This document shows positions 1 through 45,321 of a stretch of DNA of 45,321 bases, piece after piece. Positions within the stretch are counted from its first letter, which is position 1. Each line of letters begins with the position of its first letter. Source of the DNA: Chthoniobacter flavus (lineage in GTDB: Bacteria; Verrucomicrobiota; Verrucomicrobiia; Chthoniobacterales; JACTMZ01). Where the stretch lies: positions 1-45,321 of the forward strand of contig CAMBUL010000013.1 of assembly GCA_945871065.1 (NCBI GenBank), in the 5' to 3' direction. The position numbers and the translations under genes are program-made. The notes below the pieces were generated by a model. It was not told the origin of the DNA, did not search any database, and saw only the letters and a program-made list of their open reading frames with translations.

Positions 1-44
1 ACCCGTGGCCGGACTTTGTCACGGCCCCGAAAAAAAAAGGCCAA

Positions 45-107
45 GACGCACTCCGGGTGTTCCTACGGCTCCGCTTCGCTGCGCCTCCGGAACACCCGGA
101 GTGCGTC
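45..107. repeat. Perfect 19-bp inverted repeat with 25-nt loop
   Basis: The left arm (45-63, GACGCACTCCGGGTGTTCC) is the exact reverse complement of the right arm (89-107). The loop is GC-rich and contains GGCTCCGCTTCGCTGCGCC. Such a stem would be very stable in RNA. It has no following T tract, so it is not a classic intrinsic terminator. It may be a dispersed intergenic (REP-like) hairpin or a rho-independent-like stop for a gene outside the window. Confidence 0.8.
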
Positions 108-175
108 AGTCAGGCAGAACCACTTTTACAGACAGATTGTTGCACTACCTACGCCTCGTCTTGGGACAATAAAAT

Positions 176-224
176 CGTGTCCAGTCGGGGTCACACGGTT
201 GGACACAATCTTCTGCCATCTTCT
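176..224 (+). repeat. Left copy of inverted hairpin repeat flanking the acylase gene
   Basis: This 49-nt segment begins CGTGTCCAG, contains the pair GTGTCC (177-182) and GGACAC (201-206), and ends in an ATCTTC-rich tail pointing towards the acylase gene. The reverse complement of 1534-1582 matches it at 39 of 49 positions without gaps (counted by eye). Confidence 0.7.
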
Positions 225-309
225 TTAATCCGTGGCTAAGGCTTGTTCCTCTGCCACTTGGCCTCACGCGCTTGCCAGCGACCAGGGGTTTCCATGAGTA
301 TCGGGACTG

Positions 310-1461
310 ATGAAAACCATTCTGTCCCTCCTTTTGTCCATCATTCTCACCACGCCGTCCGCGCTGGCCTGCACGGCCTTCCAGATCAAATCCAACGACG
401 GGGCCCAGATTTATTTCCGCTCGATGGAGTTCGGTTATCCGTTCAATTCCAAGATACTCATTGTGCCGCGCGGCACTGAATGCACGGGCACCGCGCCGGG
501 CGGAAAACCTGGCAAGAAGTGGGCAGTCAAATACGGTTATATCGGACTGAACGTCGATGTCCTTCCGACCGCGGTGGCGGATGGTCAGAACGAAAAGGGC
601 CTCGCTGTCGGCATGCTTTATCTGCCGGGCTACGCGCAGTATCAGGACCCCGGCGCGGCGCCGGCCGACGAATCGCTCGGGAGTTGGGAGGTGCCGAACT
701 ACCTGCTGGCCAATTGCTCCACGGTGGATGAAGCCGTGGCCGCGCTGAAAAATGACGTTTACGTCGCGCAGCAGGAATTCGTGCCCTTCAAAGAAGTGCT
801 GCCGGTCCATTGGTGGATAGGGGACGCCAGCGGTAAGGTCATGGTGGTCGAGTACATCGACGGCAAGCTCAAGGTCTACGACGCTCCGCTCGGCACGCTG
901 ACCAACTCGCCCCCCTACGAGTGGCAGACAATCAATGTCGGCAACTACGTCGACCTCTCGCCGGTTAACGTACCCGAGCGAACCCTCGGGGCATTCACCT
1001 CAGTCAACTACGGCCAAGGATCCGGCGCCATCGGCCTGCCCGGCGATCTCTCGCCGCCCTCGCGCTTCATCCGCGCTGCGCTCTTCTCACATTGGGCCAC
1101 ACCCGGGGCCACGGCGAACGATACGGTCAACCTCGGCTTCCACGTGCTCAACACGTTCGACATTTTTAACGGCGCGATCCAAAGCAACTCCGCCGACCAG
1201 ACGGCCAATACGAAAGGCTTCCTCACTTCGTCCGGCCAACCCAAGCTGGTTAACACTGACACGACCGAGTGGACCGTGGCCCATGACCGGACCAACCTGA
1301 AGACGTATGTCCGCACCTACAACGGCTTGGAAATCCAAACGGTCGATCTGAAAGGGATCGACTTTGGGCAACCCGGGGTACGGGTCATCGGTCTGCAGAA
1401 CGACTTTGTGCCGGTAGACATCACGTCCAAGGCGAAGCCGCTCGCGGCCACGGCGGATTGA
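310..1461 (+). CDS. Secreted linear-amide C-N hydrolase (choloylglycine hydrolase / penicillin V acylase family)
   Basis: This protein of 383 residues is predicted to be an N-terminal-nucleophile hydrolase that cleaves amide bonds of conjugated bile salts, penicillin V, acyl-homoserine lactones or other N-acyl amides; the substrate cannot be told from sequence. Residues 1-20 form a signal peptide (hydrophobic core, then SALA). Removal would expose Cys21, the expected catalytic nucleophile, in CTAFQIKS. Other family landmarks are FRSMEFGY near residue 37 (Arg), NEKGLAVGMLY near 95, the TNSPPYEWQ block near 200 (Asn/Tyr) and SPPSRFIRA near 250 (Arg). The length fits the family, which is usually 330-380 residues. 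The ATG at 310 is chosen because it starts the signal peptide; its Shine-Dalgarno is weak. The gene stands alone, bracketed by the inverted repeats at 176-224 and 1534-1582. Confidence 0.88.
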   Translation: MKTILSLLLSIILTTPSALACTAFQIKSNDGAQIYFRSMEFGYPFNSKILIVPRGTECTGTAPGGKPGKKWAVKYGYIGLNVDVLPTAVADGQNEKGLAVGMLYLPGYAQYQDPGAAPADESLGSWEVPNYLLANCSTVDEAVAALKNDVYVAQQEFVPFKEVLPVHWWIGDASGKVMVVEYIDGKLKVYDAPLGTLTNSPPYEWQTINVGNYVDLSPVNVPERTLGAFTSVNYGQGSGAIGLPGDLSPPSRFIRAALFSHWATPGATANDTVNLGFHVLNTFDIFNGAIQSNSADQTANTKGFLTSSGQPKLVNTDTTEWTVAHDRTNLKTYVRTYNGLEIQTVDLKGIDFGQPGVRVIGLQNDFVPVDITSKAKPLAATAD

Positions 1462-1533
1462 AAGGGCACGCCACAGTCGGAGCGGAGCGGAGAGAGGCAG
1501 CTCGAAGAGCTGAGCGAAGTATTCAAATTGGGG

Positions 1534-1582
1534 AAGATAGAAGATGATTGTGTCCCGACGTGTGAGCCCAGCTGGACACGGC
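1534..1582 (-). repeat. Right copy of inverted hairpin repeat flanking the acylase gene
   Basis: On the minus strand it reads like 176-224 (39 of 49 identical). It contains GTGTCC (1550-1555) and GGACAC (1574-1579), so the unit itself can fold into a hairpin. The two copies face each other across the acylase gene with their ATCTTC tails on the gene side. Confidence 0.7.
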
Positions 1583-1595
1583 TGCATCTGTGGGA

Positions 1596-1631
1596 GTAGA
1601 GGTGGCTCGCGGCTACAGACGCCGCTTCTAC
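1596..1631. repeat. Imperfect hairpin upstream of the chloride channel gene
   Basis: The arms GTAGAGGTGGC (1596-1606) and GCCGCTTCTAC (1621-1631) pair at 9 of 11 positions around a 14-nt GC-rich loop. It ends 19 nt before the ClC start codon, so it would lie in the mRNA leader. It may be a dispersed intergenic repeat or affect translation. No T tract follows. Confidence 0.45.
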
Positions 1632-1650
1632 TTTATCGTTCCGCGCGACC

Positions 1651-3045
1651 ATGAACCCCGAATCGACCCACAGCACTTGGCGCGCGCTTGGCGCGGCGCT
1701 CATCGGGGCTGTCTTGGCCGGGTTGGGGGCTTTGCTCTTTGTGGTTTTTGACCAACAGTCCACGGAACTGTCGCGGGTTGTTTGGGAGGCGGCGCCGTGG
1801 GCCGTCTTTGTTATCATGCCGGCAGGCTTCGCCTTGATCCTCTGGCTGCGTGATCATGTCTTCCCTGGGACGGACGGGACGGGGATCCCGCAGACGATTG
1901 CCGTCGTGTCAGCAGGACCGGGCGAGTTGCGTGATCGTTTGCTCTCCATGCGCGTGGCGTTCGGCAAAGCGTTGCTGCTCGGGCTGGGACTGTTCTCGTT
2001 TCTCTCGATCGGACGCGAAGGGCCGTCGGTGCAGGTCGGGGCGTGCTTCATGAACTTGGTGAGCAAATGGACGGTGTTTCCACCTTATTTGATGGAGCGC
2101 GGACTGATCCTGGCCGGTGGCGCGGCGGGTATTGCTGCGGCTTTCAATGCGCCGATCGCGGGGATTGTGTTTGCCTTCGAAGAAATCGGACGGCGCTTCG
2201 ACAAGGAGAATCTTGGCACCATCGTGCGCACGGTCATGGTGGCGTGTTTGGTCTGCGTGGTTTTTCTTGGAAACTATTTTTTCTACGGGCGAATCGATTA
2301 TGACCGGCTCATCCCGCTGGAGTTCATGTCGCCCGGACCGTGGGTTGCGGTGCTGATCATCGGATTGGCCGGCGGGCTGCTTGGCGGGTTATTCGCCAAA
2401 GTGCTGCTCGTGCTGGTGCCGTATGTCTCCCTAATGATCCGCCGGAGGTTTCTCGCCGTTGCCGTGATCACCGGACTGGCCTGCGCTGCGTTAGCATGGA
2501 CTTCAGACGGCGCCACACTGGGCACAGGCTATGATCAGGCGCGGGCGCTCATTGTGCAGGACAGTCCGCAGTATCTCGCGACGTTGCCGCCGGAAGAAGT
2601 AGCGCGCTTGGCTGCGACGCGGGAACACACCGGACCGTGGTATGCGCTGCAGCGCGCTGCCGCGACCATGATGGTGCTGCTCACCGGAATTCCTGGCGGG
2701 TTGTTTGATCCGTCCTTTTCCATCGGCGCGGGGTTGGGGCATTTGACTGCGCCTTGGTTGGCGGTGACCGGTGCCACGACGCAGGGGATTATTTTGCTTT
2801 GGGTGGTGTCGTATTTCTCCGGCGTGGTGCAGAGCCCGATGACCGCGTTCATTATTCTGATCGAAATGACGGGCGCGGTGGCTTTCACCTTACCGCTGGG
2901 GTTGGCGTCAATCGTGGCTTATGAGGCTTCGCGGCGGATATGTCCGGTGGCGCTGTACGAGGCGTTGGCGGAGAATTTTCTACGCTCGGGCCGGGCGGTG
3001 GGCGAAGGTTCGGTCGATAAACAGAGGCCGGACTCGCCGGGTTAG
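1651..3045 (+). CDS. ClC-family chloride channel / H+-Cl- antiporter
   Basis: This integral membrane protein of 464 residues should move chloride (or another anion such as fluoride or nitrate) across the inner membrane. It carries the ClC signatures in order: GTGIPQ near residue 75 (the GSGIPE region), GREGPSVQ at 121-128 with the gating glutamate Glu123, and PIAGIVFAFEE with Glu177/Glu178, matching the proton-pathway glutamate of exchangers. The later GGLFDPSFSIGA near 350 is equivalent to GIFAPSL. The presence of both glutamates favours an exchanger over a channel. There is no C-terminal CBS pair, as in short bacterial ClCs. The start ATG at 1651 follows a hairpin at 1596-1631. The polar C-terminal tail (last ~20 residues) is not conserved. 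Confidence 0.93.
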   Translation: MNPESTHSTWRALGAALIGAVLAGLGALLFVVFDQQSTELSRVVWEAAPWAVFVIMPAGFALILWLRDHVFPGTDGTGIPQTIAVVSAGPGELRDRLLSMRVAFGKALLLGLGLFSFLSIGREGPSVQVGACFMNLVSKWTVFPPYLMERGLILAGGAAGIAAAFNAPIAGIVFAFEEIGRRFDKENLGTIVRTVMVACLVCVVFLGNYFFYGRIDYDRLIPLEFMSPGPWVAVLIIGLAGGLLGGLFAKVLLVLVPYVSLMIRRRFLAVAVITGLACAALAWTSDGATLGTGYDQARALIVQDSPQYLATLPPEEVARLAATREHTGPWYALQRAAATMMVLLTGIPGGLFDPSFSIGAGLGHLTAPWLAVTGATTQGIILLWVVSYFSGVVQSPMTAFIILIEMTGAVAFTLPLGLASIVAYEASRRICPVALYEALAENFLRSGRAVGEGSVDKQRPDSPG

Positions 3046-3209
3046 CGAGGTTGGGCTTCACGGGGCCGGAGCAACCAACTGCGGGTAGAGGGCGCCCAGA
3101 CCTTCTTGGACGAGGCTAAGTGCGATGGCGATTAGCGCTTCCGCAGGACTCCCGAAATCGGAGTGAAAAAGTTAACCTCCGAATGGACGGGGTGGTCGCA
3201 GACTAGGTG
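3046..3209. other. Intergenic region, nothing recognised
   Basis: This is the gap between the chloride channel stop and the broken small secreted peptide frame at 3210. I see no gene, tRNA or clear terminator. GCGATTAGCGC near 3126-3136 is a minor self-complementary patch. The remaining non-coding part up to 3346 is taken by the peptide frame. Confidence 0.5.
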
Positions 3210-3350
3210 ATGAAATGATTCCTAGCCATTGTTACTACAGCGATCGCCCTGGTTGCCCTCTCCTCGTCCAGCTTCGCCGACGACTGCGGTCCCCGCACTG
3301 GCGACGGCGAAAATTCGAAAGGCAAAAAGAAGGAAAGCACAGAGAGCTAA
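3210..3350 (+). pseudogene. Small secreted peptide frame broken by an in-frame TGA at codon 3
   Basis: From ATG 3210 the frame reads Met-Lys-stop (TGA at 3216-3218) and then stays open to TAA 3348-3350: 43 codons with a textbook signal peptide (FLAIVTTAIALVALSSSSFA) followed by a short polar Cys- and Lys-containing tail (DDCGPRTG..., KGKKKES). Change of one base (TGG to TGA, for example) would explain the stop. No alternative ATG, GTG or TTG restores the signal peptide, so as written it should not be made from the usual start. It overlaps the 3' end of the convergent dipeptidase gene by 4 nt. It may be a recent pseudogene, a sequencing error or a gene using a non-standard start. Confidence 0.4.
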
Positions 3351-4312
3351 TATTCCGTGGCTACATCATAAATAAGCACTTTACTGGTCAGCGGCCGGAG
3401 CACTTCACGGATGGCTTTTTCGTGCGCGGGGTTTTTCTCGAAGTTGGCCAAAGACGGTCGGTCCTTGAAGCGCATGAGGAGGGCGAGGTCGAAAGTGTCG
3501 TCCACCGTGGGGCGCTGGCTCGGGACGGGCCCTCCGTAGCGGACCGATTCGATGAGGCCGGTGGACTTGCGGAGCTCTTTGGTCGCGCGGATGAGCGCGG
3601 CGCGGTCTGCTATGTTGCCGGGACGTTCGAGCCAGACAAAGACCAGGTGGTCGATGCTGCCGAGACGGGCGTCGGCCGGCGCTTCCCGGGCGAGAGTGTC
3701 GATTGGAATATCGAGAGGGGGATAAGCTTCCCACCCTTGCAGATCGAAATGCCACCATTCCGTCGGGAAACCGATGAAGCCGTGGCGTTGCATAGTATCC
3801 TCCAGGAGTTGACGGTTGCGCCGCTGGCCGGCGGTGCCACCCAGATAATCACGGTGGGCACGGTTTGAAAAATCGTCGAAGTCGCTGGGCATGGGCAATT
3901 CAAGGCCCGATTTATCGACCAAGGTGACATCAACCGCCGTGCCCCGGGTGTGGCGACCCTTGTTTTGGGCCGGATTGGAGACATAGCGCTCATCGCGGAT
4001 GAGATCCCACATTTTTTGTTGCACGGAGAGTGGCCGGTAGGCGTCCCAAACCTTGAGACCAAGCCCGCGTTTCTGCAGATCGCGCTGCACCCGGCTCAAG
4101 GCGCGGGCAGCATCCCGGTGAAGGAAGAGGCGCGGCAGCGGGTAGAGGACTTCGCGGGTGAAGTTGTGCCTTGTGGCGTAGCGCACCTCGGGTAGGCAGG
4201 GAGGTTGCACCGTTTCGAGCGCAACGAGTCCGTTGTGCGGCGCCCCGGCCAGCCCGGGTGAGAGGATCAGCGAAAGGACGAGAAGGGCAAAGGCAGAACG
4301 GGCCATCGTCAT
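3347..4312 (-). CDS. VanX-like D-Ala-D-Ala dipeptidase (M15D) fused to a C-terminal Dabb domain
   Basis: This exported protein of 321 residues has a signal peptide (about 1-24, ending LAGA). Residues ~30-205 are a zinc D-alanyl-D-alanine dipeptidase domain: DAYRP with Arg93, GRHTRGTAVD with zinc ligands His121 and Asp128, and EWWH with catalytic Glu185 and ligand His188. It should trim D-Ala-D-Ala or cell-wall dipeptides in the periplasm. Residues ~217-321 are a second domain resembling the Dabb (stress-responsive alpha/beta barrel, PF07876) family: a DHLVFVW strand, VRYGGPVP, FDLALLMRF and NPAHEKAI. This domain is normally a stand-alone protein of ~100 residues, so the fusion is unusual. The start could be ATG 4312 or ATG 4306. 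A role in vancomycin resistance is not implied, since no vanH or vanA lies nearby; peptidoglycan recycling is more likely. Confidence 0.88.
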   Translation of the reverse strand: MTMARSAFALLVLSLILSPGLAGAPHNGLVALETVQPPCLPEVRYATRHNFTREVLYPLPRLFLHRDAARALSRVQRDLQKRGLGLKVWDAYRPLSVQQKMWDLIRDERYVSNPAQNKGRHTRGTAVDVTLVDKSGLELPMPSDFDDFSNRAHRDYLGGTAGQRRNRQLLEDTMQRHGFIGFPTEWWHFDLQGWEAYPPLDIPIDTLAREAPADARLGSIDHLVFVWLERPGNIADRAALIRATKELRKSTGLIESVRYGGPVPSQRPTVDDTFDLALLMRFKDRPSLANFEKNPAHEKAIREVLRPLTSKVLIYDVATEY

Positions 4313-4440
4313 GCCTCGGGAGGATATGGCTTTGAAGGGCAGAGGAAAGCTTCGGGATGGGGGGGCGTAACCGATTTCTTCCGGACCGAACCACTGCCCG
4401 TTTGCCTTTACCTGCGATCTGATTTCAACTCTTGGGTCGG

Positions 4441-5358
4441 ATGGATCACTGGTTTTGGTTTAGTTTGCCGGACTTCGCTTACTCCTTCCAGAGTGTGGTG
4501 CTCGAAGGAGTGCCGTTCATTCTGGCTGGGGTTGTGCTGAGCGGCTTGATCGACGCGTTTCTCCCGCCAAGGGTGCTGGCGCGCCTTCTTCCGCGCCACC
4601 CGGCCGCCGGCATTCTTCTCGGTGGCGCCCTCGGGGCCATCTTGCCGATGTGCGAGTGCGGCATTGTGGTGGTCATCCGACGCCTCCTGCAGAAAGGCCT
4701 ACCCCTCTCCAGTGCCATGGCCTACATGCTCGCGGCCCCGGTGGTAAATCCGATCGTGGCGGTGAGCACCTATGCGGCTTTCCGTGGCCTAGGACCGATG
4801 GAAATGATGCTCTGCCGGATCGCTTTGTCCTTCGGCGTTGCAGTGACTATAGCCAGTGTCGTCCATTTCCTGCGCAGGGCATGGATTCTCAGACCAGACC
4901 TTGTCGTACCCCCAGTGATCGATGATCACCACGATCACCGGAGCAGGAAAGAAAAGTCAGCCGCCGCAGTGCGGGCGGCGACCACGGACTTTCTCGATGT
5001 GACTGTCTTCTTCGTGCTCGGTGCGGCCGTGGCCACGCTGTTTAACACGAGCGTGAACCAACAATTAATTATGCCGCTGGCCGATGATCGTGCTCTGGCC
5101 GTCGGGAGTATGATGGCTCTGGCTGCCCTGCTTTCATTGTGCAGCACCTCGGACGCTTTTGTCGCCGCGACATTTACTGCTTTTCCGTCCGCCGCGAAGC
5201 TGGCCTTCATGAGTTTCGGCCCGGTGGTCGATCTCAAACTGGTCTTTATTTACGGCCTGGTCTTCCGTAAGCGTTTCATTCTCCTCCTAGTAGTTGCCCT
5301 CATCCTCTTAATTTTCGCGGCTTGCACCATGTTGCCCATTCCCAACTTTCGCGGATAA
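4441..5358 (+). CDS. DUF318/UPF0718-type permease
   Basis: This predicted inner-membrane permease has about 305 residues and roughly eight hydrophobic segments. Family marks are PMCECGIVV near residue 70 and LAAPVVNPIVAV near 95, each followed by a membrane segment, with a similar half-repeat in the C-terminal part (LLSLCSTSDAFVAA). A cytoplasmic or periplasmic loop near 160 is rich in His and Asp (DDHHDHRSRK), which may bind metal. ATG 4441 is preferred over TTG 4432 because it gives the more usual start codon. The stop overlaps the next start (TAATG), so it is translationally coupled to the TIGR03943 protein, its usual partner. The substrate is not established; metal or small-solute transport is a guess. 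Confidence 0.85.
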   Translation: MDHWFWFSLPDFAYSFQSVVLEGVPFILAGVVLSGLIDAFLPPRVLARLLPRHPAAGILLGGALGAILPMCECGIVVVIRRLLQKGLPLSSAMAYMLAAPVVNPIVAVSTYAAFRGLGPMEMMLCRIALSFGVAVTIASVVHFLRRAWILRPDLVVPPVIDDHHDHRSRKEKSAAAVRAATTDFLDVTVFFVLGAAVATLFNTSVNQQLIMPLADDRALAVGSMMALAALLSLCSTSDAFVAATFTAFPSAAKLAFMSFGPVVDLKLVFIYGLVFRKRFILLLVVALILLIFAACTMLPIPNFRG

Positions 5359-6200
5359 TGAAGAGGATACTTACTTTGGTGACGTTGCTTCTCTGGGGAA
5401 CAACCTTTCTCTATTTCTACCTAAGCGGACGCATCGCGTCCTATTTGCACCCGCAATTCCACGTTTATGTCGTGGTAGCTGGTGCTGGATTGCTCGTCCT
5501 GGGGGCTTTGTGGTGGTGGGCCTCGCGTGAGACCGACGCGGGCTGCGCGGAAGGCGGTTGCCATCACGATGGGAACGAGCCGAGAGGCGGGCTGACCGCG
5601 GGTACAATTCTCGCTTTCCTCGTGCTTTTGCTGCCCCTCACGGCGGCCGCTTTCATTTCGCCCGGCCAATTCGGCGAAGCCATGGTGATGAACCGGAGGG
5701 TGGTGACCGATGTCTCGCAATTGCCCTCCGCAGAATTGCCGGGCGGGTCATGGCAAGATGCCCCGGCGTGGGATGATGGTGTGGATTCAGCCGATGAATC
5801 ACGGCCCGAGGACCAAGAGGAAGGGGTGGAATATTTCACCCGCACTCCGGACGGGGCGATTCAAGTGGAGACGCTCGACTTGCTTTTCGCCGCGGAGGAA
5901 CCGGCCTTGCGGGAAGAATTCGAAAACCAGCGAGTGTCCATTATCGGCCAATACATTCCACCGCGGGGCGGAGCCGAGGGTGGATTCGATTTGGTCCGCA
6001 TGTTTGTCGTCTGCTGTGCGGCGGATGCACGGCCGCTGGGCATCAAGGTGGTGGGTGATCCGGTCGAGGTGCCGCGCATGGGGTGGGTCAGGATTACCGG
6101 GGTGGCACGCTTCGAGGACAAGGGAGGGACCATCGAGCCGAGGCTGGAACTGGAAAAAATCGAGGAGGTTGAGGCGCCACGTGAATCGTTTCTTTATTAA
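5358..6200 (+). CDS. TIGR03943/DUF1980 (YcgQ-like) permease partner protein
   Basis: This membrane-anchored protein of 280 residues has two N-terminal membrane segments (about 1-25 and 30-55), a third near 80-105, and a soluble C-terminal domain. The region RMFVVCCAADARPLGI near residue 215 is the family signature, with an invariant-looking CC and Asp. A Cys/His cluster (DAGCAEGGCHHDGN, ~60-75) lies just after the second membrane segment and suggests metal binding. ATG 5358 overlaps the permease stop by one base, so the two proteins are probably made in fixed ratio and work together. The family is repeatedly found with DUF318 permeases; its biochemical role is not known to me. The gene overlaps the following CrtC-like gene by 20 nt. 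Confidence 0.85.
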   Translation: MKRILTLVTLLLWGTTFLYFYLSGRIASYLHPQFHVYVVVAGAGLLVLGALWWWASRETDAGCAEGGCHHDGNEPRGGLTAGTILAFLVLLLPLTAAAFISPGQFGEAMVMNRRVVTDVSQLPSAELPGGSWQDAPAWDDGVDSADESRPEDQEEGVEYFTRTPDGAIQVETLDLLFAAEEPALREEFENQRVSIIGQYIPPRGGAEGGFDLVRMFVVCCAADARPLGIKVVGDPVEVPRMGWVRITGVARFEDKGGTIEPRLELEKIEEVEAPRESFLY

Positions 6201-7290
6201 CGGTCTCCTCTTTACCTGCTTGAGCGGGCTTGTCTCGCCAAAAGCGGCCGCCGACGAGTGGGCCCTGGCTCTGCCTGGTTGGAAATACGAATTTCCGCGG
6301 GATCACCATGCGCACCCTGAGTTCAAAACTGAGTGGTGGTATTTCACGGGGAACCTGACCGGAGACGATGGGCGGGACTACGGGTATCAGCTGACGTTTT
6401 TCCGTCAGGGTGTGCAACGAAAGACTGAATCAGAGACCCGTTTTGCGGTCGGTGAGATCAAGCTGGCCCACTTCGCGGTGACGGAGATTTCCGGCGCGCG
6501 TTTTCATTATGCGCAAAAGGTATCCCGGGGGGCGTTCGGCGAGGCGGGCTTTGCCGAGGGCGAGCGCGTGGCGTGGATTGACGATTGGGAGTTGCGTCTG
6601 CGGGAAGGTTCCGGGTTTGTTTTGCAGGCGAGGGATGCTGCCTTTGCCTTGGAGCTTAGCCTTATTCCGCACAAGCCGCCGATCTTTCACGGCGAGAACG
6701 GGGTAAGTCAGAAGTCCGAGGGTGAGGGACGGGCTTCGCACTACTATTCCTTCAGCCGCCTGGAGACGGTAGGGCGCCTGATGATCGACGGCCGGGCGGT
6801 GGCGGTGACTGGCTGGTCATGGTTCGATCAAGAGTGGGCGACCAATCAACTGACGGAAAACCAGACGGGTTGGGACTGGTTGAGTTTACAATTCGAGGAT
6901 GGCACGGAGCTGATGCTTTTCCAAATTCGGCTGAAAGATGGGGGGCGCGATGCATTTTCGCACGGAACGTGGATCGACGCCAAGGGCGCAAGCACGGCGG
7001 TGAAGAATGAAGATTTCGAGTTGTTGCCGGGGCGGGTCTGGCGAAGCAAGGACACCGGGGGTGATTATCCGGTGGAGTGGACGGTGCGCATCCCGAGGCT
7101 GGAACTCGAGGTCACGGTGCAGGCCGCATTGGACGGTCAGGAGTTGCTCTTGCGGCCGATTAGTTATTGGGAGGGAAGCGTGCGGGCGGTAGGGACGCGG
7201 CGAAAGCAAGCGATACGAGCCCGGGGCTATCTCGAAATGACGGGATACGTTGGTGGGTTAGTCGGCCTACAGGCGCCAGAGACGCGATAG
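6181..7290 (+). CDS. Secreted CrtC/AttH-like lipocalin-fold protein
   Basis: This is an exported protein of about 369 residues of the CrtC (carotenoid 1,2-hydratase-like, PF07143) and Lipocalin_9 group, annotated generically as 'predicted secreted hydrolase'. GTG 6181 gives a signal peptide (NRFFINGLLFTCLSGLVSPKAAA) and has GAGGAGG at 6162-6168 upstream. Family blocks are HPEFKTEWWYFTGNL near residue 45, YGYQLTFFR near 65, AHFAVTEI near 95, GWSWFDQEWATNQL near 210 and W.WLSLQFEDGTELMLFQ near 230. It overlaps the upstream gene by 20 nt, so it belongs to the same operon as the permease pair. Carotenoid hydration is unlikely without other crt genes; binding of a hydrophobic ligand is more plausible. 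Confidence 0.82.
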   Translation: MNRFFINGLLFTCLSGLVSPKAAADEWALALPGWKYEFPRDHHAHPEFKTEWWYFTGNLTGDDGRDYGYQLTFFRQGVQRKTESETRFAVGEIKLAHFAVTEISGARFHYAQKVSRGAFGEAGFAEGERVAWIDDWELRLREGSGFVLQARDAAFALELSLIPHKPPIFHGENGVSQKSEGEGRASHYYSFSRLETVGRLMIDGRAVAVTGWSWFDQEWATNQLTENQTGWDWLSLQFEDGTELMLFQIRLKDGGRDAFSHGTWIDAKGASTAVKNEDFELLPGRVWRSKDTGGDYPVEWTVRIPRLELEVTVQAALDGQELLLRPISYWEGSVRAVGTRRKQAIRARGYLEMTGYVGGLVGLQAPETR

Positions 7291-7351
7291 GGCGCGGGGG
7301 CAACTGGCCGGAGGAAAGCGGCGCCGAGTCGCCGTAGTCTAAAATGCCGGG

Positions 7352-10177
7352 TCAGGCCGCGACTTCTTCGACCGGCGCGCAGGTGCAGAAGAGGTTGCGG
7401 TCGCCGTAGACGTTGTCGACCCGGCGGACAGAGGGCCAAAACTTGTTGGCCCGCAGCCAGGCCAGGGGGAAGGCGGCGACTTCGCGGGAGTAGGGGTGCG
7501 GCCACGCGTCGGCCATGACGCACTCCGCGGTGTGCGGGGCGTTTTTCAGCGGATTGTCCGCCTTATCGAGCCGGCCTTCTTCCACCGCGACCAGTTCTCC
7601 ATGGATGGCAATCAAGGCATCGCAGTAACGATCGAGTTCCTCCAGCGATTCGCTTTCGGTTGGTTCGATCATCAGGGTGCCGGGAACCGGCCAACTCATG
7701 GTGGGCGCGTGAAATCCGTAGTCCATAAGGCGCTTGGCCACATCCTCGACCTCAATACCGGCCCGCGACTTCCATTCGCGCAGATCGAGAATGCATTCGT
7801 GAGCCACGCGCCCGTTTTTACCTTTGTAAAGAACGGGAAAATGGGGATCGAGGCGCTGCGCCATGTAGTTGGCGTTGAGGATGGCGACCTTGGTGGCATG
7901 CTCGAGCCCGGGTGCGCCCATCATGCGGATATACATCCATGAGATCGGCAGAATGCTCGCGCTACCCCAAGGGGCCTGAGAGACCTCACCGATAGCCTGG
8001 GCTCCGCCGGTCTTGATGATGCTGTGTCCCGGCAAGAAGGGGGCAAGGTGCGCAGCCACGCCAATCGGGCCCATGCCGGGGCCGCCGCCGCCGTGCGGGA
8101 TGCAGAATGTTTTGTGCAGGTTGAGGTGGCAGACGTCCACACCGATATCGCCGGGGCGGCAAAGAGCGACTTGCGCATTGAGGTTAGCGCCGTCCATGTA
8201 GACTTGTCCGCCGGCGGCATGCAGCATATCACAGACTTCACGGATGCTTTCTTCAAAGACCCCGTGCGTGGACGGATAGGTGACCATGAGTGCCGAGAGT
8301 TTTGGCCCGTACTGTCCGACTTTCTGCCGAAGGTCCGCCACGTCGACATTACCGTGCGCGTCGCAGGCCACGGGGACGACCGTCATTCCGGCCATGACCG
8401 CGCTGGCCGGATTGGTGCCGTGGGCGGAGGTGGGAATGAGACAAATATTGCGCCCGGTGTCCCCACGCGAGAGGTGGTAGGCTCGAATAACGAGCAGTCC
8501 GGTGTACTCGCCTTGAGAGCCGGCGTTGGGTTGCAGGGAGACGGCGGCAAAGCCGGTGATTTCAGCGAGCCACGCATTGAGCTGACGAAAGAGTTCGCCA
8601 TAGCCCTTGGCCTGGTCGACCGGGGCGAAAGGATGCAGGTTGCCGAATTCCGGCCAGGTAACCGGGATCATTTCCGCGGCGGCGTTGAGCTTCATGGTGC
8701 ACGAGCCGAGCGGAATCATGCTGTGGTTGAGCGCGAGATCGCGTCCTTCCAGTCGTCGCAGGTAACGCATCATCCGCGTTTCGGTGTGATGGGAGTTGAA
8801 AACCGGGTGGGTGAGAAAAGAGGAAGTGCGCGCGACCGCGGGAGCGAATTCGTGCGATGCGATGTCCGCCACGGCGGGGAGCCCGAACACGGCGAGGATG
8901 CGGTTGAGCGCGGCCAGGTCGGTGGTCTCATCGAGCGCGACACCCAGCGAGCCGTCGGAAAATTGGCGGAAAAGAAGACCGGCTTTTGCCGCATCAACCG
9001 GAGTGCGGGGCGTAACACGCAAAGTGTCGAAGAAGACCTCGTGATGCACGGTATGGCCGGCCTGCTGCAAAATTTGCGAGAGGGTGGCCGCGGTGTCGCG
9101 AGTGCGTTGCGCGATGGCCTTGAGCCCCTCCGGACCGTGATAAACGGCGTACATTGATGCCATGACGGCGAGCAGAACTTGGGCCGTGCAAATGTTGCTT
9201 GTCGCTTTGTCCCGGCGGATGTGTTGTTCGCGGGTTTGCAGGGAGAGACGCAGGGCCGGGTTGCCTGCCGCGTCTTTGGAGAGCCCGATGAGGCGTCCCG
9301 GAAGCCGGCGCTTGTGGTCATCCTTGGTGGCCAGAAAGGCGGCGTGGGGACCGCCGTACCCGAGCGGGACACCGAAGCGTTGAGCGCTGCCGACCACGAT
9401 GTCCGCCCCGAATTCCCCGGGTGGCTTGATCAAAGTGAGAGCGAGAAGATCGGTCGCCACGACGAAGGTCCCGCCAGCCGCGTGGATGCGTGCGGCAAAG
9501 TCGCCGTAGTGGTCAACTTTACCGTCTGTTCCGGGGTATTGCACGAGGGCCCCGAAATAGGAGGCATCGAGGGGGGCGTCGGTCCACGGACCGCAGACGA
9601 TGCTGAGACCAAGCGGTTCGGCGCGCGTCCGCAGGAGAGAGATGGTTTGAGGATGAACATTGTCCGCGACAAAAAACTTGTCGCCCGAGCCCTTGACCCC
9701 GTGCGCCATGGCCATGGCTTCGGCGGCAGCAGTCGACTCATCGAGTAGTGAGGCATTGGAAATTTCCATGCCGGTAAGGTCGGCGACCATGGTCTGAAAA
9801 TTGAGCAGGGCCTCGAGGCGGCCTTGGGCGAGCTCCGCCTGGTAAGGGGTGTAGGCGGTGTACCAACCGGGATTTTCGAGGATGTTGCGCTGGATGACCG
9901 GCGGCACATGGCAATTGTGGTAGCCCATCCCGAGGTAGCATGGCCGGGGCATGTTTTGCGAGGCGAGGACGCGGATTTCCGCGAGCGCGGCGGGCTCGTC
10001 GAGCGCGGGCGGCAGGTTGAGCGGTTCGCGACGGCGAATGACTTCCGGGACGGTCGCGTCGATCAAGGAGTCGAGGTTCGGGTAACCGAGGGCTGCGAGC
10101 ATATGCCCGATTTCCGCGTCGTTGGGACCAACGTGGCGACGGACAAAAGGGGACTGCGGTGCGACGGCCATGCTCAT
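7352..10177 (-). CDS. gcvP: Glycine dehydrogenase (decarboxylating), P-protein of the glycine cleavage system
   Basis: This full-length single-chain P-protein of 941 residues decarboxylates glycine with PLP and passes the aminomethyl group to lipoyl-GcvH. Residues ~1-450 form the N-terminal half ([28 protein letters not shown] near 80-107) and 450-941 the PLP half, with [16 protein letters not shown] around the PLP lysine at about residue 688. Both halves lie in one chain, unlike the split gcvPA/gcvPB form. ATG 10177 lies 10 nt after the gcvH stop, and a second ATG two codons on is possible. It is the last gene of gcvT-gcvH-gcvP. Confidence 0.97.
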
Positions 10178-10187
10178 ACCAAGAGGA

Positions 10188-10565
10188 TCAGCCGATCTGC
10201 GTGCGGTAGTCGTCGGGGGATTTCAGCGTGTCGAGTTGGGAAGGATTGGAAAGACGCATTTTGTAGAGCCAGCCACTTTCATACGGCGAGGTATTGACCA
10301 AAGCCGGCTCGGAGGAAAGGGACGCGTTGACCTCGAGAACCTCACCATCGGCGGGTGAATAAATGTCGCTCGCCGCTTTGACCGATTCGACAACCGCGGC
10401 GGGTTGGCCGGCGGTAACAACAGCACCGACTTTTGGCGGGTCGACGTAAACGATGTCGGTCAATTCGTTTTGTGCGTGGTCTGTGATGCCGACAACACCC
10501 GTGTCGCCGTCGACGCGGATCCACTCGTGGGTTTCGGCATACTTCAAATCGTCAGGGACATTCAT
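10188..10565 (-). CDS. gcvH: Glycine cleavage system H protein (lipoyl carrier)
   Basis: This is a carrier protein of 125 residues that shuttles the methylamine intermediate between GcvP, GcvT and lipoamide dehydrogenase. The lipoylated lysine is Lys63 in [12 protein letters not shown]. The N-terminal [10 protein letters not shown] and the C-terminal ESGWLYKM blocks are typical, and the length fits. It sits between gcvT (20 nt upstream) and gcvP (10 nt downstream) on the minus strand. Confidence 0.97.
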
Positions 10566-10585
10566 GTGGTAGGACGCCGCGGGGG

Positions 10586-11680
10586 TTACGCCGGGCGGGC
10601 AGATGATGGATGATAAAAGGGCTTCTTTTCAACCACGGCGGCAAAATATCGGCCGCGAATCTCGATCTGGACCGTTTGTCCATGCTGGGCCAGGTCGGGC
10701 GGCAGGTAGGCCATGGCAATGCCCTCGCCAAGGGTGGGGGAGAGAGCCCCGCTGGTGGTTTCGCCGACCACCCTACCCTCGACCAGCACCGGATAGTGGG
10801 CTCGGGGCGGGGGGGCTTTCTCCGTCATGCGCAGAGCGACCAGCTTGAACGTCAGGCCGGCCGCCTTCTGGGCGGCGAGGGCATCACGACCGATGAAGTC
10901 TGTTTTATGCAAAGCCACAAACATCCCCAAGCCGGCCTCCAGCGGGGTGCGGTCGGGGGAAAGGTCGGAACCGTTGAGTGGGTAGCACATTTCGAGGCGC
11001 AGCGTGTCGCGGGCGCCGAGTCCGCAGGGTTTGGCCCCGGCCTTGAGGATGGCGGCCCAGAGATCGCCGGAAAGACTGTTGGCAAAGAAAAGTTCGAACC
11101 CGGTTTCTCCGGTGTAGCCGGTGCCGGCCGCGATGACCGCCCCGCGGCATTTTTCCAACGCAACGAAGCTGTTGCGCGCCGGCATTTCGCACTGGAAGAC
11201 CTCGCGGAAAACACGCGGAGCTTGCGGTCCTTGCACGGCAAGCGCACTCATCGTGTCGCTGCGGTTATCGATGGTCACGCCGTCGGTCACGTGCTGCTCC
11301 AACCAGGCGACGTCCTCCTCGATTTTCGCCGCATTGACCAGCAGAAGAAAATTGTCCTCCGCCAACCGGTAGACAATGAGGTCATCGATCACGCCCCCGC
11401 GCTCGTTGAGAAGAAAAGTGTATTGCGCCCCGTCCGCCGGGCACTTGGCCAGGTCGTTGGCCATCATGCGCTGCAGCCAGTCGAAGGCGCGCGGACCCGA
11501 AACAAAAACCTCGCCCATGTGCGAAATGTCGAAGACACCGCAAGTCGTGCGTACGGCCTGGTGCTCCTCGATGATCGAGGTGAACTGCACCGGCATTTCC
11601 CATCCGCCAAAATTGATACAGCGGGCCCCTGCGGCTTTCTGCTGATCGAAAAGAGAGGTGCGGCGCGGTTGGGAAGTCAC
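10586..11680 (-). CDS. gcvT: Aminomethyltransferase, T-protein of the glycine cleavage system
   Basis: This protein of 364 residues transfers the one-carbon unit from aminomethyl-lipoyl-GcvH to tetrahydrofolate and releases ammonia. Characteristic blocks are GARCINFGGWEMPVQF near residue 20, FDISHMGEVFVSG near 48, NERGGVIDDLIVYR near 90 and GYTGETGFELF near 200. The apparent start is GTG 11680, inside a perfect CACCTG-T-CAGGTG palindrome (11679-11691), with no clear Shine-Dalgarno. The gene begins only 16 nt after the 3' end of tRNA-Arg on the same strand, so the gcv mRNA probably starts at or before the tRNA. No glycine riboswitch is visible. Confidence 0.96.
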   Translation of the reverse strand: MTSQPRRTSLFDQQKAAGARCINFGGWEMPVQFTSIIEEHQAVRTTCGVFDISHMGEVFVSGPRAFDWLQRMMANDLAKCPADGAQYTFLLNERGGVIDDLIVYRLAEDNFLLLVNAAKIEEDVAWLEQHVTDGVTIDNRSDTMSALAVQGPQAPRVFREVFQCEMPARNSFVALEKCRGAVIAAGTGYTGETGFELFFANSLSGDLWAAILKAGAKPCGLGARDTLRLEMCYPLNGSDLSPDRTPLEAGLGMFVALHKTDFIGRDALAAQKAAGLTFKLVALRMTEKAPPPRAHYPVLVEGRVVGETTSGALSPTLGEGIAMAYLPPDLAQHGQTVQIEIRGRYFAAVVEKKPFYHPSSARPA

Positions 11681-11696
11681 CTGTCAGGTGGAAAAA

Positions 11697-11770
11697 TGCG
11701 GCCAAGAGGACTCGAACCTCTAACCTTCTGATCCGTAGTCAGATGCTCTATCCAATTGAGCTATGGCCGC
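11697..11770 (-). tRNA. tRNA-Arg (anticodon ACG)
   Basis: The minus-strand sequence folds into a standard cloverleaf of 74 nt: acceptor GCGGCCA/TGGCCGC, D arm GCTC/GAGC, anticodon stem TCTGA/TCAGA with loop CTACGGA (anticodon ACG, expected inosine at the wobble), T arm AGAGG-TTCGAGT-CCTCT, discriminator A. CCA is not encoded; the base after the discriminator begins a run of five T. The gcvT start follows 16 nt downstream. Confidence 0.96.
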
Positions 11771-11784
11771 GTGGTTGAATCGAA

Positions 11785-11814
11785 ATAATTAGCTGCGCCG
11801 GGTCTGCTGGTCAA
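11785..11814 (-). promoter_or_regulatory. Sigma70-type promoter for tRNA-Arg and probably the gcv operon
   Basis: Read on the minus strand, TTGACC (11814-11809) and AATTAT (11790-11785) are separated by 18 nt. They match 5 of 6 and 4 of 6 consensus bases. The tRNA 5' end at 11770 lies 14 nt beyond the -10 box, which fits a short processed leader. Confidence 0.55.
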
Positions 11815-11838
11815 ATGGATTCAAGCGCTCAACGCAGG

Positions 11839-13470
11839 TCAATGACCGCCACCGCCCATGGCGAGTTCACCGGGTTCGGTCCGGTCTTCCTTGAGGAACG
11901 CCCAGAGGGCCGCGGAGATGGCGAGAGAGATGGCGCAGATGATAAAAGTGACCGATTTGTCGGCTGCAGCGCCGATGACTGTGCCGATGGCCACGCTGAC
12001 GATGATCTGGGGAATGACGACCGACAGGTTGAAGATGCCCATGAAAGTACCCATGCGGGCTTTATCCACGCTGTCGCTCATGATGGCAAAGGGCAGGCTG
12101 ACCACGGAGGCCCAACCGATGCCGACAATCGCCATCAGCCCGTAGATCGTGGGTGCGGTTTTACCGAATAGAATGATCCCGGCATAGCCGAGGGACATGA
12201 TGAAAATGCAAAGTGTGTGGGTGCGGACGAGGCCGACTTTCCTGGCCATGGGTTGCAGCACGGCAACGGGCAGAATGAAACCGATGACATTCATGATGAG
12301 GAAGGAAATGGAAATGACCTGCCCGAGGTAGGTCTTTTGGGTTTCGTCCAGATCGGCCGCCTCGGGAAAAAGCGCGTGCTGCGCATAAGCAAACATGAAG
12401 ACAAACATGGTTTGCACGCCGAGCCACGTAAAAGCGTGCGCCAGATAAATATGGAGAAGGCGCAGCGAGAGGGTAGCGGGATATTCATATAGTGTTCCGC
12501 TGCTCGTCTTGATGGCTGCGACTATGGGAAGAACAAGCCAGATAACGACCGCTATTGGGACCAAAGCATACCCGATGTAGGCATTGCATAAAATCACTCC
12601 AACTATAACAAATAAGGTGTAGTTGATCTGGAAGGTGAGGACCTCCTTGCCAGTTTTGTCTAAGAATGAGGATTTTTTACGAGCTGCGAGCCATAGAACC
12701 AGCGGTCCGAGCAAGTTTCCCATAGGGATTATGAGACCAGCGTAGCCCAAAAGGTGCATCCCAGTTCCTGTCCGAAGTTCGCTCCGGCTCGCTGACGCCA
12801 AATTTTGGATAGACTGATTTGCTGGAGGATCGCCTTGTATTTGCTCCTCGCCGACCTTGCCCAACTCGCGCGGTTCCTTGAGCAGGAAAGCTGGAATAAC
12901 ATTGAAGAGCACGACGAGTCCCACGCCAAAGTAGATAAGGGCGTAGTTGCCGAAGACGGCGCCGATGACGTAGGCCAGCACGCCGAACAGGCCGGAGATG
13001 GTCTGCATCCAGGTGAAGCCTTTGGTCCGGGCTTCGCCTTCGGGGGTGAGGTCGGCGATAATCGATCGGGTCGGGTTGAAACCGACGTTGATGGCCAGAT
13101 CGAGGGTGAGGGCGACGATGATGGCGGTCCAAAGGATTTGGATGCCGGAAAACTCACTCAACTGGCCGAGGAACGGCAGGGCGAGGAGCATAAGCGATGC
13201 GGCGACTCCACCGATGAGGATGAACGGGCGCCGGCGTCCGCCCCAGAACCAAACTTTGTCACTAATCAGGCCGACGATTGGTTGCGCAAGAAGGCCGGCC
13301 AGCGGTCCGGCCAGCCAGACAAGACCGACATGCTCGATGGATAAATTGTATTTGGTGCTGAGGATCCAGCTCAGCGCGGAAATCTGCACGCACAAGGCGA
13401 AGCCCATGGCCGTCGAGGGCAGGCTGAGGAGGACGTAAAACGGATTGGTCAGTTTTTCTTGATTGCTCAT
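11839..13470 (-). CDS. SLC45-type MFS sugar transporter with a Tic20/DUF4870-like domain inserted between its halves
   Basis: This inner-membrane transporter has 543 residues. The N-terminal half shows SLC45/sucrose-transporter marks: WLAGPLAGLLAQPIVGLISD near residue 52 and WGGRRRPF near 77. The C-terminal half resumes at HIYLAHAFTWLGVQTMFVFMF near 345. Usual family length is ~430-450 residues; the excess of ~100 is explained by residues ~238-337, which look like a DUF4870/Tic20-like domain: HLLGYAGLIIPMGNLLGPL, WLAARKKSSFLDKTGKEVLTFQ, then two membrane segments and YEYPATL. This part of the DNA (about 12462-12759) is also visibly less GC-rich than its flanks, which suggests a later insertion. 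The frame is intact throughout. The likely substrate is a disaccharide or another sugar taken up with protons. It lies downstream of the relE-like gene (57 nt gap) on the same strand. Confidence 0.85.
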   Translation of the reverse strand: MSNQEKLTNPFYVLLSLPSTAMGFALCVQISALSWILSTKYNLSIEHVGLVWLAGPLAGLLAQPIVGLISDKVWFWGGRRRPFILIGGVAASLMLLALPFLGQLSEFSGIQILWTAIIVALTLDLAINVGFNPTRSIIADLTPEGEARTKGFTWMQTISGLFGVLAYVIGAVFGNYALIYFGVGLVVLFNVIPAFLLKEPRELGKVGEEQIQGDPPANQSIQNLASASRSELRTGTGMHLLGYAGLIIPMGNLLGPLVLWLAARKKSSFLDKTGKEVLTFQINYTLFVIVGVILCNAYIGYALVPIAVVIWLVLPIVAAIKTSSGTLYEYPATLSLRLLHIYLAHAFTWLGVQTMFVFMFAYAQHALFPEAADLDETQKTYLGQVISISFLIMNVIGFILPVAVLQPMARKVGLVRTHTLCIFIMSLGYAGIILFGKTAPTIYGLMAIVGIGWASVVSLPFAIMSDSVDKARMGTFMGIFNLSVVIPQIIVSVAIGTVIGAAADKSVTFIICAISLAISAALWAFLKEDRTEPGELAMGGGGH

Positions 13471-13527
13471 GGGCCGATCGGGCGTGACTTTTTCCTGCGG
13501 GGGGCGTGAGAGCGAAGAGGAAGAGTC

Positions 13528-13884
13528 CTAGGACTTTTTGCCGTCCTGCTCGATGAGTTCCCAGAACTTGTGGTTACCGGCCAGTTGCTCGTCTTCGGCC
13601 ATGGGCAGGCTGGTGCGGAACAGAAAGTCACGGATAGTATTTTTGCTCAGCACGCGACGGATAAGCAGCCCGTGGTTGTGCGGCTCGAAGTAAATGCGGT
13701 AGTCGCCCGCGCGATAACGATAAAGTGTGCGACCGTCCCGGGAAACCTTGCCGTAAAGTTTCGGATCAAGATGATCCAGACTGTCCGGCAGCACTTGGAA
13801 TTCGCCAAGGATCTCCAGTTGCAAGAGCTTGGGTAAGGCTGCCATTTCGGCCGCGCTCAAGTCGTTGAAAATTATCTGAAGCAT
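13528..13884 (-). CDS. Solitary RelE/ParE-fold protein
   Basis: This small protein of 118 residues resembles RelE-type 'cytotoxic translational repressor' proteins: a helical N-terminal part (NDLSAAEMAALPKLLQLEILGEF) and a beta core KLYGKVSRDGRTLYRYRAGDYRIYFE followed by LLIRRVLSKNTIRDFLFR. The Arg/Tyr-rich core matches the RNA-binding face of RelE. No antitoxin gene is adjacent; the neighbours are a membrane protein gene (1 nt upstream, with trpA above it) and the sugar transporter. ATG 13884 was chosen because the frame upstream of it runs back into the preceding gene. It may be a domesticated housekeeping homologue rather than a toxin. Confidence 0.75.
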   Translation of the reverse strand: MLQIIFNDLSAAEMAALPKLLQLEILGEFQVLPDSLDHLDPKLYGKVSRDGRTLYRYRAGDYRIYFEPHNHGLLIRRVLSKNTIRDFLFRTSLPMAEDEQLAGNHKFWELIEQDGKKS

Positions 13885-13885
13885 C

Positions 13886-14467
13886 TCAGGGCAGGGGATA
13901 TTGCACCGGGCTCGGGCCGAAGAAAAGGAGCGAGACGACAATGAGGAGGGCACCGTAGGCTAGCCCTATCCAGGCGACAAAACGGAAGCGTCCCGGCGGG
14001 CGCGATACCCATTGGAGCGCATCACGCATGGTGTAGGGCGCACCGATGAAGACGAGTCCGGCAACGGCCCAGCCGTAGGCGAGGACAACAAGGAGCAGAC
14101 GGCTTTGCTCGGGGCGAAGGAAAGCTGATCCCAGAAGCGGTTCGGCAGCCAAGAGGGCGAGGATACCGAGGGCGCGCACGGCGAGAAATTCCTCGGCGAA
14201 CAAAGGGACCATCACTGCAGCAGCCAGAATAGCCCCGCAGATGAGGGTGCGGTTCGGGGAGAACTCACCAAGGTCCATGGTCGCAGCCAGCCAAAAGGCC
14301 CATGCGGCTGCGAGCAGGAAGAGAGACAATCCGACCGGATAGGAGCGGGGAAACTGACGCAACTTGTCGATCGTCCAATCGGTCCGGAGCAAAGCAAAAG
14401 CGTGCGCCGCGACCAGACCAAGACCGGCCACGAGGCCGGCCGTGCGCAATGAAAAATCGTAGATCAT
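13886..14467 (-). CDS. Predicted membrane protein, function unknown
   Basis: I do not recognise the family. The 193 residues contain about six hydrophobic segments (near 8-28, 45-65, 75-95, 98-113, 122-145 and 163-185) separated by short polar loops; one loop carries TDWTIDKLRQFPRS. There is no signal-peptide cleavage site and no catalytic motif. It lies 55 nt downstream of trpA and 1 nt upstream of the RelE-like gene on the same strand, so it is probably co-transcribed with both. Confidence 0.75.
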   Translation of the reverse strand: MIYDFSLRTAGLVAGLGLVAAHAFALLRTDWTIDKLRQFPRSYPVGLSLFLLAAAWAFWLAATMDLGEFSPNRTLICGAILAAAVMVPLFAEEFLAVRALGILALLAAEPLLGSAFLRPEQSRLLLVVLAYGWAVAGLVFIGAPYTMRDALQWVSRPPGRFRFVAWIGLAYGALLIVVSLLFFGPSPVQYPLP

Positions 14468-14522
14468 GAAGAAGGAACCCGTTCTTCAACACTTTTCGCG
14501 CGGACATGACAAGTCCGACAGC

Positions 14523-15332
14523 TCATTCTCGCGCGCCGTGCGCGGCCGCGGCGAGCGGGGCGACGAAAGAAACTACGCGATCGACAAAGTCGGGGGTGTC
14601 ACCGCATTCACCCATGCGACGGACGATGGCACTACCCACCACGACGGCATCGGCGGCACGCGCGACTTGGGCCGCCTGTTCCGGGGTGGAAATTCCGAAA
14701 CCGACGGCCACTGGCAGGTTGGTGTGGCGGCGGATTTCCGCGACCTGGCCCACGATGGAATCGGATAGTTGGGTCTGCTCACCGGTCACGCCTTCGCGGG
14801 AAACGTAGTAGATGAATCCGTCCGCCGTGCGGGCAATCATTTCCATGCGGGCCGGAGGCGTGGTTGGTGCAATGAGCCGGATGGATTTGAGGCGGTGTTT
14901 GTCGGCGAGTTCGCGGTTGGCCGCAATTTCGTCCGGCGGAAGATCGAGGATGAGCACACCATCGACCCCGGCATCGGCCGCTTCCTCGTGGAATTTTTCG
15001 AATCCGTAAATGTAGACCGGATTGAGGTAGGTGTAGAGAACGATAGGAACATCCGAGGCCAGGCGGATACGGCGCACGGACTGCAGGACCTTGTCCAAGG
15101 TGGTTCCGGCTTCAAGGGCGCGTTGGGCGCCCAACTGATTGACCACGCCATCGGCCAGGGGGTCGGAAAAAGGAACGCCAAGCTCGACCACATCGACACC
15201 AGCCCCGGCCAAGGCTGGCACCAGACGCTCGGTGGCTTCAAGGCTCGGGTCGCCTGCCGTGATGTAAGCGACAAATCCGCTGCGGTTCTCCGCGCGCAAG
15301 GAGACGAACTTTTGGTCGATCCGATTCGGCAT
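14523..15332 (-). CDS. trpA: Tryptophan synthase alpha subunit
   Basis: This TIM-barrel protein of 269 residues cleaves indole-3-glycerol phosphate to indole and glyceraldehyde-3-phosphate; indole is then channelled to TrpB. Catalytic Glu50 (VVELGVPFSDPLADG) and Asp61 are present, with the phosphate-binding GFGIS motif near residue 210. The length is normal. trpB is not next to it; upstream is a divergent SWIM-protein gene, downstream an unknown membrane protein. ATG 15332 fits the conserved N-terminus. Confidence 0.96.
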   Translation of the reverse strand: MPNRIDQKFVSLRAENRSGFVAYITAGDPSLEATERLVPALAGAGVDVVELGVPFSDPLADGVVNQLGAQRALEAGTTLDKVLQSVRRIRLASDVPIVLYTYLNPVYIYGFEKFHEEAADAGVDGVLILDLPPDEIAANRELADKHRLKSIRLIAPTTPPARMEMIARTADGFIYYVSREGVTGEQTQLSDSIVGQVAEIRRHTNLPVAVGFGISTPEQAAQVARAADAVVVGSAIVRRMGECGDTPDFVDRVVSFVAPLAAAAHGARE

Positions 15333-15418
15333 GAGCGGTCTGTTGTAGGGCTAACCGCGCGCGGATCCAACATTTTGCGCGTGCCGAGCGCCGATCGGAG
15401 GCTTAGCAATGATCGGGC

Positions 15419-15757
15419 ATGACGTTGCCGATTACTGAAAAAGCGCTGGCCGCCGCCGCTGGATGGCCGGTTGTGCACGCGGCACGCAAGCTCCGTGATA
15501 CCGGCAAGGTCCTGCGGGTGTCTTATGATCCGCCGCTGCTCAAAGGCGCGGTGCGCATGGGCTCACGAACTTATGGCGCTGGCTTGAGGTTGGGACCGGA
15601 GTTGGAAAATCTCTGCAGCTGCTTTGATTCTTGGTCCGAGGGGAAAGTGTGCGTGCACTCGGTCGCGGCGGCCTTGGTCCTGATCCAAGAAGGGTCGAAA
15701 GCTCCGGAGTGCGGTCCGAAGGCGCTAACGGACACCGTTTCACCTTCGCCCCAATAA
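15419..15757 (+). CDS. Stand-alone SWIM zinc-finger protein
   Basis: This protein of 112 residues has a SWIM zinc finger: Cys66-x-Cys68 ... Cys78-x-His80 within NLCSCFDSWSEGKVCVHSVAAAL. The preceding VRMGSRTYGAGLRL strand region is typical of the SWIM module found at the N-terminus of bacterial SNF2-family helicases. Here the frame ends about 30 residues after the finger and no helicase follows. It is either a small DNA- or protein-binding SWIM protein or the surviving N-terminus of a lost helicase. It is divergent from trpA with 86 nt between them. Confidence 0.72.
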   Translation: MTLPITEKALAAAAGWPVVHAARKLRDTGKVLRVSYDPPLLKGAVRMGSRTYGAGLRLGPELENLCSCFDSWSEGKVCVHSVAAALVLIQEGSKAPECGPKALTDTVSPSPQ

Positions 15758-15826
15758 CCAAAGACAATATATGTCATGTATAGTGGCAAACAGTGTGAGC
15801 CGGCCCTCTAGCTGAGTATTCCAGCC

Positions 15827-16312
15827 ATGACCCGTTTCTCCCATGATGAGTCCGCCCTCCGGCGCCGAGCGGCCGTGCAGATGGGTTATGCCGCACTTTT
15901 CGCCACCTTTGTCCTTTGGCCCAACCTGCGGACGGCTCCGAGTGTCCTTTTGGTTGCCGCGACCGCCTTGGCGGCGATCTGGCTGGTTGGGGGTCTGGCC
16001 GCTTGGGTGAAACTGCCGCGGGCCGATGAGTTGTTGCTCTGCGGTGCTGCGGCGCCCTTGATGGTCGGCCTGACCCAAATGGCTTACCGTCTGGATTTCC
16101 TCCGCGTCCACGGCGCCCTCGCCCGTCCGGGGGTCGAAGCTGATTCCGCCACGACCTTCGCGGCGGTGTGGGCGGCCGAGGTGGTCTTTGTGCTCCTACC
16201 TGGCGTCTTGTTTTTTTGGTGGAATGCGCGCGCGCTAACCCCGGTCGAGCCTCCTACCTTCCGCGTTCATTCGGCCCGGAGTCGGCCCTCTTCGCCTAAG
16301 AGTCGCAAGTAA
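15827..16312 (+). CDS. Predicted small membrane protein, function unknown
   Basis: This 161-residue protein has about four hydrophobic segments (near 20-33, 40-60, 68-88 and 110-130). The N-terminus is charged (MTRFSHDESALRRRAA) and the C-terminal tail is Arg/Ser-rich. No family is recognised. The last 46 nt overlap the 3' end of the convergent rfbD gene, so part of the polar tail is constrained by the opposite gene. Confidence 0.62.
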   Translation: MTRFSHDESALRRRAAVQMGYAALFATFVLWPNLRTAPSVLLVAATALAAIWLVGGLAAWVKLPRADELLLCGAAAPLMVGLTQMAYRLDFLRVHGALARPGVEADSATTFAAVWAAEVVFVLLPGVLFFWWNARALTPVEPPTFRVHSARSRPSSPKSRK

Positions 16313-17169
16313 TCAGCGACCGCCTCCTGCCAAGACCGCATGGGGCGTCCGAGCAGGGCCTCGATGCGGGCGCAGGACATGGGGCTGTAAACGGGACGCT
16401 TCGCGATCATGGCCGCAATGTCGGCGAGTCGGAGCGGTTCGACCGTGCGGGTTTGGACCTGGGCGCCGAGGGCTGCCGCAACGGTGATCCCCTCCTCCGC
16501 CCAATCACGCCAGGTGCACACGCCACGGTTGCACACGTGGTAAATGCCACCCGGAGCGGATGGGGCGAACAAGGCCCGGAGCGCATGCGCAATGTCGAGC
16601 GTGTAGCTGGGCGAGGACCATTTATCGGCGACCGCTTTGACCGGTTCGCCACGCAGGGAGGTTTGCACCGCTTTGTCGACAAAGCTATCACGGTCCGGAC
16701 CAAAGACCCACGCAACCCGGACCACGGCGTGTTGGCCGTCCGCCGCCATGACCTGCTGCTCACCGTCGAGCTTGGTTTGACCATACCACGAGATCGGCTC
16801 CGGGGCGGCATCTTCGGCGTAGGGCTCCTGTGCTTGACCGGAGAAAACGTAATCCGTGCTGATCTGGATCAGCCGCGCCCCCACCTCGGTGCAGGCGCGG
16901 GCCAAGGCGCCGGCGGCATCGGCGTTGACCGTGCGGGCCAGATCACGCTCGGTTTCGCAGACGTCGACATTGGTCAGGGCGGCGGAGTTGATGACGATCG
17001 CCGGTTGTTCGGCGCGCACGCGGTTCGCGCAGGCGGCAGGATCGGAAAGGTCGCCTTCGGCGCGGCCCATAGCGCGGACTTCACCGTCGACGGCGCAGGC
17101 GCGAGCCAAGGCAGCGCCAAGCCTGCCTCTCGCTCCGAAAATGAGGATCTTCGGGCGCCCCGGCGTCAT
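16267..17169 (-). CDS. rfbD: dTDP-4-dehydrorhamnose reductase (RmlD/RfbD family)
   Basis: This short-chain dehydrogenase-like reductase of about 300 residues performs the last step of dTDP-L-rhamnose synthesis, or a related sugar-nucleotide reduction. The NAD(P)-binding GARGRLG lies near residue 12, STDYVFSG near 108, and the catalytic YGQTK (Tyr-x-x-x-Lys) near 134. ATG 17169 overlaps the TetR gene stop (ATGA), so the two are coupled. The usual partners rfbA, rfbB and rfbC are absent here. It overlaps the convergent membrane-protein gene by 46 nt. Confidence 0.88.
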   Translation of the reverse strand: MTPGRPKILIFGARGRLGAALARACAVDGEVRAMGRAEGDLSDPAACANRVRAEQPAIVINSAALTNVDVCETERDLARTVNADAAGALARACTEVGARLIQISTDYVFSGQAQEPYAEDAAPEPISWYGQTKLDGEQQVMAADGQHAVVRVAWVFGPDRDSFVDKAVQTSLRGEPVKAVADKWSSPSYTLDIAHALRALFAPSAPGGIYHVCNRGVCTWRDWAEEGITVAAALGAQVQTRTVEPLRLADIAAMIAKRPVYSPMSCARIEALLGRPMRSWQEAVADYLRLLGEEGRLRAE

Positions 17170-17813
17170 GGCGCCGGCGGACCGGTGAGGGCCCCGAGCA
17201 TGAACGCGTGCATTTCGTCCTCGAGGATATCGAACTGTCTCTCTTCCGAGCGGATCTTGAGGAACCAATCCATGCTTTCATGCATCAAGCGGATGCCGAG
17301 GACAGTGGCAAAGGCGCAGAAGAAGCGCGCATTGACTTGGTGCGACTGGAGTTGCGGGATGGTCCGCTGCAACTCGGTGTGGTAACAATCAAGGACCGGT
17401 TTGTAGAAGGTCTTGTGGATTTGTGAAAAGCGCCTCGGGTCGTCGATCATCATTTGTGCGACGAGACGCACCGTGATGGCGCGGGTGTTCTTGCCCTGGC
17501 GCAGGGCCTTGAACATCGGATCAATCAGCGCGCCAACCAGCTCACGAACCGGAATGGGCTCCCGCCCGTGCTTCTTGCGAAGTTTCTCCAAGCGCTCGAG
17601 ACGCTCGGAGTTGATCGGGGTTAGCCGACGATCGGCCAAGGCGAAGATAAGTTTGTCCTTCGATCCGAAATGGTAGTTTACGGCGGCGAGATTGACTCCC
17701 GCGAGCAAGGTGACGTCGCGCAGCGACATCCCGTGAAAACCACTGGCGGCATAAATGCCTTCGGCCGCACGGAGGATGCGCTCGCGGGTGGAATCGACAG
17801 GTTTTTTGGGCAT
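17166..17813 (-). CDS. TetR-family transcriptional regulator
   Basis: This is a DNA-binding repressor-type protein of 215 residues. The N-terminal helix-turn-helix is clear (TRERILRAAEGIYAASGFHGMSLRDVTLLAGVNLAAVNYHFGSKDKL, residues ~8-54); the C-terminal ligand domain resembles the CerR/TetR_C group. ATG 17813 gives the usual short N-terminal extension. The gene is divergent from pdxH (84 nt) and coupled to rfbD by a 4-nt overlap. The inverted repeat GGCAT-N15-ATGCC at 17809-17833, on top of the start codon, could be an autoregulatory operator. The ligand and regulon are unknown. Confidence 0.88.
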   Translation of the reverse strand: MPKKPVDSTRERILRAAEGIYAASGFHGMSLRDVTLLAGVNLAAVNYHFGSKDKLIFALADRRLTPINSERLERLEKLRKKHGREPIPVRELVGALIDPMFKALRQGKNTRAITVRLVAQMMIDDPRRFSQIHKTFYKPVLDCYHTELQRTIPQLQSHQVNARFFCAFATVLGIRLMHESMDWFLKIRSEERQFDILEDEMHAFMLGALTGPPAP

Positions 17814-17833
17814 ACGATCGTTTAAAACATGCC
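17809..17833. promoter_or_regulatory. Candidate TetR operator (inverted repeat)
   Basis: GGCAT (17809-17813) and ATGCC (17829-17833) form an inverted repeat around an AT-rich core with ACGATCGT and TTTAAA. It sits in the divergent tetR/pdxH region and overlaps the TetR start codon. The assignment is inference only. Confidence 0.22.
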
Positions 17834-17897
17834 GCACTCCGGACGCGGCGTCAATCCCCGTCTTGGCCGGAACGTCTCCAACCTCTAAGCTCAAGGC

Positions 17898-18551
17898 ATG
17901 AGCGATGAGCAACCGCATCCGGACGTGGCAGAACTGCGGCGGAATTACACCCGCGACGGATTGCGCCGGAACAGCCTTGACCCGGATCCGGTCGGGCAGT
18001 TTCGCCGGTGGTTTGCCGATGCCGTGGCGGCCGAATTGCTCGAGCCCAATGCCATGGTGCTTTCCACCACCGACGGGCGCCGTCCTAGTTCCCGCACCGT
18101 TTTGCTCAAGGCCTACGATGATCGGGGATTTGTTTTTTTCACTAACTACGAGAGCCGCAAAGCGCGGGATTTGGCGCTTTGTGCCGAGGTCAGCCTGCTT
18201 TTTCCCTGGTATCCGCTCGAGCGGCAAGTGGGGTTGCTCGGGCGAGCCGAGCGGATCAGTGCGGCGGAGTCGTTGGCCTATTTTGCTTCCCGCCCCCACG
18301 GCAGCCGTCTTGGGGCCTGGGTTTCACAGCAGAGTTCCGTGGTCAGCTCCCGACAATTGCTCGAAATGAAATGGGAAGAAGTGAAGCGCAAGTTTTCCGT
18401 CGGCGAGATCCCCCTGCCCTCGTTTTGGGGAGGGTTCCGGGTCGTGCCGGTGGAGTTCGAGTTTTGGCAAGGGAGGGAAAACCGCCTGCATGACCGGTTC
18501 CGCTACACGAAATCGGCAGATGCTTGGGTGGTCGACCGTCTGGCTCCGTGA
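17898..18551 (+). CDS. pdxH: Pyridoxamine 5'-phosphate oxidase
   Basis: This FMN enzyme of 217 residues oxidises pyridoxine/pyridoxamine 5'-phosphate to PLP. Marker blocks are [10 protein letters not shown] near residue 29, [21 protein letters not shown] near 51, [13 protein letters not shown] near 80, [13 protein letters not shown] near 108, [12 protein letters not shown] near 144 and the C-terminal [10 protein letters not shown] near 190. The ATG 17898 start fits the family length. It supplies PLP for the many PLP enzymes nearby (gcvP, metY, bioA), although it is not in an operon with them. Confidence 0.95.
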
Positions 18552-18650
18552 GCCAAGGGCCTCGCGAATATCCCCTGCCCCATAGCGTCACGAGGGCTGA
18601 GAGGAGTCTCGACGTCTATGTGCTGACCCGCTACTTTTTCACCCTTATTT

Positions 18651-19874
18651 ATGACTAAAAGCAAAGCGCTCGTCGGCAACATGGTCATAGCCCAAAGCGG
18701 CGGACCCACCATGGTGATCAACCAAAGCCTCGTTGGCGCCGTCCTCGAAGCCAAGAAGCACAAGCAGATTAAGAACATCTATGGCTCCCTGCACGGCATC
18801 GCGGGCATTCTCGGGGAAAACTTCATCGACCTGGGCAAGGAAAGCGCCGCGACACTTGAGGCGGTAGCCGGAACACCTTCTTCCGCCCTAGGTTCGGTCC
18901 GCAAGAAGCCGACCAAGGACGACTGCCTGGCCATCTTCAAAGTGCTGCAAAAGTACGATGTCCGCTATTTCTTCTACATTGGCGGCAACGACACGGCCGA
19001 AACCACGCACATCATTAACGAGGAAGCCAAAGCGAACAACTACCCCCTGCAGTGCTTCCACATCCCCAAGACGATCGACAACGATCTGCGCGAAAACGAC
19101 CACACGCCCGGATTCGCTAGCGGCGCGCGCTTTGTCGCCGCCGCCTTCATGGGCGACAACCTCGACAACCGCGCCCTGCCGGGGGTGAAGATCAACGTTA
19201 TCATGGGTCGGCACGCCGGCTTTCTCACCGCAGCGGCGGCCTTGGCCCGTGTCCACCCCGACGACGGTCCGCACCTCGTCTACTTGCCCGAGCGCCCGTT
19301 CGACGAAAATAAGTTCGCCCAGGACGTGGAGCGGGTCTACGCCAAGCTAGGGCGTTGCGTGGTCGCCGTTTCCGAAGGTATTTGCGATAAGAACGGTACG
19401 GCCATCGCAGCCAAGCTGAGTAAGGAAGTCGATTCGCATGGCAACGTGCAATTGAGTGGATCCGGAGCCCTCGGCGATCTCCTTTCCGGAATGATCAAAA
19501 CTAAAACCAAAATTTCCCGCGTCCGGGCCGACACCTTCGGCTATCTGCAACGCTCGTTTCCGGACATCGCGTCGTCCGTCGATTCAACCGAAGCCCGCGA
19601 GGTCGGCAAGCTGGCCGTGCGGCATGCCGTCGCCGCGAAGAAGCAAAGTGGCTCGGTCACGATCAACCGCAAAGCCGGCAAGAAATACACGCCGTCCTAC
19701 GGACTGGTGGAATTGCGCAAGGTCTCGAAAGACACGCGCCACATGCCCGACAAGTTCATCCACAAGGATGCCAACGACGTGACTCCGGCCTTCATCGCCT
19801 ACGCCAAGCCGCTCGTGGGCAAGTTGCCAGTCATCGGTCGGTTCAACGGTGTGCGCGTCAAAAAGGTTAAGTGA
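18651..19874 (+). CDS. pfp: PPi-type 6-phosphofructokinase
   Basis: This enzyme of 407 residues phosphorylates fructose-6-phosphate. IAQSGGPTMVINQSL near residue 15, GGNDTAETTH near 109, PKTIDND near 139 and MGRHAGFLTA near 184 identify the PFK family. GGND followed by Thr instead of the ATP-type GGDGS points to pyrophosphate as phosphoryl donor, making the step reversible. The length is normal for the non-ATP group. The gene is flanked by pdxH upstream (99 nt) and a short hairpin downstream. A PPDK at 38078 in the same window fits a PPi-linked glycolysis. Confidence 0.92.
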   Translation: MTKSKALVGNMVIAQSGGPTMVINQSLVGAVLEAKKHKQIKNIYGSLHGIAGILGENFIDLGKESAATLEAVAGTPSSALGSVRKKPTKDDCLAIFKVLQKYDVRYFFYIGGNDTAETTHIINEEAKANNYPLQCFHIPKTIDNDLRENDHTPGFASGARFVAAAFMGDNLDNRALPGVKINVIMGRHAGFLTAAAALARVHPDDGPHLVYLPERPFDENKFAQDVERVYAKLGRCVVAVSEGICDKNGTAIAAKLSKEVDSHGNVQLSGSGALGDLLSGMIKTKTKISRVRADTFGYLQRSFPDIASSVDSTEAREVGKLAVRHAVAAKKQSGSVTINRKAGKKYTPSYGLVELRKVSKDTRHMPDKFIHKDANDVTPAFIAYAKPLVGKLPVIGRFNGVRVKKVK

Positions 19875-19884
19875 GACGACCGCG

Positions 19885-19899
19885 CACGGCTCTGCCGTG
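19885..19899 (+). terminator. Short hairpin after the phosphofructokinase gene
   Basis: CACGGC-TCT-GCCGTG is a perfect 6-bp stem with a 3-nt loop 10 nt after the stop codon. The T tract expected for an intrinsic terminator is missing, so its role is uncertain. The rest of the gap up to 20136 shows no gene. Confidence 0.35.
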
Positions 19900-20136
19900 T
19901 CCATCACCGACGCCCCCCCCCTGCACACCATTTAACGCCGCCCGCCGCCATCCTCGAGTTGCTCAAAGGTGTGGGGTCCGATGCTTTTGGCCAAGCTTCC
20001 TTAAGTTGGTTAAGCTACGGATTTGGATGGTGATATGAATTGGAACGAGTCTGCCTTATGGGTTGCAACTTGGATTTCAATTGACGGAACTTAAAGCATG
20101 GCGCTAATTGTTCTTGCGTATCCATTATTGACCCCT

Positions 20137-21426
20137 ATGAGCAAACTACTCTCCTTCATTACCGCGACTATCATCGCCATTAACGTCGACTCTCTCGCAG
20201 CCACGTTAGCCGTGCTTCCGGGTACTTCAATCCAAGCGAAGATCGATCAAGCGCAACCGGGCGATGTTATCGCAATCTTTGGTGGCACTTACGCGGAGGA
20301 CCTGACCATTAGCAAGTCAGTGCGCCTCGTCGAGGTCAATGGCCAAGACGTAATCGTTACGGGCCGCGTCCATTTTATCGGACTCGTTAACCCTCCTGCG
20401 TTTGAGGGTTTTGTGGTGGGCTCCGCCGGTCGCGGCATCACGGTTACAGATTCCACAGGCCTTTTGCTCCGTGGTGTCGACGCACGTCCCGGTTCTGGGA
20501 TCGTTGTTGCCGGTGCTTCAGAAGTGAGCTTGCAGAGTTGTTTGGCGGGCGGAGTATCTCAGACCGGTGGGTCCCTGACTGCGATCGGCTGTACTATCAG
20601 CGGCAACTTTGAGACTTCAACCAGTGCCCAAAAGACGGTGGCCTTTCGCACCACGGTCAATGGGGACAACAACTGGCGTTCGAAGAAAGCATGGTTCGGA
20701 TATTGTGATACAAGAAGCTTCAATTATCATGACCAGACAGACGGCAAGGTTGTGGTGGTCGGATGTAAAATCGATCGACAAGGGAGAGAGGCGAATGGCA
20801 TTTATCTTGCCGGTTCGAGCAACTCTTTCACTGTCGCCAACAATTCCGTAGTCCGAGTTGGCTACAACTATGAGGGTGATAGTGAAAATGGTATCGACGG
20901 CAGGGGTAGCAATAATTCCTATCTCATCGTAAACAATTATTTCCAGCTACAGTTTTACGGAAACGGTGACCGCGACCCCCGCGGCGATGGCATCTATATA
21001 CGAGACTCTGTCAACGCTCGAATCTTAAACAACGTTGTAGTCGGCGCAAGGCACGGCGTCAGTGCTCCCTTCGGCGTGTTGGCGCAAAACAACCTTTACT
21101 GGGCGTCGCCATGGGACGCCCGCGAGGCCAATGGGGTCATTGCCCAGGGCACAATATATGCAGACCCAAAATTCATCGCCGACCAAGCTCCGTCACTAGC
21201 GGCAGACTCACCCTGCCACAACGCCGGCGTAGAAGACCCAATCTACAACAACCGCGATGGATCACGTAACACCATCGGGCCTTCGGGCGGCACGCTCTAC
21301 GATCCGGATGCCCGCACGACGGAAAATCCTGTGGTGATTTCCTTCGACTTGGGACCGGAACAAGTTCTCGAAGGTGAAGCCACCGATATTATTCTCTCCA
21401 ACGGACAAGCGGTCAGCCAACCGTAA
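20137..21426 (+). CDS. Secreted right-handed parallel beta-helix protein
   Basis: This exported protein of about 429 residues starts at ATG 20137, which opens a signal peptide (MSKLLSFITATIIAINVDSLA). The body is a series of short strand/turn repeats typical of pectate-lyase-like right-handed beta-helices: IQAKIDQAQPGDVIAIFGGTY near residue 30, then asparagine-rich rungs such as SSNSFTVANNSVVRVG, GSNNSYLIVNNYF and SVNARILNNVVVG. No catalytic residues are recognised, so it may bind or cleave polysaccharide or be structural. The gene is more AT-rich than its surroundings. It lies 14 nt upstream of the large repeat protein, probably in one operon. Confidence 0.78.
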   Translation: MSKLLSFITATIIAINVDSLAATLAVLPGTSIQAKIDQAQPGDVIAIFGGTYAEDLTISKSVRLVEVNGQDVIVTGRVHFIGLVNPPAFEGFVVGSAGRGITVTDSTGLLLRGVDARPGSGIVVAGASEVSLQSCLAGGVSQTGGSLTAIGCTISGNFETSTSAQKTVAFRTTVNGDNNWRSKKAWFGYCDTRSFNYHDQTDGKVVVVGCKIDRQGREANGIYLAGSSNSFTVANNSVVRVGYNYEGDSENGIDGRGSNNSYLIVNNYFQLQFYGNGDRDPRGDGIYIRDSVNARILNNVVVGARHGVSAPFGVLAQNNLYWASPWDAREANGVIAQGTIYADPKFIADQAPSLAADSPCHNAGVEDPIYNNRDGSRNTIGPSGGTLYDPDARTTENPVVISFDLGPEQVLEGEATDIILSNGQAVSQP

Positions 21427-21440
21427 CGCTGCGCCTACGG

Positions 21441-24374
21441 ATGGCCATGAACCTCCGCTTCGCATCGTTGGCCGCAGCCCTCGCATGGGCCTTTAGCGCT
21501 GCCCATACTCACGCCGGGATCGTCCAAGCGGAGTATTTTGTCGGGTCTGATCCGGGGACCGGACTTGCCACTCCTCTGCCCATGAGGAGCGTTACCGATG
21601 CCGCCTCCGCCGACTTAGAGTCTATAAGCATTCCTTTGCCGGGCCTCGCATCCGGCACGCATGACGTGGCAGTGCGAGTCAAAGATTCGGCCGGGCGCTG
21701 GAGCACGCCGCTCATCCGTCGGATCGAGGTTTACTCCGCAGCTTTTTCGGTCCCGGAACCACGGCCGGTGGACGGCAATACGACCCCGGCAATCGTTCGC
21801 GCGGAGTATTTCATCGATTCCGATCCCGGAGCCGGAGCAGGCACGGCGCTGGGCCTCATGACGGACGGCGTGTCTGCGCTTTTGAACGAAGCAAGGCCGC
21901 TAGCCGCAGGAGCGGCGCCGGGAATTTACCGCATCGGTCTCCGGGTGCAGGACGCCGCCGGCCGATGGAGCACACCACTCGTGCGGCGGACCACTGTCAC
22001 TTCGCGCGACCTGGTCCAGGCCACGGTGAACAGCTTGCCCTCGGTCACTGCCGCGTTACCCCAGCCCCCGGCTCCACAGACCTTCTTAGTCACTGCGCCT
22101 TCTGCGATCGTGTCGGGCGAGGCGGTTCGAGTCGGCGTGGGCGAGCAAAGTCTGGAACTCGCGCCGATGGCGGAGGAAACCGCGGCGAATTTCTTCGCAC
22201 GCCTGGCGGCGGGGATCAACAGCCACGCGCCCCTGAGTTCCGCCATCATCGCGGAGAGCAATCCGAACGGTCTCACCGTGACGACACGAGAATCGGGCCG
22301 TTATCCTCTCTCTTGGCTCCAGGCATCGCCAAATCTAAGAACGAGCATCGACCGGGAAGGCACCATCGGGTCCGAGGGGCGCCGCATTGTTGCCGCCGAG
22401 TATTTCTTCGGTGAACCCCCGGCCTCTGGCGAAGGCACTCCGCTCGAATTTTCCGGCACAAACAGTAATAGCGCGGCTTGGGAAACGCTCGCTGCCTCGG
22501 TCGAGGGCATGCCGGCTGGGACGCACAAATGGGGGGTGCGGTTCAAAAACGCGGCGGGCCACTGGGGCAATCCCGTTCTTCGCGGCGCAACCGTGTATGC
22601 TTCGAACTTCACCTTTTCCTCGCCCAACGGAGCTGAAAATACCGCGAGAAATCCTTTGGTCGCTGCAGAATATTTCATCGACTCTGATCCGGGGGCGGGT
22701 CGAGCCACCACTCTTGGGCTTACCGTGGACGGATTGACGGCCGCCGCTGAGGCAGTCAACCCGCTGGCTGCCGAGGCCGGCACCGGCACGTTCACCGTCG
22801 GGCTCCGCTTCAGGGACAGTGCCGGGCGCTGGGGAAATCCCTTGCTGCGCCGCACGACGATCCAGCCTGCTGCTGCCGTGGCCCATACAGTCAGCAGCCT
22901 GCCCTCCGACAACTCCGTTCGGCCTGAACCTGCCGTGCCCCAGATCCACCGCATCGATTTGGCTGGCGCTTTCCGCTGTGGGCAGACCTTCTCCGTCTCC
23001 ATCGGTGGCGAGACGCTGGAAATGCCCGCCCGGCCCTTTGAAACGGCCGCCGACTTTCTCTACAGAATGGTTCAAGCGATCAACTCGGATCCCGTAACAA
23101 CCGCACTGGTCGAAGCCTCCGCGACAGGCAGCGCAACCATCCTGCTGACAGCACGCGAGAATGGCTGGCAACCGGATGACTGGGTGCAAACGTCGGACGG
23201 TCTCCGCGTCAACCTCGTGACTCGCGGCAGCATTGGTTCCGAAGGGCGGAAGATTGTCGCCGCGGAATATTTTGTCGGCCTGACCCCGGCACCGGGCACC
23301 GGCACCCCGATTACCCTGACGGCCGCCAACGCCCATGCCGCCGACTTCGCCGAGACACCTCTGCCGATCGCCGCCTACCGCGGAGGCGCGCATGCGGTCG
23401 GGGTCCGGTTCAAAAACGCGGCCGGTCAATGGGGGCAGCCCGTGATCAAAGGATTTACCAGCTACGTGTTGTTCGGTTCCGCCGACACCACGCGTCCCGT
23501 GATCACCCTAAACGGGGCCCCCGCCCTATCGGTGCCCTATGGCTCCCGCTTTACCGATCCCGGTGCCACGGCGAGTGATGACATTGACGGTGACTTGACC
23601 TCTGGCCTCGTGGTCCGCGGAAGCGTGGATACTTCGATCCCCGGTGATTACCATCTGCAATATTGGTCCCAAGATTTAGCAGGCAATCGCAGCAGTCTGA
23701 TACGCACCGTCTCGGTAGTTGACACCACCAGACCCTTCTTCGAGGGGCCGCAGGATGTCGTTCACAACAGGCCGCCGGCCACGGTGGATCTTTTCGCCGG
23801 ACTGCGGGCGGTGGACCCCCAATTCGGGGATTTGAGTTACCGGATCAGGCTGGTCTCCAACAACGTCGACTGGTTCACCGCGGGCACTTACAGCGCGCAG
23901 TTCGAGGTCGCGGATCCGGCGGGCAACACCGCCGTGCTCGATCGCACCATCACGCTCGGGCCGGACGGCGTCTTTTACCCCGGCTTCCAAACGTGGATGG
24001 CAGACCGGGGGGCTGTCGCCGGAGCCCATGAGTCCCAGATGGAGCAGCACGCCGACCCTGACGGCGACAGGAGAAGCAATTTGCAGGAATGGCAGGCGGA
24101 CACGGACCCGTTCAACCGCTGGTCCGTGCTTGCTGCGGAGTTCGCCAAGACGGACAGCGGCTACCGACTCACTTGGCCTGCCTTGCAGCGGATCACCTAC
24201 ATCTTGGAGCAGTCGACCGACCTGGCCAGTTGGTCGCCGATGGGAGATCCTATTTCCTTCGCTGATAGCTGCCTGCTCGACGCGGAGATCCCAGCGAATT
24301 CCACCGACCGGCGCATGTTTTACCGGATAAAGGGCGCTCCGAAGCAGCCCCTGCTCGAGCTGCCGCCGCCATAA
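21441..24374 (+). CDS. Large secreted repeat protein with DUF5011-type and C-terminal FYRI modules
   Basis: The gene encodes an exported protein of 977 residues with a signal peptide at 1-25. It holds five copies of an ~85-residue module starting xAEYF(V/I/F) near residues 29, 120, 317, 409 and 607. Each is closed by a VGxRxK(D/N)xAGxW(S/G)xPxxR strand set. Two ~140-residue spacer modules (SLPS... to IGSEGR(R/K)IVAAEYF) separate them, giving the order A-A-B-A-A-B-A. A DUF5011/Ig-like domain (TTRPVITLNGAP, DPGATASDDIDGDLT) follows at ~680-763, a second Ig-like domain to ~845, a calcium-loop-like DPDGDRRSNLQEW near 868, and a terminal LEQSTDLASWSPMG...FYRIK module common in Verrucomicrobiota exoproteins. 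No enzyme domain is seen. Surface adhesion or matrix function is inferred. Confidence 0.82.
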   Translation: MAMNLRFASLAAALAWAFSAAHTHAGIVQAEYFVGSDPGTGLATPLPMRSVTDAASADLESISIPLPGLASGTHDVAVRVKDSAGRWSTPLIRRIEVYSAAFSVPEPRPVDGNTTPAIVRAEYFIDSDPGAGAGTALGLMTDGVSALLNEARPLAAGAAPGIYRIGLRVQDAAGRWSTPLVRRTTVTSRDLVQATVNSLPSVTAALPQPPAPQTFLVTAPSAIVSGEAVRVGVGEQSLELAPMAEETAANFFARLAAGINSHAPLSSAIIAESNPNGLTVTTRESGRYPLSWLQASPNLRTSIDREGTIGSEGRRIVAAEYFFGEPPASGEGTPLEFSGTNSNSAAWETLAASVEGMPAGTHKWGVRFKNAAGHWGNPVLRGATVYASNFTFSSPNGAENTARNPLVAAEYFIDSDPGAGRATTLGLTVDGLTAAAEAVNPLAAEAGTGTFTVGLRFRDSAGRWGNPLLRRTTIQPAAAVAHTVSSLPSDNSVRPEPAVPQIHRIDLAGAFRCGQTFSVSIGGETLEMPARPFETAADFLYRMVQAINSDPVTTALVEASATGSATILLTARENGWQPDDWVQTSDGLRVNLVTRGSIGSEGRKIVAAEYFVGLTPAPGTGTPITLTAANAHAADFAETPLPIAAYRGGAHAVGVRFKNAAGQWGQPVIKGFTSYVLFGSADTTRPVITLNGAPALSVPYGSRFTDPGATASDDIDGDLTSGLVVRGSVDTSIPGDYHLQYWSQDLAGNRSSLIRTVSVVDTTRPFFEGPQDVVHNRPPATVDLFAGLRAVDPQFGDLSYRIRLVSNNVDWFTAGTYSAQFEVADPAGNTAVLDRTITLGPDGVFYPGFQTWMADRGAVAGAHESQMEQHADPDGDRRSNLQEWQADTDPFNRWSVLAAEFAKTDSGYRLTWPALQRITYILEQSTDLASWSPMGDPISFADSCLLDAEIPANSTDRRMFYRIKGAPKQPLLELPPP

Positions 24375-24391
24375 CGCCATTGGCGGGCGGT

Positions 24392-24787
24392 TCAAAGGGC
24401 GTGCTGCCGGAGTGCTTCGAGCGGAACGGTGGCCAGTGCGGCGTGGTTGGTGGCTTCAAGGCTCACCTGCGGAGCTTTACCGGCTTGGTAAGCCTCGAGC
24501 CAGCGGCCGGCGCATAGGCACCAGTGATCACCAGGCCTCAAGCCGGGAAAGTTATACTGCGGGACGGGCGTGGAAAGATCATTGCCGCGCGATTTGGAAA
24601 ACTCGAGGAACTCGGCGGTCATGACCGCGCAAACCGTATGCGAGCCTTGATCCTGCGCGCAGGTGTGGCAGTGGCCGTCCCGGAAAAAACCGGTGGCCGG
24701 GTCGAAACTGCAGGGCTGGAGCGGTCCGCCGAGCACATTGCGTGCGGTTTCCTCTCCTTCGCTCTGGGCCAGATCGCGGACAGACAT
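24392..24787 (-). CDS. DUF2237 family protein
   Basis: This cytosolic protein of 131 residues has the full DUF2237 pattern: NVLGGPLQPCSFDPATGFFRDGHCHT near residue 18, DQGSHTVCAVMTAEFLEFSKSRGNDLSTP near 46, and GLRPGDHWCLCAGRWLEA near 82. Conserved Cys and His residues suggest metal or redox chemistry, but the family function is not known to me. It starts 4 nt after the stop of the deoxyhypusine-synthase-like gene, as third gene of a tight operon. Confidence 0.88.
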   Translation of the reverse strand: MSVRDLAQSEGEETARNVLGGPLQPCSFDPATGFFRDGHCHTCAQDQGSHTVCAVMTAEFLEFSKSRGNDLSTPVPQYNFPGLRPGDHWCLCAGRWLEAYQAGKAPQVSLEATNHAALATVPLEALRQHAL

Positions 24788-24791
24788 AAGT

Positions 24792-25763
24792 TTACCAGCC
24801 CAAGATCAGGGCGAAGACCAGCGGGGCGACGATGGTGGCGTCCGACTCGATGATGTATTTCGGGGTGTGTGCCTCGAGTTTGCCCCAGGTGATTTTTTCG
24901 TTCGGCACGGCGCCGGAGTAGGACCCGAAGCTCGTGGTCGAATCGCTGATCTGGCAGAAGTAGGCCCACACGGGGATATTTTCCAACTGCAAGTCCTGGT
25001 GGAGCATGGGCACCACGCAGATCGGGAAGTCACCAGCAATACCGCCGCCGATCTGGAAAAACCCAACCGGAGTCGGGGCCGTCTTCTGATACCAGTCGGC
25101 CAGATAGATCATGTATTCGATCCCGGTGCGGACGGTGTGCACGTTTTTGATTTCGCCGGTCATGACGTGCGAGGCATACATATTGCCCATGGTGGAGTCT
25201 TCCCATCCGGGCACGATGACCGGAATGTTTTTCTCCATCGCAGCGATGACCCAGGAGTCCTTCGGGTCAATCTGGTAGTATTGCTCGAGCTTGCCGGACT
25301 TGATCGTCCGCCACATGAATTCATGCGGGAAATAGCGTTCCCCGGCCGCATCCGCTTTCATCCACTCCTCGAGCACGCCTTTTTCGAGGCGCCGCATGGC
25401 TTCCATTTCGGGGATGCAGGTGTCCGTCACGCGGTTCATATGCCGGTCGAGGAGGGCCTGCTCGTCGGCCGGGGTGAGGTCGCGGTAGTGCGGGACGCGC
25501 TCGTAGTAGTCGTGGGCGACAAGATTGAAGATGTCCTCTTCGAGATTCGCTCCCGTGCAGGAAATGATGCCGACCTTGTCCTGCCGGATCATTTCGGCGA
25601 GGGAAAGACCGAGTTCGCCCGTGCTCATGGCGCCGGCGAGGGAAACGAGCATTTTGCCGCCGCTGTCGATCAACTTGCTGTAGCCGTCGGCCGCATCAAC
25701 CAGCGCAGCGGCGTTGAAGTGGCGGTAATGGTGGCGGATGAAGGTGGAGACGGGTTGGATCAT
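24792..25763 (-). CDS. Deoxyhypusine synthase-like protein
   Basis: This protein of 323 residues belongs to the deoxyhypusine synthase family, which moves the aminobutyl group of spermidine onto a lysine (eIF5A in eukaryotes and archaea) or onto an amine, as in homospermidine synthesis. The active-site lysine region is retained: ITWGKLEAH with Lys295. The NAD-site blocks SLAGAMSTGELGLSLAEMIRQDKVGIISCTGANLEEDIFNL (residues ~40-82) and GGGIAGDFPICVVPM also fit. Bacteria lack eIF5A, so the acceptor is either a polyamine or an unknown protein. ATG 25763 lies 4 nt after the M42 peptidase stop. Confidence 0.88.
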   Translation of the reverse strand: MIQPVSTFIRHHYRHFNAAALVDAADGYSKLIDSGGKMLVSLAGAMSTGELGLSLAEMIRQDKVGIISCTGANLEEDIFNLVAHDYYERVPHYRDLTPADEQALLDRHMNRVTDTCIPEMEAMRRLEKGVLEEWMKADAAGERYFPHEFMWRTIKSGKLEQYYQIDPKDSWVIAAMEKNIPVIVPGWEDSTMGNMYASHVMTGEIKNVHTVRTGIEYMIYLADWYQKTAPTPVGFFQIGGGIAGDFPICVVPMLHQDLQLENIPVWAYFCQISDSTTSFGSYSGAVPNEKITWGKLEAHTPKYIIESDATIVAPLVFALILGW

Positions 25764-25767
25764 GGGA

Positions 25768-26838
25768 TCAGAGTTTGACGTGGAAAGATTCACCCGGTTT
25801 GACCGAGCGGCAGAAGGCGGCCAGCAGTCTGGCCATCGCCTCGAGGTCGTCGAGGTCGATGACTTCAACCGGCGAGTGCATGTAGCGGTTGGGCAGTCCG
25901 AGTGAAGCGGTGGGAATGCCGCCGCGTTGGAGGAAAAAGGCGTCGGCATCGGTGCCGGTGCGGCGCGGGTTGGCCTCGCGTTGAACGGGAATCTTTTCCC
26001 GGGCCGCGACCTCGAGCAAGCGCGCGACCACGAGCGGATGGTTGGAGCTTCCGAAAGAAATGACCGGACCCTTTCCTAGGCAGACATCGCCGTGCTTGGG
26101 TTTCGAGCAATTCGGGATATCGGTTCCGTGGGTCACGTCGACCACGAGCGCCACATCGGGCTGAAGGGCGTAAGCCGCCATGGTCGCGCCATAGAGGCCG
26201 TTTTCTTCCTGCACCGTGGAGACGGCCGTGACGCAAACCTTGGGCGGTTTAGCTGCCAGCTGGCGCAGGGCCTCGCCGGCGGACCAGACCCCGATGCGGT
26301 TGTCGCAGCCGCGGGCTGCTACGCGGTTATTTTGCAGACGCTCAAACCCGTCGGCATAAGTGATGGAGTCCCCCACCCGCGCGAGCTTTTCCGCTTCCGC
26401 CTTCGATCCGGCACCGATGTCGATATACATCTCATGAAGTTCCGGCACCTTTTTGCGATCCTCCGGCTCCTGCAAATGAATGGCCAGCGATCCGGTCACG
26501 CCGGAGATAGTGCCCTGCGGACCGTGGACGTGGACGCGTTGCCCGCGGAAAAGCGCGCGGTCGATGCCACCGATTCCTTGGACGAAAAGAAAACCATCCT
26601 CATTGAGATGCGAGACCATGAAGCCCAGTTCGTCGATGTGCCCGGCCAGCACGACGTGCGGTCTTTTGCTTTGCTCGCCCAGCCGCGCGAAGGCATTGCC
26701 GTAGGCATCGGTGGTGAATTCGTCGCAGTGCGGTTTGACGTAATCCGCCCACACCCGCTGTGCACCCGCCTCGAAGCCGGAGGGCGACGGTGTGACGATG
26801 AGCTTTTCGAAGAACTTGAGCGGTGCTTTATCCACCAT
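25768..26838 (-). CDS. M42-family metallo-aminopeptidase
   Basis: This cytosolic peptidase of 356 residues (glutamyl/cellulase-M aminopeptidase group) uses two metals. Ligands and catalytic residues are visible: AGHIDELGF with His67 and Asp69, RGCDNRIG, QEENGLYG with the Glu pair, VDVTHGTD and the late YMHSPVE histidine. It probably forms a tetrahedral dodecamer, as family members do. ATG 26838 is preferred over the TTG at 26850. It heads the operon with the deoxyhypusine-synthase-like and DUF2237 genes and is divergent from the MATE pump (77 nt). Confidence 0.93.
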   Translation of the reverse strand: MVDKAPLKFFEKLIVTPSPSGFEAGAQRVWADYVKPHCDEFTTDAYGNAFARLGEQSKRPHVVLAGHIDELGFMVSHLNEDGFLFVQGIGGIDRALFRGQRVHVHGPQGTISGVTGSLAIHLQEPEDRKKVPELHEMYIDIGAGSKAEAEKLARVGDSITYADGFERLQNNRVAARGCDNRIGVWSAGEALRQLAAKPPKVCVTAVSTVQEENGLYGATMAAYALQPDVALVVDVTHGTDIPNCSKPKHGDVCLGKGPVISFGSSNHPLVVARLLEVAAREKIPVQREANPRRTGTDADAFFLQRGGIPTASLGLPNRYMHSPVEVIDLDDLEAMARLLAAFCRSVKPGESFHVKL

Positions 26839-26915
26839 GACACTATGCAAACCGCGGACAGCGGGGGCAAGACCTCGACGGCGAAAAGTGCTTCGGGCAG
26901 ACTTTCCCGCCCGGC

Positions 26916-28247
26916 ATGACTTTCACCCGCACCACCCTCCGTGAGTTACGCCCGACCCTGCGGCTGGCGGCGCCCATCGCGGCCGGTCAGGTCGGGCAAA
27001 TGCTGCTTGGGGTGGCGGATATCGTCATGGTCGGGCACGTCGGAACCATGGCCTTGGCCGCCTGCTCTTTTGCCAATAACATTCTGATGGTCTTTGCCAT
27101 TGCCGGCTTCGGCGTCCTCACTGCGGTCTCGGTGCGCGTTTCCCATGCGCATGGCGCGGGAACCGCCGATGCGATGGCCCGCGCTTTTCATGCCGGGATC
27201 GGACTCTCAGTCATCGGTGGGGTGATTTGTGCGGCGGCCATGCACCTGATCTATCCGCTTTTCCACTATTTGGGTCAGGCTCCCGGCGTGGTCGAGGGGG
27301 CGCGGGCTTACACTTTGATCGTGGCGTGGTCGCTCATTCCTGCCTGGCTGACCGCCGCCGCGCGGAACTACCTCGACAGCCAATCGCGTCCGTGGCCGTC
27401 CTTTTGGATCATGTTCGGAGGCGTCGGCCTCAACGTGATCCTCAATTGGATTCTGATTTATGGCAACTTGGGGGCACCGGCTCTGGGACTGGAGGGCGCC
27501 GGATGGGCCACCTTAATTAGTCGCGTGCTGGTTATTGTCGGTCTGATTTGGTTCGTCCTCGCCGGGCGCAGCGCGCCATCCGTGCGCTGGAAAGCGGATC
27601 TGGAGTGGTGGGGTGAGCAATGGGCCTTGCTCCGGTTGGGCGTGCCGACGGGTTTGCAATTGCTCAGTGAAGTCGGGGCCTTCTCCGCCGCCGCCTTGCT
27701 CATCGGCCATCTCGGAGCGGTGCCGCTGGCCGCGCACCAGATAGCCATCACCTGCGCGGCCACGACCTTCATGTTTCCCCTCGGCATTTCCATGGCGGCC
27801 ACCGTTCGAATCGGCCAGGCTCTGGGCAGTGGGCGCAAAGAGCTGCTTCGTCCGATCGGGGCGGGCGCCTGGCTGATCGGCAGCATTGTCATGACCGCCT
27901 TCACGGTTGTCCTCTTCACCTCCAGTCACCTCATCGCGCGCGCCTTCGTGAGCGATCCGGCGGTCATTGCCATCGCCGCGCAGCTTCTCATCATCGCCGG
28001 CGTTTTCCAATTGGTGGACGGTGTGCAGGTCGTCGGTTCGGGGTTGCTCCGCGGATTGCGCGATACCAAAGCCCCGATGTGGATCAACATCGTCGCTTAT
28101 TGGGTCATCGCGCTGCCGTTGGGCGGGTGGCTGACCTTCTCCCGCGGTGATGGGGCGGCGGGTATGTGGTCCGGCCTGGCTTGGGGCATCGCTTTTGCAT
28201 CGGTCTTTCTCGTGTTGCGGTTCATGGCTAAGACGCGCACCGCTTGA
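26916..28247 (+). CDS. MATE-family multidrug/toxin efflux protein
   Basis: This inner-membrane antiporter of 443 residues has twelve expected membrane helices in two related halves (from about 14 and 230). Family segments are LAAPIAAGQVGQMLLGVADIVMVGHVG near residue 18, NYLDSQSRPWPS near 150, and the second-half equivalents GVPTGLQLLSEVGAFSAAALLIGHLG near 245 and PLGISMAATVRIGQALG near 290. It exports cationic compounds in exchange for Na+ or H+. The gene has its own transcription unit, divergent from the M42 operon and convergent with metX. Confidence 0.93.
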   Translation: MTFTRTTLRELRPTLRLAAPIAAGQVGQMLLGVADIVMVGHVGTMALAACSFANNILMVFAIAGFGVLTAVSVRVSHAHGAGTADAMARAFHAGIGLSVIGGVICAAAMHLIYPLFHYLGQAPGVVEGARAYTLIVAWSLIPAWLTAAARNYLDSQSRPWPSFWIMFGGVGLNVILNWILIYGNLGAPALGLEGAGWATLISRVLVIVGLIWFVLAGRSAPSVRWKADLEWWGEQWALLRLGVPTGLQLLSEVGAFSAAALLIGHLGAVPLAAHQIAITCAATTFMFPLGISMAATVRIGQALGSGRKELLRPIGAGAWLIGSIVMTAFTVVLFTSSHLIARAFVSDPAVIAIAAQLLIIAGVFQLVDGVQVVGSGLLRGLRDTKAPMWINIVAYWVIALPLGGWLTFSRGDGAAGMWSGLAWGIAFASVFLVLRFMAKTRTA

Positions 28248-28314
28248 CCACGCCATGGGCAACCCGGCGGCGGCGGCCCCCTGCCCGGTTGTCACCGACC
28301 AATTCCTCTCCCGC

Positions 28315-29469
28315 TCAGTGGCTCAGCGCGTAGGCCAGGTGTGGTGTGTACAGTTTCGGTTCGAGGAGAAAACTATCGTGTCCTTTCTCCGAGTGCACAG
28401 TGAGCCGCAAGTACGGGACTCCGGCCTTCTTCAGCTCGGAACAGATTTCCGTCTGGTAATCCGGATAAAAACAACAATCGCTGTCGATGGTGAAGACCAG
28501 ATACTGCTGGTCCTTGCAGCGGCCGAATAGCGGCTGCCAACCGGCAACTTTGGCATCCTTATATAGGTCGAATTGCTGCCATGCGTCGATGATGCGCAAG
28601 TAGGAGTTGGCGTCGAAGCGCCTGACAAACTTCTGCCCCTGATAGAGCATGTAGCTCTCGAGCGAACTGGAAATGTCATACCAAGGAAGGTCGGTCTCTG
28701 GCCGGACAATATCGACACGGGCACGTTCTTCGATGACATCGGCATAGAGGAATGTCTTGTGGCTGATCATGCGGGCGAGTGCCAGTCCATGCACCGGTCC
28801 CGGAGTGCCGTAGTAGTCGCCGCCCCGGAAGTCCGGATCGCGCGTGATGGCGATGATCTGCTCAAGGTTGTGCATCTGCTGCAGGCCGTGCGAGCGGATA
28901 CCGGTGCCGATGGTGATCACGTTGGTCACGCGATCCGGCCAGCGCACAGCGAAGTCGAGCGCCATCATGCCGCCGAGTGAAGTCCCCACCACAGCATGAA
29001 GCTTTTCGATGCCGAGGCTTTCCAACACGGGAAGTTGCGAGCGGACGATGTCGTGCACGGTGACGCGCGGGAAGTCGCCGGCATAGATCTTGCCGGTGGC
29101 CGGATTGAGCGAACATGGGCCGGTCGATCCGTAGCAGCCACCGAGGTAGTTGGCGCAAATAATAAAATACTTGTTGGTGTCCAGTGCGCGGCCCGGTCCG
29201 ATGAAGCCGTCCCACCAGCCGGTGTGCAGCTCCTCGGTCCAACGCCCGTCCAGCCCGGGCACATCACTGTTGCTACCGGCGGCATGCTGGCTGCCGCTCA
29301 AAGCGTGGAAAAGAACCACGGCATTGGAGCGGTCGGCGTTGAGTTCTCCGTAGGTTTCGTAAGCAATGGTCACTCCGGCCAAAGCAGCACCTCCCGCGGT
29401 AACGAAAGGATCGTCCGCGCTCCCGAAAGTGTGAAACCGGGTTTCTACTTTGCCGATGCCTTTGCTCAT
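28315..29469 (-). CDS. metX: Homoserine O-acetyltransferase
   Basis: This alpha/beta-hydrolase-fold enzyme of 384 residues activates homoserine with acetyl-CoA (or succinyl-CoA in some members) for methionine synthesis. FHALSGSQHAAG near residue 55 forms the oxyanion region, GTSLGGMMAL holds nucleophile Ser164, IDSDCCFYPDYQ gives the acid Asp and EKGHDSFL the His. ATG 29469 lies 10 nt after the metY stop, so the two form an operon for direct sulfhydrylation to homocysteine. Confidence 0.94.
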   Translation of the reverse strand: MSKGIGKVETRFHTFGSADDPFVTAGGAALAGVTIAYETYGELNADRSNAVVLFHALSGSQHAAGSNSDVPGLDGRWTEELHTGWWDGFIGPGRALDTNKYFIICANYLGGCYGSTGPCSLNPATGKIYAGDFPRVTVHDIVRSQLPVLESLGIEKLHAVVGTSLGGMMALDFAVRWPDRVTNVITIGTGIRSHGLQQMHNLEQIIAITRDPDFRGGDYYGTPGPVHGLALARMISHKTFLYADVIEERARVDIVRPETDLPWYDISSSLESYMLYQGQKFVRRFDANSYLRIIDAWQQFDLYKDAKVAGWQPLFGRCKDQQYLVFTIDSDCCFYPDYQTEICSELKKAGVPYLRLTVHSEKGHDSFLLEPKLYTPHLAYALSH

Positions 29470-29479
29470 AGACGGGTGG

Positions 29480-30766
29480 TTACTTCGCCGCGGCCAAAGC
29501 TTGGTCGATATCTTCGAGCAGGTCAGCCGGATCCTCCAGACCGACGGAAAGACGGATGAGTTCCGGCGTGATCCCGGCCCCGCGCTGTTGTTCCTCGTTG
29601 AGCTGGGAATGCGTGGTCGTGGCCGGATGGATGGCCAGGCTCTTGGCATCACCCACGTTGGCCAAATGGGAAAAAAGCTGCAGCGCCTCGATGAACTTCT
29701 TGCCGGCTGCGGCACCGCCCTTGATGCCGAAAACGACCATGGATCCCCCCTTGCCGTGGAGATACTTCTGGTTGAGTTCATGGTAAGGATCGTTGGTCAG
29801 CCCGGGATAACGGACCCATGCTACGTCCGGGTGTTTTTGCAGGTGCTCGGCGACCGCCAGCGAGTTGGCGCAGTGTTTCTCCATGCGCAGCGGCAGGGTT
29901 TCGATGCCTTGGAGGAAGAGCCACGCGTTGTCCGGCGCGAGGCAGGCGCCGAGATTGCGCAGCGGGACGGTGCGCATGCGCAGGATGAAGGCCAGTGGAG
30001 CGAGCGGGGCCGGAAGGTCGTGGCCCCAGCGGAGTCCGTGGTAGCTGTTGTCCGGATTATCATAGAGCGGGTGCTTTCCTGCCCCCCAAGGGAAGCGGCC
30101 GCTGTCCACCACCAGACCGCCAATGCCGGTGCCGTGGCCGCCGATCCACTTGGTCAGCGAATGAACCACGATATCGGCCCCGAAATCGAGCGGTCTGGTC
30201 AGATACGGCGTGGAGAAGGTGGCGTCGACAATGAGCGGAATGCCATGGTCATGGGCGACCTTCGCCACCTTTTCCAAATCGACGACCTCAAGTGAAGGGT
30301 TGGACACCGTTTCGACAAAAAGGGCGCGCGTTTTGTCGTCGATCGCGTCGGCAAAGTTTTGCGGGTCGTTCGAGTCGACGAATTTTACCTTGATCCCGAG
30401 GGCCGGGAGAATGTCGCTAAATTGCGTGTAGGTGCCGCCGTAGAGATTGCGGGCACTGACAATATTGTCCCCGGCCGAAGCAAGGTTGATGATCGAATAA
30501 AAGACTCCGGCGGTTCCCGAGGCGACTCCCAACCCGCCCATTTCGGGCGCTCCTTCGAGCAAGGCGACGCGTTTTTCCAGCACGTCGGTTGTGGGGTTCA
30601 TCAGGCGGGTATAAATATTGCCCAGCTCTTTGAGGGCGAAGAGGTTCGCGGCGTGTTCAGTGCTTTTGAAGACGAAGGAACTGGTACGGTAAACGGGCAC
30701 CGCGCGCGAGAGAGTGGTCGGGTCTGGTTGTTGTCCTCCGTGGAGGCAGATGGTGTCGAATCTCAT
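29480..30766 (-). CDS. metY: O-acetylhomoserine sulfhydrylase (aminocarboxypropyltransferase)
   Basis: This PLP enzyme of 428 residues makes homocysteine directly from O-acetylhomoserine and sulfide. Landmarks are TICLHGGQQPD at the N-terminus, IYTRLMNPTTDVLEKRVALLEG near residue 50, VDATFSTPYLTRPLDFGADIVVHSLTKWIGGHG with PLP Lys206, and LIRLSVGLEDPADLLEDI near the end. The length fits MetY rather than the shorter MetB/MetC. It sits 80 nt downstream of the pseudopilin gene; a possible own promoter in that gap has TTGACT as -35 but a poor -10, so read-through from the cobalamin-riboswitch transcript is possible. Confidence 0.95.
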   Translation of the reverse strand: MRFDTICLHGGQQPDPTTLSRAVPVYRTSSFVFKSTEHAANLFALKELGNIYTRLMNPTTDVLEKRVALLEGAPEMGGLGVASGTAGVFYSIINLASAGDNIVSARNLYGGTYTQFSDILPALGIKVKFVDSNDPQNFADAIDDKTRALFVETVSNPSLEVVDLEKVAKVAHDHGIPLIVDATFSTPYLTRPLDFGADIVVHSLTKWIGGHGTGIGGLVVDSGRFPWGAGKHPLYDNPDNSYHGLRWGHDLPAPLAPLAFILRMRTVPLRNLGACLAPDNAWLFLQGIETLPLRMEKHCANSLAVAEHLQKHPDVAWVRYPGLTNDPYHELNQKYLHGKGGSMVVFGIKGGAAAGKKFIEALQLFSHLANVGDAKSLAIHPATTTHSQLNEEQQRGAGITPELIRLSVGLEDPADLLEDIDQALAAAK

Positions 30767-30846
30767 GACTTTTTAGTGTGTTGATTGGGGTGAATAGTTT
30801 CCCCTCCACCGATCAAGTCAACCGCAAAGGCGGCTATGACGCGCGT

Positions 30847-31611
30847 TTAGCGGAGCACTTCCTGGGGAAGCCGGCCGACATTGGCTTCGGGCGCGCGGCG
30901 GTCTTTGGCTGAAGCGTCCATGGGGATGAGTCCCGCCGATCCGGTGGCGTAGGCCACCATGGCATGGCCATTGTGCCGGAAATGAACAGACGGGATTTTG
31001 CCCCGATCGTCGTCAAACCCGTAGAACTCCTCGATCATGGGGTTCCGCGCGCTGGCCGGTTTCTGGAAAGTGTTGACCTGCGCGGCGGTGGCAAAAACGA
31101 CCGTTTTGGCGGGATTCTCGAGGTCCCAGTAAGTCAGGGGCGCCCCCCCGCGCGGGGTCCATCCGTTGGTGCCTGAAAGAACGACATTGTAGCCGATGCC
31201 GATGTAACCGTGCTTGTACTTTGGTTTGAAAGGCGTCCCGGCAAAACCGAAGCTCGGGTCGGGAGCAATGTTACGCGGCACATAGGGACCGAGCGGGCCG
31301 TTGTCCATGTCGATCATCCGTTGACCTTCGGGCTGGCCCAAGCTTTTGCCCGACTCGAAGCCAAACCACCAAACGGCGCCTTTCGCTCCGTCGACAACAC
31401 CATCGCGGCGATAGGGCCAGAATCGGTAATCGTGGTCGCCGAGGTAGGCTGCACCACCGGCAGCCAGTTGGCGGATATTGCTGGCGGAGACAGCCAACGA
31501 GGATGTCCGGTAAGCGCCCCACACGGCAGGAGCGGCCACGGCACAAAGAACGATGATCGTCGCCATGACAACGAGGAGTTCGACCAAGGTAAAGGCGGAC
31601 TTTTTTTTCAC
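30847..31611 (-). CDS. Type IV/II pseudopilin-like protein
   Basis: This protein of 254 residues has a prepilin leader and helix: KKKSAFTLVELLVVMATIIVLCAVAAPAVWG, with the prepilin-peptidase site before Phe7. The -1 residue is Ala rather than the usual Gly; Glu5 of the mature form is present. The rest is a soluble domain with a RHNGHAMVAYATGSAGLIP segment that recalls the DUF1559/H-X9-DG ending of PVC-group pilins, but without its DG. The GTG start at 31611 overlaps the stop of the upstream surface-protein gene (GTGA), so the two are coupled. Both sit under the probable cobalamin riboswitch. A part in binding, display or secretion of its partner is inferred. Confidence 0.82.
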   Translation of the reverse strand: MKKKSAFTLVELLVVMATIIVLCAVAAPAVWGAYRTSSLAVSASNIRQLAAGGAAYLGDHDYRFWPYRRDGVVDGAKGAVWWFGFESGKSLGQPEGQRMIDMDNGPLGPYVPRNIAPDPSFGFAGTPFKPKYKHGYIGIGYNVVLSGTNGWTPRGGAPLTYWDLENPAKTVVFATAAQVNTFQKPASARNPMIEEFYGFDDDRGKIPSVHFRHNGHAMVAYATGSAGLIPMDASAKDRRAPEANVGRLPQEVLR

Positions 31612-32456
31612 GGCACTTGTCTCACCGCAATCCGGTAGAATCGCGTTGCCGGAAGATCGGTGCCTACATCTTGGAAGATCAGCTCACCACCGGTTCCCGT
31701 CTCGCCAGCCCCCATTGGGTTCCACGGACCCGCGACATCATCGCTGTACTGAAGTTGATAGATGAAGCCGGGCTGGCTGAGAACTGCCACGCTGGGTTGA
31801 CCTTGATCCATGCGGAAAGCCACAAGGGGAACGGGAAGCTTTGCCGCGAGAGGTTGGACCAATGGCTCCGCGATAAATTCCGCAGCAAAGGCATAGGCAT
31901 CCCACGCTCCATCGATCAGCGGACGGTCGCCCGCCCCGATGGGGGACGAAGTCCAAGCGCCGGACTCGTAGCTGTTTGACCCCGCCTCATCGTAAAGAGC
32001 CATGCCCTCCGTCGCCCAATCGTAGTATTCGAAGTTCCCTCCGCGGATGAGGTACTGCCAATACCCGCTGTACCAGTCACTCTGCGTCCTTGTTGCTCCC
32101 GCGCTTGGCGAGTATTCCAAAGAAAGCACCGACAAGCCAAAGCTGTACTCGACCAAACCGAGGTTCAATCGACCGTCCGCGCCCGAAGCCGCTCCGACAG
32201 GCTCTCCCGCCGGATCTTCTACCCGGGTGCTTCCTGCGATGGCGCGAAGCATGTCCAATCCTGTAGCGGTGCCATCCCAGCGGTAGCCCCAGGCGACCGA
32301 GACCGGTGTCAAGCCGTCGTTCCACTGCACAACGAGTGCAGCTCGATTGGCTCCTGCCCCTACCCAGTATTCAATGTTGTCCAAACTGCCAACCAAAGCC
32401 TGCAATTGCAGACTGGTCAGAATTAACGCCAGTAGCGCTGTGTTTATTTTTTTCAT
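31608..32456 (-). CDS. Secreted surface protein under cobalamin-riboswitch control
   Basis: This exported protein of 282 residues has a signal peptide at 1-20 (KKINTALLALILTSLQLQALV). Residues ~20-190 form one domain starting DNIEYWVGAGANRAALVVQWNDG and VAWGYRWDGTATGLDMLRAIAG, rich in Trp and Tyr. I recall similar WVG-x-G-x-N-x-AALVI domains in secreted proteins of Bacteroidota and Planctomycetes near vitamin-B12 genes, but give no family number. The C-terminal ~80 residues (YQLQYSDDVAGPWNPMG, ATRFYRIAV) are the FYRI-type module seen also at the end of the 977-residue repeat protein. ATG 32456 is preceded by a long leader with a probable cobalamin riboswitch. It overlaps the pseudopilin gene by 4 nt. 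Corrinoid binding is an inference. Confidence 0.78.
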   Translation of the reverse strand: MKKINTALLALILTSLQLQALVGSLDNIEYWVGAGANRAALVVQWNDGLTPVSVAWGYRWDGTATGLDMLRAIAGSTRVEDPAGEPVGAASGADGRLNLGLVEYSFGLSVLSLEYSPSAGATRTQSDWYSGYWQYLIRGGNFEYYDWATEGMALYDEAGSNSYESGAWTSSPIGAGDRPLIDGAWDAYAFAAEFIAEPLVQPLAAKLPVPLVAFRMDQGQPSVAVLSQPGFIYQLQYSDDVAGPWNPMGAGETGTGGELIFQDVGTDLPATRFYRIAVRQVP

Positions 32457-32559
32457 CAGTTGTCTTTCTTGTTGTTGTGGGCAAGAGAGACCCCTGATGC
32501 CATGGCACGAGGCCACTGGAGCAGAGAAAACTCCCGCACGCTTCATTTCTTGCGATGAA

Positions 32560-32820
32560 GTTTTTCCGCGCACCGCCACCCGGCCGTGCACGCGTCGAGG
32601 ATGAGCAGGAAGATGTTCGGACTCCCGGTTTGTGAATGCCAAAGCATTCGCCTCTCCCCTCGCCTTCGCCCGGCCGAGGCCAGACTGGCTTTGTTCCCGC
32701 TTGCGCGGGATGAAGGATTGTTACCGGATACCGCAGCGCAACTGTGGCCGGATCTCACGGCCTTCCCTTGTCTGCTCATCGGTCTCATCCGGTTTTGGCC
32801 GGATGCTGGTCATGCAAAAG
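32560..32820 (-). promoter_or_regulatory. Probable cobalamin riboswitch
   Basis: In the leader of the surface-protein gene, read on the minus strand, these elements follow in order: a 7-bp P2 hairpin CATCCGG-CCAAAA-CCGGATG near 32803-32784, then GGGAAGGCCGTGAGATCC, in which GGCCG(TGAGAT)CCGGCC forms P5. ACAGTTGCGCTGCGGTA follows, matching the conserved CAG-x-x-GC-x-x-GCGGTA core near 32745-32729. Next come a CCCGC-GCAA-GCGGG P6 hairpin, AAAGCCAGTCTGGCC in the B12-box position and GAATGC-TTTG-GCATTC as a possible P13. The core matches the consensus well; the B12 box is short by about three bases against AGYCAGGAGACCTGCC. Downstream boundary and expression platform are uncertain. Confidence 0.7.
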
Positions 32821-32831
32821 AACGGATTTAG

Positions 32832-32860
32832 TTTCTATGCGGCACTGAACGAAGCGTCAA
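32832..32860 (-). promoter_or_regulatory. Sigma70-type promoter for the riboswitch transcript
   Basis: On the minus strand TTGACG (32860-32855) and TAGAAA (32837-32832) are spaced by 17 nt, matching 5 of 6 and 4 of 6 consensus bases. Transcription would start near 32825, just before the first riboswitch hairpin, giving a leader of about 370 nt. Confidence 0.6.
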
Positions 32861-32900
32861 TGACCTTGCCAAAAATTCGGCCAGCACCCTCAATCCTCGA

Positions 32901-33158
32901 ATGCGCAATCTGCATGTCTGGACCCACCGCACCGCAGACGGCGAGAAACGCGAGGTGCGCGCGGTCAAGAACCAAGGGCTCTGGCGCCTGCAGTCGAAGT
33001 TGAAACACGAAACGGAGTGGACCTACCACCAGATGCCCGAGCGCTCTGACTTGGAAGAGCTGCGCGAAATTCTCTGGCGGAAATACCAGCGGCGGCGCGC
33101 TTCGTACGAAGACGTGTTGCTGGCGGATAAAATGCTCGCCAACCCCGGGGACAGTTAG
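32901..33158 (+). CDS. Small conserved-looking hypothetical protein
   Basis: I do not recognise a family. The 85-residue frame starts MRNLHVWTHRTADGEKREVRAVKN, is rich in Arg, Lys, Glu and Trp, and ends at a stop that overlaps the 3' end of mlaA by 4 nt on the opposite strand. There are no membrane segments; a helical C-terminal half (RSDLEELREILWRKYQRRRASYED) is likely. Codon use looks like that of real genes here. The gene lies in a short gap between the riboswitch promoter and the Mla operon. Confidence 0.6.
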   Translation: MRNLHVWTHRTADGEKREVRAVKNQGLWRLQSKLKHETEWTYHQMPERSDLEELREILWRKYQRRRASYEDVLLADKMLANPGDS

Positions 33159-33943
33159 CGCTCGACTGCGGCCTCCCGGTTTTGCATGTAGCCGGTCCGG
33201 GCCGAGATGTAGGGGTCCAAAGCATCTTTGGTCGCCATGTCGTAGCGGTCCATCTGGTCTGGCACACCGTGGGCACCGGAGGGCGCCGACACAGCGGTGG
33301 TCCAAACCGCGCCGCCGAAAAGTAAACCAAGCCAGGCCACAGGATTGAGCGCCGTGTCACCGACCGTGCCGACGAGGTCCCGGGAACTGGTCGGGCCAAG
33401 CACCGGGAAAACGACATAAGGACCGTGCGGAACACCCCATTTGCCGAGGGTCTGGCCGGTGTCTGCTTGAGGGATGTCGGCCAACGCCGGTATTTTGTCG
33501 GCTGGCTTCATGACCCCACCGATGCCCGCCGTGGTATTGACCAGAAAACGGCCGGTTTCCTTGGCTGTCCGGTCGAGGCGACCCTGAAGGGTGTGGTTCA
33601 CAAAGCGGACGGGGAAACGAATATTTTCGTAGGCGTTGCGAATGCCGCGACGGACCAATTCTGGAAAAACCGCCTCGTAAGCCGCGGAGAAGGGCTTGGC
33701 AACATAGGTATAGACTTGATGATTGAACCAGAATAAGCCGCGGTTGGCCGGTTCGATCGGATCATGGGCTTGAACCTCGGCCACATTGTCCCAGTCCTCA
33801 GTTTCTCCTGCGGAGGAATCCGCCTGCGGGGCAACTGCCGCACTCTTACCCCCAGCAGCGGCGGGTTCGGCGGCGCGGCGGACAGCGCAGCCGGAGACCG
33901 CCAAAGCTAAAAGGGCAACCACGAATAGCGGCAATTTCTTCAT
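33155..33943 (-). CDS. mlaA: MlaA-type outer-membrane lipoprotein (VacJ)
   Basis: This lipoprotein of 262 residues belongs to the outer-membrane part of the Mla system, which removes surface-exposed phospholipids. The lipobox LAVSGC puts the lipidated residue at Cys19. Family blocks are DPIEPANRGLFWFNHQVY near residue 62, RGIRNAYENIRFPVRFVNH near 100, GRFLVNTTAGIGGV near 132, and TLGKWGVPHGPYVVFPVLGPTSSRD near 165. It is the last gene of mlaE-F-D-C-A, starting one base inside the mlaC stop (TGATG). Confidence 0.93.
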   Translation of the reverse strand: MKKLPLFVVALLALAVSGCAVRRAAEPAAAGGKSAAVAPQADSSAGETEDWDNVAEVQAHDPIEPANRGLFWFNHQVYTYVAKPFSAAYEAVFPELVRRGIRNAYENIRFPVRFVNHTLQGRLDRTAKETGRFLVNTTAGIGGVMKPADKIPALADIPQADTGQTLGKWGVPHGPYVVFPVLGPTSSRDLVGTVGDTALNPVAWLGLLFGGAVWTTAVSAPSGAHGVPDQMDRYDMATKDALDPYISARTGYMQNREAAVER

Positions 33944-34518
33944 CAGGTGCGCTCCACCGACTGCTTGAGCGAGGCAATTACCGCGACGGCGCCACCCTTT
34001 TTGACCAAGGCATCGAATTGCGCACGGTAATTAGCCACGAGACTAACCCCTTCGGCCAGAATATCGGTAACCATCCACTTGCCGCGGTCCTCCATACGGT
34101 AGGTCACATTGTAGCGGCTTCCTTTGTACACCGTAATGGTTGGAATCTCGACCTTTCCGGCCCCAGGGCTGGAGGACTTGAGAAATTTCGTATCGGGTTG
34201 TTCGCCGGGGGTAAACTTCTCGCTGTAGCTGCGGATGATGAGCTTGGTGAAGAGTTTCGTCGCTTCCGCTTTTTGCTCCGGGGTGAACTGCCGCCAACCG
34301 GGCCCGACCGCCCGTCGAGTCATTGACTCGAAGCAGACATACCGGAGGAGGACCGGCGTGATTTGGTCGGCCATCGAGCTGCCGCTTTTGGCTTTTTGGG
34401 CGACGGTCAACACTTGATCCACTGCGGCACGCAAAGTCGTCTCCGCGTCCTCGTTGGAGGCACGCGTGACGACGGCAAGCGCCGAGGCCAAGACAAGGGT
34501 GAGAAGAGCAAGCTTCAT
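33943..34518 (-). CDS. mlaC: MlaC-type periplasmic phospholipid-binding protein
   Basis: This exported soluble protein of 191 residues has a signal peptide (~1-20) and is of the Ttg2D/MlaC type. It carries phospholipid between MlaA and the MlaFEDB complex. Recognisable stretches are a helical N-terminal DQVL-region, RRAVGPGWRQFTPEQKAEATKLFTKLIIRSY near residue 69, and the later KWMVTDILAEGVSLVANYRAQFD near 148. It overlaps mlaD by 4 nt and mlaA by 1 nt. Confidence 0.92.
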   Translation of the reverse strand: MKLALLTLVLASALAVVTRASNEDAETTLRAAVDQVLTVAQKAKSGSSMADQITPVLLRYVCFESMTRRAVGPGWRQFTPEQKAEATKLFTKLIIRSYSEKFTPGEQPDTKFLKSSSPGAGKVEIPTITVYKGSRYNVTYRMEDRGKWMVTDILAEGVSLVANYRAQFDALVKKGGAVAVIASLKQSVERT

Positions 34519-35015
34519 GGCTCCGGTGGGGTGGAAGAAGAATCTTGGCCTCCATTCTCGCCGTCTTTGACACTGCCGAAAGCCATTTTGCTGATCAATG
34601 ATTCCAATTCGAGGGCGGATTCGGTCATGGTGATACGGGCGGAGGGTGCGAGCAATTCTTCATCGGCACCCGGCGCGAGGGCAACGAATTTGTCTCCGAT
34701 CAGCCCGGAAGTTTTGATCGAGGCCATGGTGTCGGCGGGCAGCGGAAGGCCCGCACGGATACGCATCCCCACAATCGCGCTATAGTCCTGCGGGTCGAGG
34801 CGGATGGCGTCAACCCGCCCGACCGTAACACCGGCCAGCATCACGGTGGCCCCGGTGCTCAGTCCGCCCGTATTGGAAAACCGGGCTTCAACGGGATAGG
34901 TGTCGCTTCCGACCAACTCCCCAGCTCCGAGCTTGAGCGTGAGGTAAACCAAGGCGGCGAGACCAAGCAGGACGAAGACCCCCACGCCAAATTCGAGCTT
35001 TTTATCCCTGTTCAT
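34515..35015 (-). CDS. mlaD: MlaD-type MCE-domain protein
   Basis: This is an inner-membrane-anchored MCE protein of 166 residues with one N-terminal helix (FGVGVFVLLGLAALVYLTLKLG). The MCE domain (YPVEARFSNTGGLSTGATVMLAGVTVGRVDAIRL, residues ~40-75) forms the hexameric ring that channels lipids. Length and single MCE domain match MlaD rather than PqiB/YebT. The C-terminal tail is Glu/Ser-rich. It overlaps mlaF (ATGA) and mlaC. Confidence 0.94.
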   Translation of the reverse strand: MNRDKKLEFGVGVFVLLGLAALVYLTLKLGAGELVGSDTYPVEARFSNTGGLSTGATVMLAGVTVGRVDAIRLDPQDYSAIVGMRIRAGLPLPADTMASIKTSGLIGDKFVALAPGADEELLAPSARITMTESALELESLISKMAFGSVKDGENGGQDSSSTPPEP

Positions 35016-35848
35016 GATTGTTCCGGGGCAACCTCAGCACGGCGCAAGCCGTTTAAGGTCGAGCGCAACGCAGCGGGGCTGTCGCGAAAGGATTGAACCA
35101 CCGGATGGGCCGAAGAGGCAAACTCATCCGGCGTCCCGTCAAAACAAATTTCGCCTTGGTGGAGCAGCGCGACTGTGTCGCTCGCGACCAGTGCCTCGAC
35201 AATGTCGTGCGTCACAATGAGAGCGGTAAAACCGACCAAAGCCTGGTACTTCGCGATCATGGCAAAGACCGCATTGCGGCGCAGCGGGTCCAATCCGGCG
35301 GTCGGCTCGTCGAAAAAAACCATCTCGGGCCGGGTGACAATGGCCCGCGCCAAGGCGAGCCGCTTTTGCATCCCGCCAGAGAGCATTCCCGGGTAGTGGC
35401 CGGCATAGTCGCCCAGCTCCAATTGTTCCAGTGCCTCCATGGCGCGGGACCGGATCTCCCCCCGGCCCAGCGACGTGGTTTGCTCGAGCGGGAGCGCGAC
35501 ATTGCGGAACGCCGTGAGCGAGTCAAAAAGGGCATTGCCCTGGAAAAGAAAGCTGCATCGCCGAAGGAAGGAATCTCTTGAGACAGGGTCGCGAAAGTCA
35601 AGGGTCCGCCCTTCGAAGGAAATCCGTCCTGCATCGGGTTTCTCGATATTGGCGAGACACTTGAGGAGCACGGATTTGCCCGCTCCACTGGGCCCCAAGA
35701 CGGTACAAAGGCTGCCGCGCGGCACGGAAAGGCTGACCCCACGGAGAACAGGGCGAAGGCCGAAGCCCTTGTGCAAATCGTTCACTTCGAGCAGGAAGTT
35801 CCCGGTTCGACTATCGGGCTTCGAGCGGCTCGGGAGGGGTGGCGTCAT
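35012..35848 (-). CDS. mlaF: MlaF-type ABC transporter ATPase
   Basis: This cytosolic ATPase of 278 residues drives the Mla phospholipid transporter. The Walker A GPSGAGKS is near residue 53, the signature LSGGMQKR near 151, Walker B MVFFDEPTAGLDP near 171, and the switch THD near 206. ATG 35848 is chosen because it lies 4 nt after the mlaE stop and gives the usual short N-terminus; the open frame runs further upstream inside mlaE without conservation. No mlaB (STAS) gene is present in the operon. Confidence 0.94.
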   Translation of the reverse strand: MTPPLPSRSKPDSRTGNFLLEVNDLHKGFGLRPVLRGVSLSVPRGSLCTVLGPSGAGKSVLLKCLANIEKPDAGRISFEGRTLDFRDPVSRDSFLRRCSFLFQGNALFDSLTAFRNVALPLEQTTSLGRGEIRSRAMEALEQLELGDYAGHYPGMLSGGMQKRLALARAIVTRPEMVFFDEPTAGLDPLRRNAVFAMIAKYQALVGFTALIVTHDIVEALVASDTVALLHQGEICFDGTPDEFASSAHPVVQSFRDSPAALRSTLNGLRRAEVAPEQS

Positions 35849-35852
35849 GGGG

Positions 35853-36665
35853 TTAGATGAGAAACGAGGTAATGACATAATCAGCGGCCAGCACCGCGAT
35901 GCTGGAAATAACCACTGCCTTTGTTGTGGCCGAGCTGACCGCCCGCGCGCCCGTGGCTCCGCGGATGCGATGGGCGTGGAACCCCTGATAGGCGCAGATA
36001 CTGATCGTGAGCAGACCGAAGGTGACCGCCTTAAGCAGGCACTCGCGCACGTCCTCGCTCTCGACTGCGCGCTGGACCGAGGACCAATAAACGCCCGGAT
36101 CAACACCCAGTAGGAGGGAACCGGAAAGGCTTCCTCCCCACAGCCCGACCGCGACAAAAAGGGCGGTTTGCGCAGGGAAAACAAAAAGGGCGGCCAAAAG
36201 CCGGGGAGTGACAAGATACCCGCAACTGCTGATCCCCATGGTGTCGAGCGCTGCGATCTGCTCCGAGTTGCGCTGGATACCCAACTCCGCCGCCAAGGCA
36301 GATCCGGCCTGCCCCACGAGCATGAGGGCCGCGAGCACGGGAGCCATTTCCCGCACCAAACTCAAGGAGACCAAGACGCCGAGCAAGGCCTCGGAGCCGA
36401 AACGATTGAGCACGTAGTAGCCCTGCAGTCCGAGCACGAGACCGGTAAAAGTACCCACGATGAGGATGACCGGCAGGCAACGGAAGCCCTGCTCATAAAG
36501 CGCACGGGCCACCCGGGCCCAAAGCCTCCTCGTGGCGAAGACGGCGCCAAGTGACCGGCCGGTGAAGAGGGCGAAATCGCCCAATCCCCTCACCTTGTCC
36601 AATGTGAAACTGCCGACACTGCCAACCACGGCTATGGCTATGGCAGAATGCGCGAGACGATGCAA
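35853..36665 (-). CDS. mlaE: MlaE-type ABC transporter permease
   Basis: This inner-membrane permease of 270 residues is the membrane component of the Mla transporter. Typical are GTFTGLVLGLQGYYVLNRFGSEALLGVLV near residue 79 and LVREMAPVLAALMLVGQAGSALAAELG, followed by MGISSCGYLVTPRLLA near 140. It is the first gene of mlaE-F-D-C-A. Upstream, 53 nt separate it from the divergent bioA, so both promoters must lie there or overlap coding sequence. Confidence 0.94.
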   Translation of the reverse strand: MHRLAHSAIAIAVVGSVGSFTLDKVRGLGDFALFTGRSLGAVFATRRLWARVARALYEQGFRCLPVILIVGTFTGLVLGLQGYYVLNRFGSEALLGVLVSLSLVREMAPVLAALMLVGQAGSALAAELGIQRNSEQIAALDTMGISSCGYLVTPRLLAALFVFPAQTALFVAVGLWGGSLSGSLLLGVDPGVYWSSVQRAVESEDVRECLLKAVTFGLLTISICAYQGFHAHRIRGATGARAVSSATTKAVVISSIAVLAADYVITSFLI

Positions 36666-36718
36666 AGACCGATTGCGACAGCTTGTGCCGCACGGCAGCC
36701 CGTTTATGCTGCGCAGCC

Positions 36719-38017
36719 ATGTCCGAGAACGAACTCCGGCAAGCCGACAAGGCGCACCTTTGGCATCCGTTCACCCAAATGCGGGACTGGTGCGCGGCCG
36801 GGCATGATCCCCTCGTCTTGGTGGAAGGACGTGGCAGCTGGCTGGTCGACACGGCAGGCCGGGAATACCTCGACGGCAACAGCTCGATCTGGACCAACAT
36901 CCACGGTCATTCGCATCCCCACATTGTGCAAGCCATCCAAAGGCAAGCGGCAAAACTTGCCCACAGCTCTTTCCTCGGCCTGACCAACGAACCGGCTATC
37001 CGGCTCGCAGAAAAGCTGGTGGCGCTTTTTCCGCCGGGGACGCTGACGCGTGTTTTTTATTCCGACGATGGTTCCACCGCGATCGAAGTAGCGCTGAAGA
37101 TGGCGGTGCAATTCTATCAGATGACTGGCCAACCCAAGCGTGCACGCTTTGCCGCCTTTGAGCACGCTTACCACGGCGACAGTTCAGGCGCGGCCAGCCT
37201 CGGGGGTATTGCCGCGTTCAACGACCGCTTTGCTTCGCTCAGCTTTCCCGTCGTCCGGGTGGCCGACCTCGCAGAACTGGAAGCCCTCGAAGGGCACACG
37301 GTCCAATCCTTGGCCGGCATCGTGATCGAACCGCTCATGCAAGGTGCCGGCGGGATGCGAATCTGGCCGAGGGGCCTGCTGCGCGACCTGCGGGCCTGGT
37401 GCGACCGCAACCACGTGTTTCTCATTCTTGATGAGGTCATGACCGGCTTCGGGCGCACCGGAAAAATGTTCGCTTGCCAACAGGAGGACGTGATGCCGGA
37501 TTTCCTGGCTCTGGCCAAGGGGCTGTCAGGGGGCACCATGCCGCTCGCCGCGACTCTGACCACGGAGCACGTCTTTGAAGCCTTCCTCGGTGATTACGCC
37601 GAAATGAAGACCCTTTTCTATGGCCATAGCTACTGTGGCAACCCGCTGGGATGCGCGGCCGCGCTGGCCAGCCTTGAGGTCTTTGAGGCGGAGAGAACTT
37701 TGGAAAACCTCCAACCGAAAATAGGCCAGATGCGCGTTCTCCTTGACGAGTTGGGCCGGGAAACCCATGTCGGCGCGGTCCGACAATGCGGTTTCATGGC
37801 TGGCATCGATGTCGTCCGCGCCGACGGTTCGCCTTATCTGTGGCAGGAAGAAACCGGCGCGCGTATCTGTCTGGCTGCCCGTCGACACGGGCTTCTGACC
37901 CGACCGATCCGCGACACCTTGGTGCTGATGCCCCCATTGTGCTTCGATTCCGGTCAGTTGGCCGATGCGGTCGGTGCCTTACGGACCGCCATCCGCGAGG
38001 TCTGCGGGGAAAATTGA
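36719..38017 (+). CDS. bioA: Adenosylmethionine-8-amino-7-oxononanoate aminotransferase
   Basis: This PLP aminotransferase of 432 residues converts 7-keto-8-aminopelargonate (KAPA) to 7,8-diaminopelargonate (DAPA) in biotin synthesis. The N-terminal KAHLWHPFTQMRDW is diagnostic for BioA; YSDDGSTAIEVALKM, FEHAYHGDSSGAASLGG, ILDEVMTGFGRTGKM and LALAKGLSGG with PLP Lys267 follow. The amino donor may be SAM, or lysine as in some Gram-positive relatives. ATG 36719 gives the normal N-terminus. No other bio genes are adjacent. Confidence 0.93.
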   Translation: MSENELRQADKAHLWHPFTQMRDWCAAGHDPLVLVEGRGSWLVDTAGREYLDGNSSIWTNIHGHSHPHIVQAIQRQAAKLAHSSFLGLTNEPAIRLAEKLVALFPPGTLTRVFYSDDGSTAIEVALKMAVQFYQMTGQPKRARFAAFEHAYHGDSSGAASLGGIAAFNDRFASLSFPVVRVADLAELEALEGHTVQSLAGIVIEPLMQGAGGMRIWPRGLLRDLRAWCDRNHVFLILDEVMTGFGRTGKMFACQQEDVMPDFLALAKGLSGGTMPLAATLTTEHVFEAFLGDYAEMKTLFYGHSYCGNPLGCAAALASLEVFEAERTLENLQPKIGQMRVLLDELGRETHVGAVRQCGFMAGIDVVRADGSPYLWQEETGARICLAARRHGLLTRPIRDTLVLMPPLCFDSGQLADAVGALRTAIREVCGEN

Positions 38018-38077
38018 CACCCTCTCGCCTTCCGGATACTCCTACGCGTTCTTTCCGATTAATTTCAACCAAAACTC

Positions 38078-40834
<2,757 letters not shown>

Positions 40835-40864
40835 TTAAACAACCGGGGATTTCCCTCCCGTCGT

Positions 40865-40896
40865 CCCGTCCCGTGCCCTGCGCGGGGCGGGATTTT
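40865..40896 (+). terminator. Intrinsic terminator after ppdK
   Basis: CCCGTCCCG (40865-40873) pairs with CGGGGCGGG (40883-40891), nine pairs including one G-T, and ATTTTC follows. It lies 31 nt after the ppdK stop. Confidence 0.75.
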
Positions 40897-40936
40897 CATT
40901 TGCAGCCGGGGCGCCAAGTCTCATCTTGATGAATTC

Positions 40937-42526
40937 ATGAAGGACCCCCGCACCGTTCGCATTCTCACCTTTACTCTCCTTGCTTCCATGCTTCCGCTTG
41001 CGGGCTGCGGTCAGGCCGGCGATGAAGCCGCCGTGCTGGAGGAAACCTCCGACAGGCCGAAGGAATTCACCGTCGTGACCTACAATGTGGAAAACCTGTT
41101 CGATGCCGACGGACTGGCCATCTTCGACGACTACGTTGAGAGCGATGCGGAGCATACCTACTCGTCGCGGCACATGCTCAACAAACTCCGTGGCATTTCC
41201 GCCGTCCTGAAGACATTCAACGACGGCCAAGGTCCGGAGGTGATCGCTTTGAGCGAAATCGAAATCGACTTCAGTCCGGACTCCAAGGTCACGGACTACC
41301 CAGCCTTCCTCGAGAAGTACCAAGATACGACCGTCGAGAAAATGCTGACCAGCGAGCTCAACGACGAGATTCGCGGTCTTCCCGCAGAGGCTCTTCTCCT
41401 CAAGCACCTCGCGGACGAAGGCATAACGGGTTACGTGGTCGCCATCGCACAAGACGAGCCCGACCTGCAGGCCCTGAACGGCAAAAGCACCAGCCGCCAG
41501 AAAGCGCAGAAGAATGTGCTGTTCAGCAAATTCCCCATCGCATCCGAACGCAGTCATCCCACGGAAGATGCCCGCGATATTCTCGAAGTCGAACTGTCCG
41601 TCGACGGACAGCCGTTTTATATTTTCGTCAATCACTGGAAGTCCGGTGCTTCGAGCATGGAGTCTGAGCAAACGCGGCGGGTCAACGCCCAGACCCTGCG
41701 GGAACGACTCGACCAGATTTTTGTCGAGAACCCCTCGGCCGACATCCTTCTGGCGGGTGATTTCAACAGTCACTACAATCACTCACAGAGGTATCCGAAC
41801 ATGGCGCCCACTGGCGTCAATGACATCCTCGGTTCGCAGGGCCGCGAGGCAGCGACTGCCGCAGCCACCGAGTTCGCACTCTACAATCTCTGGTGTGAAC
41901 TGCCGCTCACAGAACGCAAATCCGACCACCACCAAGGATCGTGGGGCACGCTCATGCAGAACATGATCACCCCCGGACTCTACGACTACAACGGCATCCA
42001 ATATGTCGACAACTCGTTCGAAGTCGTGGTGATCGATGGCACCAATGCCCACACACCGCTACGGCTGCCGCGCCGCTGGTCAAATGCCGGGGAGGGCAGC
42101 GGCACGAGCGACCATTTTCCGGTGGCGGCCCGCTTCCGTGTGGTGGCCGAGGATGACAAGGTTCGCCGCAAGGAACTCGCCAACCCGGGGCGGGAGGATG
42201 GTTCGTCCGAGCCCCTGCGCGTCGGTTACGAGACGCTCAAGCCCGATGACCTTACCGCTTTCACTGGCAGTGTCGCCCAAAACCCCTCCAGCCATATCGG
42301 CGAGATCTTCCGGGTGAAAGGGCGTATTTCCGTGCAAAAGCCGCTCACCGTCGAGGCGGCCGGCGGCAGCTTCCTACTGTGGTCCTACGACTTCGACTTC
42401 CGTCGCGAAATGCAGCAGTTTCCCGTGGACACGGAAGTCGAATTCATCGGCCAACTCGGTCTCCATCGCGGCAAATGGCAGCTGGTTGTCGAGCAGCCAG
42501 CGTGGCTGATCAAGCGCCCCGGTTAG
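40937..42526 (+). CDS. Lipoprotein of the endonuclease/exonuclease/phosphatase family
   Basis: This exported lipoprotein of 529 residues has a lipobox PLAGC with Cys24. Residues ~44-400 form a metal-dependent phosphoesterase domain: VVTYNVENLFDADG near 47, ALSEIE near 110, FVNHWKSG with catalytic His near 232, LLAGDFNSHYNHS near 272, and TSDHFPVAARF near 390. It could be an extracellular nuclease or phosphodiesterase. The C-terminal ~110 residues (HIGEIFRVKGRISVQ, TEVEFIGQLGLHRGKWQLVVEQP) look like an OB-fold that might bind nucleic acid. ATG 40937 starts the signal sequence. It lies between the ppdK terminator and the convergent citrate synthase. Confidence 0.86.
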   Translation: MKDPRTVRILTFTLLASMLPLAGCGQAGDEAAVLEETSDRPKEFTVVTYNVENLFDADGLAIFDDYVESDAEHTYSSRHMLNKLRGISAVLKTFNDGQGPEVIALSEIEIDFSPDSKVTDYPAFLEKYQDTTVEKMLTSELNDEIRGLPAEALLLKHLADEGITGYVVAIAQDEPDLQALNGKSTSRQKAQKNVLFSKFPIASERSHPTEDARDILEVELSVDGQPFYIFVNHWKSGASSMESEQTRRVNAQTLRERLDQIFVENPSADILLAGDFNSHYNHSQRYPNMAPTGVNDILGSQGREAATAAATEFALYNLWCELPLTERKSDHHQGSWGTLMQNMITPGLYDYNGIQYVDNSFEVVVIDGTNAHTPLRLPRRWSNAGEGSGTSDHFPVAARFRVVAEDDKVRRKELANPGREDGSSEPLRVGYETLKPDDLTAFTGSVAQNPSSHIGEIFRVKGRISVQKPLTVEAAGGSFLLWSYDFDFRREMQQFPVDTEVEFIGQLGLHRGKWQLVVEQPAWLIKRPG

Positions 42527-42602
42527 CAGCAGACTTTGCCTCTTGCGGTCTTGACGAGTGGGTCCCCGCTACCCCCTCAGAGGCAGGTTCGCTGGCGCAT
42601 CT

Positions 42603-43907
42603 TCACTGCCCGCGCGCCTCAAGTGCCACGTAATCCCGCTCGGTTGAGCCATTGTAGACTTGGCGGGGACGGTGGATTTTCATTTTGGGATTCGAAGCCA
42701 CCTCGCGCCAATTCGCGATCCATCCCGGCATCCGGCCGATGGCGAACATCACAGGGAACATGTCCACCGGGATGCCGATCGCGCGGAGAATGATCCCGCT
42801 GTAGAAATCGACATTGGGGTAGAGTTTGCGGGAGATGAAATACTCGTCCGTCAGCGCGGCTTGCTCGAGTTGCTGGGCGATGTCGAGCAGCGGATCTTGG
42901 ATCCCCATCGAAGTAAGGACGCGCTTGGCCGCCTCGCCCAGGATGCGCGCCCGCGGGTCGTAGTTTTTGTAAACGCGGTGGCCGAAGCCCATGAGGCGGC
43001 GCTCGCCTTTCTTGGCGGCTTCGATCGCTTTGTGTCCGTCATCCCCGGAGGCTTGGATGTCCTCGAGCATTTCGATGACCGCTGCATTGGCTCCGCCGTG
43101 AAGCGGGCCCCAGAGCGCACCGACCCCGGCCGAAACACTGGCAAAGAGGTTGGCCCCGCTCGACGCGACCATGCGCACGGTGGAAGTACTGCAGTTCTGC
43201 TCGTGATCGGCGTGGAGCAGAAGAATGAGATCGAGCGCATCGATGACTTCCGGCTTCGGATTGTAGTCCCGATAAGGCTCGGAGAACATCATGTGCAGGA
43301 AATTGGCCGCGTAGCGGAGGTCCCAGCGCGGGTAGACAAAAGGCAGGCCGCGCTTGGTCCGGTAGGACATGGCCGCGAGGGTGCGAACTTTGGAAATGAG
43401 CAAAGCGGCAGCCCAGTCGAAATGCCCCTGATCGAGTTGCTTTTTGTGGGAAGTCATCTCGGGGTAATAGCAGCCGAGCGAGTTGAGCATGGCGGAGAGA
43501 ATGGCCATGGGATGCGACGAGTCCGGGAATCCCTCGAAGAAGACGCGCATACCTTCGTGGACCGAGGCACTGGAGGAAACGCGGGCGCGAAATTTGGAGA
43601 GCTCGCTCGGGTCCGGCAGTTCGCCGTAAATGATCAAGAATGCGGTCTCCAAAAAGATCGATTCGGACGCCAGATCCTCGATGCGGTAGCCGCGATGCCT
43701 CAGGATCCCCTTCTCCCCGTCGATGAAAGTGATGCTGCTGCTGCACGACCCCGTGTTGGCATAGCCATCGTCATAAGTGATGAAACCGGTCTGGTCGCGG
43801 AGCGCACGCACGTCCACCGCCAGTTCCTGCTCCGTCCCGACAACCACAGGTAAGATAACGGCCTGCCCGTCGGGTAACTTGAGTTCCGCTTGTTGAGTAT
43901 CTGCCAT
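42603..43907 (-). CDS. gltA: Citrate synthase
   Basis: This TCA-cycle entry enzyme of 434 residues is of the type II (GltA) length. Catalytic His residues lie in [27 protein letters not shown] near residue 229 and [15 protein letters not shown] near 268; [18 protein letters not shown] near 314 binds substrate, and the late [10 protein letters not shown] holds the catalytic Asp. ATG 43907 is the start by fit to the family N-terminus ([13 protein letters not shown]). It is on the minus strand downstream of the site-2 protease gene and probably has its own promoter after a terminator-like hairpin. Confidence 0.95.
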
Positions 43908-43953
43908 AACAAAAACACGACAGACTAACCCGCATCCGACGAACGAGGCAAAC

Positions 43954-43981
43954 AAAAGGCCGGAGAAACTTTTTCCCGGCT
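43954..43981 (-). terminator. Terminator-like hairpin between the M50 protease gene and gltA
   Basis: On the minus strand GCCGGGAAA-AAG-TTTCTCCGGC forms a stem with one bulged T and is followed by CTTTTG. It would stop transcription coming from the protease gene before gltA. Confidence 0.55.
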
Positions 43982-44057
43982 GCGGGGGACCAGGCCACAC
44001 CGATCTAGCGCCAACCCAACGAAGTGGTGCACGCCCCGTTTCCCGCCGGAATCTGGA

Positions 44058-45131
44058 TCATGTCCCGTTGCGGAAGCCGAGCGCTTTGGCTAGTTCCTCG
44101 CGGGCCAACCACCCGACAAATTGACCCGCCGCATTGACCACCGGAAAGAGTTCCTGAGCCGAGTCGCGCAGGGTGGTCACGGTTTCGGCGAGTGACGCAC
44201 CGGACGCTACGACGGCAAAATCGCGACGGACTAGTGGGTCGATCGGAGCGGATGGATCCCAACGCAAGGAATCGGCCAATGAGGCGACCGGGACCACCCC
44301 GAGGAGCCGCAGCGACGGATCAGTCACCGCCACCACGGTGTTCCGTCCAGCCATGACCAAACCGGCCGCTTCGGCCACCGTCATGCCCGGCGCCAGCACC
44401 GGCCCCATGGGTTGCATGATGGCCGCGACGTGGGTTTCGTCGGCATTTTCTTTGAAAGAAGCGGATGACGCCTCCGCCCTCGCACCAAAGAAAACAAAAA
44501 CCGCAATGAAAAGGAGAAAAGGATTACCCCCGAACAGTCCCAACAACCCGAAGAGCACCGCCACAATCTGTCCCACCGCCGCGGCAATCCGTGTGGCTTG
44601 GGCATGCTTGAGCCGCATGGCCAGGACAGAGCGCAGCACGCGTCCACCATCCATTGGAAAAGCGGGCAACAAATTGAAGGCCACCAGCATCACGTTAATC
44701 GCAAGAAGCTTGCTCAGTAAACTGCCGTCGCCCCCGGCGACGGCTTGAAATTCCCCGGGAGCAAAGAGGCGCCCGACCACGATATAAAGCGCGAAGGCGA
44801 TGACCACGTTGACCGCCGGTCCGGCCAACGCAACAACCAGTTCCTGCCATGGTTTGTCCGGCATACGCTCCAACCTGGCAATGCCGCCGATCGGAAGGAG
44901 CGTGATATCCGGGGTGTTGATCCCGTAGGCGCGGGCGGCCAGGGCATGGCCGAATTCGTGGAGGATGACACAGACAAAGAGAAGAATGATGAAGGAAAGC
45001 CCGGTGAAGACCGCCGCCAGTCCACCCTCTGCGTAGTAGACAGACCCGAACCAGGCGAGAAGGAGGAAAAAGGTCGCGTGGACGCGGACGTCGATGCCGG
45101 CAATGCGCGCGAGGTGGAATGACCATTTCAC
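44058..45131 (-). CDS. Site-2-protease family (M50) membrane metalloprotease with two CBS domains
   Basis: This intramembrane zinc protease of 357 residues has HEFGH at 58-62 in the second membrane segment, and LLPAFPMDGGRVLRS near 147 supplies the third zinc ligand (DG motif). The C-terminal ~120 residues form a CBS pair (MQPMGPVLAPGMTVAEAAGLV, then LVRRDFAVVASGASLAETV), the Rip3-like layout. It likely cleaves a membrane-bound regulator such as an anti-sigma factor; the CBS pair may sense nucleotides. GTG 45131 is preferred because GGAGG sits 9 nt upstream and the protein then begins at the conserved MKWSFHLARIAGIDVRVH; an upstream ATG at 45197 adds 22 non-conserved residues. Confidence 0.9.
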   Translation of the reverse strand: MKWSFHLARIAGIDVRVHATFFLLLAWFGSVYYAEGGLAAVFTGLSFIILLFVCVILHEFGHALAARAYGINTPDITLLPIGGIARLERMPDKPWQELVVALAGPAVNVVIAFALYIVVGRLFAPGEFQAVAGGDGSLLSKLLAINVMLVAFNLLPAFPMDGGRVLRSVLAMRLKHAQATRIAAAVGQIVAVLFGLLGLFGGNPFLLFIAVFVFFGARAEASSASFKENADETHVAAIMQPMGPVLAPGMTVAEAAGLVMAGRNTVVAVTDPSLRLLGVVPVASLADSLRWDPSAPIDPLVRRDFAVVASGASLAETVTTLRDSAQELFPVVNAAGQFVGWLAREELAKALGFRNGT

Positions 45132-45229
45132 GGGGCGGAACCTCCGCCATGATTTGCAGTCCGGCAAGACGAAACCGCAGGTTTTCGCGCTGGCCACGAG
45201 GCGCGCCGCGGGTCATTTTCTGCCCGTCC

Positions 45230-45321
45230 ATGACATGGGAAATAGCCACCGTCCTCGCGCTCGTCGCTTTTGCGCTCGTCCAATTCGTGCGCGAGCGGTG
45301 GCCGACCGATTTGACCGGTCT
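45230..45321 (+). CDS. Start of a probable SLC13-like (DASS/ArsB-type) permease, cut by the window end
   Basis: From ATG 45230 the frame is open to the window end (30 codons): MTWEIATVLALVAFALVQFV followed by RERWPTDLTG. A single hydrophobic helix followed by an (E)RxPxD-type turn is how SLC13/ArsB anion permeases usually begin. Only the first helix is seen, so the call is tentative. Confidence 0.5.
   Translation, partial: MTWEIATVLALVAFALVQFVRERWPTDLTG

Follow-up and report, generated by a model that had tools for sequence, protein, structure and literature searches.

A DUF4870 membrane domain in place of the TM6-TM7 loop of a SUC/SLC45-like MFS transporter in one Chthoniobacter flavus genome

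Introduction

DUF4870 (HOTT; PF09685), a small membrane domain of the Tic20 superfamily with MamF-like members, is distantly related to Tic20, a protein of chloroplast import. In its published architecture, a re-entrant helix is followed by a charged loop and a pair of membrane helices, and MamF-like superfamily members recruit membrane proteins to the magnetosome membrane (PMC11628618). Extra membrane helices are also found in MFS transporters, as NorC, EmrB (DHA2), and the POTs (HA/HB) carry two additional helices in the linker between their six-helix bundles (PMC8257674, PMC13139468, PMC4321885). Among the sugar/H+ symporters of the SUC/SUT and SLC45 type (TIGR01301), D152, Q50, and R163 of SUC1 are proton-site and sugar-site residues (PMC10281868). 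Our search of the open-licence literature found no paper on a fusion of an MFS transporter with DUF4870.

Here, we analyzed such a fusion, encoded in a window of 45,321 nucleotides (the whole stretch of DNA under study) from Chthoniobacter flavus. The window protein has the fold of the SUC/SUT and SLC45 symporters and equivalents of the three SUC1 residues, but its cytoplasmic loop holds a whole membrane domain. It resembles the 14-TM MFS transporters in the linker position predicted for its extra membrane helices; whereas theirs are a family-wide helix pair, those of the window protein belong to a recognizable, otherwise standalone domain that probably includes a re-entrant segment and occupies this position in a single species. 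The insert shares with DUF4870 a nearly whole-length profile match and the hallmark residues, whereas the other DUF4870 copies that we inspected look like standalone small proteins and the window copy lies inside a transporter.

Results

The chimeric gene occupies positions 11839 to 13470 on the minus strand (read from 13470 to 11839), where a single open frame with an ATG start encodes 543 aa without a stop or frameshift; Pfam matches and congeneric orthologues, with the same upstream context in six genomes, supported this assignment. The Pfam profile MFS_1 spanned residues 24 to 490, on either side of DUF4870. The N-terminal half (TM1-6, residues 1-205; positions 12856-13470, minus strand) and the C-terminal half (TM7-12, residues 337-543; positions 11842-12462, minus strand) were both modeled mostly with confidence by AlphaFold. 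The best NCBIfam family was TIGR01301, sucrose/proton symporter, with a score of 72.9 bits, far below the cut-off of 511 bits, which places the window protein in a distant bacterial branch; insert-free relatives likewise fell below the cut-off (80.1 and 74.7 bits). At E 0.01, SUC1 and SLC45A4 were the only sequence relatives with a solved structure, and they also ranked highest when the AlphaFold model was compared by fold (8bb6 and 9ghz, respectively). The protein is thus an MFS member of the SUC/SLC45-like branch, in agreement with the SLC45/MFS sugar transporter identity proposed in the sequence-only reading. The equivalents of SUC1 D152, Q50, and R163 (PMC10281868) in the alignment were D124 (13099-13101), Q29 (13384-13386), and R135 (13066-13068), all on the minus strand and all invariant across 52 sequences. 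Genes for alpha-amylase, GH97, and cyclomaltodextrinase are found close to some relatives of the transporter, suggesting malto-oligosaccharides as the substrate in those species, and the family may carry these sugars; the neighbors of the window transporter are gcvTHP and trpA.

Between the two halves, PF09685 matched residues 237-336 (positions 12463-12762, minus strand) over profile positions 7-106 of 107, with 95.6 bits (E 2.2e-27) against a gathering score of 25 bits, and all 14 positions invariant in a 14-sequence DUF4870 set were retained. This strong match bears out the complete DUF4870-like domain that had been read at about residues 238-337 in the TM6-TM7 loop. The hydropathy of the insert, moderate over residues 238-262 and strong over residues 283-321, was in line with the published architecture (PMC11628618). 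On this basis, residues 238-262 (12685-12759), modeled with pLDDT below 50, are predicted to form the re-entrant segment IMH1/IMH1'. Residues 263-275 (12646-12684), with a conserved GKE motif, correspond to the charged loop, predicted to be cytoplasmic in agreement with the positive-inside rule (net charge of +3 over residues 262-276). Hydropathy and the low-confidence model together predict membrane helices IMH2 at residues 276-298 (12577-12645) and IMH3 at residues 303-322 (12505-12564), all of these segments lying on the minus strand. The ATG codon of M238, which lies inside the frame, has an AGGA a few bases upstream (12757-12769, minus strand), so that a shorter internal product is conceivable.

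Structure prediction, suggested earlier as a check, was informative for the MFS core, most of which reached high confidence, but not for the insert, most of which had pLDDT below 50, with low-confidence helices at residues 254-263, 275-298, and 303-322. These low values arose because the alignment behind the model comprised the window protein and related loci only, with standalone DUF4870 sequences left out, and the model consequently does not predict the orientation and packing of the insert. The DUF4870 profile had no match among PDB sequences. The insert occupies the linker between the six-helix bundles, where extra TM helices were predicted at low confidence. With a re-entrant helix and two membrane helices (PMC11628618), both ends of DUF4870 would lie on the cytoplasmic side, and this even number of crossings would let the C-terminal MFS half keep its orientation. 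Given this architecture and the MFS halves on either side, it is very likely that the membrane topology is preserved across the insert, as had been proposed.

An orthologue of the transporter was present in 8 of the 10 other genomes of the genus, and all eight lacked the DUF4870 part, which is therefore not a segment of the normal fold. These orthologues showed 84-91% identity to the window protein in the N-terminal half and 72-94% in the C-terminal half, and their length of about 430 aa confirmed that the 543-residue chimera is longer than its family. In the codon alignment, the native TM6-TM7 loop (e.g., AVAAHDAPTEPTTGHGKTNLP, 21 residues) stood against about 131 residues in the window protein, including a linker of residues 206-236 (positions 12763-12855, minus strand; GC3, 0.45) without a clear counterpart in the orthologues, and the left junction fell at approximately residues 206-212. 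The domain insertion envisaged from the sequence was accordingly correct as to the presence of DUF4870 and the maintenance of both frames, but the native loop was replaced rather than simply added to. This replacement is confined to one genome of the genus, a single MAG. The transporter had no match in two congeners (G007, 88% complete; G009, 65% complete), and no close or intact second copy was seen in the genome of the chimera (G000), which retains a standalone DUF4870 of its own (C3:8554) with 44% identity to the insert.

In all six congener neighborhoods read (G001, G002, G003, G006, G008, and G010), the transporter was preceded by the same two genes as in the window, mostly with trpA beyond them. 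On the downstream side, G003 and G006 had gcvT next. In G010, about 3.7 kb of additional DNA (L154, 6180-9871) separated the transporter from gcvT, and the parts of G001, G002, and G008 that were read contained no gcvT. A small protein upstream of the transporter (window positions 13528-13953, minus strand), with a sub-threshold match to ParE toxins (E 0.004), was conserved in all six neighborhoods.

The DNA of the insert was less GC-rich than its surroundings, as had been noticed initially, with a GC content of 0.483 over residues 237-336 versus 0.587 and 0.568 in the two halves (GC3, 0.56 versus 0.77 and 0.73). The GC3 of residues 210-339 (0.523) was below that of all 759 comparison windows (mean, 0.736; SD, 0.058), which were 130-codon segments of the other genes in the stretch and of the two halves, overlapping and hence not independent. 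The standalone DUF4870 of the same genome had a GC3 of 0.782, indicating that amino acid composition is not the cause of this dip; the standalone DUF4870s of two lower-GC congeners had values of 0.54 and 0.63. The nearest proteins to the insert were the DUF4870s of the genus itself (about 45-53% identity), and the tree placed it beside them (97/87), on a long branch (1.69); the support fell to 91/56 in a reduced tree. The trees thus did not single out a donor. Between the window gene and G010, the transporter halves differed by a synonymous divergence of 0.27-0.64, which seems too low for the insert to have become so different since it was gained; its donor had probably diverged beforehand and would be a lost paralogue or a relative acquired horizontally. 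A plasmid search for the donor returned weak matches only, and viral contigs contained no relative by the DUF4870 profile or by the whole protein. The right junction, between YPATLSL and RLLHIY, lies a few codons short of the usual DUF4870 end (YPATIRLLQ and the stop), and short homology at this point may have helped the join.

No second DUF4870-MFS fusion was present among the best 80 of 124 relatives, which were found in 84,980 species genomes via exact short peptide patterns. DUF4870 had a match in 103 of 388 Verrucomicrobiota genomes, and the long-frame matches inspected there included no DUF4870-MFS fusion and were standalone, a piece in G284 apart. Long DUF4870 frames in G054, G002, G192, G181, G016, and G337 were rejected as fusions, since the positions of a start codon and leader made them look like read-through of standalone genes. 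The G284 piece (L164, C203), at a contig edge, is a 43-residue DUF4870-like segment reading into a frame that resembles a trypsin-like protease, either a fusion or a read-through.

While the same insertion was not recovered in relatives, two other membrane inserts, a hairpin and a DUF6677-like segment, were found in the same loop among these best 80. The two-helix hairpin (PLWGFLxYxxYA...), unnamed in Pfam, occurred in a large clade (L001-L014, L016-L018, L024, L025, L028-L031, and L171-L197) that takes in Bacteroidota, Pseudomonadota, Ignavibacteriota, and genomes of the order of L015. The model of L001 (mean pLDDT, 89) had loop helices at residues 225-242 and 249-268, with a pLDDT of 90-96 in this block. 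The DUF6677-like segment was located before AHGFSWL in three Balneolales sequences (L015, L169, and L170), with matches (E 2e-7, 1e-6, and 3e-5, respectively) covering only 34-45 of 116 profile positions. In a tree built from the MFS halves with the loop left out, the DUF6677 sequences formed one group (100/100), DUF4870 was a single tip, and the hairpin needed two changes, one of them for a long-branch outlier (L029). The family has thus repeatedly gained membrane segments in the TM6-TM7 loop. The hairpin- and DUF6677-bearing proteins are like the window protein in family and in the presence of a loop insert, but their inserts are unrelated to its DUF4870 and have separate origins on the tree.

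Discussion

Our data make it reasonably likely that the window protein is a SUC/SLC45-type symporter in which most of a standalone DUF4870 took the place of the loop, with the core kept, transport most likely retained, and an accessory membrane module gained. In one species lineage, the 21-residue cytoplasmic TM6-TM7 loop of an H+/sugar symporter would have given way to most of a DUF4870 (HOTT, Tic20-superfamily) protein, which would enter and leave the membrane from the cytoplasm. The transporter core would most likely still move sugar by alternating access, and DUF4870 might pack beside the two bundles in the manner of the extra helices of 14-TM MFS transporters. As judged from a single MAG, the kept orientation, retained transport, and accessory role are the most likely arrangement.

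It seems unlikely that the insertion broke the transporter and that we captured a recent in-frame chimera heading for decay, with DUF4870 as a passenger. The restriction of the chimera to one genome is compatible with decay, as is the terminal branch of the window protein in the tree of the halves (0.057, versus 0.008 and 0.031 in two sister orthologues); loss of function could also be tolerated, considering that its genome showed no second transporter copy and that two congeners had no transporter match. The open frame, the residues kept across 52 relatives, and the retained DUF4870 hallmark residues argue against breakage. The dN/dS of the window gene versus G010 was low (0.05 in the N-terminal half and 0.10 in the C-terminal half), close to that of G010 versus G001 (0.02 and 0.10, respectively), although low values and kept core residues are to be expected whether the protein still works or the insertion is very recent.

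Improbable, in our estimation, is a function in which DUF4870, by recruiting or stabilizing membrane proteins, turns the transporter into a complex that is regulated or bound to a partner. The recruitment of membrane proteins to the magnetosome by MamF-like members of the superfamily (PMC11628618) provides a precedent, and by this analogy one might guess that the domain recruits or stabilizes partners of the transporter; most DUF4870 proteins are uncharacterized, however, and the neighborhood (gcvTHP, trpA) has no evident partner gene. An assembly or binning chimera, in which a DUF4870 gene from a different organism was merged with that of the transporter, is very improbable. The single MAG and the deviating base composition would fit it, but it would require two separate junctions, some 390 bp from each other, each of them in frame and at a border of the loop, and the genome otherwise has no match to the insert above approximately 45% identity.

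The chimera represents an in-frame loop replacement by a complete membrane domain, for which the close insert-free orthologues provide a natural "before" state. Together, they offer a direct test of how MFS linker helices arise and whether transport changes, as well as a setting for asking what the DUF4870 domain does. A more tentative and rather doubtful generalization is that the TM6-TM7 loop serves as a general socket for unrelated small membrane domains, each of which could furnish the carrier with a new module, embedded in the membrane, for regulation or partner binding; the window protein would be a recent species-level case. Among the hairpin-bearing relatives, the loop of L031 extended to about 162 residues, with an additional alanine-rich acidic stretch.
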